Shown here piece after piece: positions 1 through 56,452 of a DNA stretch of 56,452 bases. Origin of the DNA: Clostridia bacterium (GTDB lineage: Bacteria; Bacillota; Clostridia; Oscillospirales; CAG-272); NCBI GenBank assembly GCA_017504625.1, contig JAFVQU010000022.1, positions 1-56,452 of the forward strand. Direction: 5' to 3'. Each line of letters starts with the position of its first letter. Within the stretch, counting starts at the first letter, position 1. The notes below the pieces were generated by a model. That model was not told where the DNA came from. It did no database searches and worked only from the letters and a program-made list of their open reading frames with translations. A program made the translations under genes and the position numbers.

Positions 1-3
1 TAA

Positions 4-855
4 TTATACGAATCTTTGCGCGTACTGACATCTGCGACATAGCTCCTCGGCGGCGCGGCGGCATTCAAAGCCTTTTCGCATTGCAGCTGCGCGATTTGAG
101 CCGAGAATATCGGATATTTCAGCTTCAAAAATGTTGCCAAGAGTAATTATGCCGTCGCTATCAAGACAACAGGGAACAACGGTTCCGTCAGAAAGTATAC
201 CGAAATGGTCGCGAAGGCCGTAGCAGGTCACCTCGTCGCCAAAGCTTTGTGCCTCTCTGTCGGGCCATTCAAAGCGGTCGCCGTATTCGAGAAAAAGCTT
301 TTCACGAATGCGAAGTCCGCGCGTGTTTTCTGCCCATTCGCCTTTAATATTTTTTCGCAGAAAATCAAGCGCGATATCGTTGTTACCGCCGTCAAAGCCC
401 TTGTTCCATAAGCGAAGCACGACGATAACGCCCAACGCTGACGCTTTCTTTGCAAATTCTGCTATATCGGCAAGATAATTTTTATATTTTTCGGCGTCAT
501 CGCCCTCAAAGCTGTGAAGCGAGATGTTTATTTTGTGCAAGTGAGGTTTTTTTGTATTTTCATCGCATACTGAGAGCAATTCAAAACCCCTTCGTGAGAG
601 AAGCGTGCCGTTGGTCGTTATCATCGGCTTAAAGTCTCTGTTTGCCGCCATCTTTATAAATTCAGGCAGGTCGGGATGAGTCAGCGGCTCTCCCATCAGG
701 TGAAAATAGAGGTATTTTGTAACGCCGTCAAGCTTTTTTAGCACGGCGTCAAATTCCTCAACCGTCATTTTCCTTGCAGGACGGCTATGCCCGTGACAAA
801 ACGAGCAGTTCATATTGCAAATATTCGTTATTTCAACGTATACGCGTGAGTACAT
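4..855 (-). CDS. Radical SAM protein with SPASM-type C-terminus
   Basis: A radical SAM enzyme of 283 residues. The Cx3Cx2C cluster motif (CNMNCSFC) sits at residues 13-20, right after a short first strand, as in SPASM/twitch maturases. The C-terminus carries further cysteines (a CC pair after a GTVVPCC stretch, and LCRRC near the end), which fits an auxiliary cluster. A GAGGAAATAAC stretch precedes the ATG. The gene starts 12 bp after the end of the DUF4097 gene on the same strand, so it may be the last member of that operon. Substrate unknown: no precursor peptide gene is visible nearby, although the window starts just beyond its stop codon. Family call firm, function open. Confidence 0.85.
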   Translation of the reverse strand: MYSRVYVEITNICNMNCSFCHGHSRPARKMTVEEFDAVLKKLDGVTKYLYFHLMGEPLTHPDLPEFIKMAANRDFKPMITTNGTLLSRRGFELLSVCDENTKKPHLHKINISLHSFEGDDAEKYKNYLADIAEFAKKASALGVIVVLRLWNKGFDGGNNDIALDFLRKNIKGEWAENTRGLRIREKLFLEYGDRFEWPDREAQSFGDEVTCYGLRDHFGILSDGTVVPCCLDSDGIITLGNIFEAEISDILGSNRAAAMRKGFECRRAAEELCRRCQYAQRFV

Positions 856-867
856 GTTATTTCCTCG

Positions 868-1836
868 TCAGTTACCTGAAATGTTAATTATGATATCGCC
901 CGTGTCGGTCTTTATTTCGCACGTGCCGCCCGCAACGCTTGAAGGTACGCTGACCTTACCCGTGTCGGTTCCTACGGTAAATGTCTTGCCTGAAAGCAGG
1001 CTTCCCTTAACGTCGCCGGTGTCTGTTTTAATATAAAGCTCAACGGCGTCACATTTTTCAAGAGTGACGTCACCGGTATCGCGCTCAACGCTGAGCTTCT
1101 TGCGTGATATTACGTTTTTAAGAGTAATACCACCGGTAGTGCCGCTTGAAGAGAGATTATTGCAGGTCACGTCAGTCAGTTTTGTTTTGCCCGTGCTTAC
1201 GGAAAGAGTAATATCTCCTGCACAGCTTACCGATGAAAGAGTTATATGACCTGTCGAGGTCGCAATAGCGATATCGTTTGTCTTGACGTTCTCAAGAGTG
1301 ATATTTCCCGTGCTGGCGGTCATGGTTATTTTGTCCGCGGATGAAAGACAGCTTATATTACCCGTGCTGACCTTTACTTCAATATTTTCAAAGCAGAGAT
1401 TCTCGGGAAGAGAAACGTCGCCCGTGCTGAGCTTGATCTTAAGCTCGGAATACATGCCGTCGGGCAAATAAACGGTTACTTTCTCGGCGGGAAACCAGGT
1501 TATTGAGATACGCTCGTACCATTTTCTCGTATCGTTGATCTTTATATTCAAGATCCCGTTTTCAACACTTACGGTATGAGGCGTTTTCTTATTTTCAAGG
1601 CATTCTACGCGACATTTTCCATCGGCTGAGCGAAGAAAGCTGATATCTTCCGTGTTACATTCTATATGTATTTTTTCAAAGCTGTCACTTACCTCATAAG
1701 TTGCCGACCGATATTTGTCTGTTTCAAGCTTACTGTAATCCCAATTTACACAAGACATCACTGTAACACCTCCGAAAATGCCTATAATTATCATTATTAC
1801 GGCTATAATCAACCATATTTTATCAGATCTTTTCAT
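868..1836 (-). CDS. DUF4097 family beta-repeat envelope protein
   Basis: A 322-residue protein with an N-terminal membrane segment (about residues 8-30, hydrophobic and rich in Ile and Val) and a long body of short repeats of the form STGxI/DTGDV (STGDVSL, STGNISC, STGNITL, STGHITL, DTGDVTL, DTGDIII). This is the signature of DUF4097, a putative adhesin-like beta-solenoid domain exposed outside the membrane. Its ATG overlaps the stop of the DUF1700 gene by one base (TAATG), which implies translational coupling. PadR, DUF1700 and DUF4097 are a common trio in Firmicutes and are thought to respond to envelope conditions. The precise role is unknown. Confidence 0.85.
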   Translation of the reverse strand: MKRSDKIWLIIAVIMIIIGIFGGVTVMSCVNWDYSKLETDKYRSATYEVSDSFEKIHIECNTEDISFLRSADGKCRVECLENKKTPHTVSVENGILNIKINDTRKWYERISITWFPAEKVTVYLPDGMYSELKIKLSTGDVSLPENLCFENIEVKVSTGNISCLSSADKITMTASTGNITLENVKTNDIAIATSTGHITLSSVSCAGDITLSVSTGKTKLTDVTCNNLSSSGTTGGITLKNVISRKKLSVERDTGDVTLEKCDAVELYIKTDTGDVKGSLLSGKTFTVGTDTGKVSVPSSVAGGTCEIKTDTGDIIINISGN

Positions 1837-2435
1837 TATGCCGCCTCCTTACGAAGAAATAATCTCTTTATCCATAGTGCGATTTTCTTAGTCAGTATTG
1901 CCGTGCCACGCGTTGCCTCGCGTGAGCCGAAAAAGAGAAGAACAGAAAGACCCAAAAGAAAGATCCCCGCAAATATCAGAAAAAGACCTGAGGTGAGATT
2001 AGGTGTGAAGGACAAAAGCAAGCCCGACAAAATTCCGCCAAATCCGCCACCCACAAAGGACGCAAATACCGCCCATAGAGAAACGATGAGTGACCATAAG
2101 GTTGCGTATACTGACAAAGCTACGGCAAAAATTGAGATAAGTATGGGGAGCCAAATAGGGAAGCCCAATACGATAAGAACTATCTCCCAAGCCGCTAATC
2201 TGCGCTTGGGTTCAAGTCTTTTTTTGACTATTTTAACAAGCGGTGTTTCTCTTATGATCTGCTCGGCAATTTCATCGGATGAACCGATATCCGCGATAGC
2301 CTGATCCTCGGAAAGACCTTCCTCAACGCGATCGTCTATCATTTCGCTATAAAATTGCAATCTTTCATTTATATCACTTTTCGGCAGTCCGGAAAGCTTT
2401 TCTTCAAGCTCTGATAAAAATTTGAATTTAGTCAT
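1836..2435 (-). CDS. DUF1700/HAAS-domain membrane protein
   Basis: About 199 residues from the ATG at 2435, chosen because GGAGG lies nine bases upstream; a longer reading from 2444 would put the start directly on that ribosome site. The N-terminus (FLSELEEKLSGLPKSDINE followed by a helical YSEMIDDRVEEG segment) is the HAAS domain typical of DUF1700. It is followed by about three or four hydrophobic segments and a basic tail. The gene overlaps the PadR gene by 8 bp and the DUF4097 gene by 1 bp. Known partners of PadR regulators in Firmicutes carry this domain and probably act as membrane-bound signalling or anti-regulator proteins; that role is inference here. Confidence 0.85.
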   Translation of the reverse strand: MTKFKFLSELEEKLSGLPKSDINERLQFYSEMIDDRVEEGLSEDQAIADIGSSDEIAEQIIRETPLVKIVKKRLEPKRRLAAWEIVLIVLGFPIWLPILISIFAVALSVYATLWSLIVSLWAVFASFVGGGFGGILSGLLLSFTPNLTSGLFLIFAGIFLLGLSVLLFFGSREATRGTAILTKKIALWIKRLFLRKEAA

Positions 2436-2748
2436 TACCGTCATCCTCCTTTACAACAAATTGGTATATCGACATGACCTCCCGCCATTCTTCCTTAAAG
2501 CTTTTGATTCGGTCAAGTCCTGCGTCTGTTATTTTGTAATATTTGCGAAGCCTGCCGTCGTGCTCTGCCGTGCGGACGGTGAGCATATTTGCCGATTCAA
2601 GTCGCTTCAATATGGTATATAGCGTTGATTCCGACATTTCAATATATGGCTTCATATCTTTTATGATTTTATATCCGTAGGATTCCTCGTTTTTTATTGC
2701 GGCGAGGACACATACGTCAAGTATTCCGCGTTTTAATTGAATATCCAT
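2428..2748 (-). CDS. PadR family transcriptional regulator
   Basis: A 106-residue winged-helix regulator. MDIQLKRGILDVCVLAAI, then a YGYKIIKDM helix, ESTLYTILKRLE recognition helix and a wing with GRLRKYYKIT, are classic PadR features. A good ribosome site (GGGAGG) precedes the ATG. It is the first gene of an operon with the DUF1700 and DUF4097 genes. A perfect 10-bp inverted repeat flanks the -10 box of its own promoter, which suggests autorepression with release by an unknown signal. Confidence 0.9.
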   Translation of the reverse strand: MDIQLKRGILDVCVLAAIKNEESYGYKIIKDMKPYIEMSESTLYTILKRLESANMLTVRTAEHDGRLRKYYKITDAGLDRIKSFKEEWREVMSIYQFVVKEDDGND

Positions 2749-2801
2749 ACAATACCTCCCATTACATAATACATCATATCACGAGGTATTGTACTTGTCA
2801 A
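2749..2801 (-). promoter_or_regulatory. Promoter and candidate PadR operator
   Basis: On the minus strand, TTGACA (2796-2801) and TATGAT (2773-2778) are separated by 17 bp. A perfect inverted repeat, ACAATACCTC (2749-2758) and GAGGTATTGT (2783-2792), brackets the -10 box, one arm lying in the spacer and the other overlapping the ribosome site. This is what an autorepressor operator would look like. Operator function is inferred. Confidence 0.65.
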
Positions 2802-2832
2802 GAGCTTTTGACAAAAAATGTTCTTAACTAAC

Positions 2833-2862
2833 AAAAAAGGCGGAGAGCCGAAGCTCTCCGCC
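2833..2862 (-). terminator. Rho-independent terminator of the fucI transcript
   Basis: A 10-bp perfect GC-rich stem (2839-2848 with 2853-2862, four-base loop) is followed on the minus strand by six T residues (plus-strand A run 2833-2838). It lies 25 bp beyond the fucI stop. Confidence 0.9.
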
Positions 2863-2886
2863 AAAGGAGATTGACTATTTGTTAAA

Positions 2887-4716
2887 TTACTTGTAGAGAG
2901 GACCGTAGGTTGCGCAAGCGCGGTAGTCCTGACCTTCCTTATCCATACCGAATGCGTTCCAAGCTGCAGGGCGGTAGATATCGTCCTCGGGAACGTTGTG
3001 CATACAAACGGGAATGCGGAGCATCGAGCACATGGTGATAAGGTCTGCGCCTATGTGTCCGTAGGAGATAGCACCGTGGTTTGCGCCCCAGTTCATCATT
3101 ACCTCGTAAGCGGTCTTGAAGGGCGAGCCTTCCTTACCGTCGCAACGAGGAGCGAACCAAGTGCAAGGCCAAGTGGGGTTAGTTCTCTCCATGAGAGTAT
3201 CGGAAACCTCGTCGGGAAGGTTTACAGTCCAACCTTCAGCGATCTGAAGAACGGGGCCGAGTCCCTTAACGAGATTCATACGGATCATAGTGCAGGGCAT
3301 TTCTGCCTTGGTGGTATAGTGAGAGGAGAATCCGCCGCCGCGGAAGTTATCAAAGCCTGCCTCGCACCAAACGGTAGCATCGGTCATCTTCTTGATATCC
3401 TCATCGGTAACCTCCCACCATCTCTTCATGGTAGCGTTGCCGTTCTCGTCGGTGCAAACGCCCGATGCGTCAAGACAAGCGGCGCCGGAGTTGAGAAGGT
3501 GGATGATACCGTTTGACTCAGCTGCCTTGCCCTCGAGCTTGTAGCCGGTAACTCTCTCGGTAGCCTCGCCCGACCAATATGTACGAACGTCAGCAAAGAT
3601 CTGCGCGCGGTGAGTGAGCAATCTCATCATAAGCATTCCCATACCGTTGAGAATGTCGTTCTCGGTAGCGAGAGTATAGGGTTCACGAGCGCCCTCGTAG
3701 TCAAAGGTAGAGGAGAGAAGAGCCTCGGGGTAGTCACAGTTGGGCCAATGGTCAGTCCACTGACGCTGTCCTTGGAATCCGCCCGCGATTGCGTTATGTC
3801 CAACCTTTTCTTCCTCAAACTTGTCGGAAAGTCTGGGGTTACCTGCCATAAGGTCCTTGATTATGCAGTACATTTTAACAGTGAATTCCCACTGCTTTTC
3901 TTTTTCCTCGGGAGTAAATTTGATGCGAGCCTTTTCGCCAAGGAAGTCAACTTCCTCGGGGTTATCGTCTCGGCCTTCCTTGCAGTGTTCACGAGTCCAA
4001 GCGAGAGCCTTCTGGTAATCTTCCTCACAGTAAATGCCCTCTTCCATTCGACGAAGGATCTCAACCTCGTCAACGGACTCTATTCTCATGCCGAAGTATT
4101 CCTCGAGCATTGCCTGATCCATAATGGAGCCTGCAATACCCATGCACTGAGAACCGATCTGGAGGTAAGACTTACCTCTCATAGTTGCAACCGCAACTGC
4201 CGCACGGCCAAAGCGAAGGAGCTTTTCCTTAACGTCGTCGGGAATCTGGGTTACCTGATCGCGATCCTGTACCTCATGTCCGTAGATACCGAATGCGGGA
4301 AGTCCCTTCTGCGCGTGACCTGCAAGAACAGCCGCCAAGTAAACTGCGCCGGGACGCTCAGTACCGTTAAAGCCCCATACACCCTTGATGGTGTGGGGAT
4401 CCATATCCATAGTTTCAGAGCCGTAGCACCAGCAAGGCGTTACGGAAAGAGTGATCGAAACACCCTCCTTCTTGAACTTGTCAGCACAAGCAGCCGCCTC
4501 GGGAACACGTCCGATGCAGGTGTCTGCCATAACTACCTTTACGGGTTCGCCGTTAGAGTAGAAAAGATTTTCTTCAAAGAGCTTCTTAGCTGCTTCAGCC
4601 ATTGCCCATACGAGGGGCTCGAGCGATTCGCGGAGCATCATAGGACCACGTCTGCCGTCAACAATGGGACGAATACCAATTACGGGATAATCGCCAACGT
4701 ATCTGTTAGTTGCCAT
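2887..4716 (-). CDS. fucI: L-fucose isomerase
   Basis: Converts L-fucose to L-fuculose (and D-arabinose to D-ribulose) in the cytoplasm, using Mn2+. The 609-residue protein matches E. coli FucI along its whole length as remembered: GIRPIVDGRRG near the N-terminus, the VTPCWCYGSETMDMDP block, WGFNGTERPGAVYLAA, SQCMGIAGSIMDQ, AGFQGQRQWTDHWPN, and the closing RIPVCMHNVPEDD and GQDYRACATYGPLYK. The start at 4716 is preceded by GGAGG; an in-frame TTG further upstream overlaps that site and is rejected. The gene is downstream of a sugar ABC transporter on the same strand and near fucU, so the locus is set for uptake and catabolism of L-fucose. Fuculokinase and fuculose-phosphate aldolase are not in the window. 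Confidence 0.96.
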   Translation of the reverse strand: MATNRYVGDYPVIGIRPIVDGRRGPMMLRESLEPLVWAMAEAAKKLFEENLFYSNGEPVKVVMADTCIGRVPEAAACADKFKKEGVSITLSVTPCWCYGSETMDMDPHTIKGVWGFNGTERPGAVYLAAVLAGHAQKGLPAFGIYGHEVQDRDQVTQIPDDVKEKLLRFGRAAVAVATMRGKSYLQIGSQCMGIAGSIMDQAMLEEYFGMRIESVDEVEILRRMEEGIYCEEDYQKALAWTREHCKEGRDDNPEEVDFLGEKARIKFTPEEKEKQWEFTVKMYCIIKDLMAGNPRLSDKFEEEKVGHNAIAGGFQGQRQWTDHWPNCDYPEALLSSTFDYEGAREPYTLATENDILNGMGMLMMRLLTHRAQIFADVRTYWSGEATERVTGYKLEGKAAESNGIIHLLNSGAACLDASGVCTDENGNATMKRWWEVTDEDIKKMTDATVWCEAGFDNFRGGGFSSHYTTKAEMPCTMIRMNLVKGLGPVLQIAEGWTVNLPDEVSDTLMERTNPTWPCTWFAPRCDGKEGSPFKTAYEVMMNWGANHGAISYGHIGADLITMCSMLRIPVCMHNVPEDDIYRPAAWNAFGMDKEGQDYRACATYGPLYK

Positions 4717-4820
4717 AATTTTGTCCTCCAAATTTATATTTCTTAAATTTATTCAAATGCACAAGGTGCCTTGTTTTCAAAGTTAGGTGGAGAATTTTGC
4801 CGTATTTTTGGAAAGCATAA

Positions 4821-4858
4821 GTCCCTCCCCGCTGAAAACGGAGAGGGACCATTTTTTT
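4821..4858. other. Strong intergenic hairpin between binding-protein gene and fucI
   Basis: An 11-bp stem (4821-4831 with 4839-4849, one G-U pair when read on the minus strand) with a seven-base loop. On the plus strand it is followed by seven T residues, but no plus-strand gene ends here. On the minus strand it follows the substrate-binding protein gene and lacks a T run, so it more likely stabilises the upstream message end or tunes fucI expression than terminates fully. Confidence 0.5.
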
Positions 4859-4941
4859 GCGGGTCAAATATTATTTATTTGATCCTTTTCAAGTCATAGC
4901 TTGATATAATCGGGCTTGTCAGAAATTTTCAGGTCTGAAAA

Positions 4942-5970
4942 TTAGCCCATGTAGAAGATGTTCTTCTCTCTCTGCTCGTCGATATTGTCAGCGTTGTACC
5001 AAACACCTGCGATACCAACGTCCTGTACGGTCTCGCCTGCGAGCTTCTTAGCTGCGAGCTCAACTGCCTTGTAGCCGATGCTGTAGGAGTCCTGTGCAAC
5101 AGAACCTACGAGAAGTGCATAAGTAGCGCCCTTATCCTTCATCCAGTTGTACTGGTTTGTACCTGCGTCGAATCCGCAGAAGAGGATATCCTTGTAAGTA
5201 GCAGCGTTATCGGAGATCTCGGGGAATACTTCATTAACAACACCCTCGTTGGTCATGAAGATGGACTGTGCGCCCCACTCCTTGAGTGCGGTAAGACCGA
5301 GCTTGTACTCGCCTGCGTTGTTAGCCTTAACCTGAACGTTTACGTCGAGGGTATAGCCGTCAGCTGTTGCGAGAGCGGTGATCTTATCCTTGAAACCGCC
5401 GGCACGGTCGATACCGGTGGAGGTGGAGTCGTGCTGAATGATACCTACCTTGTAGCCGTTAGCAAGAACGTTCTGGCTCTTGAGGTATGCGTAGAAGTTT
5501 TCTGCAGCAACGCCTGCAGCTGCGTAGTTGTCGGTAGCAACGCCGCCGATTGTGGGATCCTTACCCTTGGTGATGTCTGCGCCGCCGGAGTAGAGACCGG
5601 AGTCGAACTCAACTACGGGAAGACCCTTGTCGTATGCGGAGGTGAGCTCGTCACCGAAGCCAAGACCGATGGTTGCAAGAACGATAGCCTTAATATCCTT
5701 AGTGTTAAGAGCCGCCTGAACCATTTCTCTCTGCTGGTTAACGTACTCTTCGGACTCAGCGGTGGGTCCACGGAAGGTTACGTTGTAGCCGTAATCCTTA
5801 CCAGCCTGCTCTGCGCCTGCCTTAACAGCCTGCCAGAAAGCGTGAGTCTCACCCTTTGCAACTACTGCAATGGTACCCTTAGTGTCGGTCTTTGCGCCGC
5901 CACATGCGAAGAGGCAAGAGCAAAGTGCTATTGCGAGAACAACAGCGAAAATCTTTGTAAGCTTTTTCAT
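4942..5970 (-). CDS. Sugar ABC transporter substrate-binding lipoprotein (RbsB-like)
   Basis: A 342-residue secreted lipoprotein: MKKLTK, a hydrophobic signal segment, and a lipobox ending in LFAC at about residue 22. The mature part begins with TIAVVAKGETHAFWQAVKAG, the usual start of periplasmic-binding-protein type I (ribose/galactose cluster) proteins, and contains DSTSTGIDRAGGFKD and ILFCGFDAG. It binds a monosaccharide outside the cell and hands it to the permease. GGAGG precedes the ATG at 5970. The gene follows the ATPase and permease genes and precedes fucI, so L-fucose or a related sugar is the likely ligand; that ligand is inferred from context. Confidence 0.9.
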   Translation of the reverse strand: MKKLTKIFAVVLAIALCSCLFACGGAKTDTKGTIAVVAKGETHAFWQAVKAGAEQAGKDYGYNVTFRGPTAESEEYVNQQREMVQAALNTKDIKAIVLATIGLGFGDELTSAYDKGLPVVEFDSGLYSGGADITKGKDPTIGGVATDNYAAAGVAAENFYAYLKSQNVLANGYKVGIIQHDSTSTGIDRAGGFKDKITALATADGYTLDVNVQVKANNAGEYKLGLTALKEWGAQSIFMTNEGVVNEVFPEISDNAATYKDILFCGFDAGTNQYNWMKDKGATYALLVGSVAQDSYSIGYKAVELAAKKLAGETVQDVGIAGVWYNADNIDEQREKNIFYMG

Positions 5971-6053
5971 TAGAAAATCCTCCAAAAAAATTTTTTATTT
6001 ATAAAAACCTTTTCGTTTTTATACAAATTTAAGTAAGTTTGCAGAGAAGAGAA

Positions 6054-7328
6054 TTATTTTTTCTTTTCTTCTGCCTTGAGCGCGGGAACGTCAACCTTGA
6101 TGACCTGCTTGAGTGCTGCGATCTCAGCGTCGATTTCCTTTACTCTTGCTACTGCCTCGGGATTGTTCTTAGCCGAGAGAGCGTAATCCTTTTCGATCTT
6201 GAGTTCCTCGATCTTCTCCTTGGTGTCCTTAAGGAGCTTGTCGGAGGGCTTTTCGATCTTGACCTTAGCAGCAGCCTTCTTCTTGAGAACGTCAAGGAGA
6301 ACTGCGCCAACAACGATAACACCGGTTACCGCGTATGTAATATTGGTTGCCGAAACAACGCTACCGCCTGCAAGAGCCATGTTAAGACCCTGACGGATAA
6401 CTACGAGAATGAGTGAGCCGAGGATGGTACCGATTACGGAAGCGGAACCACCGGTCGTGCTTGTACCGCCGATGTAAACGCCTGCGATCGCGTCAAGCTC
6501 CATACCGTTACCGCCCGCGATTGTAAGCGAGGGGTTGGATGCTACGTAGAAGAGAGCTGCAAGACCTGCGAAGAAGCCGCCGATAGCGTACGCGATGATC
6601 TTGTACTTGTCAACGTTGATACCCGAAAGACGAGTTGCTTCCTCGTTACTACCGATAGCGAGAATGTAACGACCGATCTTGGTCTTATACATTACTACCA
6701 TACAAATAACTGTAAGAACGAGAACCCAGATAATACCTACGGGGAAGCCGTTGTAGTTAGTGAATATCTTCTGGAACCAACCGGTAGTGGGGTATTTTAC
6801 TGCGGAAGAGGTCTTTCTTACTGCCTCGGAAATAACCGAGGTAAGACCGCGGGACACGAGCATTGTGCCAAGAGTCGCGATAAAGGGAGCGATCTTGCAC
6901 TTAGCAACGAGAAATCCGTTGATAAGACCGAATGCCAAGCCTGTCAAGAGAATGACGGGAATGGTGAGCCAAAGAGTACCGTCTTCAACAGAAACACCTG
7001 TCTTGCAGATAGCACCTGCGAAAACTGCGGAACCGATACATACAGTACCGATTGAAAGGTCGATACCGCCGGTTGCGATAACGAATGTTACGCCGAGAGC
7101 GAGGATCGCGTAGGGAACGAGAGCCTTACTCATGGTAAGAAGCATACCGCTGCTTGCGAAGCTGGGATTGATGAGAGTGAAGAGGGCGAAGAGTACGATC
7201 GTTGCGAAAACGATAACTATGTTCTGCTTGCCGCCGGTCTTCATATAGTTGCCGATTCTTGCGAACGTCTGGCGAATGCGTCCGCGTGCGTTTAATTTAG
7301 AATTAAATTGATTATTTACCTGTTTCAT
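6054..7328 (-). CDS. Sugar ABC transporter permease (RbsC-like) with C-terminal coiled coil
   Basis: A 424-residue membrane protein with about eight or more transmembrane segments. ATGGIDLSIGTV and the GANxE-like IGSNEEATRLSGINVDKYK motif are hallmarks of the RbsC/AraH permease family (BPD_transp_2). The ATG at 7328 follows GGGAGG and lies just after the TGA of the ATPase gene, indicating coupling. The family is usually near 320-350 residues. Here the last 70 or so form a charged Lys/Glu-rich helical tail (KIEKPSDKLLKDTKEKIEEL through PALKAEEKKK) predicted to be a cytoplasmic coiled coil, which is unusual. Confidence 0.92.
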   Translation of the reverse strand: MKQVNNQFNSKLNARGRIRQTFARIGNYMKTGGKQNIVIVFATIVLFALFTLINPSFASSGMLLTMSKALVPYAILALGVTFVIATGGIDLSIGTVCIGSAVFAGAICKTGVSVEDGTLWLTIPVILLTGLAFGLINGFLVAKCKIAPFIATLGTMLVSRGLTSVISEAVRKTSSAVKYPTTGWFQKIFTNYNGFPVGIIWVLVLTVICMVVMYKTKIGRYILAIGSNEEATRLSGINVDKYKIIAYAIGGFFAGLAALFYVASNPSLTIAGGNGMELDAIAGVYIGGTSTTGGSASVIGTILGSLILVVIRQGLNMALAGGSVVSATNITYAVTGVIVVGAVLLDVLKKKAAAKVKIEKPSDKLLKDTKEKIEELKIEKDYALSAKNNPEAVARVKEIDAEIAALKQVIKVDVPALKAEEKKK

Positions 7329-7329
7329 A

Positions 7330-8832
7330 TCAGTTTTCCTCCCGCATAGTAGCAAGCTGCATGATATTTTCCTGATTTGCCTCGGAAATGTCAAGTTCAC
7401 CGGTCTTTCTACCCTCGCACATTACGAGAACGCGGTCAGACATTCGGAGAATCTCAACAAGCTCGGAGGAGATCATGATGATCGACTTGCCCTGTTTTGA
7501 AAGCTCGTTCATAAGTGTGTATATTTCGCTCTTCGCGCCTACGTCGATACCACGCGTGGGCTCGTCGAATATCAGGATATCGCAATCCTGAATAAGCCAT
7601 CTTGCGATAATAACCTTCTGCTGATTACCGCCCGAAAGATTCTTTAAGAGCTGTTCCATAGAAGGAGTCTTGGTGCGGAGCTTTCCGTTATATACTTCTG
7701 CTTCTTTCTTGAGCTTACCGTCGTCGATAAGTCCGGACTGAACGTATCTGTCCATAGAAGCGATCGCGGTATTTTCGGATACCGATTTGAGAAGCATCAG
7801 TCCGTATCTCTTTCTATCCTCGGAAAGATAACCGATACCGTGCTTTACGGCGTCACAAGGAGTTTTGATATTGACCTTTTCGCCGTTAATGTAGATCTCA
7901 CCGCTGTCAAAGGAGTCTGCGCCGAATATTGCACGTGCAACTTCGGTTCTTCCCGCGCCCATAAGGCCGGAGAAACCGAGGATCTCGCCCTTGCGGAGAG
8001 TAAAGCTTACGTCCTTAATGGTCTTACCGCTACAAAGGTTCTTAACCTCAAGCACTACGGGAGCGTCGGGAGCGACCTCGCTGTGTGTCTTGGGGTCCTC
8101 GTAAACTACACGACCGATCATCATGTTGATGATCTCGTCCTTGGTTACCTCTGCGGTGTTAACCGTTCCAACGTATTCGCCGTCACGCATTACCGTGATT
8201 CTGTCGGAGATGCGCTTGATCTCGTCCATTCTGTGAGATATGTAGATCATTCCGATGCCCTTAGCCTTAAGGTCATACATGATCTTGAAGAGCTCCTCTA
8301 TCTCTGCCTGAGTAAGAGCAGCAGTAGGCTCGTCAAGGATAAGAAGCTTACAGTCACGAGAAACTGCCTTTGCGATCTCAACCATCTGCTGTTTACCAAC
8401 GGTAAGGCTTCCGAGAGTGGTTCTCGGGTCGATCTTTATGCCGATAAGCTCAAAGAGCTTTTCAGCTTCCTTTATCATGTCGGCGTCCTTGATGAATGCT
8501 CCGCCTGACATCGGTTCTCTTCCTATATATATATTCTGCGCTACGGTCAGGTGATTCATCATGTTAAGCTCCTGATGTATCATGCTGATTCCGAGCTGCT
8601 GAGATTCGCCGATGTTTTTTACCGAGTAAGGCTCGCCAATGTAGGTTATCTTACCTCCATCAGCCTGATGAATACCCGTAAGAACCTTCATAAGGGTAGA
8701 TTTTCCCGCACCGTTTTCACCTACGAGAGCGTGAATCTCACCGTAATGCAAATCGAAATGAACGCCCTTGAGCGCGTGAACGCCGTGGAAACGCTTGTCT
8801 ATGCCATCCATTTCAAGCAAAAAGTTCTGCAT
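7330..8832 (-). CDS. Sugar ABC transporter ATP-binding protein (RbsA/MglA-like)
   Basis: A 500-residue protein with two ABC ATPase domains in tandem, as in RbsA and MglA. The first has Walker A GENGAGKST and Walker B LLILDEPTAAL. The second has the degenerate Walker A GLMGAGRTE, the signature LSGGNQQKV and Walker B ILIFDEPTRGIDVG. It energises monosaccharide import with the downstream permease and binding protein. The ATG at 8832 has an AGGGGG ribosome site. It is the first gene of a minus-strand operon that appears to run through the permease, binding protein and fucI. Confidence 0.95.
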   Translation of the reverse strand: MQNFLLEMDGIDKRFHGVHALKGVHFDLHYGEIHALVGENGAGKSTLMKVLTGIHQADGGKITYIGEPYSVKNIGESQQLGISMIHQELNMMNHLTVAQNIYIGREPMSGGAFIKDADMIKEAEKLFELIGIKIDPRTTLGSLTVGKQQMVEIAKAVSRDCKLLILDEPTAALTQAEIEELFKIMYDLKAKGIGMIYISHRMDEIKRISDRITVMRDGEYVGTVNTAEVTKDEIINMMIGRVVYEDPKTHSEVAPDAPVVLEVKNLCSGKTIKDVSFTLRKGEILGFSGLMGAGRTEVARAIFGADSFDSGEIYINGEKVNIKTPCDAVKHGIGYLSEDRKRYGLMLLKSVSENTAIASMDRYVQSGLIDDGKLKKEAEVYNGKLRTKTPSMEQLLKNLSGGNQQKVIIARWLIQDCDILIFDEPTRGIDVGAKSEIYTLMNELSKQGKSIIMISSELVEILRMSDRVLVMCEGRKTGELDISEANQENIMQLATMREEN

Positions 8833-8863
8833 TTGATATGCCCCCTTTCATAGTTACATATTT

Positions 8864-8892
8864 ATTGTACAATTTGTATCTTAATTTTACAA
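8864..8892 (-). promoter_or_regulatory. Promoter of the sugar ABC transporter operon
   Basis: On the minus strand TTGTAA (8887-8892) and TACAAT (8864-8869) are 17 bp apart, giving a leader of about 25 nt before the ATPase ATG. A perfect palindrome ATTGTACAAT (8864-8873) covers the -10 box and could bind a regulator, such as the divergent AraC-type protein. Confidence 0.6.
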
Positions 8893-8948
8893 TGGCATAA
8901 AAGGAGAAAAATTTCACAAAAATTGACACAATGTTTTTTTGTAATATG

Positions 8949-8977
8949 TTGACAAGTCTAAAAATATGTGATATATT
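8949..8977 (+). promoter_or_regulatory. Promoter of the AraC-type regulator
   Basis: TTGACA (8949-8954) and TATATT (8972-8977) with a 17-bp spacer. Two further TTGACA hexamers (8923-8928 and 9011-9016) lie in the same 312-bp AT-rich divergent region, which otherwise holds no gene. The leader to the ATG at 9145 is about 160 nt. Confidence 0.6.
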
Positions 8978-9144
8978 TATTGTATAAATCGTTTGAGATA
9001 TTTGTATTGATTGACAAAATGATTAAGTTAAAATGATTTGATTTGTTTTATTTTGTTAAAATTAACAATTTGATAAAAAGCAAGAAACGACATAAAAAAT
9101 TATGCATATTTAACAAATTCAGTGTGCGGTTTTTGGAGGAAATA

Positions 9145-10056
9145 ATGAAAGAAGAAGTTTCAATGAATCAGCAAGAGCATAGAAAAATAGCATATTCAAA
9201 AATGGACGTTATCAAGCTTGACACAAAATGTCTATATGCGGGCAAGCTTGAGAGAATAAAGGAGTGGCATGAAAAATCACACGCCCACCCATTTTGTGAG
9301 ATACTTTTCGTGCTTTCGGGTAAAGGTGAAACCTCAGTTAACGGTAAGGTATATCCTATCGAAAAGGGCGATATAGTTATATACAATCCTCAAACCGTTC
9401 ACGAGGAATCGACTACGGGAGTTGCGGGAATAGAGATGGCTTTCTTTGGAATTACGAATTTCCAGGTCAGCGGACTTCCTGCCGATCATCTTATAGACAA
9501 GGACGCATCGCCCGTTATCCATACCAAAAAGGATATGGAAAAATTTGATTTTTATTTCAGATCGCTTGTTGAAGAGGTCTATGCAGACAAGCAGTACGGT
9601 GAGCTTATAGCGAAATACTGGGCGCGACTTATTCTGCTTGGAATTTTACGTCTTTCAAATATTTCCGAGGCGAAATTTGTCACAAATGCGATCTTTACGA
9701 GAATACACCAGTATTTGTCGCATCATTTTACAGAGATCGAGTCGATGGATCAGATCTGTGACGAGCTTAAGATAAGCAAGTATTATCTTTCTCACGTATT
9801 TAAGAACTATATGGGTATCCCCCCTATGCAGTATATTACGACGAGAAGAATATCATACGCGAAAAAGCTGCTTCAGGAAACGGATCTTACGGCGACCGCG
9901 GTTGGAGAGGAGTGCGGATATAAGGACCACGTGCTTTTCTTCAAGGCATTCAAAAAGCTTGAGGGAATAACTCCGATAGCCTATCGCCGTCAGGCAAGCG
10001 GCCCTCGAATGAGCACGGAAGAGGAGCTTAAAAAGAGCAAGGAAGAAAATAAATAA
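9145..10056 (+). CDS. AraC family regulator of the sugar locus
   Basis: A 303-residue regulator. The N-terminal half is a cupin sensor (HEKSHAHPFCEILFVLSGKGE, then a KGDIVIYNPQTVHE strand pair); the C-terminal 100 residues hold two helix-turn-helix motifs (MDQICDELKISKYYLSHVFK and LTATAVGEECGYKDHVLFFKAFKK). The start at 9145 is chosen for GGAGG seven bases upstream; the open frame runs 34 codons further without a site. It is divergent from the sugar transporter operon, the typical position of a local activator that senses the imported sugar. Ligand not determined. Confidence 0.9.
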   Translation: MKEEVSMNQQEHRKIAYSKMDVIKLDTKCLYAGKLERIKEWHEKSHAHPFCEILFVLSGKGETSVNGKVYPIEKGDIVIYNPQTVHEESTTGVAGIEMAFFGITNFQVSGLPADHLIDKDASPVIHTKKDMEKFDFYFRSLVEEVYADKQYGELIAKYWARLILLGILRLSNISEAKFVTNAIFTRIHQYLSHHFTEIESMDQICDELKISKYYLSHVFKNYMGIPPMQYITTRRISYAKKLLQETDLTATAVGEECGYKDHVLFFKAFKKLEGITPIAYRRQASGPRMSTEEELKKSKEENK

Positions 10057-10060
10057 AGAG

Positions 10061-10091
10061 AAATCGGTATGGCAACAAGCCATACCGATTT
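10061..10091. terminator. Convergent-gene hairpin between araC-type gene and ygjV-like gene
   Basis: A 13-bp perfect stem (10061-10073 with 10079-10091, five-base loop) placed between two convergent stop codons. T runs are weak on both sides, so strength is uncertain, but position and stem suggest a bidirectional terminator. Confidence 0.65.
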
Positions 10092-10097
10092 CGTTAT

Positions 10098-10658
10098 TTA
10101 AGCATTCTTTTTTGATCTTATAAGGAAGATGATGGAAGATACCATGTTAAAGCACTCGCACACGATACCGGGAAGCGAGGGATTGTAGAAGTTGTGGGCT
10201 ATCCACACGGGAGAGGTGCAGAATATCTGACAGTAACGGATCTTTTTGGTCGCGCCCTGCCACATAAAGAAGGTGCTTGACAAAAGTCCTATCAAAACGA
10301 GAGAAACAAGCAATATCTGCACGGGTCTGTGGTCAAGCACAAGGGAAAAAGCGTAGCTTCCGACAAATATAGCCTCGGTGAATATAAGCTTCCACTTTTT
10401 GTTGCTGTTTTTCATAAACAGAACGCCTCGGATAAGAACACAGAGATTAAAGAATGTTCCTGCCCACGCGCCGATAAGCAAGAAGTTAAGAACAAAGCAA
10501 AATGCCGCGATCGACTGCATTATAAAGAGGGTGCGGTTCTTTTTAAATTGGAAGGAAAGCACCATTATAATGAGTCCCACGAAGCCAAAGCATTGTCCAA
10601 CTATTCCTTGTGGAGTGGAGAACACTTCCGTGAATGATTCAATAATGCCCATAATCAA
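10098..10658 (-). CDS. YgjV-like inner membrane protein
   Basis: About 184-186 residues with five or six hydrophobic helices. GQCFGFVGLIIMVLSFQFKK and the small-residue FNLCVLIRGVLF segment resemble the YgjV family, whose role is unknown. Two starts are possible: a TTG at 10658, overlapping the fucU TGA and seven bases from an AGAAGGG site, or an ATG at 10652, further from that site. Overlap with fucU means the two are translated from one message. The link of a YgjV-type protein with fucose genes is worth noting but unexplained. Confidence 0.7.
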   Translation of the reverse strand: MIMGIIESFTEVFSTPQGIVGQCFGFVGLIIMVLSFQFKKNRTLFIMQSIAAFCFVLNFLLIGAWAGTFFNLCVLIRGVLFMKNSNKKWKLIFTEAIFVGSYAFSLVLDHRPVQILLVSLVLIGLLSSTFFMWQGATKKIRYCQIFCTSPVWIAHNFYNPSLPGIVCECFNMVSSIIFLIRSKKNA

Positions 10659-11095
10659 ATAACGCCCTTCTGAAGCATTATGTTAGCGTAGATCGCGCTC
10701 TCACCGGTTGCGATGATGCAGTAGCACTTCTTTGCCTCGTCGTAGAAGGCGAAGCGGTCGATGTTACCGATAGCGCTCTGACCTCTTTCATCATGCTTTG
10801 CGATTATTTCCGCGTATTTATCCCAGATAGGAGTTTCAACGCGTCCGACGTCGCGATCCATAAGCTGCATGAGAATTGCAGGCTTTTCAACGTAAGCGTC
10901 GAGAGGGAATACTGTCAGGATTGCGTCAAGAATTTCGGGAACGCCGTGACCGTCCATGCGGATAACGATAGCATCCTTGCCCATAGATTCGGAGGGGAAG
11001 TTGCCGTCTGCTATGCAGATGCGGTCGCTGTGTCCCATCTCGCAGAGAACCTTAAGAAGCTCGGGAGGAAGAATTTTCGGAATACCTTTAAGCAT
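10655..11095 (-). CDS. fucU: L-fucose mutarotase
   Basis: A 146-residue RbsD/FucU family protein that interconverts alpha and beta anomers of L-fucose so that FucI receives its preferred form. The match to E. coli FucU is clear: MLKGIPKILPPELLKVLCEMGHSD at the N-terminus, a catalytic-region His in MGHSD, INRF-like IDRFAFYDEAKK, and the ending ATGESAIYANIMLQKGV. A GAGGT site lies eight bases before the ATG. Separated from fucI by the transporter and regulator, but of the same pathway. Confidence 0.93.
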   Translation of the reverse strand: MLKGIPKILPPELLKVLCEMGHSDRICIADGNFPSESMGKDAIVIRMDGHGVPEILDAILTVFPLDAYVEKPAILMQLMDRDVGRVETPIWDKYAEIIAKHDERGQSAIGNIDRFAFYDEAKKCYCIIATGESAIYANIMLQKGVI

Positions 11096-11137
11096 AATAA
11101 ATTACCTCGTTAAAAATAGATTTTGCAGGTTAATTTC

Positions 11138-11166
11138 ATTATATCATACAAGTTTTAGCTTTGCAA
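11138..11166 (-). promoter_or_regulatory. Promoter of fucU
   Basis: On the minus strand TTGCAA (11161-11166) and TATAAT (11138-11143) are 17 bp apart, about 40 bp upstream of the fucU ATG. Confidence 0.7.
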
Positions 11167-11327
11167 TAGGTGAAAAAGATAATTTTTGACGCAAAAAAAC
11201 ACAAGAACACGGCAGAGCTGAAAGCTTAACAGTGATGTTTTTGATCCGTATCACTTGAAAGAGCTTTTTAAATATGGTTTATATCGGGGATTCGAGATAA
11301 AATAATGCTGTTTGTTTTTCCCATGGT

Positions 11328-11356
11328 TTGACAAGTTATCAAATGCATGATATAAT
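11328..11356 (+). promoter_or_regulatory. Perfect-consensus sigma-A promoter
   Basis: TTGACA (11328-11333) and TATAAT (11351-11356) with exactly 17 bp between them: both hexamers match consensus completely, predicting strong transcription from about 11363. Between this promoter and the fucU promoter (11167-11327) no gene is seen. Confidence 0.85.
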
Positions 11357-11361
11357 ATTAG

Positions 11362-11441
11362 ATAGAAATGCGGTTTCATGGGTTAATGAAACAACGGCGA
11401 TGCTGAAATCCTACACCGCATATGATAAGAGCTAATATTAT
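11362..11441 (+). ncRNA. Candidate structured 5' leader with pseudoknot potential
   Basis: The first 80 nt of the predicted transcript can fold compactly. An outer stem ATGCGGT (11368-11374) pairs with ACCGCAT (11415-11421). Inside it TTTCAT (11374-11379) pairs with ATGAAA (11386-11391); at its boundary one T is shared. The loop GGGTT can pair with AATCC (about 11407-11411), giving a pseudoknot. A 10-bp inverted repeat (11352-11361 and 11432-11441) flanks the element. It does not match a riboswitch class I can recall. Single-sequence folding only; no covariation evidence. Confidence 0.35.
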
Positions 11442-11478
11442 CAGTATATATTTTTAGTTTTCACGGGGGAGATATTTT

Positions 11479-12828
11479 ATGAAGGACAAAAAAACCAGAG
11501 ATGCTATTTTAAAGTTTCGTTTGATCAGAATGGCGATATCTATTTGCTGTTTTACACTTGGTTGTTTAATCGCACTTTTTGTTGATAATGTTGCTTTAGT
11601 GCTCGTTCTTGTGTTTTTAACTGGGTGTGTTACAGGCAGGCTCTACAACTGGAACGAACAAAAAAATTTATATTATACCCTTTATAACGGACTGAATATT
11701 GATCAATACACAAAACTTCTTTCTTCCGTAAGCGGAAGCAATGTTGTCAATCTGGCAGATGCCTATTACCTTGCAGGAGATTATCAAACCGCAATAAACC
11801 TAAGTGTGAACGCGCTGAAAAAGAAGAAACATAGACCGTATCATAAATGTCGGTTTTTATATTTGATCATGAATAGCTACGCCTTGATAGGAGATCTTGA
11901 CAAGGCAAGGAACGCCTACGATCATCTATGCTGCATATTCAACAGTGCCAAAAACGGACGTAAAATAAAAGCGAGTTTTTTGGCGGTTGACTTTTTCGGT
12001 CACTATTTTGACGGCGACCTGGATGCTTGCCTCGAGGATTGTCTTGTGTATTCAATGTGCGTAGAGAAATTTTTTTATAACAACGTTAATTACAAAATAC
12101 TTTGTATCAATCCTGTATTTTTTCGCGGAATGGTCTATTACAGACAGGGAGAATTTGAAAAAGCAAAGCAATGCTTTGAGAAGGTAAGTGCTGACGAATT
12201 TTGCACAAGGGTATCTCCAAATATTGTAGTATTGTCAAAAAAGTACCTTGAAGCGATAGATACGGTTGATGAGGGCGTACTCAAATTTCCCGAAATGTTA
12301 CCGCAGGATAATTGTGAGGTATGCAAAAAGAAGTTCCGACAAGGGTTTATCAACAAAATTTGCTATTTTGTTTTAGTAGGCTTATTAGTGCTTTATTTTG
12401 CCTGCCGTATAATTACGACGTTCATACCAGAGCCAACGGGACTTGATCTAATTTCAAGAGAAGACAAAGCGGAGTTATATGCCGCTCTTTCCGAGGATTA
12501 TGACAAATTCGAGGTTATAAAGCTGTTTTGGGTAGAGCATAACGGCAAAACAATCGAAAGCTTTTGTATTGTTGAAACAGAGGATGGAGTTGACCTTCAT
12601 TCCGTAGTAGTCATCGTAGATAGCGGAAAAATTGACACTAATCTTCAATATGAGGGGTTGTCAGCGGATTCCATATCAACTATGTGGACAACGGATGGCG
12701 ATTATTTTGTACGGTATTGCGTGTGTGGCAGCGAGGACGAAATTCCGGAAGATTCATTTCAAACAGAAGAGATAACCGTAGATGGTGATACGCTATATTT
12801 CTGCGTATTGAGTATAATGCCAAGCTGA
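11479..12828 (+). CDS. Membrane-anchored TPR-like protein of unknown function
   Basis: A 449-residue protein not recognised as a named family. Two membrane segments lie near the N-terminus (about residues 15-50), followed by a helical region with TPR character (LADAYYLAGDYQTAINLSVNAL; GMVYYRQGEFEKAKQCFEKV). A CEVCKKK pair and a third membrane segment (about 300-320) precede a C-terminal acidic domain of about 125 residues. The ribosome site is GGGGGAGA before the ATG at 11479. Isolated monocistronic gene with a perfect-consensus promoter and foldable leader, so it is probably highly or specially expressed. Possible role in envelope or protein assembly is only a guess. Confidence 0.75.
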   Translation: MKDKKTRDAILKFRLIRMAISICCFTLGCLIALFVDNVALVLVLVFLTGCVTGRLYNWNEQKNLYYTLYNGLNIDQYTKLLSSVSGSNVVNLADAYYLAGDYQTAINLSVNALKKKKHRPYHKCRFLYLIMNSYALIGDLDKARNAYDHLCCIFNSAKNGRKIKASFLAVDFFGHYFDGDLDACLEDCLVYSMCVEKFFYNNVNYKILCINPVFFRGMVYYRQGEFEKAKQCFEKVSADEFCTRVSPNIVVLSKKYLEAIDTVDEGVLKFPEMLPQDNCEVCKKKFRQGFINKICYFVLVGLLVLYFACRIITTFIPEPTGLDLISREDKAELYAALSEDYDKFEVIKLFWVEHNGKTIESFCIVETEDGVDLHSVVVIVDSGKIDTNLQYEGLSADSISTMWTTDGDYFVRYCVCGSEDEIPEDSFQTEEITVDGDTLYFCVLSIMPS

Positions 12829-12944
12829 ACAGTTATTCTTGTTCTTGCTCAAGAGAAAACAATCCAAAACTCGCCAAACAAGTGAACATAGGTAGATGCG
12901 CTGTTGCACCTAATTAAGTGTGTGAGGATTTTTTTAATCAAAAA

Positions 12945-13317
12945 TCAATCTTTTGCGGAATATTTTTCCGCATTGGAGCTTTTGTTTGGCATTCTTTTTG
13001 CCATTTTCAGATATTTAAGGGCACCTGCGACGTCTTCCGAAATTACCGATTTAAAAAGTTCAATTGCTTTGGCATAATCGGGCTCGACGAGGTGATGGTC
13101 GCAATAAAGTGTTCCCAAATTCAGCTTTTGCCTTGCGGTGTCCTTATGATGCGGCCTTTGCGTAATATTCAGCAACCTGATAGATCGTCACATTGTCAAT
13201 AATCTCCGGGTGATCTCCGTAATAAAATGATGTCAATTCCTTCATCGCCCAAACGTCGCCCGATTCACATTTTAATGTCAGTGATGAAATATACTCTTTA
13301 TCTTGGGATGATAACAT
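12945..13317 (-). pseudogene. Sel1/TPR-like gene with apparent frameshift
   Basis: Two overlapping reading frames together look like one Sel1-repeat protein. The first starts at the ATG at 13317 (AGAGG site six bases upstream) and reads through GDVWAMKELTSFYYGDH and VAEYYAKAAS before a TAA near 13144. The other frame continues in register with HHKDTARQKLNLGTLYCDHH and DYAKAIELFKSV, then stops at 12945. The join falls between about 13144 and 13160, where one extra base would explain the break. Either a decayed gene, a sequencing or assembly error, or programmed frameshift; the first two are more likely. Confidence 0.6.
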
Positions 13318-13400
13318 ATTGTACCTCTTATTTACACGAGATGCATCGTGCAAATGTTTTTTGAATTCCAATAATGTTTTTTGTGGAATCTTTGCAAAAC

Positions 13401-13432
13401 AAGTGGCTTGGAATAAGGATTCCAAGCCACTT
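13401..13432 (-). terminator. Terminator of the four-helix-bundle gene
   Basis: A perfect 14-bp stem (13401-13414 with 13419-13432, four-base loop) lies 8 bp beyond the stop of the four-helix-bundle gene, with TTTT shortly after on the minus strand. Confidence 0.75.
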
Positions 13433-13439
13433 AAAAGTC

Positions 13440-13781
13440 TTATTTGTTCTTTAATGTTGTTATAGATGCCACAAGTATTCGACGGAGCTCGCCGCAATCA
13501 TGCAATAGATTTTTGACCTTGTATTCTTCGACTACGCTTGCCTTCACGAATAATTCTAACCAATACTCTGTTTCATAACATTCTTTTAAGGCGATCTGAA
13601 GCTTTGAAAGAAAATCCGCTTTGCTTTGAGCGTAATTCGCTTCTCTAATGTTTGCCCCTATACTTGTGGCAGAACGCTCAAATTGATTTTTTAGCGAGTA
13701 ATGACCTTCAATTGAACCGGCTAAGTTCAATGCGTTTACCGCGAAGAGCATAGATAGATCAGCAAGTTTATTTTCTCTCAT
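13440..13781 (-). CDS. Four-helix-bundle protein (S23 / Avd-like)
   Basis: A 113-residue all-helical protein of the family first found in 23S rRNA intervening sequences (S23) and related to the Avd accessory protein of diversity-generating retroelements. Typical features are LADLSMLFAVNALNLA at the start, QFERSATSIGANIREANYAQSKADF in the middle, KLQIALKECYETEYWLEL and the closing LRRILVASITTLK. An AAGGA site precedes the ATG. No reverse transcriptase, variable repeat or rRNA is nearby. An array of small palindromes lies immediately upstream, one unit of which abuts the ribosome site. Basic surface helices in the family suggest nucleic acid binding; function unknown. Confidence 0.88.
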   Translation of the reverse strand: MRENKLADLSMLFAVNALNLAGSIEGHYSLKNQFERSATSIGANIREANYAQSKADFLSKLQIALKECYETEYWLELFVKASVVEEYKVKNLLHDCGELRRILVASITTLKNK

Positions 13782-13783
13782 GT

Positions 13784-13999
13784 TATATTCCTTAATGAAG
13801 TCCTAAAATAAATTTTAGGATGAAGTCACGTTGTGATGAAGTCCGCTGACGCGGATGAAGTCGAAAACTGCGTTTTCGGTTGAATTAAATCCGCCATCGC
13901 CGCGGCGACTTCATCCGAGCTTTGCTCGGATTTCATCTGCGTAGCAGATCTATTCCGCCGTTTTAGGCGGATTTAATTGCATTTGCCTATGGCAAATGC
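13784..13999. repeat. Array of short palindromes spaced by ATGAAGTC
   Basis: About nine small hairpins in 210 bp between guaA and the four-helix-bundle gene. ATGAAGTC occurs as direct repeats at 13795, 13820, 13836 and 13855, and inverted (GACTTCAT) at 13907. Between copies lie different perfect palindromes: 9-bp arms at 13802-13820, CCGC/GCGG, CGAAAAC/GTTTTCG, CCGAGC/GCTCGG, ATCTGC/GCAGAT, and GCATTTGCC/GGCAAATGC at the guaA end. An outer 13-nt inverted repeat AATTAAATCCGCC (13883-13895) and its complement (13966-13978) nests several of them. Unit spacing (25, 16, 19 bp) varies, so it is not a CRISPR. Confidence 0.8.
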
Positions 14000-14000
14000 C

Positions 14001-15002
14001 TTATTCCCACTCGATCGTGCCGGTAGGCTTCGGTGTAATGTCGTAAAGCACACGATTTATACCCTCGACCTCGCTTGTGATGCGGGCGCAGATTTTGTGA
14101 AGAACCGCGTAGGGAATTTCTTCGATGCTTGCGGTCATCGCGTCCTTTGTGTTGACCGCGCGGATGATCGCGGGCCATCCCTCGTATCTCGAGTCGTCCT
14201 TAACGCCGACGCTCTTGATATCGGGAATTACTACGAAATACTGCCATACCTTCTCTGCAAGTCCGCACTTGTCGAACTCGTCGCGGAGAATCGCATCTGC
14301 CTCGCGGAGCGCGTGAAGTCTGTCACGGGTGATCGCGCCAAGACATCTTACGCCAAGACCGGGGCCGGGGAAGGGCTGACGGTATACCATTGCGTGAGGA
14401 AGACCAAGTGCCTCGCCGACTACTCTTACCTCGTCCTTGAAGAGAAGCTTGATGGGCTCGACAAGCTCAAACTTGAGGTCCTCGGGAAGTCCGCCGACGT
14501 TGTGGTGCGACTTGACTGCCTTCTTGCCCTCTGCCGCCTTTACGCTCTCAAGAATGTCGGGGTAAATAGTACCCTGAGCCAAGAAATCTATACCCTCAAG
14601 CTTTCTTGCCTCCTCGGCAAATATCTCTATAAACTCCTTACCGATGATCTTTCTCTTGGATTCGGGATCGGAAACTCCTGCCAAAAGATCAAGATAGCGG
14701 TCGGTAGCGTCAATGTATATAAGATTAGCCTCGAGAGTGTTGCCGAACATGTCGATAACAGCCTCGCTCTCGCCCTTTCTCATAAGACCGTGATTTACGT
14801 GAACGCAAACAAGCTGCTTGCCGATTGCCTTGATAAGAAGAGCCGCAACGACAGACGAGTCAACGCCGCCGGAAAGAGCCAAAAGAACCTTTCTGTCGCC
14901 AACCTGTGCGCGAATTTCCTTGACCTGCTCGTCAATAAACGCGTTTGCAAGCTCAAAATTTGTTATTCTTTCCATAGTTTCAGGACGAATATTGCTGCTC
15001 AT
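14001..15002 (-). CDS. guaA: GMP synthase, ATP-pyrophosphatase subunit without amidotransferase domain
   Basis: Converts XMP to GMP with ATP and ammonia. The 333-residue protein contains only the synthetase half: the PP-loop LALSGGVDSSVVAA at about residue 41, HHNVGGLPEDL, the RQPFPGPGLGVRCLG motif, and the dimerisation domain ending in PTGTIEWE. Usual bacterial GuaA is near 515 residues with an N-terminal class I glutamine amidotransferase; that part is absent and the upstream 190 bp is repeat sequence, not a remnant. The ATG at 15002 has AAAGGA five bases upstream. It must use free ammonia or a separate GATase subunit, as in archaeal two-subunit enzymes. Confidence 0.93.
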   Translation of the reverse strand: MSSNIRPETMERITNFELANAFIDEQVKEIRAQVGDRKVLLALSGGVDSSVVAALLIKAIGKQLVCVHVNHGLMRKGESEAVIDMFGNTLEANLIYIDATDRYLDLLAGVSDPESKRKIIGKEFIEIFAEEARKLEGIDFLAQGTIYPDILESVKAAEGKKAVKSHHNVGGLPEDLKFELVEPIKLLFKDEVRVVGEALGLPHAMVYRQPFPGPGLGVRCLGAITRDRLHALREADAILRDEFDKCGLAEKVWQYFVVIPDIKSVGVKDDSRYEGWPAIIRAVNTKDAMTASIEEIPYAVLHKICARITSEVEGINRVLYDITPKPTGTIEWE

Positions 15003-15009
15003 AGAATTC

Positions 15010-15194
15010 CTTTCTATAGGGGATGCGCAAGGGGATCTTTTTGAAAAAAGATTCCCCTTGACCCCTCAAAAACTTTAAAGAATTGGATTTTTTATCAAAT
15101 TTTATTGGTTATAAACCGTCTGTCTTAACCCCTTTATCAAGGAGGTTTTGGTCAAGCTTTTTCAAAAGCTTGCCGCCGGAGGCATCGCGTCCTT
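15010..15194. repeat. Intergenic repeat with terminal hairpins
   Basis: The whole gap between the CofE-like gene and guaA. Read on the minus strand, it begins with GCCTCCGGCGGCAAGC, a hairpin of CAAGCTTTT and AAAAGCTTG type, and CCAAAACCTCCTTGATAA; the other end holds a longer hairpin AAGGGGATCTTTTT/AAAAAAGATTCCCCTT. The first block recurs at 39828-39890 between serC and serA, so this is a dispersed intergenic element rather than a simple terminator. Confidence 0.65.
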
Positions 15195-16397
15195 TTAGTT
15201 CGTATAGTTATCAAAGTAACCCTGAACGAGAACTACGGGAGTGCCCTTGTCGCCCGAGCCGGAGGTAAGGTCACAAAGCGAGCCGATAAGGTCGGTGAGC
15301 TGACGGGGAGTAGTGCCCTGAGAAGCCATATTACCGACGAGGCTGGAGCCGTCCTTTGCCTTGATAGATGCCGAAATAGCCGCCTTGAGCTCCTCGCCCG
15401 AAAGGTTAGCGAAATCGTTATCTGCAAGATACTTGAGCTTAAGCTCGTTGGGAGTACCGATAAGACCGTCGGTATAAGCGGGAGAAACTACGGGGTCTGC
15501 AAGCTCCCATATCTTACCCTGAGGATCCTTGAACGCGCCGTCACCGTAGACCATAACCTCTACGTGCTTGCCGGTTCTATTAAGAACTCTCGACTGAATG
15601 TCAAGCACGAGGTCGCGGCACTCGCGGGGGAAGAGCTTGATCTTGTCCTCGGTCGACTTATTCGAGCCGAGAAGACCGTACTTTTCGTTGCATCCCGATC
15701 CGTTTACGGGAGCGTTCATAAGGTCGTCAAGAGAGCAAACTACCTTTGCGCCGTTCTCAAGAAGGATTCTCTTGGTACGCGCGCGGGTGTGAATGTCACA
15801 GTTGATAATGTGATCTGCGTAGGGAAGGATAGCCTTTGCCTGATTTGCGAAAATGATCTCAACGTCAGCGCCGCATTCCTTTACGAGATTTCCGTAGTAT
15901 TCAACGTAGTCAACGCCTGTGAACTCGTGCTTTTCGTAACCAAAAAGATCGCGGTATTTTTCAAGCGAGAGAACGTCTGAGTAAGGGTTAACACCCGAGT
16001 TGTCAATTGCATCCATAGTCACGAGGTGGTTTCCAACCTCATCGGAGGGGTAGCTGAGCATAAGAACTACCTTTTTGCATCCCATAGCGATACCGCGCAA
16101 GCAGATAGCGAAGCGGTTACGCGAGAGAATGGGGAAGATAACGCCGACGGTGCCGCCGCCAAGCTTTGCCTTTACGTCGGATGCGATATCGTTAACAGAG
16201 CAATAGTTACCCTGAACGCGCGCTACTACCGACTCGGTGATAGAAATAACGTCACGGTCGCGGAGCTCGAATCCCTCGGACTCTGCCGCGTCGATAACGG
16301 TGTTGGTAATGATCTCGGCAAGATCGTCACCCTCACGGAAGATAGGACAGCGGATACCTCTTGATACTGTGCCGACCATTCTTGTTTTCTGTTCCAT
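15195..16397 (-). CDS. CofE-like (coenzyme F420-0:L-glutamate ligase family) protein
   Basis: A 400-residue member of the F420-0 gamma-glutamyl ligase family. It begins with VGTVSRGIRCPIFREGDDLAEII, has DRDVISITESVVARVQGNY, an ILSRNRFAICLRGIA stretch typical of the substrate site, and a long C-terminal part with VMVYGDGAFKDPQGKIWELADPV. Archaeal CofE is about 250 residues; this longer form is widespread in Clostridia that are not known to make F420, so its substrate is uncertain. AGGAGA precedes the ATG. No other F420 gene is in the window. Confidence 0.8.
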   Translation of the reverse strand: MEQKTRMVGTVSRGIRCPIFREGDDLAEIITNTVIDAAESEGFELRDRDVISITESVVARVQGNYCSVNDIASDVKAKLGGGTVGVIFPILSRNRFAICLRGIAMGCKKVVLMLSYPSDEVGNHLVTMDAIDNSGVNPYSDVLSLEKYRDLFGYEKHEFTGVDYVEYYGNLVKECGADVEIIFANQAKAILPYADHIINCDIHTRARTKRILLENGAKVVCSLDDLMNAPVNGSGCNEKYGLLGSNKSTEDKIKLFPRECRDLVLDIQSRVLNRTGKHVEVMVYGDGAFKDPQGKIWELADPVVSPAYTDGLIGTPNELKLKYLADNDFANLSGEELKAAISASIKAKDGSSLVGNMASQGTTPRQLTDLIGSLCDLTSGSGDKGTPVVLVQGYFDNYTN

Positions 16398-16476
16398 AGT
16401 TTAATCTCCTAATAAATTAAGAATAAAAAGAACCTTTTGCGCCAATTTTACGGCGCTCCAATAAAAATTACATTAT

Positions 16477-16505
16477 ATTATATCAATTTTTGACGCGTAT
16501 TTCAA
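16477..16505 (-). promoter_or_regulatory. Promoter of the CofE-like gene
   Basis: On the minus strand TTGAAA (16500-16505) and TATAAT (16477-16482) with a 17-bp spacer; the leader then contains a short GCGCC/GGCGC hairpin. Confidence 0.7.
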
Positions 16506-16583
16506 GAATATTTTATGAACAACTAAATTTTTTTTGAAATTTTTTGCAAAAAAAGAATTTTTTTAACAGTAAAGCGAAAAGAC

Positions 16584-16612
16584 TTGCGCGATATATTTTT
16601 TTATGCTAAAAT
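16584..16612 (+). promoter_or_regulatory. Promoter of the trehalase-like gene
   Basis: TTGCGC (16584-16589) and TAAAAT (16607-16612), 17-bp spacer, about 30 bp before the chosen ATG at 16641. It supports that start over the longer open frame. Confidence 0.55.
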
Positions 16613-16640
16613 GAAGGAAGAAAACACGGAGGTTTTACGT

Positions 16641-17861
16641 ATGACCGATGAAATAAGACGATACGGCGAGATAATCCTTGACTATACAAAAAGAAATTAC
16701 AAAAAATGCTTTCGTGATGAAGGCGGCGAGCTGAAATATAAATTCATTGTGCCGGGTAGCTGCTACAGCGGCGAGCTTTGGGACTGGGATAGCTGGCTTG
16801 TTGACCTTGCGTTAAATCCTATTGCCGATGAGGACATCGGGGAATACGAGCGCGGTTGTGTGCTAAATTTTCTTGATCATATGGACGATAGCGGCAGAAC
16901 CCCGATATTTATTCAGCAAAATCCCGATGCCTTGACAGAATTTTTCAAGGTCTGCAAGAATACGCACAAGCCCTGCCTTGCCCAACACGCGCTCTTTATT
17001 TCAAGGTCGTATGGCGATGCGGATTGGATACGCGATAAGTATCCGATGCTTGAGCGACTTTGCGAATGGTACGAAAGGGAATCAAAGCATGAATCGGGAC
17101 TTTATTTCTGGCTTGACGATTTTGCAATCGGAGTTGATAACGATCCCGCAACCTTCTACCGCCCGGAAAAAAGCTCTGCATCAATATATCTGAATTGCTT
17201 GATGTATAAGGAGTTGGAGGCTTTAGCGATCCTTGCCGATATGCTCGGCTTTGACGACAAAAAGGAGCTTTACTCCAAGAGGGCGGAAGCTCTCAGGGAC
17301 GCGATCCGCGAGCATGCCTGGGACGAACGCGACGGAATTTATTACAGTGTTGACGTTGGACTTTTGCCGATAAACAAGGAGATCGTGCTTCATTCGGGTT
17401 GCCCAAGACATTGGTCGACATTAATACAGCGAATTGAGAGCTGGTCGTGCTTTATGCCATTGTGGGCGGGAATTGCCACACCCGAGCAGGCTGAAAGAAT
17501 GGTGCGCGAGCATTATCTTGACGAGAAAACGTTTTTTGCTCCCTACGGTGTACGCACACTTTCAAAAATGGAGAAGATGTACGCGGTGATAAAGTCGGGA
17601 AATCCGTCCTGCTGGCTCGGACCGATCTGGGGAATATCAAACTATATGGTCTTTGACGGACTCCGAAAATATGGCTTTATCGACGAAGCGCGCTCTCTTG
17701 CAGAAAAGACGATAACTCTTTTCGGACGTGACATCGAAACGACGGGAGAGCTTCACGAATATTACGATCCCGAAAGTGGCGAGGGAGTTAATAATCCCGG
17801 CTTTCAAAACTGGAATCTGCTCTCGCTCAATATGTTTCATTGGCTCAAAGAGAACGGATAA
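16641..17861 (+). CDS. Trehalase-like (alpha/alpha)6-barrel glycosidase
   Basis: A 406-residue cytoplasmic protein; no signal peptide. ELWDWDSWLVDLAL is the conserved entry of GH37/GH63-type six-hairpin glycosidases, and YERESKHESGLYFWLDD, STLIQRIESWSCFMPLWAGIA, NPSCWLGPIWGISNYMVFDGL and ETTGELHEYYDPESGEG fit the rest of the barrel; the acidic residues in DDF and the HEYYDPESGE segment are likely catalytic. The start at 16641 follows GGAGG. It is followed after 136 bp by another sugar-related gene. Substrate not identifiable: trehalose, glucosylglycerate or an alpha-mannoside are possible. Confidence 0.75.
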   Translation: MTDEIRRYGEIILDYTKRNYKKCFRDEGGELKYKFIVPGSCYSGELWDWDSWLVDLALNPIADEDIGEYERGCVLNFLDHMDDSGRTPIFIQQNPDALTEFFKVCKNTHKPCLAQHALFISRSYGDADWIRDKYPMLERLCEWYERESKHESGLYFWLDDFAIGVDNDPATFYRPEKSSASIYLNCLMYKELEALAILADMLGFDDKKELYSKRAEALRDAIREHAWDERDGIYYSVDVGLLPINKEIVLHSGCPRHWSTLIQRIESWSCFMPLWAGIATPEQAERMVREHYLDEKTFFAPYGVRTLSKMEKMYAVIKSGNPSCWLGPIWGISNYMVFDGLRKYGFIDEARSLAEKTITLFGRDIETTGELHEYYDPESGEGVNNPGFQNWNLLSLNMFHWLKENG

Positions 17862-17997
17862 AAGCAATATAGTACAGTTATATAGCAATATCGTTGATTG
17901 TTTTTTGGGTCTTTTTAATGCATAATATAAAAGACGACATTGTCGAAGAAAATTAAAATCTGTCCCAACTTTTCGGCAGATTATAGGAGAAAAAGTT

Positions 17998-19266
17998 ATG
18001 TCATTTCAGATTTTTCCGTGGGGCGCTATGCGCCGTCACTCAGGACAGAGAAATATTAATAAAACGCTGAACGATATGAAGGACTGCGGATTTACCGCAT
18101 CATGCTTCCTTGAAGCAAAGGATATTCCGCTCTGCCGCAATGCGGGACTTCATCCGATAGTTTATCCATTCAGGAGCGCAAAGTCTGAAAGCACGGGTTC
18201 AATAGATACCTTTTTTATCTCAAGCGATGGCAGAGTAAGCATCTCTCCGATGCTTAAGGATAAAAACGCAACTCCCGAAATGATAGACGAGGCTGTCAAG
18301 GATGCACTTGAGGAAATGCCGCCCGAGCCATTTACACTCTATATCGTGGACGAGCCGGGAGCGGCGGCGTATCCAAGAATTCGCGCGATGGTCGACAGCG
18401 TAAAAAAATACCGCCCCGACCTTGACGTACATATAAATCTTTTCCCGAACTATGCTATGTGCGGAAAGCCCGAGATGTCGCAGCTTGAGTGTGATACATA
18501 CGACGAGTATCTTGAGAAATACTGCGAGATACTTGGAGATACTCCGTTGTCTGTCGACAGCTACGATATCATAATCGGCATGGACAATCAGCAGAAGAAT
18601 AACGAAAAGAGATACTATCTCAACCTTATCCAGTGTCGCGATGTCTGCGATAAGTACGGCGTTGAGCTTCACTTCATTGTAAACAGCAATCAGCTACGCA
18701 CCTTTACGACTATCCCGACGATGAACAATCTTATGCTTCAGGCATTTACTGTGATCGCGGCGGGAGCGAGATCGCTTTCGTGGTTCACATATTTCGGCAG
18801 AGCAGATTACTGTTATGCTCCCGTTGATGACAACGGCGACGAGGATATACGCACGCCTGTGTGGTATCTTCTTCGCGAGGTCAACCGCCGTGCGCTGTCT
18901 ATGGGTAACGAGCTTTACAAAATGAAATACACGGGCATGTATTTCTCAGACCCAAGTATATCAACACGTGCAAAATCGGTATCGGATTGTCCTGCTATAA
19001 GGTCGTTTTCATCTGATTTACCATGTATGATCGGTACTTATGACGACTGCGGCGAAACCGTTGCCGTGATTGTCAATATGAGCCTTGAGCATTCGACGAG
19101 ATTTGATATTGACCTTGGCGGAGAGCTTTTATGGTGGAGCACAGAGTATGATAAGTATATCCAGCCTCTTACAACAGTTGGACACAATCTGCCCGGATCC
19201 GCGACCAAGACCTCGCCAATGTGGCTTGCTCCCGGTGACGCGATCGTTGTGAGAGTGAAAAAATAA
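17998..19266 (+). CDS. Putative TIM-barrel glycoside hydrolase-like protein
   Basis: A 422-residue cytoplasmic protein. Residues 1-300 look like a TIM barrel: an early GFTASCFLEAKDI strand, the PFTLYIVDEPGAAAYPRIRAM segment with an acidic pair at a strand end, a DSYDIIIGMDN strand and a GARSLSWFTYFGRADY segment, as in GH42-like or related clans. The C-terminal 90 residues resemble the small beta-sandwich of such enzymes. GGAG precedes the ATG. No exact family was recognised. Pairing with the preceding trehalase-like enzyme suggests breakdown of a small oligosaccharide inside the cell. Confidence 0.6.
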   Translation: MSFQIFPWGAMRRHSGQRNINKTLNDMKDCGFTASCFLEAKDIPLCRNAGLHPIVYPFRSAKSESTGSIDTFFISSDGRVSISPMLKDKNATPEMIDEAVKDALEEMPPEPFTLYIVDEPGAAAYPRIRAMVDSVKKYRPDLDVHINLFPNYAMCGKPEMSQLECDTYDEYLEKYCEILGDTPLSVDSYDIIIGMDNQQKNNEKRYYLNLIQCRDVCDKYGVELHFIVNSNQLRTFTTIPTMNNLMLQAFTVIAAGARSLSWFTYFGRADYCYAPVDDNGDEDIRTPVWYLLREVNRRALSMGNELYKMKYTGMYFSDPSISTRAKSVSDCPAIRSFSSDLPCMIGTYDDCGETVAVIVNMSLEHSTRFDIDLGGELLWWSTEYDKYIQPLTTVGHNLPGSATKTSPMWLAPGDAIVVRVKK

Positions 19267-19274
19267 TTATAGAG

Positions 19275-19303
19275 AAAAACCGAACGCATTGCGTTCGGTT
19301 TTT
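19275..19303. terminator. Bidirectional terminator
   Basis: A 13-bp stem AAAAACCGAACGC with its complement around a three-base loop, A-rich on one side and T-rich on the other, between the convergent TIM-barrel gene and pflA. Confidence 0.9.
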
Positions 19304-19306
19304 CGT

Positions 19307-20023
19307 TTAACTATTCAATATTTTTTCAAGACGAGCCATAAGCTCTTTCGTCGGCTCGGGTATGTCTGAGAAGGGGAATTTTATTCCCATATTATCGTAT
19401 TTTATCTGACATAACTTTCGGAATGGGAGCAGCTCGACCTTGTCTACAACTTTATGCGCTCGCGCAATGCTCTTGAGTGCGAGAATATTATCATCACCGT
19501 CGTTTTTCGTTGGTATTATGACCTGACGGAGAGTTGTAGAAATACCTTTTTGATCAAGGTAATCAAGAAATTCAAGCGGAGTGTTGATCGAACAGCCCAC
19601 GTTTTCGCGGTAGAGCGCGTCGGTCGTGTATTTTATGTCAAGCAGCACGCGGTCGCATACAGTCAACAGGTCGCGGACCTTGTCATTCAATATGCACCCT
19701 GAAGTGTCAAGACACGTGTTGAGCCCGTTTTCGTGAGTCAAGGTGAACAGCTCCTTGACAAACTCGGTCTGTAGGAGCGGCTCTCCGCCCGATACGGTTA
19801 TTCCTCCGTCCTCGCCGAAATATTCGCGGAAGCGGAGCGCGCGGGTGATCAGCTCGTCGGCACTATACTCCTTTCCACCGTCAAGATCCCACGTATCTGG
19901 ATTGTGACAGCATCCGCAACGCAGGGGACAGCCCTGCATAAAAACGACGAATCGCACGCCCGGGCCGTCGAGCGTTCCCATGCTCTGAATTGAATGAACT
20001 CTGCCGAGCTTTCTTTCCGTCAT
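19307..20023 (-). CDS. pflA: Pyruvate formate-lyase activating enzyme
   Basis: A 238-residue radical SAM enzyme that installs the glycyl radical on PflB. The motif CPLRCGCC (Cx3Cx2C) and the following HNPDTWD are those of PflA, after [32 protein letters not shown] and DLKY-like LLDIKYT segments are also present. The ATG overlaps the pflB TGA by four bases, so the two are co-translated. It ends 3 bp from a bidirectional terminator. Confidence 0.96.
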
Positions 20024-22251
20024 ATAGTTTCGTGGAAGGTACGGCTGATGACCTCGCGCTGCTGCTCACGCGAGAGCTTGTTGAAGTTTACGGCGTAGCC
20101 CGATACTCGAATAGTGAGGTTAGGGTATGCCTCGGGGTTTTCGTAAGCCTTCATAAGAGTTTCGCGATTGAGGACGTTTACGTTTATGTGGTGAGCCTTC
20201 TTTGCGAAATATCCGTCGAGAATGTGAACGAGGTTGTCGATTCTCTCGTCCTCGGTGCGACCGAGCGCCTCGGGAGTGATAGAGAAGGTGTTGGAAATAC
20301 CGTCGCGGCAGTCGTCGTAGCTGATCTTTGCAACCGAGTTGAGAGAAGCGAGCGCGCCGTTCTCCTCGCGGTTATGCATCGGGTTCGCGCCGGGCGCAAA
20401 GGGAGCGCAGGCAGGTCTGCCGTCGGGTGTTGCGCCCGTGTTCTTACCGTACATTACATTGGATGTAATAGTGAGAACCGAGAGGGTGTGGATCGCGTTT
20501 CTGTACGTGGGAGTCTTGCGAAGCTCCTCTATCATGCGGTGAGTGATATCCTTTGCGATAAGGTCAACTCTGTCGTCATCGTTACCGAACTTGGGGAAGT
20601 CGCCGGTCGTCTTGAAGTCGACGATATAGCCGTTCTCATTCTTTACGGGGACTACGTTTGCGTACTTGATAGCCGAGAGCGAGTCGGCGATTACCGAAAG
20701 TCCCGCAACGCCAAACGCCATAAATCTGTCAACGTAGGTGTCGTGGAGTGCCATCTGAGTCTTTTCGTACGCATACTTATCGTGCATGTAATGGATGATA
20801 TTCATGGTGTTGACGTAGAGCTTTGCAAGCCAAGCCATGTATATCTCAACTCGCTCCATAACCTTATCAAAGTCGAGCTTGTCGCCGTCCATTACGGGCA
20901 TCTGAGGGCCGATGGGCATTGCGCTTGAGGTATCGTAACCACCGTTGATGGCGATAAGAAGAAGCTTGCCAAGGTTGCATCTCGCGCCGAAGAACTGCAT
21001 CTGCTTACCGACCTTCATTGCCGATACGCAGCAGGCGATAGCGTAATCGTCGCCGTAGTGAGGACGCATCACGTCGTCGTTTTCGTACTGGATGGAGTCA
21101 GTGTCAGCCGAAACCTTCGCACAGAATTTCTTGAAGTTTTCGGGAAGGGAATTTGACCAAAGCACCGTAAGGTTAGGCTCGGGAGATGAGCCCAAAGTGT
21201 AAAGGGTGTTAAGCATACGGTAGCTCGACTTGGTGACAAGAGTTCTGCCGTCCTCAGCCATACCGCCGACAACCTCGGTGATCCACATCGGGTCACCGCC
21301 GAAAAGCTCGTTATATTCGGGTGTGCGGAGATGACGAGCCATGCGGAGCTTCATAACGAAATCGTCCATAAGCTCCTGCGCGCCCTCCTCTGTAAGAGTG
21401 CCACAAGCAATATCTCTTTCAATGTAAATGTCAAAGAAGGTGCTGACTCTACCGAGTGACATAGCCGCGCCGTTCTGCTCCTTGATCGCGCCGAGGTAAG
21501 CGAAGTATGTCCACTGGATAGCCTCGCGAGCGTTTGCCGCGGGCTTGCTGATATCAAAGCCGTACATCTGCGCCATTTCCTTCATGTAACCAAGGAAGGC
21601 GATCTGCTGATAAAGCTCCTCGTTAAGTCTGATCTCGTCGGTGTTAAAGGTTGATTGTGCAAGAAGAGCCTTGTCCTTCTTCTTTTCCTCGATAAGACGG
21701 TCAACGCCGTAGAGAGCTACGCGACGGTAGTCACCGATGATTCGACCTCTGCCGTAAGCATCGGGAAGACCGGTGATGACGTGGCACTTTCTTGCCGCTC
21801 TCATTTCATCGGTGTACGCGCGGAAAACGCCCTCGTTGTGAGTGGTGCGGAAACGGAATTCCTCCTCAACCTTGGGAGAGAGCTTGTAGCCGTAAGCCTC
21901 GCACGCCTGACGAACCATTCTGATACCGCCAAAGGGGTTAACGCTGCGCTTCAAGGGGCGGTTGGTCTGAAGACCGACTATAATTTCATTTTCCTTGTCA
22001 AGATATCCGGGAGAGAAGCTTGCAAGCGAGGAAACGGTTGACGTATCTATGTCAAGCACGCCGCCAAACTGACGCTCAAGGGTGAAAAGTCCCTGAAGCT
22101 TCTTCATAAGAGCCTCTGTTCTGGGCGTTGCGCCCGCCAAGAAGCTCGAATCGCCCTCGTAGGGCTTGTAATTCCGCATAATGAAGTCGCGGACGTTGAT
22201 CTCGTCCTGCCATACTCCACCGATAAAGCCATTCCAATTTGCGTGTTTCAT
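20020..22251 (-). CDS. pflB: Formate C-acetyltransferase (pyruvate formate-lyase)
   Basis: Cleaves pyruvate with CoA to acetyl-CoA and formate under anaerobic conditions. 743 residues, the normal length. The active-site double cysteine is in [10 protein letters not shown] and the glycyl radical loop near the C-terminus is [33 protein letters not shown] at the N-terminus is a good family start. The message begins with a ZTP riboswitch and an intrinsic terminator, tying formate supply to the purine and one-carbon demand signalled by ZMP/ZTP. Confidence 0.97.
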
Positions 22252-22293
22252 AAAATAGCCTCCAATCTATAAGATACTCAATTTTTAACAAAC

Positions 22294-22428
22294 AAAAAAA
22301 GACAAACCGAAAGCGTGTATCGGTCTGCCCAGACGGTCGGCGAAAGCAAACCTCGCTCAATCGGGTGAGATTTGTTTTACTGCTCACAGTCCCCCGCGGT
22401 ACTCCGCGTTATCCGTCAGTCCTGCAAG
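22294..22428 (-). ncRNA. ZTP (pfl-motif) riboswitch with intrinsic terminator
   Basis: On the minus strand the pflB leader has the two conserved halves of the pfl RNA: a 5' part with GGACTGACGG, a CGCGGAGTACCGCG stem and GGGGGACTGTGAGC, and a 3' part GCCGACCGTCTGGGCA (complement of 22326-22341), which resembles the conserved CCGCCUGGGCA pseudoknot strand. It is directly followed by a hairpin CAGACCGA/TCGGTTTG (22303-22327) and seven T residues (22294-22300), so ligand binding would compete with termination. The class is named for pfl genes, exactly the context here. ZMP/ZTP binding is established for the class. Confidence 0.87.
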
Positions 22429-22463
22429 CGTTATTTGGTTGTGTCGGATTATCGACATATTTA

Positions 22464-22491
22464 TTATTACATAAAACGACGTTTTTGTCAA
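22464..22491 (-). promoter_or_regulatory. Promoter of the pflBA operon
   Basis: On the minus strand TTGACA (22486-22491) and TAATAA (22464-22469), spacer 16 bp, about 40 bp ahead of the riboswitch. Confidence 0.6.
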
Positions 22492-22512
22492 GAGGTTTTA
22501 AAAAATTTGCGA

Positions 22513-22820
22513 GAAGGGCTCTGAACCCTGCCTCGCTTGCCTCGGCAAGACTCGGCGCGAGATTGCAAGTAAACGTCGCCGCGGCTCACCTTGTTCGCCG
22601 AGGGTTCTCGCTACCATGTGCCCATAGGCAAAAAGAAAAGGATGGTCGATTGACCATAAAAACACGAAGGGCTCTGAACCCTGCCTCGCTTGCCTCGGCA
22701 AGACTCGGCGCGAGTTTGCAAGCAAACGTCGCCGCGGCTCACTTTGTTCGCCGAGGGTTCTCTCCACCATATGCCCATAGGCAAAAAGAAAAGGATGGTC
22801 GCTGACCATCCTTTTCTTTT
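22513..22820. repeat. Tandem 153-bp repeat with tRNA T-arm-like ends
   Basis: Two near-identical units start at 22513 and 22666, each opening with GAAGGGCTCTGAACCCTGCC and continuing through GCCTCGGCAAGACTCGGCGCGA, GTCGCCGCGGCTCAC and GCCCATAGGCAAAAAGAAAA. The opening block matches the T-arm of the adjacent tRNA-Trp (GAAGGGCTCGAACCC at 22832) except for one inserted base. The second unit ends in the terminator of the tRNA, the first in a shortened version of it. Open frames across the repeat on both strands are judged not to be genes. With the pflB leader it accounts for the 569-bp gap between pflB and the tRNA. Confidence 0.8.
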
Positions 22821-22821
22821 T
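22783..22821 (-). terminator. Terminator of tRNA-Trp
   Basis: An 18-bp perfect stem AAAAAGAAAAGGATGGTC with its complement and a three-base loop, starting directly after the CCA end on the minus strand and ending in TTTTCTTTTT. Confidence 0.8.
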
Positions 22822-22896
22822 GGCAGGGGCAGAAGGGCTCGAACCCACGACCCACGGTTTTGGAGACCGGTACTCTACCAACTGAGCTATACCCCT
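22821..22896 (-). tRNA. tRNA-Trp (CCA anticodon)
   Basis: On the minus strand AGGGGTATAGCTCAGTTGG opens the acceptor and D arms; the anticodon loop CTCCAAA gives anticodon CCA; the T arm is GTGGGTTCGAGCCC; the acceptor closes with TGCCCCT, discriminator G (as expected for bacterial tRNA-Trp) and an encoded CCA. Total 76 nt. Confidence 0.95.
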
Positions 22897-23036
22897 ATTT
22901 TGCGTGAATTTCTTCACGGCTGATATATTATATCACAACACAAACAAAATTTCAATACCTTTTTTCAAAAAAGTTTTAATTTTTTATTTTCCCATGCGAA
23001 AAAGGGCGTACAATATTGGTTATAGGCTTAAAAGCC

Positions 23037-23065
23037 TTGCAATAAGCGACAAATTGTGCTATACT
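23037..23065 (+). promoter_or_regulatory. Promoter of the GNAT-PHP gene pair
   Basis: TTGCAA (23037-23042) and TATACT (23060-23065), 17-bp spacer, about 35 bp before the GNAT ATG. Confidence 0.6.
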
Positions 23066-23101
23066 GACACCATAAACTTACAAAAAGGCTTGGAAAGTAA
23101 A

Positions 23102-23611
23102 ATGCTAATAAGAAAAACCGAAAAAAGCGATTTTTGCGCGATAATGCCTATATATGACGAGGCAAGAAAAACCATTGCCGCACTTGGTATTGATCAATGG
23201 CAAAACGGATATCCGTCCGAGGCGGTCGTCGAGCGTGATATTGAACTTGATCAGTCGCGCGCAATCGAGCTTGACGGAGAGATATGCGCGACCTTTGCGT
23301 TGATATTTGACGGCGAGCCTACCTATAATAAAATATACGACGGCGAGTGGCTGACGGGGGATAGCGAGAGCTATATCGCAATACATCGCGTCGCTATCTC
23401 TGTGGCGAAGCGCGGGAGCGGAATCGCAGGCGCGATAATGGATTATGCCGCGGATACTGCTCGCTCGCTTGGCAGAAAAAGCTTGCGAATTGACACTCAC
23501 CGCGGCAACATCGTAATGCGAAAAATGCTTGAAAAGCAAGGATTTTCATATTGCGGCATCATATACCTTGAGGACGGCGGCGAGCGGGTCGCATACGAAA
23601 GGGTGCTTTGA
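23102..23611 (+). CDS. GNAT family N-acetyltransferase
   Basis: A 169-residue acetyltransferase. MLIRKTEKSDFCAIMPIYDEA is the usual first strand and helix; IAIHRVAISVAKRGSGIAGAIMDYA is the acetyl-CoA binding motif A, with a RGSGIA pyrophosphate loop; RIDTHRGNIVMRKMLEKQGFSYCG is motif B. The start at 23102 is chosen from the promoter and a GGAAAG stretch; the open frame extends 66 codons upstream through the promoter region and is not believed. Acceptor unknown. The last four bases or so lie just before the PHP gene's ribosome site, so the two are likely co-transcribed. Confidence 0.88.
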   Translation: MLIRKTEKSDFCAIMPIYDEARKTIAALGIDQWQNGYPSEAVVERDIELDQSRAIELDGEICATFALIFDGEPTYNKIYDGEWLTGDSESYIAIHRVAISVAKRGSGIAGAIMDYAADTARSLGRKSLRIDTHRGNIVMRKMLEKQGFSYCGIIYLEDGGERVAYERVL

Positions 23612-23622
23612 TTGGAGGGCGT

Positions 23623-24618
23623 ATGAGAAGAGTATTAATAGACCGAAACAAGAATTTTTACAAGGCAAATCTGCACTGTCACAGCACTAAATCCGACGGT
23701 AAGATGACGGTTGAGGAGATAAAGGAGCATTACAAAGCAAACGGATACTCGATAGTAGCATTTACCGACCACGAGCATCTTATTGACAACTCGCACCTTG
23801 ATGACGATGATTTTCTTGCGATGACCTCGTGTGAGATCGCTGTAAAGCAGTATCCCGACCAATCGACGCTGAAAAATTGGGAAATGAAGGTCTGTCATTT
23901 AAATCTTTATGCCAAGGATCAGCACAATATAGATACGCCTTGCTACAACAGTGTTTACGACCACTTTTTGAACAATGAAATACGCGACCTTGTCGTTCAC
24001 AGCTGCGGTGAGTATGAGAGAAAATACACGCCCGAGGGTATGCGCGAGATAATAGATATCTGCAGTAAAAAGGGCTTTCTCGTCGCCTACAACCATCCGC
24101 GCTGGTCGCTTGAAAATGCAAGAGATTACCTTGAGTATAAAGGGCTGTGGGCTGTTGAGGTATACAACAACGAGTGCAACGTAACAGGGCTTTACGAGTA
24201 CGATATAAACGTATACGATGACTTTTTGCGCGACGGCGAGCGACTTGCCTGCACGGCGACCGATGACAACCATTCAGTAAAATCAGCCTGCGGCGGCTGG
24301 ACGGTCATAAACTGCGAGAGCCTTGATTATAGCTGTGTAATAAAGGCTATGGAGGATCATAATCTTTACGCATCAACGGGGCCCGTTATTCACGAGCTTT
24401 ATTTTGAGGACAACGTGGCGACCTTGACCTTTGAAAAGGGAGCATACGCCACGATGTCGACCAACGGCAGACGCATAATCAAGCGCAAAAACGCCAAAAA
24501 TGCTGACGGCGAGAACACGGTGACGTTCACATTTGATCCCGAAAAAGAGAAGTACGTGCGCTTTGACGTCGTCGATGAATACGGCAAACGCGCCAACACC
24601 TGCGCGTGTTTTGTGTAA
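23623..24618 (+). CDS. PHP domain metal-dependent phosphoesterase-like protein
   Basis: A 331-residue protein. NLHCHSTKSDG (motif I), FTDHEH (motif II), a histidine in YNHPRWSLE and a TATDDNH segment (motif IV) are the metal ligands of the polymerase and histidinol phosphatase (PHP) fold. The C-terminal 80 residues form a beta-rich domain seen in PHP proteins of Clostridia and Lachnospiraceae. The ATG at 23623 follows GGAGGG; an upstream TTG is rejected. Could hydrolyse a small phosphoester; substrate unknown. Confidence 0.85.
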   Translation: MRRVLIDRNKNFYKANLHCHSTKSDGKMTVEEIKEHYKANGYSIVAFTDHEHLIDNSHLDDDDFLAMTSCEIAVKQYPDQSTLKNWEMKVCHLNLYAKDQHNIDTPCYNSVYDHFLNNEIRDLVVHSCGEYERKYTPEGMREIIDICSKKGFLVAYNHPRWSLENARDYLEYKGLWAVEVYNNECNVTGLYEYDINVYDDFLRDGERLACTATDDNHSVKSACGGWTVINCESLDYSCVIKAMEDHNLYASTGPVIHELYFEDNVATLTFEKGAYATMSTNGRRIIKRKNAKNADGENTVTFTFDPEKEKYVRFDVVDEYGKRANTCACFV

Positions 24619-24717
24619 AATTCTCAAGAAAGTATACCTTAAAGGTAAACATTCGGGCGGATTTTTGTGCAAATAAACAAAAAGCACAAAAAACACGATA
24701 AAAACATCAAAAAATTA

Positions 24718-24746
24718 TTGCAAAATCACAAACACTATGATATAAT
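24718..24746 (+). promoter_or_regulatory. Promoter of the uL15-like membrane protein gene
   Basis: TTGCAA (24718-24723) and a consensus TATAAT (24741-24746) with a 17-bp spacer; leader about 90 nt. Confidence 0.75.
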
Positions 24747-24842
24747 ATAGCCAAGATAAGCCGAAAAGGGAAATTCGCCGTCACGAGCGGCGATCTGAAG
24801 AAGAGATTAGGTATCATCAATAATTATATAAAGGAGAAAATC

Positions 24843-25673
24843 ATGTTGTATTCATTGGCTGTAAATTCTCCGAGTCTTACGCAGGTAATGCTGACCGTTG
24901 CGCTTGTTCTTGCAATTGCTGTTTGTCTTTTGGCGGTCGCACTTGTCGTATTGTTGGGAGTATTATCGCAAAAAAAGAGAACTTCAAATAATCAGACCAA
25001 GCACAAAGCAATATCGCCCATTTTTTTGCTTGCGCTCTCTCCCGCAGTTCCGATAGGAGCAAGCGTGGTGCTGATAGCCGAGCTCGTGCTGTTAGTGCTT
25101 GCAATTATCTGGACAATAAAGGAAATCAAGAAGCCGGCAGAGCAGGAGACTGAGCAAATTGCCGAGCCCGAACTCGCGTCTGAACCCGCGCCTGAACCCG
25201 AACCTGAACCCGAACCTGAGTCCGAGCCCGAGCCCGAGCCCGAGCCTGTGTCCAAGCTCGATCCGATACCCGAGATCGTAGTGACTCAGCACGAGGCAAC
25301 CCAGGAGGAGGAAGCTCTCGTCGCGGAGCTTGTCCGTGAGGATATTTCAATTGAAGAGGCGCACGAGGCGATCAGCGACGAGGTAGCAAAGCACTTCGTT
25401 GACGTTGAAGAATTTGCTGAAAAAAGTGAAAAAGCCGATGTCAAAAAGCGAATTGTCAACATTGACACGTTGAGCGATAACTTTGAAAACGGCGATACCG
25501 TAACGACGGAGGTGCTTGTTGAAAAGGCGCTTTTGCCGAAGGGAACGAATTACGTAAAGGTTTTGGCAAGAGGGCATCTCAATAAGCGGCTTACGGTCGA
25601 GGCAAACGAATACAGCTCCGACGCAATCAAAATGATAATACTTACGGGTGGCAAGGTCATAAAAATAAAATAA
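24843..25673 (+). CDS. Membrane protein with PE-repeat linker and ribosomal uL15-like C-terminus
   Basis: A 276-residue protein with three parts. Residues 15-95 hold two hydrophobic segments. Residues about 100-140 are a Pro/Glu ladder (EPAPEPEPEPEPESEPEP). The last 70 residues (VNIDTLSDNFENGDTVTTE, then VKVLARGHLNKRLTVEAN and IKMIILTGGKV) look like the C-terminal half of ribosomal protein uL15: the pattern K-V-L-A-x-G-x-L, L-T-V, S-x-x-A and a closing G-G-K-V follows the family signature with one clear mismatch (Tyr before Ser). The rRNA-binding Gly-rich N-terminus of true L15 is missing, so it is not the ribosomal protein. Monocistronic. Perhaps a membrane tether; unproven. Confidence 0.72.
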   Translation: MLYSLAVNSPSLTQVMLTVALVLAIAVCLLAVALVVLLGVLSQKKRTSNNQTKHKAISPIFLLALSPAVPIGASVVLIAELVLLVLAIIWTIKEIKKPAEQETEQIAEPELASEPAPEPEPEPEPESEPEPEPEPVSKLDPIPEIVVTQHEATQEEEALVAELVREDISIEEAHEAISDEVAKHFVDVEEFAEKSEKADVKKRIVNIDTLSDNFENGDTVTTEVLVEKALLPKGTNYVKVLARGHLNKRLTVEANEYSSDAIKMIILTGGKVIKIK

Positions 25674-25676
25674 ATA

Positions 25677-25714
25677 CAAAAAAATGCGAGGCGGTCTGTG
25701 ACCGCCTCGTTTTT
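25677..25714. terminator. Bidirectional terminator
   Basis: CGAGGCGGT (25687-25695) pairs with ACCGCCTCG (25701-25709), with five T on the plus side and an A run on the other, between the convergent uL15-like and GH2 genes. Confidence 0.9.
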
Positions 25715-25719
25715 GTTCT

Positions 25720-27975
25720 TTATTTCAAAAAGTCCGAAATGTCCTCAATCTTTCGCTCGATGGGTGCTGCGTCAGGATCAACAAGCGGATTTTTGTTGTG
25801 AACGAGATTGTAAACCGAGCAATATTCGGGGATATCACACTCAATAGAGATAGAGAATCTTTCGCTTACACCCTCGTCAATTTCAAGCATAAATTCACCG
25901 GCGCAGGCGTTTTGTCTTGCGCCGACATCTCCGACGGAGATCGTTGCAAGATGCTTTTTCTCACCGTCCGAAATAAGATATATCTCGGCAGAGCAAGATT
26001 CGGATTTGATGTCACTATCGTTGAGCAGCCATACCTTTGCCGTTACTTTATCGCCCGTCAAATATCTGTTTCTCGGTAATTCAAGTGACAGCATTGTCGG
26101 ACGCAAAGCATCCTTGACGGCAAAATATGCGTCCTTTTTGATCGCGGGCCAAGCGATAAGGCTGTTACCTGCGGCGCAGGGCCAGGGCTCGTTGAAGTCC
26201 CAGTTTATTGCCATCATGCATTTGGGAGCCTGACGTCGCATTTCCTCAAACATAGTCTTGTAGCACAAGGATTGCAGATAAATGCTCTTGTCGATGATAT
26301 CGTCAACGTCGCCGCAATTTCCAAAATAGTGGTATATTTCGGGAATACCGAGCCAAGCCGACTCTGTCCATGCGCGGAACGCGTGGTGAGCAACCCAGAC
26401 CTCGTTTTCCTCGTTGCAATCGAGGTAATCGTCCTCGTCCATGACGTATTTAAGGATATAGTCCTTGGGGGAGCCGCCGTTACAGCCGAATTCGGTGTAC
26501 GCGGTGTTAGAGCTCTTTTTCAGATCCTCGATAAACTCCCAGCCGTTTGCGTAGTTTCCGCGGCGGCGCTGCTCGTCGTGGAATACAGCTTTAACGTAAG
26601 AGCCGTGCGCCATTCCGTGAAGCGGCGAGGTCATATTGAAGGGAGTGTTTCTGTCAAGCTCGTAGCAGACCTTGTCGAGCAAGCGGAGAGCGTGCGACTG
26701 GTTGGTAAGTCCCGACCAGGAGTTGAAAAGCTCGTTTCCGCCGCACCAGAAGGCAATGGACGGATGAGTGCGGAGAGCCTTTACGATGCTTCTTGCCTCT
26801 TGCTCAAGAACAGCAAGGAAGCCTTCGTCGTCGGGATATTTGTTGCAGGAGAGCATAAATTCCTGCCAGACCATAATTCCAAGCTCGTCGCAACGGTCGT
26901 AGAAATGATCGTGATTGATGTACTGACCGCCCCACAGACGCAATATGTTCATATTGGCGTCGTATGCCGCCTCAACAAGCTCGTCGTAACGGTCGTTTGT
27001 CATCAGGGAGGGGAATATCTCGACGTTGACGGTATTAGATCCCTTGGCAAATATTTTTCTGCCGTTGATCTCTATGGTAGCGGGAGCTGCCATCGGGCCC
27101 TTCGGGAAGAACATCTCAAACCATATCGAGCCGTCGTTGAGCACGAGGCGCGAGCGACGGAAGCCGAGTTTTTTCTCAATTGTTTTGTTGCCGCCCGAGA
27201 TTTTGAGCGTGTAGATCGGCTGATCTCCATATCCGCGCGGGTACCAGAGCAGAGGGCTTTCAAGCGCGAGTGTAAGATTCGCACGATCCTTGGCGTGACA
27301 ATTTTCTGCCGCCACAAGGCTTCCGTCGGGGGCAAAGAGTGCGGCTGTGATATCGCCCTCGCCCGCAACCTGACATTCTGCGGTTACGGTAACGAGGTCA
27401 AGCGCCTCTGTAAGAGTGTAGGAGGCTTCAAGATTATAGGGTGTGCCCTCGTCGAGTATTTCTATATATACTTCCTTCCAAATTCCTGTCGGAACAAGTC
27501 TTGGGTGCCAATCCCAGCCGTATGAGGAGGGCGGCTTGCAGCAGGCTGACGCTTGCGAGCGATTTTGCGGCTCGGCAAATCGTTTCGGGATGGGGAAAAG
27601 CGCAACAGTAAGCTTAACGGTGTTGCCGAGATACTCGGTCACGTCAATGGTCACGGGAGTAAACGCGCCCTCGCCCGCTGCTACCGTTATACCGTCAACG
27701 TAAATTTCGTATTTGTAATCAATGCCGTCAAAGCAGAGATTTACGCGTTTTGCTTTTATATCCTTAAGGTCAAGCTCTGTTTCGTAGAAGAAGTATTCAT
27801 CCTCGCACCAATCAAACTGCTTGAAGTTAAGTCCGTAATAGTAGGGCTCGTAGTCAAAGGCGCGGGCATAGTCAAGCTGTACCGCGCCGGGAACGGTCGC
27901 GTGTATAGGCTCGAGTTTTTCACCGTCCAGCTTGTCTGAATGGGCAAGCTGCCAGTTTTCAAGTATAAGTTTCAT
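25720..27975 (-). CDS. GH2 beta-mannosidase-like glycosidase
   Basis: A 751-residue enzyme without signal peptide. It has the GH2 order: a sugar-binding jelly roll with VPGAVQLDYA and WDWHPRLVPTGIWKEV, an immunoglobulin-like domain, and a TIM barrel. The catalytic acid is Glu in WCGGNELF and the nucleophile Glu in AYTEFGCNG. NILRLWGGQYINHDHFYDRCDELGIMVWQEF-like segments resemble beta-mannosidases more than beta-galactosidases. The ATG at 27975 follows GGAGG and lies 16 bp after the alpha-galactosidase gene. Acts on imported beta-mannosides or N-glycan-type fragments, by inference. Confidence 0.88.
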   Translation of the reverse strand: MKLILENWQLAHSDKLDGEKLEPIHATVPGAVQLDYARAFDYEPYYYGLNFKQFDWCEDEYFFYETELDLKDIKAKRVNLCFDGIDYKYEIYVDGITVAAGEGAFTPVTIDVTEYLGNTVKLTVALFPIPKRFAEPQNRSQASACCKPPSSYGWDWHPRLVPTGIWKEVYIEILDEGTPYNLEASYTLTEALDLVTVTAECQVAGEGDITAALFAPDGSLVAAENCHAKDRANLTLALESPLLWYPRGYGDQPIYTLKISGGNKTIEKKLGFRRSRLVLNDGSIWFEMFFPKGPMAAPATIEINGRKIFAKGSNTVNVEIFPSLMTNDRYDELVEAAYDANMNILRLWGGQYINHDHFYDRCDELGIMVWQEFMLSCNKYPDDEGFLAVLEQEARSIVKALRTHPSIAFWCGGNELFNSWSGLTNQSHALRLLDKVCYELDRNTPFNMTSPLHGMAHGSYVKAVFHDEQRRRGNYANGWEFIEDLKKSSNTAYTEFGCNGGSPKDYILKYVMDEDDYLDCNEENEVWVAHHAFRAWTESAWLGIPEIYHYFGNCGDVDDIIDKSIYLQSLCYKTMFEEMRRQAPKCMMAINWDFNEPWPCAAGNSLIAWPAIKKDAYFAVKDALRPTMLSLELPRNRYLTGDKVTAKVWLLNDSDIKSESCSAEIYLISDGEKKHLATISVGDVGARQNACAGEFMLEIDEGVSERFSISIECDIPEYCSVYNLVHNKNPLVDPDAAPIERKIEDISDFLK

Positions 27976-27991
27976 AGTTTCCTCCAAATGA

Positions 27992-30085
27992 TTAAAAAGC
28001 GATCTCAATGAAAGTCGCGCTCATAGGTGTCATTCGCGCTGTGAGTGTACCACCATCAAGCCGCGTGCCATAGTTCTCCGCGGCGTAATTCGTTATAATC
28101 GATGCTTTTTTGCCAACGTATCTGGAGAGGTCGAGCGAAATCTTGCTCTCGTCGTCGCGTATGTTCCATACCGCAAGTAAAAGTCGGTCACGAGAAAGCA
28201 GTCCGAGCGAAGCGATCCTGCGCTCGTTGATGTTGCAAAGTCCGGTTGGATATACCGGGCGGCTTTCTGCGTGATATTTTCTTACTCGCTTGTAGATCTC
28301 AATACCTTCCTTTATAAGAGAAAGATTCTTTTCGTCGGCACAGTCTATACGTCCGGACTGATAAAATACGCCCATAAGGGTGTTTACCGTGTTGAATACC
28401 GTTTCCTTGCCGTCGGCTCTTGTAGACATATATTTCTCGTCGGGAACGAAATCGGCGTGATCGAGGAAGGTTGTGGGGTAGGGATAAGACCAGATTCCCG
28501 CTTTTTCGGGGGGCATAAGCAACGATGAGCCAATGATTATCGACGGATTGTTGTAGTATACCTCCTGATCCGACGTGCTCTGAAGTGCGAAACGGCGAAG
28601 GGTTTTGTTTTCATCTCTCATTGCGCCGCTTCCGCAGTTCTCAATTACAAGGTCGGGAAATTCGGCATAAAGCTCACCGATAAAGCTGTAAAACGCCTCG
28701 GCGTTGCGGATAAGTCCCTCGGCGCAGGAGCCGCCGTCATATGTATTAGTCGCGCCGACACCCGTGTTCTGATTGTAGTCGTTTTTGATGAAACGATACC
28801 CCATATCGTAATACTCGCGCACGCGGCTCTTTAAATATTCTCTGACTTTTTCATTGGTCATATTGTAAAAATATCTGCCGTCGTGACCTACGGGAGCGTC
28901 GTAGCGCTTGAGAAGCGCGTTTTCGTCAAGCGATGCGCCGTACGCATTAGCGTTGCATGCTTCAAATTCAAACCAGATACCCGGTATCATTCCTTTTTCC
29001 TTGATTTTATCGGCAAGATCACGGATCGAAATTTCGCTGAAGCTTGCGGGCTTTTCTACCCAGTCGCCAAGTCCGTCGCCCTTCTTGTTTGACTCCCAGC
29101 CCCCGTCAATAACGAAATATTCGCACCCGATTTCTGCCGCCACGTCAATGAGCTTGAGAATACGGTCAGGCGTCTGACTTCCCCAGATGCAATCCATATA
29201 GTCGTTGAAAAATACGGGAGGACAGTTATCCTTGTGCTTGATAAGTGAATCTGCACGCTTGAATGCAACAAGCTCTGCCGCCGCTTCCTCAAGGCCTCCC
29301 GAAACAACTCCGTAGAACGCGCGCTCGTTGGTGTAGCACTCTCCGGGCTTAAGATTGACAAACCAACCTCCGTTGCTTTCGTCACAGCCCGATGCTTCTA
29401 CGAAAAGCTTGGGGTAAGTGTAGCCGCCAAAGCCTGTGAGCTTTATTTGCCAGCCGTGTCCGCCCTCAAGCTCAACGAAGCTGACGTTACCGTGAGCGCC
29501 GTCCTCAATAAGAGTTATGGGATAGAAGTTTGCGCAGGGCCAGCTTCCCACCGCGTGCAGCTTGAAGCTCGCGCGCTCCCACGGGTGAACAGAGCCGGGA
29601 TATATTCCGAGCTCGGCGGGAGAATAGGCTTTCCACTGCGCCTCGCCCTGCCATTTGTTGTGGCAGAGGTGTATTTTTATGTCCTCGTTTTTGTAATAGG
29701 GAAGTGATTCATCGGTGGCGATGTTATCAAATATAACCGATGAAAATTTTGTCAGGGTGAGGGGAGCTTCGCCTATATTTCTTGCCGTGCAGGATTGCGC
29801 GATAACGTTTATTCCTTTGATGTATTCGAGCTTTACCGTAACCTCGACAGAGTCTGCTACGTCAAGATAGGTGAGCAAAAGTGAGCCCTCGTTCTCGCAG
29901 ATTTCCTTGAAAACAAAACCGTTTTGTCCAAGCGGAATATATTTTCTGCTTGGTATTGCAAGTTCAAAGTTAGGTGTACCACAGGGGCCGATTTTGTCGG
30001 TATAGTCGCTGTTCTTGACACCGAGCACGAAGTAACCGTTGTCGTGTACCGCGATTTCAATGTTATTCACAAAATATTTTCTCAT
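27992..30085 (-). CDS. GH36 alpha-galactosidase
   Basis: A 697-residue intracellular enzyme releasing alpha-galactose. The TIM barrel has FFNDYMDCIWGSQT, YFVIDGGWE, the nucleophile Asp in FIKNDYNQNTGVG and the acid/base Asp in LQSTSDQEVYYNN, as in GH36/clan D. PGIWFEFEA is the usual strand 4 segment. An N-terminal beta-supersandwich of about 280 residues precedes it. No good ribosome site is visible before the ATG, 23 bp downstream of the purine permease gene, suggesting translation coupled to it. Confidence 0.9.
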   Translation of the reverse strand: MRKYFVNNIEIAVHDNGYFVLGVKNSDYTDKIGPCGTPNFELAIPSRKYIPLGQNGFVFKEICENEGSLLLTYLDVADSVEVTVKLEYIKGINVIAQSCTARNIGEAPLTLTKFSSVIFDNIATDESLPYYKNEDIKIHLCHNKWQGEAQWKAYSPAELGIYPGSVHPWERASFKLHAVGSWPCANFYPITLIEDGAHGNVSFVELEGGHGWQIKLTGFGGYTYPKLFVEASGCDESNGGWFVNLKPGECYTNERAFYGVVSGGLEEAAAELVAFKRADSLIKHKDNCPPVFFNDYMDCIWGSQTPDRILKLIDVAAEIGCEYFVIDGGWESNKKGDGLGDWVEKPASFSEISIRDLADKIKEKGMIPGIWFEFEACNANAYGASLDENALLKRYDAPVGHDGRYFYNMTNEKVREYLKSRVREYYDMGYRFIKNDYNQNTGVGATNTYDGGSCAEGLIRNAEAFYSFIGELYAEFPDLVIENCGSGAMRDENKTLRRFALQSTSDQEVYYNNPSIIIGSSLLMPPEKAGIWSYPYPTTFLDHADFVPDEKYMSTRADGKETVFNTVNTLMGVFYQSGRIDCADEKNLSLIKEGIEIYKRVRKYHAESRPVYPTGLCNINERRIASLGLLSRDRLLLAVWNIRDDESKISLDLSRYVGKKASIITNYAAENYGTRLDGGTLTARMTPMSATFIEIAF

Positions 30086-30108
30086 GTTTGTTTAAGCTGC
30101 AATCCGGA

Positions 30109-31479
30109 TTAAAGGAATATGTACTTAAGAATAAAGAGCACTGCAAGAACGTACATGATGGGAGATATCTCTTTCCATTTCTTGCAGAAAAGATTCATTA
30201 CCACGTATGCGATAATACCGATACAAATACCCTCGGCGATGCTGTAGAAGAGAGGCATTGCAATAATGCAAAGATATGCGGGGATTGCGGTTGTATAGTT
30301 GTCGGAGGTTAGCTTGATGTTTGCGATGTTGCTGAACATCAAAAAACCAACGATGATAAGCGCGGGAGCAGTTGCAAAGGAGGGGATCGCCGTAAATATG
30401 GGGGCAAGGAGCATAGATGCGAGGAAAAGAACTGCGGTTGTAAGTGCAGTCAAGCCTGTTCTACCGCCTGCCGCAACACCGGAAGCTGACTCAACGAAGG
30501 TTGTTGTGGTAGACGTTCCGAGAATTGCACCCGAGGACGTAGCGATCGAGTCTGCCAAAAGTGCAGGCTTGATCTTGGGAAGTCTGCCGTTTTCATCAAG
30601 CATATCCGCCTTTGTACTGACACCGATAAGAGTTCCGAGAGTGTCGAAAACGTCAACGAAAAGGAACGAGAAGATGATAACTATAAAGTTAACGACATTG
30701 AGGTTTGCACCCTTGATAGCCTCGCCGTTGAAGCATTGAGCAAAGGTTTCACCAAGCTTCGAGAAGTCTGTCAGTGCGAATGTGGGGTAGAGAGAGTAGA
30801 AGCCTGCCGCTGGATTGGGAATATAAATTCCTGTAAGCTGACAAATGATTCCAAGTCCCCAAGTAATAAGTATACCGAAAAGTATAGAGCCCTTTACATT
30901 TTTAACGTAAAGCACTGCGGTAAGGAGCGTTCCTATCACTGCAAGAAGTGCGCCGATACCCTGAGTGTTAAAGTTCTCAGTAAAGTTTACGATGGTAACG
31001 AGTGTGGAGCTGTCAACACAGATCTGTGCATTCTGAAGACCGATGAATGCTATGAAAAGGCCGATACCGACGGAAACTGCATTCTTAAGCTGCAAGGGTA
31101 TTGCGTTGAAGATAGCTTCTCTTACGTTGGTGAGCGAAAGAATGATAAAGATCAAGCCTTCAACAAAAACTGCAAGCAAGGCGACCTGCCAGGGATAGCC
31201 CATAGAGCCGCACACGGTGTAAGCCAGATAAGCATTAAGACCCATGCCTGCGGAAAGCGCAAAGGGGAGATTTGCCATGAACGCCATGCATACAGTACCG
31301 ATAAAGGATGCCAGGCAGGTTGCGATAAGCACTGCGGTGGGATCCATGCCTGATGCACTGAGGATCTGAGGATTTACGGCGAGTATATACGCCATAGTCA
31401 TAAACGTGGTAAGTCCCGCTACGAGCTCGGTTTTAACGTTCGTGCGGTTTTCTTTGAGCTTGAAAATCTTTTCTAACAT
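30109..31479 (-). CDS. NCS2 family purine permease (AzgA/PbuG-like)
   Basis: A 456-residue membrane protein with about 12-14 transmembrane segments, importing guanine, hypoxanthine or adenine with protons. ELVAGLTTFMTMAYILAVNPQILSASGMD is the classic N-terminus of this family; ALSAGMGLNAYLAYTVCG, DVFDTLGTLIGVSTKADMLDENG and ESASGVAAGGRTGLTAL are its conserved core. The ATG at 31479 has AGGAG upstream; the open frame continues 44 codons further without support. It sits between a thioesterase and two glycosidases on the same strand. The context is odd for a purine carrier, unless the operon is loosely assembled. Confidence 0.93.
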   Translation of the reverse strand: MLEKIFKLKENRTNVKTELVAGLTTFMTMAYILAVNPQILSASGMDPTAVLIATCLASFIGTVCMAFMANLPFALSAGMGLNAYLAYTVCGSMGYPWQVALLAVFVEGLIFIILSLTNVREAIFNAIPLQLKNAVSVGIGLFIAFIGLQNAQICVDSSTLVTIVNFTENFNTQGIGALLAVIGTLLTAVLYVKNVKGSILFGILITWGLGIICQLTGIYIPNPAAGFYSLYPTFALTDFSKLGETFAQCFNGEAIKGANLNVVNFIVIIFSFLFVDVFDTLGTLIGVSTKADMLDENGRLPKIKPALLADSIATSSGAILGTSTTTTFVESASGVAAGGRTGLTALTTAVLFLASMLLAPIFTAIPSFATAPALIIVGFLMFSNIANIKLTSDNYTTAIPAYLCIIAMPLFYSIAEGICIGIIAYVVMNLFCKKWKEISPIMYVLAVLFILKYIFL

Positions 31480-31528
31480 TGCTTTTCTCCTTGTTTTTGT
31501 ATATTTGTAAACATAAAAACCTTCGATT

Positions 31529-32278
31529 TTATATCTCGACAAGCTCAACCAGCGCGTCAAGGCAGACCTCGCCTTGCTCATTTTGCGTGCGGACGAATAT
31601 CCTTCCTTCATTTTCTTCGGAGCGAAGAATAGTCAGTGTCGCGCCAAGCGCGGATTCCTTGACGAAGGAAAGCGACATAGCGCCAACTCGGCAGGCGGGA
31701 CTGCTTTGTGTCATTTCGTCAAGATAGTCGCAGATCATGTCGGGGTAATGAGTGTTGTTCATATGCATATTGTAATCAATATCCGAGTAGGATATTTTGC
31801 GCTTGCCTACCTCGAAAAGCTCGGTTTCCCGCGATATTCTCGGCTTGCGGGGCAGAGAATTGGGAGCTATCGGCTCGTCGTAAAAGAAGCGGTCGTTCAT
31901 CCACTCGTGTGCCTCGGCTCTGACGAGCTTTTTTTCGTTTACGTCGATTAGAACCCAGACGGTTGCCGCCTCTGCTATTATCGTGTTGTCACGCATAATT
32001 TCAAAATAACGGTTGAAGGTAAAGCCGCGCGCTTGCTTGCACCAGGTGCGAACCTCAAAATCCTCGTAGGCATATAGCGGAGAGTGAATTTTGAGCGAGA
32101 TGGTGCCAAGTATAAAGCCAAGGCCTTTATCGTCGCGCAATTTGTCAAGCGGAAGCCCCGACGCTTCGCATTGACGGTTTGCCGTTTCCTGCATATATCT
32201 GACGAGCGCGCCGGCACGCACGATTCTGTGCGCGTCGGTGTCGTGCCATTCTGACGTGTATTTCAGTGAAAATTTCAT
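31529..32278 (-). CDS. Acyl-ACP thioesterase (FatA/FatB type)
   Basis: A 249-residue double hot-dog thioesterase that releases fatty acid from acyl carrier protein. The first hot dog starts with SEWHDTDAHRIVRAGALVRYMQE; the second has SYSDIDYNMHMNNTHYPDM, which holds the Asn and His of the catalytic site. ATVWVLIDVNEKKLVRA is a conserved strand pair. The ATG lies only 12 bp after a strong terminator stem and has no clear ribosome site, an odd start. Its products could feed the FakA/FakB kinase encoded elsewhere in the window. Confidence 0.9.
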   Translation of the reverse strand: MKFSLKYTSEWHDTDAHRIVRAGALVRYMQETANRQCEASGLPLDKLRDDKGLGFILGTISLKIHSPLYAYEDFEVRTWCKQARGFTFNRYFEIMRDNTIIAEAATVWVLIDVNEKKLVRAEAHEWMNDRFFYDEPIAPNSLPRKPRISRETELFEVGKRKISYSDIDYNMHMNNTHYPDMICDYLDEMTQSSPACRVGAMSLSFVKESALGATLTILRSEENEGRIFVRTQNEQGEVCLDALVELVEI

Positions 32279-32290
32279 CTTTGCAAAGAA

Positions 32291-32316
32291 GGGACGCCAA
32301 CCGGCGTCCCTTTTTC
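32291..32316 (-). terminator. Terminator after the aldolase gene
   Basis: An 8-bp GC-rich stem (32291-32298 with 32303-32310, loop of four) 14 bp beyond the aldolase stop, followed on the minus strand by TTCTTT. It overlaps the space where a ribosome site for the thioesterase would be expected. Confidence 0.75.
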
Positions 32317-32329
32317 TCCTTAATTTTTA

Positions 32330-33289
32330 TCAGAGAGTGCCCGACGAACCGAGAACGTTTACTATCTTGTGCTTTACCATATTCTTGACCTCGGTACGAG
32401 CTACGGAGAGGTAGCCTCTGGGGTCGAATACGGAGGGCTCGTTTGCGAATACGCGACGGATGCCTGCGGTCATAGCAAGACGAATGTCGGAGTCAATATT
32501 TATCTTACATACTGCCATGGATGCTGCCTTGCGGAGCTGCTCCTCGGGAATGCCGATAGCGTCGGGCATCTTACCGCCGAGGCTGTTGATCTCGGCAACG
32601 AAGTCCTGGGGAACGCTTGACGCGCCGTGAAGAACGATGGGGAATCCGGGAAGTCTCTTTTCGATCTCCTCGAGAATATCGAAGCGGAGAGGGGGAGGAA
32701 CAAGGATGCCCTTTTCATTTCTGGTGCACTGCTTGGGTGTGAACTTGTATGCGCCGTGAGACGTACCGATAGAGATAGCGAGAGAGTCAACGCCCGTGCG
32801 GGTTACGAAATCCTCAACCTCTTCGGGACGGGTGTAGGAGGAATGCTCTGCAACGACGTCGTCCTCAACGCCTGCAAGCACGCCAAGCTCACCCTCAACT
32901 ACAACGCCGCGCTCGTGAGCGTACTCAACTACCTTGCGGGTAAGTGCTACGTTGTCCTCGTAGGAGTGGTGAGAGCCGTCGATCATAACAGAGGTAAAGC
33001 CGCCGTCAATGCAGGACTTGCAGATCTCAAAATCTGCGCCGTGGTCGAGGTGGAGAGCAAGGTCTATCTCGCTGTCCTTAACCGCCGCCTTTGCGAGCGC
33101 GAGAAGATACTCGTGCTTTGCGTACTTTCTTGCTCCTGCCGATACCTGAAGGATAACGGGTGACTTTTCCTCAGCCGCCGCCTCGGTGATCGCCTGAATG
33201 ATCTCCATATTGTTGATGTTGAATGCACCGATAGCGTAGCCGCCCTCGTATGCCTTCTTGAACATTTCTTTGGTTGTTACAAGTGCCAT
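32330..33289 (-). CDS. fba: Class II fructose-bisphosphate aldolase
   Basis: A 319-residue zinc aldolase for fructose 1,6-bisphosphate (or a tagatose bisphosphate relative). Metal ligands are visible in ALHLDHGADFE, and IVLHGASSVP; MIDGSHHSYEDN and GTSHGAYKF are family blocks, and KINIDSDIRLAMTAGIR near the end is typical. The start at 33289 (MALVTTKEMF) is the family start, after an AGGCAG stretch; the open frame extends 23 codons more. Own promoter and terminator, so a housekeeping glycolytic gene rather than part of the sugar operon below. Confidence 0.94.
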   Translation of the reverse strand: MALVTTKEMFKKAYEGGYAIGAFNINNMEIIQAITEAAAEEKSPVILQVSAGARKYAKHEYLLALAKAAVKDSEIDLALHLDHGADFEICKSCIDGGFTSVMIDGSHHSYEDNVALTRKVVEYAHERGVVVEGELGVLAGVEDDVVAEHSSYTRPEEVEDFVTRTGVDSLAISIGTSHGAYKFTPKQCTRNEKGILVPPPLRFDILEEIEKRLPGFPIVLHGASSVPQDFVAEINSLGGKMPDAIGIPEEQLRKAASMAVCKINIDSDIRLAMTAGIRRVFANEPSVFDPRGYLSVARTEVKNMVKHKIVNVLGSSGTL

Positions 33290-33348
33290 TTTTACTGCCT
33301 TTCCTTCCGTTTTTGCGGAATTTGGTGTTTTATTTTCATAACTATTAC

Positions 33349-33377
33349 ATTGTACCACAAAAGAAAAGCTAAATCAA
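33349..33377 (-). promoter_or_regulatory. Promoter of fba
   Basis: On the minus strand TTGATT (33372-33377) and TACAAT (33349-33354) with a 17-bp spacer. A small TTCCG/CGGAA hairpin follows in the leader. Confidence 0.7.
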
Positions 33378-33401
33378 GGGGAAATGAAAAATTTTTGGCA
33401 C

Positions 33402-33429
33402 AAAAAAGAGGGAAGCGGCCGCTTCCCCC
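33402..33429 (-). terminator. Terminator of mazF
   Basis: GGGAAGCGG and its complement form a 9-bp self-complementary stem followed on the minus strand by TCTTTTTT, 12 bp beyond the MazF stop. Confidence 0.85.
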
Positions 33430-33440
33430 AAATTATCGTT

Positions 33441-33905
33441 TTAGCCTAACACTTCGTTGTCACCGTCGATTTGCGCAACGGCTCCCGTGCCTGTGCCCGC
33501 TACCGCCGCGCCTTGAGTTGCAGTCGTGATAGCGACACCTGTATCCTCAAAGCCGCCGCCAAGCCCGAAGCTTACCGCTATGGCGTTATTTACCTTGCTC
33601 ATCACCGCGCTGTCGAGATGTCCCATTTTTTCCTTTAGCCTGCGCTTGTCAAGCGTCCTTATCTGCTCAAGGAGAATTACCGAATCCTTCGCAAGTCCGA
33701 CTCGGTCGGCGTAGACGTCGATATGCGTGGGCAGGCGCGTTTTGCCCATTCGTGATGTTATCGCGGCGGCTATGACAGTTGGACTGTATTTATTTCCGAC
33801 GTCGTTTTGTATTATCAGTACGGGGCGAAGTCCACCCTGCTCCGAGCCTACCACGGGACTCAGATCAGCATAAAATATATCTCCTCGCTTTATATTCGAT
33901 ATCAT
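33441..33905 (-). CDS. mazF: MazF/EndoA family endoribonuclease toxin
   Basis: A 154-residue mRNA interferase close to B. subtilis Endo[32 protein letters not shown] holds the conserved Arg and the toxin loop, and [25 protein letters not shown] is the matching second half. The usual length is about 116; here the last 40 residues are an added Gly/Ala/Thr-rich tail ([28 protein letters not shown]). AAGGA lies ten bases before the ATG. The usual antitoxin gene is not upstream: that space holds only repeats and a divergent promoter. Antitoxin elsewhere or absent. Confidence 0.93.
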
Positions 33906-34123
33906 TTTTATAAAATTCCTTTCCGCTTTTGCCGCCTGCGGCGCTGTCTTACTCTGCGTTTATTCTTGCCGCAGGGGAAGTGACTTTAAACATACGGAAC
34001 AAAATTTATACTGAAAGATTTTGGTTGCCAAGGGAATCTTCCCTCGCTAATATCATATGCCCGAATGAGTGCTTTTGTCCTTTTACAGAGCGCGCGCGGA
34101 CAAGCCGAAATTCGAGCTTTCTA

Positions 34124-34152
34124 TTGACAAAAACGCGCGGTCGGTGTATTAT
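34124..34152 (+). promoter_or_regulatory. Promoter of the teichoic-acid-like operon
   Basis: TTGACA (34124-34129) and TATTAT (34147-34152), 17-bp spacer; transcription from about 34159 gives a 144-nt leader containing the conserved element. The remaining upstream gap (33906-34123) shows a small GCCGC/GCGGC hairpin near mazF and nothing else clear. Confidence 0.75.
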
Positions 34153-34186
34153 ATATAATTGGATATATATTTCCTTAAGGAGATCA

Positions 34187-34302
34187 GCGTGAAAATTAAA
34201 TGCATTTTAGAGTGAACTGCTCTGTTTCACGCGCGAATTTTGCTACGGCAAAATTCATCGATTAATATTTGTGCCGCCGCATGCGGCGAAATGGAGATTA
34301 CT
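34187..34302 (+). promoter_or_regulatory. Conserved leader element, copy A
   Basis: A leader shared with 43579-43697. Stem 1 GCGTGAA (34187-34193) pairs with TTCACGC (34226-34232) around a 32-nt loop. Stem 2 GAATTTTGC (34235-34243) pairs with GCAAAATTC (34248-34256). A linker GATTAATATTTGTGCC leads to stem 3, CGCCGC with GCGGCG (34275-34288), and AATGGAG supplies the ribosome site six bases before the ATG. The two copies agree over most of the length but precede unrelated genes. Confidence 0.7.
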
Positions 34303-36132
34303 ATGAGTTCGAGATCTGATAAAAAAATAAATACTTACACAAGAGGGAGGAAAAGACGGCAGTATTCGCTGATAAGAAAACTACCGACGGCTATTCTGCT
34401 CTCTATCGTAGCTCCGCTTACGATTTGCCTTTTCGGCCCGTTTGAAACCTATTGCGGAAACGTAAGCGAATTTACCTTCGCGCTTGGTGATTTTCTTCCT
34501 TACGTGGCGGGGATCGCAGTAGCCTGCGCGGCGGTATTGTTCGCCTTGCTTATGATACTTGACGGCAAGGTGTTTGATATTGCGTCTGCGCTTGTTCTTG
34601 CCTTGACTGTTCTTACATTCGCGCAGAAATATTACCTCAATCTCGGCGTAAACGCTCTTGCGGGCGACGGCGTCGGAGTGACGGAGGTTGGCGCGCCTGC
34701 AACGTTTGTAAACGCGCTTATCTGGGTGCTTGTAATAGCGGGAGCTGTCACGGCGGCGCTCTTGCTCAAAAACCAGAATAAAGCGAGATTTTTCGTATGC
34801 ACCGCGCTTGTGCTTATGGCAGTTTTGGTAACTCAGACCGTTGGATGTATTGCAGTATCGACCGAGCTTGACGTAAACTCCGAGCAAGCCTCAGGTGTTA
34901 CCGCGCAAAATCCCGAAAATGCCAACAGAGAGCCTCAGATGCTTACCTACGAAAATCTCAACGAGCTTTCAAGCGGAAAAAACATAGTGTTTTTCCTTAT
35001 TGACCGCTTTGACGTGAGATATTTTGAAAGATTACAGAAGAATGATCCCGAGTTTTTGGCAAAGCTTGACGGATTTACCTTCTATAATGATTACACCAGC
35101 CTTTATTGCCGTACCTATCCTGCAATTGCATCGATATTGACGGGCAAGGAAAACGACTTTGAGGACAGCAGACTTAATTTCTTCAAGGAGATATACACCG
35201 ACGGCGGACATCTGCGAGATCTTCACGACGCGGGCTACGATATCAACGTATACACCGAAAAATATTACGCATACGACGATGCATACTATATGTCCGATTA
35301 CGTTAAGAATATATCGGGCGTAAACGGATACGAGATAGACAACAACCTTGCGCTCTCGACCGATATGCTCCGTCTTTCGCTCAGCACCTGCTTGCCTTTC
35401 GTGGCAAAGGATGCGGTCGGCTATATGAGTACTCCCGATTTCAACGCTCACGCAATATACGAGTCGGACGAGCCCGTTTATGACGCCGATATGAAGAACG
35501 TTTACGAATATATCACGCAAAACGAATTTGTGACCGAGAAAAGTGAGGGACAGTTCAGCTTTATCCATATATACGGATGCCACACACCCTTGAAGTATAA
35601 TCTTAATTGGGAAGAGGCAAACGATAAGGAAAAGAACGATACCTCAATAGCGCTCAAGCAAAGTCTTACCATCATATACGAATATATTGAAGAAATGAAG
35701 CGACTCGGAGTTTACGACGATGCGACGATTGTTATTACGGGAGACCACCCCGCCGCGCTCAGCGACACCAAGCTTATCGGTGAAACGGGCAGAAGCGACG
35801 ACAACGGAACGCGCATTACGGCGATGCTTTTCAAGAGATCGGGCGAGAGCGGCACGGCGCTTAAAACAAGCACCGCTCAGATCTCGCAGGACGAGCTTTG
35901 GGCAACGATATACGAGTCTGAGGGACTTACTTCGCTTAAGACGGGCGAATCCTTCTTTGATATCATAGAGGGAGAAGATAGAACGAGAAGATATCTCTTT
36001 GAGATGTCTGTCACTCTTGAGGACAAGTCGCGCGCCGACGAAATAGTGACCTACAAGATCGTGGGAAGCGCAAGAAATAAGGATAACTGGTCTGTTGAGG
36101 ATCGCAGGGTTATCGGCAAGATATATAAATAA
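34303..36132 (+). CDS. Alkaline phosphatase/LTA-synthase-like membrane protein
   Basis: A 609-residue protein. The N-terminal 190 residues contain about five transmembrane segments; the rest is an extracellular sulfatase/alkaline-phosphatase-superfamily domain. GKNIVFFLIDRFDVRYFERL is the metal-binding first strand, CRTYPAIASILTG occupies the nucleophile region (Thr or Ser where LTA synthase has Thr), FSFIHIYGCHTPLKY and ATIVITGDHPAAL are later metal-site motifs. LtaS-type enzymes transfer glycerol phosphate from phosphatidylglycerol; this may do so or remove such groups. GGAG lies six bases before the ATG. First gene of an operon with a YidC-glycerophosphotransferase fusion 14 bp downstream. 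Confidence 0.78.
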   Translation: MSSRSDKKINTYTRGRKRRQYSLIRKLPTAILLSIVAPLTICLFGPFETYCGNVSEFTFALGDFLPYVAGIAVACAAVLFALLMILDGKVFDIASALVLALTVLTFAQKYYLNLGVNALAGDGVGVTEVGAPATFVNALIWVLVIAGAVTAALLLKNQNKARFFVCTALVLMAVLVTQTVGCIAVSTELDVNSEQASGVTAQNPENANREPQMLTYENLNELSSGKNIVFFLIDRFDVRYFERLQKNDPEFLAKLDGFTFYNDYTSLYCRTYPAIASILTGKENDFEDSRLNFFKEIYTDGGHLRDLHDAGYDINVYTEKYYAYDDAYYMSDYVKNISGVNGYEIDNNLALSTDMLRLSLSTCLPFVAKDAVGYMSTPDFNAHAIYESDEPVYDADMKNVYEYITQNEFVTEKSEGQFSFIHIYGCHTPLKYNLNWEEANDKEKNDTSIALKQSLTIIYEYIEEMKRLGVYDDATIVITGDHPAALSDTKLIGETGRSDDNGTRITAMLFKRSGESGTALKTSTAQISQDELWATIYESEGLTSLKTGESFFDIIEGEDRTRRYLFEMSVTLEDKSRADEIVTYKIVGSARNKDNWSVEDRRVIGKIYK

Positions 36133-36146
36133 TTTCGGAGAAAATA

Positions 36147-38222
36147 ATGGATCAGATACTGTATTACATCTGCATTCCGCTTGGAGTGCTGATGAAATGG
36201 TGCTGGCAGCTGCTTGGCAATTACGGTCTTGCCGTTTTGCTCTTTACGCTTGCCACCAAATTAGTTCTTTTACCTATCTCGGTATGGATACACAAGAATT
36301 CGATTCTTATGGTCAAGATACAGCCCGAGATGAATATGCTCAAGGTCAAGTATAACGGTGATAGTCAGACGCTTGCAACCGAGCAGACAAAGCTTTTCAA
36401 AAGGGCAAAATACCGCCCGATGCTGACGCTTGTTCCTCTCGTTTTGCAGATAGTGCTTTTGCTTGGAGTTGTCTATATTATCAACCGCCCTCTGACTTAT
36501 CTCTTCGGCGTGGAAAGTGCCGATATTCTCTCTCTGGCGGGTGCGGCGGGAATGAATCTTGAGTCCTCGTCCTACGAGCTTTCGCTTATCGAGGCGGTAC
36601 GCGCGGGAAGCTACGCTCTGCCCGAAAATTTCGCGTGGGTGGGCGATAAGATAGCGGCTTTTGACAGTAGCTTTTTAGGGCTTGAGCTTGCGACGATACC
36701 GACGGCGGTATGGGGAATTTACACCTTGATCCCGCTTCTTGCCGCGGCATCATCATGGCTTCTTTGCTTTGCGCAAAATAAAGCAAACGTGCTTCAGCAC
36801 GAGCAGGGAAATGGCAACAAATACGGCACGATGATATTCTCGGTCTGCCTCTCGCTTTATCTCGGCTGCTTCGTGCCTGCGGGTATCGCGCTTTACTGGA
36901 TGGCGGGAAATATTCTGTCCGTCATACAGCTTTTGTTGCTCAACGCGGCAATAAGCCCGAAAAGATACGTCGATTACGAGGCGCTTGAGGAGAGCCGCAA
37001 GGCTCTTGCGGAGCTTAGATTAGACGAGGCTGCAGAGGCTAAGAAAAACAAAGAAAAGGAAAACCGCCGTCGCGAGAGTGCCGACTACAAGAGATTTTTC
37101 TCTATCGCAAACAAGCACCTCGTTATATATTCGGAAAAGAGCGGATTTTATAAGTATTTCAAGGGAATTATCAAGGAGCTGCTTGCGCGCTCCGATATGG
37201 TGATACATTACGTCACCAATGATCCCGACGACGTTATTTTTGAGATCGCCAAGAAGAACCGCCGCATAAAGCCATACTATATCGGACTTAAAAAGACGAT
37301 AAGCCTGATGCTTAAGCTTGAGTGTGATATCTGCGTTATGACGACGCCCGATCTCGACAAATATTACCTAAAAAAGTCCAAAATGAAGAAGGATATCGAG
37401 TATATCTACATTCCTCACGCGCTTATGAGTATGCATATGGGAATGAAGGAGGGCTCGCTTGACGCCTTTGATACTATCTTCTGCGCAGGAGAGCATATAA
37501 AGAGGGAGGTTCGCGCGACAGAGCGTGTTTACGGATTGGCAAGCAAGGAGTGCGTCGAGTTCGGCTATCCTCTCGTTGACGACCTCATCCCGCTTGGCGA
37601 GGAGGAAAGAAGAACGCACAAGAAGGGCGGCAGACGAGAGATACTTATCGCACCGACCTGGAACGAGGATAATATCCTTGACAGCTGTATTGACGAGATG
37701 CTTGAAAAGCTCCTTTGCGACGAGTATCATATCACCGTCCGTCCTCACCCCGAGTATGTAAAGAGATTCGGGCAGAGAATGAACGCAACGGTTGAGCGTT
37801 GGAAGGATAAAGTCGGCGAGGGACTTAGCTTTGAGCTTGACTTCTCAAGCAATAAGTCTACCTATTCCTCCGATCTTATGATAACCGACTGGTCGGGAAT
37901 TTCGTTTGAGTTCAGCTTCGCAACCAAGCGTCCGACTCTCTTCGTAAACACAAAAATGAAGGTGCTTAACGAAAATTGGCAAAAGATAGACTGCACGCCT
38001 ATTGAGATCACTCTCCGTGACGAGATCGGCATGTCGATAGAAAAGAGCGACGTTAAAAATATCGGCGAGATAGTCAAGGACACGTTTAAGAGATCGACCG
38101 AGTACAAAAAGAGGATTGAGGCCGCGCTTCATAAAGCGGTGTATAACGTCGGGCACTCTGATCCCGTCGGAGCGAAGTATATTTTGAGAAGACTTGTTGA
38201 GATACAGGAGGGAAGAAAATGA
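36147..38222 (+). CDS. YidC/Oxa1 insertase domain fused to CDP-glycerol glycerophosphotransferase-like domain
   Basis: A 691-residue fusion. Residues 1-290 read as a YidC/Oxa1 core: GNYGLAVLLFTLATKLVLLPIS, then KIQPEMNMLKVKYNGD, TKLFKRAKYRPM, and FVPAGIALYWMAGNILSVIQ. The groove Arg of YidC appears replaced by Lys (about residue 38). A charged linker (about 290-325) leads to a TagB/TagF-type domain: IYIPHALMSMHMGMKEGSLDAFDTIFCAGEHIKREV, ILIAPTWNED, ITVRPHPEYVKR and DLMITDWSGISFEFSFATKRPTLFVNT. These two domains are normally separate proteins. It suggests a polymerase held at, or helped by, a membrane insertase-like unit. Stop overlaps the next gene by four bases. Confidence 0.88.
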   Translation: MDQILYYICIPLGVLMKWCWQLLGNYGLAVLLFTLATKLVLLPISVWIHKNSILMVKIQPEMNMLKVKYNGDSQTLATEQTKLFKRAKYRPMLTLVPLVLQIVLLLGVVYIINRPLTYLFGVESADILSLAGAAGMNLESSSYELSLIEAVRAGSYALPENFAWVGDKIAAFDSSFLGLELATIPTAVWGIYTLIPLLAAASSWLLCFAQNKANVLQHEQGNGNKYGTMIFSVCLSLYLGCFVPAGIALYWMAGNILSVIQLLLLNAAISPKRYVDYEALEESRKALAELRLDEAAEAKKNKEKENRRRESADYKRFFSIANKHLVIYSEKSGFYKYFKGIIKELLARSDMVIHYVTNDPDDVIFEIAKKNRRIKPYYIGLKKTISLMLKLECDICVMTTPDLDKYYLKKSKMKKDIEYIYIPHALMSMHMGMKEGSLDAFDTIFCAGEHIKREVRATERVYGLASKECVEFGYPLVDDLIPLGEEERRTHKKGGRREILIAPTWNEDNILDSCIDEMLEKLLCDEYHITVRPHPEYVKRFGQRMNATVERWKDKVGEGLSFELDFSSNKSTYSSDLMITDWSGISFEFSFATKRPTLFVNTKMKVLNENWQKIDCTPIEITLRDEIGMSIEKSDVKNIGEIVKDTFKRSTEYKKRIEAALHKAVYNVGHSDPVGAKYILRRLVEIQEGRK

Positions 38223-38494
38223 TCTTTAATTTTTTGATCGGCACGGTCGCAGAGCTTGATCCCGTATCGCTTTACATTGACCCGACCGCGATAACCACCT
38301 CTCTCGTATCCGCAAGCGGAATCATAATCGCGCTTGGCGCGTCGGCGGGTGTCATTCTCGGAAAGGCGGCAACGATAAGCGCAAATCTAAGCGTTTTCAC
38401 GGCAAAAATAAGCCGCTTCTTCCTTAACGTTTTCGGAGTTGTAGAGTACGGAGGCAAGACGTTTGAGCCCGAGATCACGGTAAAGAAAAAATAA
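38219..38494 (+). CDS. Small membrane protein of the polymer operon
   Basis: A 91-residue protein translationally coupled to the fusion gene (ATGA overlap). One or two hydrophobic segments: a start MIFNFLIG, then SLYIDPTAITTSLVSASGIIIALGASAGVILG. The YIDP motif followed by small residues recalls YIDPGTGS-type small membrane proteins seen beside polysaccharide genes. A basic, Phe-rich amphipathic segment (KISRFFLNVFGV) and a VKKK end follow. No family name assigned. Probably an assembly or anchoring partner of the fusion protein. Confidence 0.75.
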   Translation: MIFNFLIGTVAELDPVSLYIDPTAITTSLVSASGIIIALGASAGVILGKAATISANLSVFTAKISRFFLNVFGVVEYGGKTFEPEITVKKK

Positions 38495-38508
38495 TTTATC
38501 AATCGCAT

Positions 38509-38541
38509 AAAAATGCGCCCGAAAATGTGGGCGCATTTTTT
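38509..38541 (+). terminator. Terminator of the teichoic-acid-like operon
   Basis: AAAATGCGCCC (38510-38520) pairs with GGGCGCATTTT (38529-38539), eight-base loop, T-rich 3' side. Confidence 0.9.
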
Positions 38542-38635
38542 GTTACATTTTTAACAAATAAGCTTTCATCACACGAAAGATTGTGTATTTTTTACCAAAA
38601 GTTGTGTTTACTTCGCTTTAATTTGCTAAAATCTA

Positions 38636-38664
38636 TTGACGAAAAATTTTTATGGTAGTATAAT
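38636..38664 (+). promoter_or_regulatory. Promoter of serC
   Basis: TTGACG (38636-38641) and TATAAT (38659-38664), 17-bp spacer, about 40 bp before the ATG. Confidence 0.8.
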
Positions 38665-38706
38665 TGTAATAATTTATTTTTGATTTACACATCGGAGGTT
38701 TTTACT

Positions 38707-39804
38707 ATGAACAGAGTGTATAATTTTTCCGCAGGCCCTTCAATGCTTCCTATGCCTGTGCTTGAAAAAGCCGCAAGCGAGCTTATCTCGTACGGCGATT
38801 CGGGAATGTCAGTTATGGAAATGAGCCACCGCTCACCCGATTACGAGGCAATTATAGCAAAGGCAGAGTCTGACCTCCGCAAGATAATGAATATTCCCGA
38901 CAACTACAAGGTGCTTTTCCTTCAGGGCGGCGCATCAACTCAGTTTTCGTCGGTTATTCTTAATCTCATTAACCGCGCTCCCGCAAAGAAGGGACTTTAC
39001 GCCGTTTCTGGACAGTTTTCGGGCAAGGCGTACAAGGAGGCGCAGAAGATGGGATATAACGTCAAGTGTATCGCCACTACGAAGGACGATAATTTCGACC
39101 ACGTTCCCGTAATTACTCGCGACATGGTTGATCAGGACGCATCCTATCTCCACATCTGTTTTAACAACACGATCTACGGCACCAAGTACGGATATATCCC
39201 CGACACGGGCGACGTTCCGCTTGTTGCAGACCTTTCGTCCTGCATCATTTCCGAGCCTGTTGACGTGACTAAATTCGGTGTTATTTACGCAGGCGCGCAG
39301 AAGAATATGGCTCCCGCGGGCCTTACTCTCGTTATCGTAAGAGAGGATCTTCTCGGCTTCTGTGAGGAAACTGCTCCCACTATGCTTGACTGGAAGGTCA
39401 TGGCAGAGAATGGCTCTATGTATAATACTCCCCCCTGCTACGCTATCTATATGGCGGGACTTGTCTACGAATGGATCGAGCAGATCGGCGGTCTTGACGT
39501 TATGAAGGAAATGAACGAAAAGAAGGCAGATCTTCTTTACGATTATCTCGACAGTCAGGACTACTATTTCGCTCCCGTCAAGAAGGACTCGCGCTCTATG
39601 ATGAACGTTACCTTCGTTACGGGAGATGCCGAGCTTGACAAAAAGTTTGCGAAAGAGGCAAGCGAGGCGGGGCTCAAAAATCTCAAGGGACACCGTTCCG
39701 TCGGCGGTATGAGAGCCTCTATCTACAACGCTATGCCATACGAGGGCGTTGCCGCTCTCGTTGAGTTTATGAAGAAGTTCGCAGAGGAGAATCCTAAGGC
39801 GTAA
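38707..39804 (+). CDS. serC: Phosphoserine aminotransferase
   Basis: Second step of serine synthesis: 3-phosphohydroxypyruvate plus glutamate to phosphoserine. 365 residues, full length, class V PLP fold. It begins with RVYNFSAGPSMLP, has MEMSHRSPDYEAI and FLQGGASTQFS, the PLP-binding lysine in YAGAQKNMAPAGLT, and ends with GHRSVGGMRASIYNAMP, which binds phosphate. The ATG at 38707 is preceded by CGGAGG. It is followed, after a repeat element, by serA, so the two steps are kept together. Confidence 0.96.
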   Translation: MNRVYNFSAGPSMLPMPVLEKAASELISYGDSGMSVMEMSHRSPDYEAIIAKAESDLRKIMNIPDNYKVLFLQGGASTQFSSVILNLINRAPAKKGLYAVSGQFSGKAYKEAQKMGYNVKCIATTKDDNFDHVPVITRDMVDQDASYLHICFNNTIYGTKYGYIPDTGDVPLVADLSSCIISEPVDVTKFGVIYAGAQKNMAPAGLTLVIVREDLLGFCEETAPTMLDWKVMAENGSMYNTPPCYAIYMAGLVYEWIEQIGGLDVMKEMNEKKADLLYDYLDSQDYYFAPVKKDSRSMMNVTFVTGDAELDKKFAKEASEAGLKNLKGHRSVGGMRASIYNAMPYEGVAALVEFMKKFAEENPKA

Positions 39805-39807
39805 GGA

Positions 39808-40186
39808 GTTAGATTGGTGTTAGGATAGCCTCCGGCGGCAAGCTTTTTTGGAAAAAAGCTTGGCAAAAAACTCTTAATAAGGTTTTTGGGTCCTTTTAGG
39901 GTGTCGTAGGATTTTTCGCGGCAAGCCGCTAAAAAAATCCCTCACTGTCATTTCCGTGTTGATAGGGTGTTGAACCCATCAAATAAAGTCTAACTAAACT
40001 TAAAAATACTTTGATTTCAAATTTATAATATCGGTTGGGTTCTATACGGCAGGGCGTACTACATCTCAGTAGGCTGAAATTTGCGAGCAAATTTCAGCGT
40101 CACTCCACCTTGGTTAGAACCCCCGGGGCAAAGTTCTTTGCCAAGCTTTCTTTCAAGAAAGCGACCTATCCTTAGCACTATCTAAC
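39808..40186. repeat. MITE-like element with long imperfect terminal inverted repeats
   Basis: Nearly the whole 399-bp gap between serC and serA. The left end (39808-39871) begins GTTAGATTGGTGTTAGGATAG and ends AAGCTTGGCAAAAAAC; the right end (40133-40186), when complemented, begins GTTAGATAGTGCTAAGGATAG and ends AAGCTTGGCAAAGAAC. Inside are a stem GGATTTTT/AAAAATCC nesting GCGGC/GCCGC and a CTGAAATTTGC palindrome near 40074. The left block GCCTCCGGCGGCAAGCTT also occurs at 15010-15194. No coding sequence was seen. Confidence 0.7.
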
Positions 40187-40203
40187 TACAAGGGAGAACG
40201 ATC

Positions 40204-41361
40204 ATGATTAAAAATATAAAATTGCTCAACAAGATAGCCAAGATTGGCACCGATAAGCTTGACAGAAGTCTTTTTAACGTAGGCGAGGACGTAGACGCGC
40301 CTTATGGAATAATGGTTCGTTCCGCAAGCATGCATGAAATGGAATTCAATAGCGAGCTTCGCGCAATTGCAAGAGCGGGCGCGGGAGTCAACAATATTCC
40401 GATCGAGCGATGCACGGAAAACGGCATCGTGGTGTTCAACACTCCCGGAGCAAACGCAAACGCGGTAAAGGAGCTTGTAATCGCGGGACTTATGCTTGCG
40501 TCGCGTGACGTTGTCGGCGGCGTAAAGTGGGCAGGCACGCTCACCGAGGACGTAGCTGGGCAGGTTGAGAAGGGTAAGTCGAAGTTTGCGGGCGTTGAGG
40601 TCGCGGGCAAGACGCTCGGTGTTATCGGACTTGGCGCTATCGGCGGCATGGTTGCAAACACCGCGGTCCATCTTCGTATGGAGGTTGTAGGATGCGACCC
40701 CTATCTCTCGGTTGAGGCGGCTTGGAGTCTGAATCATCACATTGAAAAGGCGGCAACCTACAACGATATCTATGCTTGCTCCGATTACATAACTCTCCAC
40801 GTTCCTTCGACTCCTCAGACGAAGGGAATGATAAACAAGGACACAATCGCGAAAATGAAGGACGGCGTAAGAATTCTCAATTTTGCGCGCGCGGATCTTG
40901 TTAATGCCGATGACCTTAAGGAAGCACTTGCAAGCGGAAAGGTTGCGGCATACGTAACCGATTTCCCCACCGAAGAGGTAATAAACGTGCCCGGCGTGGT
41001 TGCTATCCCCCACCTTGGCGCATCTACCGCTGAAAGCGAGGATAACTGCGCGGTTATGGCGGCTATGGAGCTTGGAGATTATATTGCAAACGGAAACATT
41101 CGCAACAGTGTGAACTTCCCGGCGGTTTCAATGCCTCGCAGCAGTGATTGCAGACTTTGCATTCTCCACAAGAACGTTCCCGCTATGCTTACCAAGTTTA
41201 CGGCTATCTGCGCCGAGCAGGGAATCAACATTGAAAATATGACCAGCAAGTCGCGCGGAGACGTTGCTTACACGATGCTTGACGTAAACGGCAAGCCCGA
41301 GGACGCGTCGGTTCAGATCCTTAAGGATATGGCGGACGTTATGAGAGTAAGAGTTCTTTGA
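40204..41361 (+). CDS. serA: D-3-phosphoglycerate dehydrogenase
   Basis: First step of serine synthesis, oxidising 3-phosphoglycerate with NAD. A 385-residue protein: substrate domain with RSASMHEMEF and RAGAGVNNIP, NAD-binding Rossmann motif GVIGLGAIGGMVAN, the active-site loop ARADLVN, and the catalytic His in IPHLGASTAESEDN. The C-terminal ACT domain (FTAICAEQGINIENMTSKSRG) can bind serine as a feedback inhibitor. GGGAGAA precedes the ATG at 40204. It is the only gene after the MITE-like element and has its own terminator. Confidence 0.95.
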   Translation: MIKNIKLLNKIAKIGTDKLDRSLFNVGEDVDAPYGIMVRSASMHEMEFNSELRAIARAGAGVNNIPIERCTENGIVVFNTPGANANAVKELVIAGLMLASRDVVGGVKWAGTLTEDVAGQVEKGKSKFAGVEVAGKTLGVIGLGAIGGMVANTAVHLRMEVVGCDPYLSVEAAWSLNHHIEKAATYNDIYACSDYITLHVPSTPQTKGMINKDTIAKMKDGVRILNFARADLVNADDLKEALASGKVAAYVTDFPTEEVINVPGVVAIPHLGASTAESEDNCAVMAAMELGDYIANGNIRNSVNFPAVSMPRSSDCRLCILHKNVPAMLTKFTAICAEQGINIENMTSKSRGDVAYTMLDVNGKPEDASVQILKDMADVMRVRVL

Positions 41362-41378
41362 TCAATAAATAAAACGAT

Positions 41379-41410
41379 GGGTGCAACGCTTTGGCGTTGC
41401 ACCCTGTTTT
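41379..41410 (+). terminator. Terminator of serA
   Basis: GGGTGCAACGC (41379-41389) pairs perfectly with 41394-41404 around TTTG; TTTT follows. Confidence 0.9.
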
Positions 41411-41443
41411 ATAGATTGTAGAAAAAAGTCAAGGCTGTCGTGA

Positions 41444-41872
41444 TTATTTTCCCTTGCGGGGAAATTCTCTTGCCGTTCCGCCATTCATGCCGTTGCCGTT
41501 CATTCCGCCATCTCCCGACGTGCCGCCGATACCCATAGAACCACCGCCGTTTCCGCCGTGATTGCCGTTCATACCGCCGTTTGCCGTGCCGCCCATAATA
41601 CCGCGTGCGCCCTCAGTAACACCGCCGACGATGTTACGCGCGCCCTCGGTTGCGTCGGTAACTATTTCACCGACCACACCGTTCTCGTTTTCTTCCGACT
41701 GGGGAAGAGAGGGCTTTCCGCTCGGCTTGTTGTTCTTTTCCTCTGTCGTTACCTGACCGTCGCTGCCCGCGTCGTGCGTGGTATCCTTATTTCCTCCGCA
41801 GGAGGTAAAGATAGCCGCGCAAAGACAGAGCGAAAGAATGAGGCTTGATATTTTAAACTTATTTTTCATCAT
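41444..41872 (-). CDS. Gly/Asn/Met-rich lipoprotein
   Basis: A 142-residue secreted lipoprotein. The signal MMKNKFKISSLILSLCLCAA ends in a lipobox TSC (about residue 27). A Ser/Glu/Asn linker and two repeats EGARNIVGGVT/EGARGIMGGTA precede a low-complexity Gly/Asn/Met tail ending in REFPRKGK. The ATG at 41872 follows GGAG; the open frame extends further without a site. No family recognised. Monocistronic, facing serA. Confidence 0.75.
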   Translation of the reverse strand: MMKNKFKISSLILSLCLCAAIFTSCGGNKDTTHDAGSDGQVTTEEKNNKPSGKPSLPQSEENENGVVGEIVTDATEGARNIVGGVTEGARGIMGGTANGGMNGNHGGNGGGSMGIGGTSGDGGMNGNGMNGGTAREFPRKGK

Positions 41873-42023
41873 TTGCACTCCAAAAGCCGCATCTGCGGCC
41901 ATTTTTGTCATTTGCGAGACTTTCGTCCGCAAAATTATTGTTTCCCGATGCATTCTGATTACTCACTGAAATTTTTAGAAAAATTTGCAAATGAAAGATT
42001 TGTGGCTAAGCTATCTTTAAAAC

Positions 42024-42054
42024 AAAAAACACCGCCGACAAAATCGGCGGTGTT
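42024..42054 (-). terminator. Terminator of the acyl carrier protein gene
   Basis: ACACCGCCGA with its complement around a five-base loop; on the minus strand TTTTTTG follows. Confidence 0.9.
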
Positions 42055-42065
42055 AATTTAAAGCT

Positions 42066-42281
42066 TTACCGAAGGCTTGCGATGTAAGCCGCGAGCTTTG
42101 CGGGGGTGTTTACCTGAGGAGTGAGGTCAACGGTAATGTTCATAGTGTCCTCAAGTTGAATTACAAGCTCTGCAAGGTCGAGGGAGTCAAGTCCCATCTC
42201 AACGAAGGTCTGATTTGCGTTGTAGTCGGATACAGGGCGATCCTGATATTCCGCGATTATCTCGATAATCTTCTGTTCCAT
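42066..42281 (-). CDS. Acyl carrier protein
   Basis: A 71-residue acidic helical protein. The phosphopantetheine serine is in GLDSLDLAELVIQLED, the canonical DSL motif. MEQKIIEIIAEYQDRPVSDYNANQTF is the first helix. The ATG at 42281 is preceded by AAGGAG. It stands alone, away from fab genes, so it could be a second ACP for a special acyl pathway rather than the main AcpP. Confidence 0.88.
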   Translation of the reverse strand: MEQKIIEIIAEYQDRPVSDYNANQTFVEMGLDSLDLAELVIQLEDTMNITVDLTPQVNTPAKLAAYIASLR

Positions 42282-42520
42282 AGTGTTCTCCTTGTTATTT
42301 AAAAAATTCACGGTTGTTTATTAACTCAGTATTAACAAACACGATTATACCATAAAAAAACGCCTTTGTCAATGATACAACATCTTATTTGGAAAAATAA
42401 AAAGTGCAAAATAATACAAAAAAAGAGGTAAATTAAGGTTTTTTGAGAAAATATCTTGATTTTTTCCGCGTTTTGTATTATGATTATATACGTAGAAAAA
42501 ATTTACATCTGGAGGCTAAT

Positions 42521-43078
42521 ATGGCAAAGAAACAGAGAAAGAAATCTACCTTTTGGGAAGACTTCAAAAAGTTTATAACAAAGGGCAACGTCATTGATAT
42601 GGCTGTTGCGGTAGTAATAGGCGGTGCGTTCGGAAAGATCACCACAGGCCTCGTAAACTACATAATCACTCCTCTTACAAGCATTTTCCTTGGCGAGATA
42701 GACCTTACCGGCGTAAAGACCGTGCTCGTTGACGAGGTTCTTAACGAGGCGGGTGAAGTGACAACTCCCGAGGTTGCTATTCTTTGGGGACAGTGGATAC
42801 AGACCATCATCGACTTCCTTATTATCGCATTCGTTATCTTCGTCGTTCTTCGTATTATTATGAACGTGAAGAATAAGCTTGGTGAGAAGGAAGCAGAGGA
42901 TATGGCTCTTGCGGCGGCTGAAGCAAAGGCGATCGCTGACGCAGAGGCGGCAGAGAAGGCAGAAAAGGCTGCAGAGGAGAAGGCAAGACTTGAGGCTCGT
43001 GAGAACGAGTTCTATGCAAACGTTGCAAAGCAGGCAGAGCTTCTTGCCGAAATTCGCGACGCAGTAAAGAAGCAGTAA
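42521..43078 (+). CDS. mscL: Large-conductance mechanosensitive channel with extended coiled-coil tail
   Basis: A tension-gated channel that vents solutes on osmotic downshock. FITKGNVIDMAVAVVIGGAFGKI is the first membrane helix of MscL and WIQTIIDFLIIAFVIFVVLRI the second. The family is typically about 130-150 residues; this 185-residue form has an extra Ala/Glu/Lys-rich helix (residues about 125-185), probably a pentameric coiled coil in the cytoplasm. A GGAGG site is placed before the ATG at 42521; the longer open frame is rejected. It is followed by a small TM2-like gene. Confidence 0.93.
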   Translation: MAKKQRKKSTFWEDFKKFITKGNVIDMAVAVVIGGAFGKITTGLVNYIITPLTSIFLGEIDLTGVKTVLVDEVLNEAGEVTTPEVAILWGQWIQTIIDFLIIAFVIFVVLRIIMNVKNKLGEKEAEDMALAAAEAKAIADAEAAEKAEKAAEEKARLEARENEFYANVAKQAELLAEIRDAVKKQ

Positions 43079-43140
43079 TAATCTACGGCTTCGACACGTA
43101 AAATTTAAAACCAAAAAACAACATATAAGGAGGTCTTTTT

Positions 43141-43392
43141 ATGGACAACAAGATTCTTTTTGGTATTATGACGATTATTTTCAACTCCATCGGAGTTCCT
43201 TGCTTCATGCAGGGCAAGATAGGCCCCGGTATCGTAAGAATCGTTCTTAATATCGTAACCTTCGGCGTTATCGGAGTTATCAACGAGATCCTTGGAATTA
43301 TTCAGGGTATCAAGATCCTTTGCATGTCTGACGAAGAGTATGCGGCAGCTGATAAGGCAACTCTCCTCAGCGGAGTTCCTTCCGGCAAGTAA
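43141..43392 (+). CDS. TM2-like small membrane protein
   Basis: An 83-residue protein with two hydrophobic segments around a short polar turn: ILFGIMTIIFNSIGVPCFMQGKIGPGIVRIVLNIVTFGVIGVINEI. This pattern and the GIIQGIKILCMSDEEY end match small TM2-domain-type proteins. A perfect TAAGGAGG site precedes the ATG. It is followed by a clear terminator and may share the mscL message. Confidence 0.78.
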   Translation: MDNKILFGIMTIIFNSIGVPCFMQGKIGPGIVRIVLNIVTFGVIGVINEILGIIQGIKILCMSDEEYAAADKATLLSGVPSGK

Positions 43393-43408
43393 TCAATAGG
43401 GTAAAACA

Positions 43409-43439
43409 AAAAACCGACGGAGCGATCCGTCGGTTTTTT
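43409..43439 (+). terminator. Terminator after the TM2-like gene
   Basis: AAAACCGACGGA with its complement around GCGA, followed by TTTTTT. Confidence 0.9.
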
Positions 43440-43483
43440 CATATATTACCGTCGACATATAAAGACAAATTGCGTCAAGGCTC

Positions 43484-43512
43484 TTGATTTTTCGTGTTTG
43501 GTGTGGTAAAAT
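43484..43512 (+). promoter_or_regulatory. Promoter of the degV-fakA operon
   Basis: TTGATT (43484-43489) and TAAAAT (43507-43512), 17-bp spacer; the predicted leader runs through conserved element copy B. The rest of the 305-bp gap is AT-rich. Confidence 0.65.
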
Positions 43513-43578
43513 AAACTGTATGACTATGCATATAATGTAAATTATATTATATCTATATCTATGGCAGACAGGAAAATA

Positions 43579-43697
43579 GCGTGAAGGTTAAATTTCTCTT
43601 ATAGGCAAATATACTTTTTCACGCGCGAATTCTGCCACAAGGAAAAAATTCATTGATTACTATTTGTGCCGCCACGCGCGGCGGAATGGAGTTTAAA
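43579..43697 (+). promoter_or_regulatory. Conserved leader element, copy B
   Basis: Shares with 34187-34302: GCGTGAA (43579-43585) pairing with TTCACGC (43618-43624), again around a 32-nt loop; GAATTCTGCC/GG..AAATTC as stem 2; the linker GATTACTATTTGTGCCGCC; stem 3 CCGCC/GGCGG, whose sequence differs from copy A yet still pairs; and AATGGAG as ribosome site six bases before the ATG. Paired changes favour an RNA-level function. Confidence 0.7.
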
Positions 43698-44639
43698 ATG
43701 AGAAGATTCGTTATAATACCCGATGTTACTTGTGATATGTCGGCGGAAATAAGAGAATATTTCTCGGTTGACGAGTACGTCACCGGATACGTTCATATCA
43801 ATGACGACAGCTTACGCACGATGCTTGATTGGACGCAGATATCAAGGAAGGATTTTTACAAAACTCTTGAAAACAGAAAAAACAGCGTGAGCAGCGCGGC
43901 GGCAAGTCCCGAGGAATATTACAGGATTTTTAAGAAGTACGCCGAGGAGGGCTGTGACATTATCAGTATGTCGATATCATCAAAGATAAGCGCGACCTAC
44001 AATATTGCGGCAAGAGCTGCGGCGCGAATCAGAGCCGATTTCCCGGATGTGAGAATTGCCTGCGTTGATACACTTCGTATGTCGGGCTCGTTTGGATTGC
44101 TCGTTGCTTACGCCTGCGAGCTCCGCAACGACGGCAAGAGCTTTGACGAGGTAGTTGCATGGCTTGAGGAAAACAAAAACCGCGTGCATCAGATGGGCCC
44201 TATCGACGACCTTACCTTCGTCGCCAGACGCGGACAGATCTCAAGCGGCAAGGCTATTATGGGAAATCTCGTGGGAATAAAGCCTATGGGTGACTCGAAC
44301 TCCGACGGATACGTTACGGTGCTTACAAAGGTCAAGGGAATAAAAAGAGCGCTTGCAGCAACCGTAGAATACGTAAAGGAAATGGCGACCGACGCAAAGG
44401 ATCAGTACATATTCATAATGCACAGCGACAGAGAGGCATATGCCGAGGAGCTTAAAGCCGCGATAGAGAAGACTATCGAGTGCAAAAAGGTTTTCGTCAG
44501 CGACGTGTTCAGCGGATGCGGAACCAATATCGGCTCCGGAATGGTATGCGTTTACTTTATGGGCGACGCTGTAAGCGAAAATTGTGAAAGGGAAAAAGAG
44601 GTCTTGACTGCTTTGATCAATAAGGATCAGGCGCGTTGA
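43698..44639 (+). CDS. DegV family fatty acid-binding protein (FakB-like)
   Basis: A 313-residue DegV protein, the fatty-acid carrier of fatty acid kinase. It begins with FVIIPDVTCDMSAEIREYF, then SVSSAAASPEEYYRIFKKYAEEG and MSISSKISATYNIAARAA, whose Ser and Thr residues contact the carboxylate in the family, and VDTLRMSGSFGLLV. TFVARRGQISSGKAIMG is the usual central motif. GGAG before ATG. The next gene, 10 bp away, is its kinase partner. Confidence 0.92.
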   Translation: MRRFVIIPDVTCDMSAEIREYFSVDEYVTGYVHINDDSLRTMLDWTQISRKDFYKTLENRKNSVSSAAASPEEYYRIFKKYAEEGCDIISMSISSKISATYNIAARAAARIRADFPDVRIACVDTLRMSGSFGLLVAYACELRNDGKSFDEVVAWLEENKNRVHQMGPIDDLTFVARRGQISSGKAIMGNLVGIKPMGDSNSDGYVTVLTKVKGIKRALAATVEYVKEMATDAKDQYIFIMHSDREAYAEELKAAIEKTIECKKVFVSDVFSGCGTNIGSGMVCVYFMGDAVSENCEREKEVLTALINKDQAR

Positions 44640-44649
44640 CGGATAACGT

Positions 44650-46287
44650 ATGTTGAAAAAAATTGATGGCATCGTCTATACGGACATGCTCAAGCACGGA
44701 ATAAAAAACATTGAAAAGCACAGGGGCGAGCTTAACGCGCTCAACGTTTTTCCCGTTCCCGACGGTGATACGGGAACCAATATGCTGATGACGCTCCGAT
44801 ACGGCTACGAGGCGATAAAGCGCCGCCCTGCGTCAATAGCGGACGCGTCGCGCGCATTTGCTTCGTCTGCGGTGTTCGGAGCGAGAGGAAACTCGGGCGT
44901 TATCGTGTCACAGTTCTTCAAGGGAATGTCAGACGCGTTTGAGAGCAGTGAGGAAGCCGATTGCGAGCTGCTTTCAAAAGCCCTTACGAGAGGATCGTTG
45001 ACGGCGTACGCCGCGGTAGCCGAGCCTGTTGAGGGCACGATCCTCACCGTTGTAAAGGATGCGGCGCGCGAGCTTTCAAGAAGAATGCCTACCGATAGCA
45101 TCGAGGAGCTTTTAGATATCTATCTTGGCGCGGCGAGCGAGTCGCTCAAGCGCACACCGGAGCTTTTGCCGGTACTGAAGAAAGCAAACGTCGTTGATAG
45201 CGGCGGAAGCGGAATTCTTTGCTTTTTCGAGGGCGTGAGAAAATATCTCGCGGGCGAGAGCATAGAATCGGGCGAAGGCGAAGACTCGTTTGAGGCGATA
45301 GACCTGACCAGATTTAATAAGGACACGGATTTTGAGTACGGATATTGCGTTGAGGGCTTGATACAGCTTACGATCGACGAGCGTGAATTTGACGCGGAGT
45401 CATTCAGGCAGAGCTTGACAGAGCTTGGAGAATCGGTTGTTCTCTCGCTTGAGGGAGATAAGGTAAAGATTCACGCTCACTCAAAAAAGCCCGGTGATAT
45501 ACTCAATTTCTGTCAATCAATCGGAGAACTGCTTACCGTTAAGATAGAGAATATGACGGTGCAAAATCTCGGACAACAGAAAGAGGAGAACGAGCAAGAA
45601 ACCGCAATATATTCAAAAGAGCTTTCTGACGCGGACTTTTCGGTTATCGCGGTAGCGTCAAACTCGACGATGAGAAAGAAATTTCTTGATATTGGAGCTG
45701 ATGTTGTTATAGTCAGCGAGATTGTACCCTCGCTGCAGAACTTCCTTGACGCATTTGCCCGCGTGGGTAGCGGCAAGATATTGCTTTTCCCGAACAGCTC
45801 GAATTCTGTTATGACGGCTGAGCAGGCGGCAGAGATGTATAAGGATGCCGAGATCACGGTGCTGAACAGCCGCACGTGCGCGGATTGCTATGCGGCGCTT
45901 TCAATGATAGATTTTGGTGGCGATGTAAAGGAAGCGATCGCAACGGCTGACGATGCGATAAAGGCTCTTGAGCAGGTGTCTGTTCATCGCGCGACCAAAA
46001 ACATCAGATACGGAAGCAAAACTGTGGCGAAGGGAGAATATTTTGCGCTTCGCCGCAACAAAATTCTTTCTATTGGAAACACGCTTGAGGGCGTAATCGT
46101 TGACGTTGCCGCAAGAGTCGCCGAGGAAAGAGAATATTTTCTGGTTACTATCTTCCACGGCAGAGGAGTGAGCGAGGACGGCGCGAGCGTGCTTGCAGGC
46201 TCTCTTGCCGAAAGACTTGACGGCGTGGAGGTCGGATGCGTTTCGACTATGGAAGCGTCATACGACGTAACGCTTAATTTTGAATAA
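44650..46287 (+). CDS. fakA: Fatty acid kinase catalytic subunit (DAK2/YloV-like)
   Basis: Phosphorylates FakB-bound fatty acid to acyl phosphate for phospholipid synthesis. The 545-residue protein has an N-terminal DhaL/DAK2 domain with the Mg-ATP motif NALNVFPVPDGDTGTNMLMT and GARGNSGVIVSQFFKG, a middle domain with KIHAHSKKPGDIL and a C-terminal DegV-like or FakA-C domain. It is full length and starts 10 bp after FakB. Downstream PlsC uses the same acyl pool. Confidence 0.94.
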   Translation: MLKKIDGIVYTDMLKHGIKNIEKHRGELNALNVFPVPDGDTGTNMLMTLRYGYEAIKRRPASIADASRAFASSAVFGARGNSGVIVSQFFKGMSDAFESSEEADCELLSKALTRGSLTAYAAVAEPVEGTILTVVKDAARELSRRMPTDSIEELLDIYLGAASESLKRTPELLPVLKKANVVDSGGSGILCFFEGVRKYLAGESIESGEGEDSFEAIDLTRFNKDTDFEYGYCVEGLIQLTIDEREFDAESFRQSLTELGESVVLSLEGDKVKIHAHSKKPGDILNFCQSIGELLTVKIENMTVQNLGQQKEENEQETAIYSKELSDADFSVIAVASNSTMRKKFLDIGADVVIVSEIVPSLQNFLDAFARVGSGKILLFPNSSNSVMTAEQAAEMYKDAEITVLNSRTCADCYAALSMIDFGGDVKEAIATADDAIKALEQVSVHRATKNIRYGSKTVAKGEYFALRRNKILSIGNTLEGVIVDVAARVAEEREYFLVTIFHGRGVSEDGASVLAGSLAERLDGVEVGCVSTMEASYDVTLNFE

Positions 46288-46307
46288 TAAATATTTTGGG
46301 GTTTAAA

Positions 46308-47627
46308 ATGAAACAGATAACGACAAAAAAGGGCCTTATACTTTACGGATGCGCAGGCCTTGGCGTAAATATGATGAATATAATCGTCGGCTCGTATTTG
46401 TGCAGCGCCTTGCTTGTTGGCGGATTTGAAAAGCACATAGAGTCATGGACATACCTCAACCGCGACCTCGTCGTCGCTGGGCTTTGGGCGGTGCTTGTAT
46501 TCTTGGCAAAGGCTCTTGACGGAATAATTGACCTTCCGCTTGCCTCCTTTGCTGACCGTCTCAACACTAAATGGGGACGCAGAAAGACCGCGATAGTCAT
46601 AGGCTTTGTTCCTATGGTCGTGTCGTATCTTCTTTTCCTCGTTCCGCTTACTCCCAACGAGTCACTGCTCAACACCGTTTGGTTTGGCGTATTGCTTTGC
46701 ATTTTCTATACTTGCTATACTCTTACAATGCTTACTTATTACGCGACCTTCTCCGAGGTCTGCCGCGACGAATACGATACCGGCTTTTTGTCCAACGTAA
46801 AGTCGATCTGCGACGTCGTTTATTTCAGCTTGGGCTTTGCGCTCGTACCCGCGCTTGTAAGTATGTCTGTAAACGTAAGAATTATCGCGCTCATTTTCCT
46901 GCCTCTTTGTCTTACTATGATAATTCCGTTATTCATGCTCAAGGAGGACGACGAGGACGAAAAGGACGTGCGCTCGCTCACGCTTGGCAGAGCGCTTTCG
47001 GTGTCATTTAAGAACAAGACCTATATTTATTGGATGGTTACGTCCGCGTTTACCGCGATCGGCCTTCAGCTTTTCCTGACGGGAATAAACGAGCTTTTCT
47101 CGTCGACGGGACTTAATATGACGGTCGTTATGGCGTCGTCCTTTGCGCCTGTGCCGTTGACGATAATGCTTTATAACTACATAATCAAGAAAAAAGGACT
47201 TGCCTTTGCATACAGATACGTGCTGACAATCTACGCTATCGGTATGATGATTATGTACTTCTGCAATATCAACTCGAAGAATATGACCGAGCTTGCATTG
47301 ACGCTCGTTGCGCTCGGTGGAGGTATATTTATCTCATTCTCACTTGGCGCGTTCTTCTCGGTAAACTATATGGTTCCCACTCACCTTGCGCGCCTTGAAT
47401 ACGAGAGAACTGGCAACAAGGTTGCTTCTATGTTCTTTGCGGTGCAGGGACTTTTCGAGGGGGTTGCCGCGGGTATTGCGACCGGCCCTATCCTCGTTAC
47501 TCTCAAGGATAACAATGCGATCTCACTTCTTCCCATAATCGTTGCTGTGTGCTGTGCGACAGCGATAGGTATGTCCTTCGGCTTCCACAAGGACGTTAAA
47601 TATATGGGTAAGAAGGCCGAAAAATAA
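46308..47627 (+). CDS. MFS/GPH-type transporter
   Basis: A 439-residue carrier with about 12 membrane segments. RDLVVAGLWAVLVFLAKALDGIIDLPLASFADRLNTKWGRRKTAI is the conserved GPH cation symporter signature (helix 2-3), with YYATFSEVCRDEYDTGFL later. Placed between fakA and plsC, which suggests a lipid-related or glycerol-phosphate-related substrate instead of a sugar; not proven. A weak GGGG stretch precedes the ATG at 46308. Confidence 0.85.
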   Translation: MKQITTKKGLILYGCAGLGVNMMNIIVGSYLCSALLVGGFEKHIESWTYLNRDLVVAGLWAVLVFLAKALDGIIDLPLASFADRLNTKWGRRKTAIVIGFVPMVVSYLLFLVPLTPNESLLNTVWFGVLLCIFYTCYTLTMLTYYATFSEVCRDEYDTGFLSNVKSICDVVYFSLGFALVPALVSMSVNVRIIALIFLPLCLTMIIPLFMLKEDDEDEKDVRSLTLGRALSVSFKNKTYIYWMVTSAFTAIGLQLFLTGINELFSSTGLNMTVVMASSFAPVPLTIMLYNYIIKKKGLAFAYRYVLTIYAIGMMIMYFCNINSKNMTELALTLVALGGGIFISFSLGAFFSVNYMVPTHLARLEYERTGNKVASMFFAVQGLFEGVAAGIATGPILVTLKDNNAISLLPIIVAVCCATAIGMSFGFHKDVKYMGKKAEK

Positions 47628-47628
47628 A

Positions 47629-48297
47629 ATGGAATTAATCTACACGGTATTTCGTCTTATAGGGCTTTATCTCGGATATCCGCTTCAGCTTATCTTCTTC
47701 AAGCGCAGAACCTTTTTTGAAAGTGACAGAAGGACAAACCGACGCGCGCTTATGAAGGGCGGAAAGCTGATAATAGCCAATCATTACAATATGCTTGACT
47801 ACGTTATGGCGTCCTTCCTCGTTTTGCCGCGAAAGCTTAACGTCGTGACCTCGGAGCATCCTTTTACTATACCGTTCTTCCGCTTTGGAATGAAGTTTTT
47901 TGGCGCGATACAGGCAAACCGCGTGACCAAAAATATGCGATTTATGGATATTTGCGCCGACACGATAAAAAAAGGACAGCTCGTAGAGATATTTCCCGAG
48001 GGCAGAAACACTCCCGATGGAAATATACACGAATTCAAGCATAGCTATATAGTAATAGCCTATCGCGCGGGTGCGCCTATAATCCCCGTCGTATCTGACG
48101 GAAACTACGGACTTTTCAGACGAACCAACGTTATCGTGGGCGACGAGATAGACATTTCGCGCTTCGTTACGTCGGGCAAGAGAACCCCGACCAAAGAGGA
48201 GCTTACCGCAATAAACGACCATGTTTTCTCAAAGGTTCTTGAGCTAAGACAGGAGCTTGAGAGAAGAAAGGCAGGGGAAAGATGCTCGAAGAAATAA
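47629..48297 (+). CDS. plsC: 1-acyl-sn-glycerol-3-phosphate acyltransferase
   Basis: A 222-residue acyltransferase adding the second acyl chain to lysophosphatidic acid. The acceptor motif is NHYNMLDY (HxxxxD type, here HYNMLD), the phosphate site FPEGRNTPDG, and IIPVV lies after it. A hydrophobic N-terminal segment anchors it at the membrane. It starts one base after the MFS gene stop and overlaps the next gene, so one message. Confidence 0.9.
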   Translation: MELIYTVFRLIGLYLGYPLQLIFFKRRTFFESDRRTNRRALMKGGKLIIANHYNMLDYVMASFLVLPRKLNVVTSEHPFTIPFFRFGMKFFGAIQANRVTKNMRFMDICADTIKKGQLVEIFPEGRNTPDGNIHEFKHSYIVIAYRAGAPIIPVVSDGNYGLFRRTNVIVGDEIDISRFVTSGKRTPTKEELTAINDHVFSKVLELRQELERRKAGERCSKK

Positions 48298-49262
48298 TAT
48301 ATAGCCCGATTTTCTGGTGGATAGCGGGAATTCTCATTATCCCCGGAATACTTATGTGGGTAGCGTCGTATTTTATCGCCGCGCGTTGTATTTTCGACAG
48401 TACGCTACGCAGGATCGACTCTGACACGTGGAAAAGAGGCGTTCCCAAGGACGCGAGCGCGCAGTCGCTTAAAATGTTCAACGACGGACTTGAATGGGCG
48501 CGTAAAAATGAAGAATTCAAGCGCGACGTACATATAGTTAACGAGGGGCTGAACCTTTACGGCGAATATTACGATCTTGGATACGATAAGACCGTGCTTA
48601 TTCTTTCGGGAAGAACCGACAGCCTGACCTACGGGTATTATTTTGCGATACCTTACTCCAAAAACGGTTGCAACGTGCTTGTGATCGACGCGAGAGCGCA
48701 CGGAATGAGCGACGGCAAATTCAACACGCTTGGCTTTGACGAAAACCGCGACGTTATCGCTTGGATCAGATTTCTTGAGAGCGAATTTGGTGTAAAAAAT
48801 GTGATAGTTCACGCGCTCTGTATAGGCGCGGCGGGCGGAGTTTACGCTCTTACCTCGGAAAATTGTCCAGATACGGTCAAGGCGTTTATTGCCGAGGGAA
48901 TGTTCCCGAATTTTGCAGAGTCGATGAAAAATCACTTGATAGAAAAGAAAAAGCCCGTCCGTTTTCTCATGGAGCTTATAGACCGACAAATCAAAAAGAA
49001 CACGGGATATTCGATGAAATACGGGCCTATTGACGTAATAGAGAAGCTGGACGTGCCACTGCTAATGCTGCACGGAAGAAAAGATATCTATTCAACTCCC
49101 GAATATGCCCAAAGGCTTTTCAAGCTTGCGGGAAGTGAAAAGAAAAGACTTTCGTGGTTTGATGAGGGAACGCACTCAATGCTACGAGTCACAGATCCCG
49201 AGGCATACGACGCGGAGATCGAAAAATTTTTGTGCGAAATATTTGAATTACAAAGAGCTTGA
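48282..49262 (+). CDS. Alpha/beta hydrolase with membrane anchor
   Basis: A 326-residue protein with an N-terminal membrane segment (about residues 8-32) and an alpha/beta hydrolase domain. VLVIDARAHGMSDG is the oxyanion-loop strand; the nucleophile elbow reads HALCIGAAGG, with Cys where Ser is usual; an Asp in LLMLHGRKDIYS and the His in DEGTHSMLR complete the triad. It overlaps plsC by 16 bp. Likely a lipase or acyl hydrolase acting on envelope lipids; substrate unknown. Confidence 0.85.
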   Translation: MLEEIIYSPIFWWIAGILIIPGILMWVASYFIAARCIFDSTLRRIDSDTWKRGVPKDASAQSLKMFNDGLEWARKNEEFKRDVHIVNEGLNLYGEYYDLGYDKTVLILSGRTDSLTYGYYFAIPYSKNGCNVLVIDARAHGMSDGKFNTLGFDENRDVIAWIRFLESEFGVKNVIVHALCIGAAGGVYALTSENCPDTVKAFIAEGMFPNFAESMKNHLIEKKKPVRFLMELIDRQIKKNTGYSMKYGPIDVIEKLDVPLLMLHGRKDIYSTPEYAQRLFKLAGSEKKRLSWFDEGTHSMLRVTDPEAYDAEIEKFLCEIFELQRA

Positions 49263-49305
49263 CTTAAAACGAGTTGAGCCCAATAGATAAAAGGAGAATT
49301 ATTTT

Positions 49306-49716
49306 ATGTACTGTCAGTTTTGCGGAAAAGAGCATGCGGATTACGTTTCCTTTTGTCCGTATTGCGGAATGCAGGTCAACAAGGGGGAGACCTGTGGGGA
49401 GCAAATTCCCGTTGATCCCATAGCGGATAAGGAAAAGGATGATTTTGGAGGAGAGGTGCTCAAGTTTGGAATACTCGGGCTTGCCTTTGCTTGCTCGGGG
49501 CTTTTGTCCTTGCTCGGACTTATCTTTTCGATAATCGCGAGAGCGAAGGCTAATGAATTTGCAAGAAGATACGGTGATACCGAGGGTAGAGCAACCGTAG
49601 GAAAGCATCTTGGAAAGGCGGGACTTATCGTAAGTATAGTAATTACTGCGTATTTTGCGCTGATTTTCGTATTGGCGTTTCTGGGTATGCTTACGGGGGC
49701 GGAAACGCTTATGTAA
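49306..49716 (+). CDS. Zinc-ribbon membrane protein
   Basis: A 136-residue protein with an N-terminal zinc ribbon (CQFCGKEH and CPYCG) and two hydrophobic helices (about 47-72 and 105-130) separated by a polar loop, a DUF4190-like layout. AAGGAG before ATG. It follows the lipid operon by 43 bp and precedes a bidirectional terminator. Confidence 0.8.
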   Translation: MYCQFCGKEHADYVSFCPYCGMQVNKGETCGEQIPVDPIADKEKDDFGGEVLKFGILGLAFACSGLLSLLGLIFSIIARAKANEFARRYGDTEGRATVGKHLGKAGLIVSIVITAYFALIFVLAFLGMLTGAETLM

Positions 49717-49733
49717 CACGATGACACAACAAT

Positions 49734-49761
49734 AAAGCCACCGCGTGTGCGGTGGCTTTTT
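49734..49761. terminator. Bidirectional terminator
   Basis: AAAGCCACCGC pairs with GCGGTGGCTTT around GTGT between the convergent zinc-ribbon and HtrA genes. Confidence 0.9.
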
Positions 49762-49772
49762 AAATTCCAATA

Positions 49773-51311
49773 TCAATCCTCGGTTCCAAGCGTTATATCA
49801 ACCGTATACGACTCGCCGTCACGAACAAATGTGACTTTAACGACCTCGCCGCCGTCAAAGTTATTGACGATATCCATTATATCGTAGGTTACGTATACTT
49901 CCATGCCGTTTACGTGAGTTATAACGTCGCCTTCAATCAGATAGTTGCTTGCGTCAAGCTTGGGGTTGAGTGAGGTTACGTAAACACCCGCCACGTCGGT
50001 TGAGATGCAGAGCGAGGGATGCGCCTGTGCAAAAGCCTCGGTTACTACGCGCACACCGTCAGAGGTCTGCTCGTACCAGACGCCCGGCTCAAGTCCGACT
50101 CCGGTTATTCCAATAAGGGGACGGCTCTTTGATACAGAGGATACCACGCCGTCAATATTTCCTTTTTCGATAATGGCTTCAATAAGCTCAAGAGAGCCGC
50201 TTGAGGGAAGAGCAAAGCCGATTCCCGCCGCGTTCGAACGCTTGAGTGTGATTATTCCGACGACCTCTCCGCGCACGTTGATAAGCGGGCCGCCCGAGTT
50301 TCCGGGATTGACTGCCGCGTCTGTCTGGAGCAGGTACATTTTCTTTTCAAGCACGTAGTCGCTTGCGTATATCTTTACCTCACGCACGGGCTCGGAGATT
50401 ATTCCGGACGTGATCGACCAGCCGAAATCCGAGCCTTCGGGCGCGCCGACGGCGTATACTATTTCACCCGTGCGGCAGTTTTCCGAATTTGCAAAGGTTG
50501 CGGGGCGCAGACCGGTCGCGTTGACCTTTATTACGGCGATGTCGTCACGCTCACTGTATCCGATGACCTCGGCGCTTAGCTGTTCGCTCTTGTTGTAGAA
50601 TGCGACGCTGATTTTCTTTGCTCCCGACACTACGTGATAGTTTGTGACTATATATCCGTCCTGCGACAAAATGATGCCGCTACCCGTACCGCCACCTGTT
50701 GCCGTCGTAACGTCAATTATGACAACCGAATTTTTGAATTCCTCGAGAAGCTCGGGAGATGCGTAGCCGCTTGCACTCTCAACGGGGCCGAGAGTCGATA
50801 CGCCGACGTAGACCATTCGGTTGCCTGCAGGAAGAATTCCGATAGAGAGCAGGGCGGTAAGCGCTACAAGGAGAATGACCGACACGGCGGAAAGCATAAG
50901 CGCGACGTTGGATTCCTTTATAAGCGTTCTTGTCGTGTGTCGGCGATTTCTTTTGCTCTTTTTAGGTTTGTCAACCTTATTTGTGTTAAACGTTTCGATA
51001 TTTTGGGTTTCGCTCTCCACTTCGTCAACAACGCTGGGCAATTCTTGCGCCGTTTCCACCACTGTATCGGTGTATTTGCTCTCGGAGGGTTCATTTGAAA
51101 CCGCGAAATTTTCACCGCGATCTTGGTCGGCAGCGCAGTTTGCGCTTGAAGTGTCGGCGTTATTGTTTGTTTCCTCCACAATGTCGGAATTTTCGTCTGC
51201 GGTTGCATCAATATCCACCACCAAATCGTTGAATTCGGGCTTGAATGCTTCCGCCGCGGTGTTATCCTCACGGTTTTCAGACGGAATGTTTTTCTCGTTT
51301 TGTTCGTTCAT
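49773..51311 (-). CDS. htrA: HtrA/DegP family serine protease
   Basis: A 512-residue membrane-anchored quality-control protease. A low-complexity acidic N-terminus (about 125 residues) precedes a transmembrane helix (LMLSAVSVILLVALTALLSIGIL) and an extracellular trypsin-like domain with His in IVTNYHVVSG, Asp in YSERDDIAVIK and Ser in VNPGNSGGPL. The C-terminal domain is PDZ-like (LIEGDVITHVNGMEV). No strong ribosome site. Downstream of an OmpR-type regulator by 79 bp on the same strand, which may control it. Confidence 0.93.
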   Translation of the reverse strand: MNEQNEKNIPSENREDNTAAEAFKPEFNDLVVDIDATADENSDIVEETNNNADTSSANCAADQDRGENFAVSNEPSESKYTDTVVETAQELPSVVDEVESETQNIETFNTNKVDKPKKSKRNRRHTTRTLIKESNVALMLSAVSVILLVALTALLSIGILPAGNRMVYVGVSTLGPVESASGYASPELLEEFKNSVVIIDVTTATGGGTGSGIILSQDGYIVTNYHVVSGAKKISVAFYNKSEQLSAEVIGYSERDDIAVIKVNATGLRPATFANSENCRTGEIVYAVGAPEGSDFGWSITSGIISEPVREVKIYASDYVLEKKMYLLQTDAAVNPGNSGGPLINVRGEVVGIITLKRSNAAGIGFALPSSGSLELIEAIIEKGNIDGVVSSVSKSRPLIGITGVGLEPGVWYEQTSDGVRVVTEAFAQAHPSLCISTDVAGVYVTSLNPKLDASNYLIEGDVITHVNGMEVYVTYDIMDIVNNFDGGEVVKVTFVRDGESYTVDITLGTED

Positions 51312-51343
51312 ACTTAAAGATACCTTGTATTTCTGTAATTTTT

Positions 51344-51369
51344 CGGGCTGTCGTTTTGTCGACAGCCCG
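51344..51369. other. Hairpin between response regulator and htrA
   Basis: CGGGCTGTCG (51344-51353) with its complement (51360-51369). The T run is on the plus strand only, where no gene ends, so on the minus strand it may be a weak attenuator or message stabiliser. Confidence 0.45.
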
Positions 51370-51390
51370 TTTTCTTATACTGACAGTATA

Positions 51391-52083
51391 TCAGCCCAAA
51401 AGCTCAAACTTGTAGCCAACGCCCCACACCGTCTTGATGACCCACTTTTCAGATGTGCCCTCAAGCTTTTCACGGAGTCGCTTGATGTGAACGTCAACGG
51501 TACGCGAGTCGCCGAGGTAGTCAAAGCCCCAGACCTTGTCAAGCAGCTGATCGCGGGTAAATACGCGGTTGTAGTTGGAAGCAAGGAAGTAGAGAAGTTC
51601 AAGCTCCTTGGGGGGAATATCTACCGAGCGGCCGCGAAGCTTAAGCTCGTATTTCTGAAGGCTGACCTCTATGTTTTCAAATCTTATGACCTCGTCGTCC
51701 GCCTGGGGAGTCTGTGACTGGCAACGGCGAAGGACTGCCTTTACTCTTGCAGAAAGCTCCTTGTTGTCGATAGGCTTTACCATATAGTCGTCGGCGCCAA
51801 GCTCAAGACCCAATACCTTGTCGAAAACGTCGCCCTTGATGCTTGTGATGATGATGGGCTTTGAGGAATTTTCTCTTATCTCACGGCAAACCTGCCAACC
51901 GTCCTTTTTGGGGAGGGTAATGTCGAGAATGATTATGTCGGGATCGTACATTTTAAAGAATGTAATTCCCTCAGGGCCGTCGAACGCCACCTTAACGTCG
52001 TAGCCTTCGCTCTCAAAATGTGTCTTTATCGCGTCGCTGAGCGCGATCTCGTCTTCAATTACGAGTATTTTTGTGTCCATCAT
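51391..52083 (-). CDS. OmpR/PhoB family response regulator, orphan
   Basis: A 230-residue two-domain regulator. The receiver has acidic DE near the start (VIEDE), phosphorylated Asp in IIILDITLPKKDG, and Lys in DDYMVKPIDNKEL; residues following strand 4 read ITSIKGD. The winged helix ends with RTVDVHIKRLREKLEG and VWGVGYKFE. No histidine kinase gene is adjacent. GGAGG before the tandem ATG. Probably drives htrA and perhaps envelope genes nearby. Confidence 0.93.
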   Translation of the reverse strand: MMDTKILVIEDEIALSDAIKTHFESEGYDVKVAFDGPEGITFFKMYDPDIIILDITLPKKDGWQVCREIRENSSKPIIITSIKGDVFDKVLGLELGADDYMVKPIDNKELSARVKAVLRRCQSQTPQADDEVIRFENIEVSLQKYELKLRGRSVDIPPKELELLYFLASNYNRVFTRDQLLDKVWGFDYLGDSRTVDVHIKRLREKLEGTSEKWVIKTVWGVGYKFELLG

Positions 52084-52473
52084 AGAAGATGTCCTCCTAA
52101 CAATTATATGTCATTATCTTTGATTTTCAGTATGCAAATTTAAAAAATTCCGTAAAATTGTTCATTTTTTAAAATAATCTGAAAAAAATCCATCTTTCAT
52201 TCATAATTTTAGCTCGAAAAGCGGTAAATTGTGTGAAAAGTGTCTGATTTTTTAACGAAGTTTGCACAAAAAACAAGTTTGTTAAATTTGCGGTCACAAG
52301 AAAACCGATTAATATTTATTACTTGTTAATAATTATAGCATATAAAATGTGTTTTGTATATAGGTTTATGAAATTTTTTTGATAAAATTTTTAACGAGTT
52401 TTGGATTTTCTTTTAATGAATGTATCGGGATGACGGTCAGATAACAAAAAGAGTATAAAATATCATTTTGCTC

Positions 52474-52502
52474 TTGAAAGCTTTCACGCCGCGTGATATA
52501 AT
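52474..52502 (+). promoter_or_regulatory. Promoter of the zinc-ribbon protease gene
   Basis: TTGAAA (52474-52479) and consensus TATAAT (52497-52502), 17-bp spacer. The leader has a small GTGCC/GGGCAC hairpin. The rest of the 531-bp divergent gap (52084-52473) is AT-rich and shows no gene or clear structure. Confidence 0.8.
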
Positions 52503-52614
52503 AAAATCGAAAACAGTATATTTTCCGTTTGATCTACAGTGCCGCCTTTGCACAGGGCACTTTCAAATGGAAATTTCGTAACAAAATTATGCTTTGAATT
52601 TTACGGAGGTTCTG

Positions 52615-53415
52615 ATGAACGAGAGATGTCCGGTATGCGGCGGTAAGTTAAAGGTTGTTGGGGATGGATTTAAGTGTCCTTTTTGCGGGGCGACGTTTGC
52701 CTCGGTAGAGGAATTGCATCCGCAGAGAAGCGCACAAACAAGCGCGCCTGCGAGTGCGCAGGGAAGGGATACTGCCCCCGTTGCGCCCCCGCCGCAGAAT
52801 TGCGATCACGGAGTTGACGTTTTTGATACGAATATCAACGGAGTGCTTGAGATAACCTGGAGTGACGAGCAGTACAGACACTCGGGCTCGGGCTTTCTTG
52901 TTACCGACAACGGATATGCTATAACCAACGCTCACGTAGTCACGCACGAGGACGGCAGATCCTGCCAGCGTGTTAACGTGCGTATCGCGGGCGAAGCTAC
53001 TACCGCTGACGTTGTGATGCTTGGCGACAGACATCACGGCAACGGCGACGGTGACGACCTTGCGCTTATTAAGCTCGCGCGTGTTCCGGGCAAGTCGGTG
53101 CCGGTTAAGTTTGAGGACTTTTCCACCGTGAAAAACGGCGAGAGAATATTCGTTATCGGAAACTCGCTGGGCTACGGAACCTGCATTACAAGCGGCATTG
53201 TAAGTGACAGACTCAGAAACGTAAACGGACATATGCTGCTTATGACCGACTGCGCAATAAACGGAGGAAATTCGGGCGGCCCCATCTTCAACGAGCAGGG
53301 ACGCGTTATTGCCGCGGTCGTTTCGGGCATTACGAGTGCCGAGGGTATGAACTTCGCCATTCCGTCCGATACGGTATTGCAGTTCGCGCGCCTGCGCCAC
53401 GATATAAAGCTGTGA
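52615..53415 (+). CDS. Trypsin-like serine protease with N-terminal zinc ribbon
   Basis: A 266-residue protein. MNERCPVCGGKLK and CPFCGATF make a zinc ribbon; a Pro/Ala/Gln linker follows (about 35-65); then a trypsin-like domain with His in AITNAHVVTHED, Asp in GDDLALIKL, and Ser in INGGNSGGPIFNEQG. No signal peptide or membrane segment and no PDZ domain, so cytoplasmic, unlike the HtrA protein encoded on the other strand. GGAGG before the ATG at 52615. Confidence 0.88.
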   Translation: MNERCPVCGGKLKVVGDGFKCPFCGATFASVEELHPQRSAQTSAPASAQGRDTAPVAPPPQNCDHGVDVFDTNINGVLEITWSDEQYRHSGSGFLVTDNGYAITNAHVVTHEDGRSCQRVNVRIAGEATTADVVMLGDRHHGNGDGDDLALIKLARVPGKSVPVKFEDFSTVKNGERIFVIGNSLGYGTCITSGIVSDRLRNVNGHMLLMTDCAINGGNSGGPIFNEQGRVIAAVVSGITSAEGMNFAIPSDTVLQFARLRHDIKL

Positions 53416-53467
53416 TCAAAACGGCTGACATTTAAGACAGACCGTACATATATTTTTGTGATATGAT

Positions 53468-53498
53468 AAAGACAGACGGCACTGCCGTCTGTCTTTTT
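53468..53498 (+). terminator. Terminator of the zinc-ribbon protease gene
   Basis: AAAGACAGACGGC with its complement around ACT, then TTTTTT. Confidence 0.9.
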
Positions 53499-53640
53499 TG
53501 TGACTAACTTGTTGATATTTGAATATTTTGCCAAAACATATTGAAAAAAACAACAAGGTATATTATAATGTAATTGTAGAAGTGTAGATATCGCTTCAAA
53601 GGTTGAAAAATGACGGCTATTAAGCAGAGGGAGGTAGAGA

Positions 53641-54270
53641 ATGAAGCTTATCTGGGTTATACGAGAAATCTGCTCCGTTGAGGGTGGATTTAAAGCTTTG
53701 TTTGATAAAAGCAAAGCGCATAGGGTATTAACAGAGCTTTCGGATGACAAGCAAGAGGTGGAGCGATTTTCCGCCTTGCTTTACGGTAGCGCAAGAACGT
53801 CGTTGATCGAGCTTGTACACGATGCGTACAATTATAAAGACTACGTGAGTAAGATTTGCGGTGATCTTCGCAACGGCGGTATGAGTGAGGAGGACGCAAG
53901 GAGAACGCTTGAGATTTTCTTCAAGGCGTTTGGCTTCCCCGGATACAGGGACGTGGACTCAAAAAGAGTTGGAGCCGTTATAAACGACAAAGGAGATTTT
54001 AAAATAGAATATCAGGGAGAGATACGAAACGGAAAAGAACACGGTATCGGTATCAGGACCTGTTATTTTGAAGGGAACTGGTGCAACTATGACGAGAGTG
54101 TCTGGGTTGACGGAGTAATGTGCGGATACGACGATTCCAAGGAGGTTGAATTCGGCATGTTTGAGAACAGGACGGTCGGATTCGTAGTAGAGGATCATTT
54201 CATCGGTAAAAGCAGAGTCTTTACCGGTGACGAAGAATATACTGATGTTGGCGAAAGACTTGATATCTGA
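53641..54270 (+). CDS. Hypothetical protein with MORN-like C-terminus
   Basis: A 209-residue cytoplasmic protein, not recognised as a named family. The N-terminal 100 residues are helical (RFSALLYGSARTSLIELVHD, then GGMSEEDARRTLEIFFKAFGF), like helical spacers seen in other clostridial multi-domain proteins. Residues 115-150 have MORN-like turns (EYQGEIRNGKEHGIGI and YFEGNW). AGGGAGG precedes the ATG. It lies 17 bp ahead of a lipoprotein gene and may share its message. Confidence 0.65.
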   Translation: MKLIWVIREICSVEGGFKALFDKSKAHRVLTELSDDKQEVERFSALLYGSARTSLIELVHDAYNYKDYVSKICGDLRNGGMSEEDARRTLEIFFKAFGFPGYRDVDSKRVGAVINDKGDFKIEYQGEIRNGKEHGIGIRTCYFEGNWCNYDESVWVDGVMCGYDDSKEVEFGMFENRTVGFVVEDHFIGKSRVFTGDEEYTDVGERLDI

Positions 54271-54287
54271 ATAAAGGAGAGAGGAAA

Positions 54288-56452
54288 ATGAAATCAACTT
54301 TAAAATTCACAGCCATTTTATTGGTGCTTGCAATGATGACGGCCACTATTGCATCCTGCGGTCTTATTTCTATCACGGAGCCTGATGGCGATAACATTAA
54401 AGAGCTTCACGGCTCGGTGAACGGAAACGTATACACCAATGAGTATTTTGACCTTTCGCTCACCATTCCCGCACACTGGGTATTTGAGGACAAGGATAAT
54501 CTTTCGGAAAATCCCTATTTCTTCTTCTCAAAACGTACCGACGAGGAGAAGAAGGCAAGTGATTTTTCGCTTGAGTGCCGTGCGGTCAACGAAGTGACTG
54601 CCGATGCAATTGAGATCAGCATAGAAAAGCTTGACAGCAAATACGTGTTTAACGGTCAATGGAACTTCAGTAATTGGTCGACGGGTAGCGGTCGCTTCCG
54701 CAATAGACCCGATTATATCGAGAGCGCGGGAGAGACCGTCGGTCTGATTGGGGGCGAGGAATACAGCGCTTGGGACTACGTTGTCTCGAACGAGGGCACT
54801 CTGGCAGGCAGAGAGTCGATCTTCTTCAAGAGAGTCAACGAATACATAATTGCCATATCTATCCTTTCCGACGGTTTCTTCGGCGAGGACGGCACGAAGG
54901 GATACGCCATCGGCAGAATGACCGATTGGTTCGGCAAGGCAGATGCTCCCGCTACCTCGATGAATGCCGAGGGCGGCGGATATTACCTCAACGATATTAT
55001 GGCACCCCACTGGGAGAGCAATATGCTCTACGCGCAGTACCGCAGAAACGATCCCTTTACTATCGCGGGAGAGACGTTCTACGATTGCATTCCGCTTGAT
55101 AACGGAAACTCGTTCGGCACGGGCAAGCAGAAGGACGTGGTCTATTACCTTGACGGCGAGACCTACAAGGAATTCAGCTTTACCACGGGCGTGATGGATG
55201 AAAAAATAACCGTCAACACCTCTCCCGACCAGTACGTAGCGTTTGAAATACTGCTTGACGGTAAGCAGGTATTCGAGGAGCGTCAATATGCTTTTGCAAA
55301 GGCGCAGACCTTTAAGGTGGATATTACGGGCGCAAAGAAGATGGTCATTCGCGTGAGAGACAATTGGGAGCTTACCGAGTGCGTTATAGCAGATCCCGTT
55401 ATTTCGACGTCGCCGCGTAATATTGAAAAAGAGATCCAGAAGGTCAGCGGAACCGTGGATTTCCTTGACGCAGCCGTGATGTTTTACAAAGGACAGTGCA
55501 CCAATCTGATCGACGGTTCGGGCAAGGATACGTTCAACGTAGCAGGTAAGGACTACAATAAGGGCATCATTCTTACGGACGGCTGGGGAGGCACGGACAG
55601 AACTTATTTCAACCTTGGCGGCAAATACGAGCAGTTTAATTTCTCAACGGGTATTATTAAGGATTCGTATTATCCTAACAGCGGTTGGCTCAATATTTAT
55701 CTTGACGGCGTTAAGATCCTTGACGTTGAGCTTGAATACGATCATCCTACAGAGAGCTATTCTCTTGACGTTTCGGGTGGACATATTCTGTGCATTGAGA
55801 ATGCGACAAACCCCTACAGCACCTTGCACCAAGGCGACTATGCGCTTTATAATATGACGCTTGGCGCACCTGTGATCGAAGGGCCCGACAAGGTAGAGCC
55901 CGGATCGTATAAGCTTATCAGCGAGATCGGTCTGCCATTCTCTTCAAAGGGCGCACAGGTTTTTGACGGCTCAACCAAATACAGAGGACATTATCTTGGC
56001 GATATTTTCTATAACGAGGGCATCGCTATGGAATCGATCTACAGCTTCTTCGGCTCTCCCCTTGACGCGGCAACGCCGGCAAAGTCAACCTTCAAGCTTG
56101 GCGGACAGTTCAAGTATCTTACCTTTACCGTGGGACGCGTTGACAGAAGCCACGTCAAGGATGACGTTCTCGTCGTTTACGGTGACGGAGTCGAGCTTGC
56201 GCGTTATACTCTCACTGCAACCGCCTTCCCGAAATCCTACGAGCTGAATATCGAGGGCGTTGACGTGCTTCAGTTCAGCCTGCTCGGTATGCCGGCACTG
56301 ACGCGCGGAACCTATATGGTGGCGGATATCGGAGTACATACCCACGAGATCGGCGAGCTTGATTTCTTCAAGCACGAAGAGGAACCCTTCCCGGAGACGG
56401 TTGATCTGATGGAACGCTTTAAGCCCTACGAGTATATGAGCGCCGAGGGCAA
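54288..56452 (+). CDS. Large lipoprotein with NPCBM-like carbohydrate-binding domains (partial)
   Basis: At least 721 residues, open to the window end. The signal MKSTLKFTAILLVLAMMTA ends in a lipobox (IASC) near residue 24. After a domain of about 190 residues come at least three related beta-sandwich units: VVYYLDGETYKEFSFTTGVM with VAFEILLDGKQVF; RTYFNLGGKYEQFNFSTGII with LNIYLDGVKIL; and STFKLGGQFKYLTFTVGRVD with LVVYGDGVELA. This pattern is that of NPCBM modules, which bind carbohydrate. AAAGGAGAG before the ATG. No catalytic domain seen in the part present. Confidence 0.82.
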   Translation, partial: MKSTLKFTAILLVLAMMTATIASCGLISITEPDGDNIKELHGSVNGNVYTNEYFDLSLTIPAHWVFEDKDNLSENPYFFFSKRTDEEKKASDFSLECRAVNEVTADAIEISIEKLDSKYVFNGQWNFSNWSTGSGRFRNRPDYIESAGETVGLIGGEEYSAWDYVVSNEGTLAGRESIFFKRVNEYIIAISILSDGFFGEDGTKGYAIGRMTDWFGKADAPATSMNAEGGGYYLNDIMAPHWESNMLYAQYRRNDPFTIAGETFYDCIPLDNGNSFGTGKQKDVVYYLDGETYKEFSFTTGVMDEKITVNTSPDQYVAFEILLDGKQVFEERQYAFAKAQTFKVDITGAKKMVIRVRDNWELTECVIADPVISTSPRNIEKEIQKVSGTVDFLDAAVMFYKGQCTNLIDGSGKDTFNVAGKDYNKGIILTDGWGGTDRTYFNLGGKYEQFNFSTGIIKDSYYPNSGWLNIYLDGVKILDVELEYDHPTESYSLDVSGGHILCIENATNPYSTLHQGDYALYNMTLGAPVIEGPDKVEPGSYKLISEIGLPFSSKGAQVFDGSTKYRGHYLGDIFYNEGIAMESIYSFFGSPLDAATPAKSTFKLGGQFKYLTFTVGRVDRSHVKDDVLVVYGDGVELARYTLTATAFPKSYELNIEGVDVLQFSLLGMPALTRGTYMVADIGVHTHEIGELDFFKHEEEPFPETVDLMERFKPYEYMSAEG

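Follow-up and report, generated by a model that had tools for sequence, protein, structure and literature searches.

A YidC–PF04464 fusion operon of Clostridia as a candidate load-flip-transfer machine for envelope tailoring

The window, which is the whole stretch of 56,452 nucleotides that was analysed, is contig 24 of a Clostridia genome of 1.96 Mb (97% complete). An ORF check of the sequence gave a unit of three genes on the forward strand: an LTA-synthase-like (LTAS-like) membrane phosphotransferase of 609 amino acids (34303–36132), a fusion of a YidC domain with a PF04464 transferase domain of 691 amino acids (36147–38222) and a small ORF for a protein of 91 amino acids, the YIDP protein (38219–38494). 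The start of the LTAS-like gene was taken as the ATG at 34303; the mechanical ORF opens at a TTG at 34240. According to the ORF coordinates the intergenic spacing is 14 bp between the first two genes and −4 bp between the last two, where an ATGA overlap joins the stop of the fusion to the start of the small ORF, and the operon that a sequence-only reading of this DNA had proposed was thereby borne out. Upstream lies a promoter-like site (TTGACA, 17, TATTAT; 34124–34152, forward strand) that agrees with the consensus in 11 of 12 positions of a scan which found 11 such sites in the region against a mean of 6.6 in shuffled sequence. Downstream, on the same strand, a pattern match marks a 13-pair hairpin resembling an intrinsic terminator (38509–38540). 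As judged from these assignments, the operon encodes three proteins with four predicted modules, namely a YIDP helix, a PF04464 transferase, a YidC domain and an LTAS-like enzyme.

The YidC/Oxa1 domain of the fusion comprises residues 26–266 (36222–36944) and is matched by PF02096 (E 2.5e-28, 99.5 bits, cut-off 35) as well as by the NCBIfam model TIGR03592 (94.7 bits, cut-off 84.3). Residues 322–601 (37110–37949) form the transferase domain, which is delimited by Pfam (PF04464, E 3e-15, 56.5 bits, cut-off 22.1). Both halves of the suspected fusion of YidC with a TagB/TagF-type transferase are hence over their cut-offs and, together with PF00884 in the LTAS-like protein (E 1.3e-9), all three families named for a domain search were matched. 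The same reading had flagged the replacement of the groove arginine by lysine. The lysine is there (Lys38), but it is no special feature, as it occurs in 19 of the 24 rows of ordinary YidC proteins that were compared. Among 94 aligned rows of fusions of this kind (YidC-PF04464, type 1), 91 have Lys at the site and 3 have Arg, whereas a second kind (YidC-LTAS, type 2) has Asn or Gln in 8/8. P43, Y250 and W251 of the YidC core are conserved in both types. Compared with ordinary YidC, the fused domain possesses its own invariant residues, and a type-specific QNxxNVLQxEQ stretch is located at residues 210–220.

In the transferase domain H424, the RPHP motif (residues 532–535; 37740–37751) and the TDWS motif (residues 580–583; 37884–37895) are invariant in the 45 rows of the alignment and are presumably catalytic. 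The nearest solved sequences by profile are Cps3D (8qoy, E 1.3e-6) and TarL (8va1, E 1.2e-4). When 32 control genomes were searched with a profile of the fused transferases, nothing matched at E 1e-10; these enzymes thus make up a narrow group, distinct from the ordinary members of PF04464. The window's genome also holds an ordinary YidC on contig 17, with neighbours that resemble RnpA, YidD and Jag when read by eye, and the fusion is therefore an additional paralogue; a second YidC match is present in all 14 fusion genomes among 59 relatives scanned. A hydropathy sketch of the window's proteins is consistent with a transferase inside and an LTAS domain outside the cell, the helix counts of the long fusions being uncertain.

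The first gene product shows five N-terminal hydrophobic helices followed by a sulfatase-fold domain, which is the region matched by PF00884 (Sulfatase), and it matches LtaS (2w5q) in a PDB profile comparison with E 4.9e-10. The window's protein was aligned with 73 ORFs of 65 loci, and of these 74 proteins all have D234, H427, D481 and H482, while 73 have T271 (codon at 35113) and one has Ser there; by analogy with LtaS we take D234, T271, D481-H482 and H427 to be putative metal ligands and nucleophile. These matches uphold the earlier assignment as an LTA-synthase-like enzyme, and at the level of sequence the protein is a membrane-anchored sulfatase-fold enzyme with a putative Thr nucleophile. 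In NCBIfam no LTA synthase family was matched at E 1, just weak matches to PehA and Pal being obtained. At two loci (L115, L120) the protein in the LTAS position contains three peptidoglycan-binding repeats, with a Sulfatase match just under the Pfam cut-off in L115 and over it in L120.

The third protein, in which a hydrophobic helix comes after a Y-I-D-P motif, had no match at E 1 in Pfam or NCBIfam. Y-[ILV]-D-[PAIV] occurs within the first 70 residues of 74 of the 77 ORFs found by a YIDP model. This model rests on 10 proteins taken from near relatives, and some of the source genomes also belong to the 80-locus set described below. By eye, some of these proteins have a signal-peptide-like start before the motif and a charged tail after the helix. 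The gene adjoins the fusion in the window and in 12 of 13 near-relative loci examined (L040 is without it). YIDP outside the Bacillota was rejected as a candidate: in a plasmid search all matches listed (30 of 60) had E values of at least 3, and two contexts were without a link.

The full-length fusion was found in 14 of the 59 relatives, the window's genome included (the copy of G036 consists of two pieces in one open frame). In a sample of 398 genomes from across the phylum it was found in two, the window's own being one of them. Among the matches listed for 254 genomes of the family, 52 genomes have the fusion; this number includes split copies in G485, G566 and G633, a partial one in G642 and one with an in-frame TGA in G607. 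Furthermore, one scan of named genomes gave homologous loci in Clostridia and their kin, and the best 80 of 502 relatives are recorded as Clostridia, Clostridiales, Eubacteriales, Oscillospiraceae, Ruminococcaceae, Ruminococcus, Lachnospiraceae or Solobacterium. In these best 80, 78 loci are marked as metagenome-assembled genomes (MAG), and many come from rumen or hindgut. A single open frame spans the fusion in 78 of the 80 (L122 is cut by a contig end, L128 is split in two frames). A one-off assembly artefact, named beforehand as one of the findings that would overturn the fusion, is ruled out by its presence in 14/59 relatives, the 78/80 loci in one frame and the ordinary YidC in the same genome.

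A survey for the same gene order, which had been proposed along with the operon, found it widely conserved in the 80 loci. YIDP lies downstream on the same strand within 600 bp at 75 of them, and a separate YIDP gene was not found at the other 5. The LTAS-like gene is located upstream on the same strand at 59 loci, downstream at 4 and on the opposite strand at 4, and it was not found in the local DNA examined at 13. L117, which was scored as having an opposite-strand LTAS gene and no YIDP, also has a downstream YIDP-LTAS fusion.

In other members of the family and the phylum the four modules are also joined in other combinations, and four swapped fusions recur: YidC-PF04464, YidC-LTAS, YIDP-PF04464 and YIDP-LTAS. 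YidC-LTAS occurs together with YIDP-PF04464 in eight cases (L046 twice, L047, L048, L049, L154, L155 and L156). There the YIDP helix forms the N-terminus of a PF04464-like protein of 412–432 amino acids, and the partner of 912–936 amino acids has YidC at the N-terminus and the LTAS-like domain at the C-terminus. The two genes are adjacent except in L156, where about 5.6 kb with phosphonate genes separate them; the large protein of L156 starts before that stretch and was seen as L161. Of these eight pairs, Pfam was applied to a single small protein and to three large ones, and PF04464 was over its cut-off in 1/1 and PF02096 in 3/3; Sulfatase was over it in L046 and L047 and under it in L049. 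In addition, L157 has a YidC-PF04464 fusion beside a YIDP-LTAS fusion, the YIDP part being recognised by eye, and L117 has YIDP-LTAS proteins beside YidC-PF04464. Exchanges of this kind argue strongly, if indirectly, for a common process in which the four modules act. As YidC is fused either to a cytosolic enzyme (type 1) or to a presumably extracytoplasmic one (type 2), an intermediate step is suggested.

In a tree of the YidC parts both the type-1 and the type-2 proteins form clades with 100/100 support; the type-1 clade is represented by 30 of 93 rows picked at random, 28 of which were left after removal of identical rows. The two kinds stand apart in the tree, but an AU test does not reject a single clade for both (p-AU 0.41), so that either separate origins or one common origin would fit.

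Gene clusters near the fusion include, at 26 of the 80 loci, a winged-helix nucleotidyltransferase. Transporter genes lie there as well (ABC ATPase at 20 loci, permease at 15, binding protein at 14), and a few loci have a class-V aminotransferase (6 loci), a TagD-like protein (5) or a PEP mutase (4). For representatives of the nucleotidyltransferase the best solved match is LicC (1jyk, 4e-27). In our own count on the alignment it has Glu at the LicC D105 site and Asp at the D192 site (sites after PMC6697681), so that 2-aminoethylphosphonate and phosphocholine are not distinguishable. The transporter parts are nearest to PhnT2, PhnU2 and PhnS2 of 2-aminoethylphosphonate uptake, all below the curated cut-offs and with the ATPase scoring nearly as high with other transporter families; a PhnW-like match among the neighbours is likewise below its cut-off. 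At L181 one protein unites a PhnU2-like permease with the nucleotidyltransferase. The type-2 loci L155 and L156 contain genes for PEP mutase, class-V aminotransferase, nucleotidyltransferase and a thiamine-diphosphate enzyme resembling phosphonopyruvate decarboxylase (L156 partly by eye), and L046 carries choline-kinase, nucleotidyltransferase and EamA genes. In L153, read partly by eye, phosphonate genes lie by an unfused PF04464 gene, a small YSDP gene and LTAS-like genes.

This association holds for whole genomes as well. A LicC/PntC-like nucleotidyltransferase or a PEP mutase was present, among the matches listed for the 254 family genomes, in 59 of the 61 genomes that have the system and in 17 of the 193 that lack it (Fisher p 1.6e-39, without correction for kinship). 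Of the 61 genomes, which among the matches listed span 25 genera, 52 carry the fusion, 13 a type-2-like transferase and 4 of these both, where type-2-like means a match to the type-2 half of the profile only, the YIDP helices not being checked singly; further type-2 genomes may lie beyond the weak end of the matches listed. A tighter transferase profile, applied to 51 of the 254 genomes, added two system genomes, both marker-positive and from the 17; with these moved the table reads 61/63 versus 15/191, adjusted only within the 51 genomes. Within the window's own genus, four of the five carriers in this set have a marker, and none of the three non-carriers. Among 48 of the 59 relatives (G039 and G049–G058 being left out) it was present in 14/16 with the system versus 0/32 without, and of four extra genomes picked for holding matches it was present in G303, G373 and G430 and absent from G451. 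Carriers with neither marker at the thresholds used were G009 and G480 in the 254 set and G036 and G451 in the analysis of the relatives and the four extra genomes. Fusion and nucleotidyltransferase share one contig in 24 of the 44 genomes that have both, their starts being 0.8–8.9 kb apart in 23 and 47 kb in one.

The phosphonate genes of the window's genome are located on contig 12, not on the contig of the fusion. They encode a phosphonopyruvate decarboxylase (460 bits, cut-off 312) and a 669-residue protein whose three parts are nucleotidyltransferase-like, cytidylyltransferase-like and a PEP mutase (407 bits, cut-off 320). The middle part of the long protein has its best match in PDB 5x3d (E 8e-43), an entry titled phosphoenolpyruvate phosphomutase, which we take to represent the cytidylyltransferase region of the fosfomycin-synthesis protein Fom1. 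A gene for an Fe-dependent alcohol dehydrogenase, which matched no curated family above cut-off, lies between the PEP mutase and decarboxylase genes, and no aminotransferase gene was seen beside them; 2-hydroxyethylphosphonate is for this reason a first guess for the group in this organism, whose donor is likely a CMP-activated phosphonate. Genomic context favours CMP-phosphonate or CDP-choline as the candidate donor of the PF04464 domain, while the TagD-like gene near the fusion at 5 of the 80 loci would suit CDP-glycerol. The polyglycerol-phosphate-like polymer that had been suggested as the product of the operon is not supported: the co-occurring genes resemble those for aminoethylphosphonate or phosphocholine activation, and the window's genome has phosphonate genes.

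The placement of YidC between cytosolic and extracytoplasmic phospho-group transferases suggests a translocation step. Already for E. coli YidC, lipid scrambling in vitro has been described, and for Oxa1-family proteins in vitro or in simulation, in the part of the source available (PMC10491306). Because of this placement and the published scrambling we favour the operon as a load-flip-transfer machine for envelope tailoring, a reading that stands at about an even chance. In the cytosol the PF04464 domain would load a CMP- or CDP-activated head group (candidates are 2-hydroxyethyl- or 2-aminoethyl-phosphonate or phosphocholine) onto a membrane lipid. The YidC domain, no longer inserting proteins, would then carry the loaded lipid across the membrane via its hydrophilic groove with the aid of the YIDP helix. 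Using its Thr nucleophile, the LTAS-like enzyme would finally take the head group off the lipid and attach it to a polymer of the wall or surface. The peptidoglycan-binding repeats of L115 and L120 are counted for the wall as the putative attachment site. Against the reading count the four carriers that lack both markers, the 17 genomes with a marker but without the system among the matches listed, the 13 loci with no LTAS-like gene in the DNA examined, the 5 with no separate YIDP gene and, in the window's genome, the distance of the phosphonate genes from the contig of the fusion. That the insertase part may act as a lipid channel, as had been supposed from the operon, fits the fusion swaps and the published scrambling. 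A bolder version, in which a branch of the YidC/Oxa1 superfamily is a dedicated flippase for head-group-loaded lipids, is fused to the enzyme of one or the other membrane side and forms with the YIDP helix a tailoring machine for phosphonate or phosphocholine after CMP activation, is tentative and falls somewhat short of an even chance.

In a teichoic-acid-type alternative, which corresponds to the sequence-only reading, the PF04464 domain would start or extend a chain of glycerol-phosphate with CDP-glycerol, the LTAS-like enzyme would add glycerol-phosphate from phosphatidylglycerol outside the cell and YidC would serve as anchor or exporter. The family names of both enzymes and their solved relatives Cps3D, TarL and LtaS speak for it, and the TagD-like cytidylyltransferase at 5 of the 80 loci fits CDP-glycerol, with a score of 119.7 bits against TIGR01518 (cut-off 165.4). 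However, the TagD-like gene of the window's genome, also below that cut-off, sits on a separate contig, where an ordinary PF04464 gene distinct from the fusion is about 2 kb away; with the resemblance of the co-occurring genes to phosphonate and phosphocholine activation and the narrowness of the group of fused transferases, unmatched in the 32 control genomes, this makes the alternative unlikely.

It is quite improbable that the YidC domain is still an insertase, devoted to the LTAS-like and YIDP proteins and fused for assembly only. Such a role would agree with the PF02096 and TIGR03592 scores, the groove Lys of type 1 and the resemblance of both client candidates to membrane proteins by hydropathy, but an ordinary YidC exists in the window's genome and a second YidC in 14/14 fusion genomes, and type 2 has replaced the groove residue by Asn or Gln in 8/8 rows. 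PF04464 enzymes normally act at the inner face on lipid-linked acceptors, and the YidC part could be a mere membrane anchor near a lipid-linked glycan exported by other flippases. This too has a low probability, since the two fusion types both retain P43, Y250 and W251 and an anchor gives no account of the type-2 fusion to the LTAS-like enzyme. The load-flip-transfer reading, if right, provides candidate enzymes for phosphonate surface tailoring after CMP activation, gives the insertase superfamily a biological task resting on lipid translocation and hints at phosphonate or phosphocholine modifications, so far undescribed, among Clostridia of the rumen and gut. That the system travels with the activation genes suggests an undescribed route for such groups onto the cell surface.

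The expectation that no characterised system resembles the operon held for PubMed Central full text, where no paper was found that describes such a YidC-PF04464 assembly or ties YidC to phosphonate biosynthesis, nor one that joins hydroxyethylphosphonate to exopolysaccharide and a cytidylyltransferase, nor the motif form YIDPGTGS. The enzyme parts belong to known superfamilies, and the novelty would be a new task for the YidC superfamily. In the PntC pathways PEP mutase, phosphonopyruvate decarboxylase and a cytidylyltransferase, domains that the window's genome has too, activate phosphonate for surface tailoring, and the abstract terms the phosphonyl tailoring steps after activation enigmatic (PMC6697681). 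A term search of the main text found LicD once and neither YidC, glycerophosphotransferase, sulfatase nor insertase (PMC6697681). The proposed logic of loading, crossing and attaching resembles the multi-component transmembrane glycosylation systems of the CsbB-GtcA-YfhO type (PMC7389260, PMC8035078), with lipid loading in the cytosol, membrane crossing and attachment outside. Unlike that system, the operon would move a phosphorus-linked group instead of a sugar and would have a YidC fused to a transferase as translocator; by Pfam, neither a GtcA/GtrA-type flippase nor a GT-C transferase is among its three products. With LtaS the LTAS-like protein shares five N-terminal helices, the sulfatase fold and the conserved Thr, Asp and His, but it has no curated LTA synthase match and is fused to YidC or YIDP in relatives. 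With TagB, TagF and TarL the PF04464 domain has the family match and the RxH and TD[WY]S motifs in common; it differs in its fusion to YidC or a YIDP helix, its narrow group and a donor that is probably not CDP-glycerol. Finally, the fusion shares the PF02096 core and the groove Lys with the YidC/Oxa1 insertases, whereas its YidC domain belongs to a separate clade (100/100) with invariant residues of its own and has an enzyme attached.

Around the operon of the window lie several genes of other kinds. A class-V aminotransferase gene (PF00266; 38680-39804, + strand) is situated 3' of the operon and, according to a pattern match, has a promoter-like site of its own; by eye, this gene and the next ORF look like serine biosynthesis genes. 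The aminotransferase gene also adjoins the YidC-PF04464 fusion in four loci of related genomes (L033-L036). On the other side, a gene for a PemK/MazF-like toxin (PF02452, 6.1e-36; 33441-33905, − strand) is divergent from the operon, and its product carries a low-complexity tail of Ala, Thr and Gly. Further downstream, a stand-alone acyl-carrier-like protein (PF00550; 42066-42311, − strand) and MscL (assigned by family match; 42443-43078, + strand) are encoded, the latter appearing by eye to have a long charged C-terminal extension.

Among the related loci, a sulfatase-like protein with three PG_binding_1 repeats is encoded immediately 5' of the fusion in L115 (5938-7929) and L120 (5923-7929). 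A second, shorter LTA-synthase-like gene with a lipoprotein-like start precedes the main copy in L033 (3158-4525) and L034 (1852-3204), and L056 and L123 contain three copies each. Small signal-peptidase-I-like genes were found near the fusion in L042 (6132-6731) and L043 (6424-6927), both confirmed as Peptidase_S26, and by eye in L044 (2416-2982) and L157 (3252-3713); in L157 a small membrane protein, GtrA-like in appearance, also adjoins the fusion (8202-8798). The fusion ORF itself is split in L128 (8001-10099) and in genomes G485, G566 and G633, and has an in-frame stop in G607; these may be real breaks or assembly errors.

Apart from the operon, the window's genome harbours a separate glycan locus on contig 12 (L158; 6806-8815 and 10974-11438) that encodes LicD along with an ordinary member of the PF04464 family and a protein resembling TagD. 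In G031, which also encodes a YidC-PF04464 fusion, one protein of 860 amino acids (L181:5676-8258) combines a LicC/PntC-like nucleotidyltransferase with an ABC permease resembling PhnU2, the permease family of 2-aminoethylphosphonate uptake, at a match below the family cut-off.
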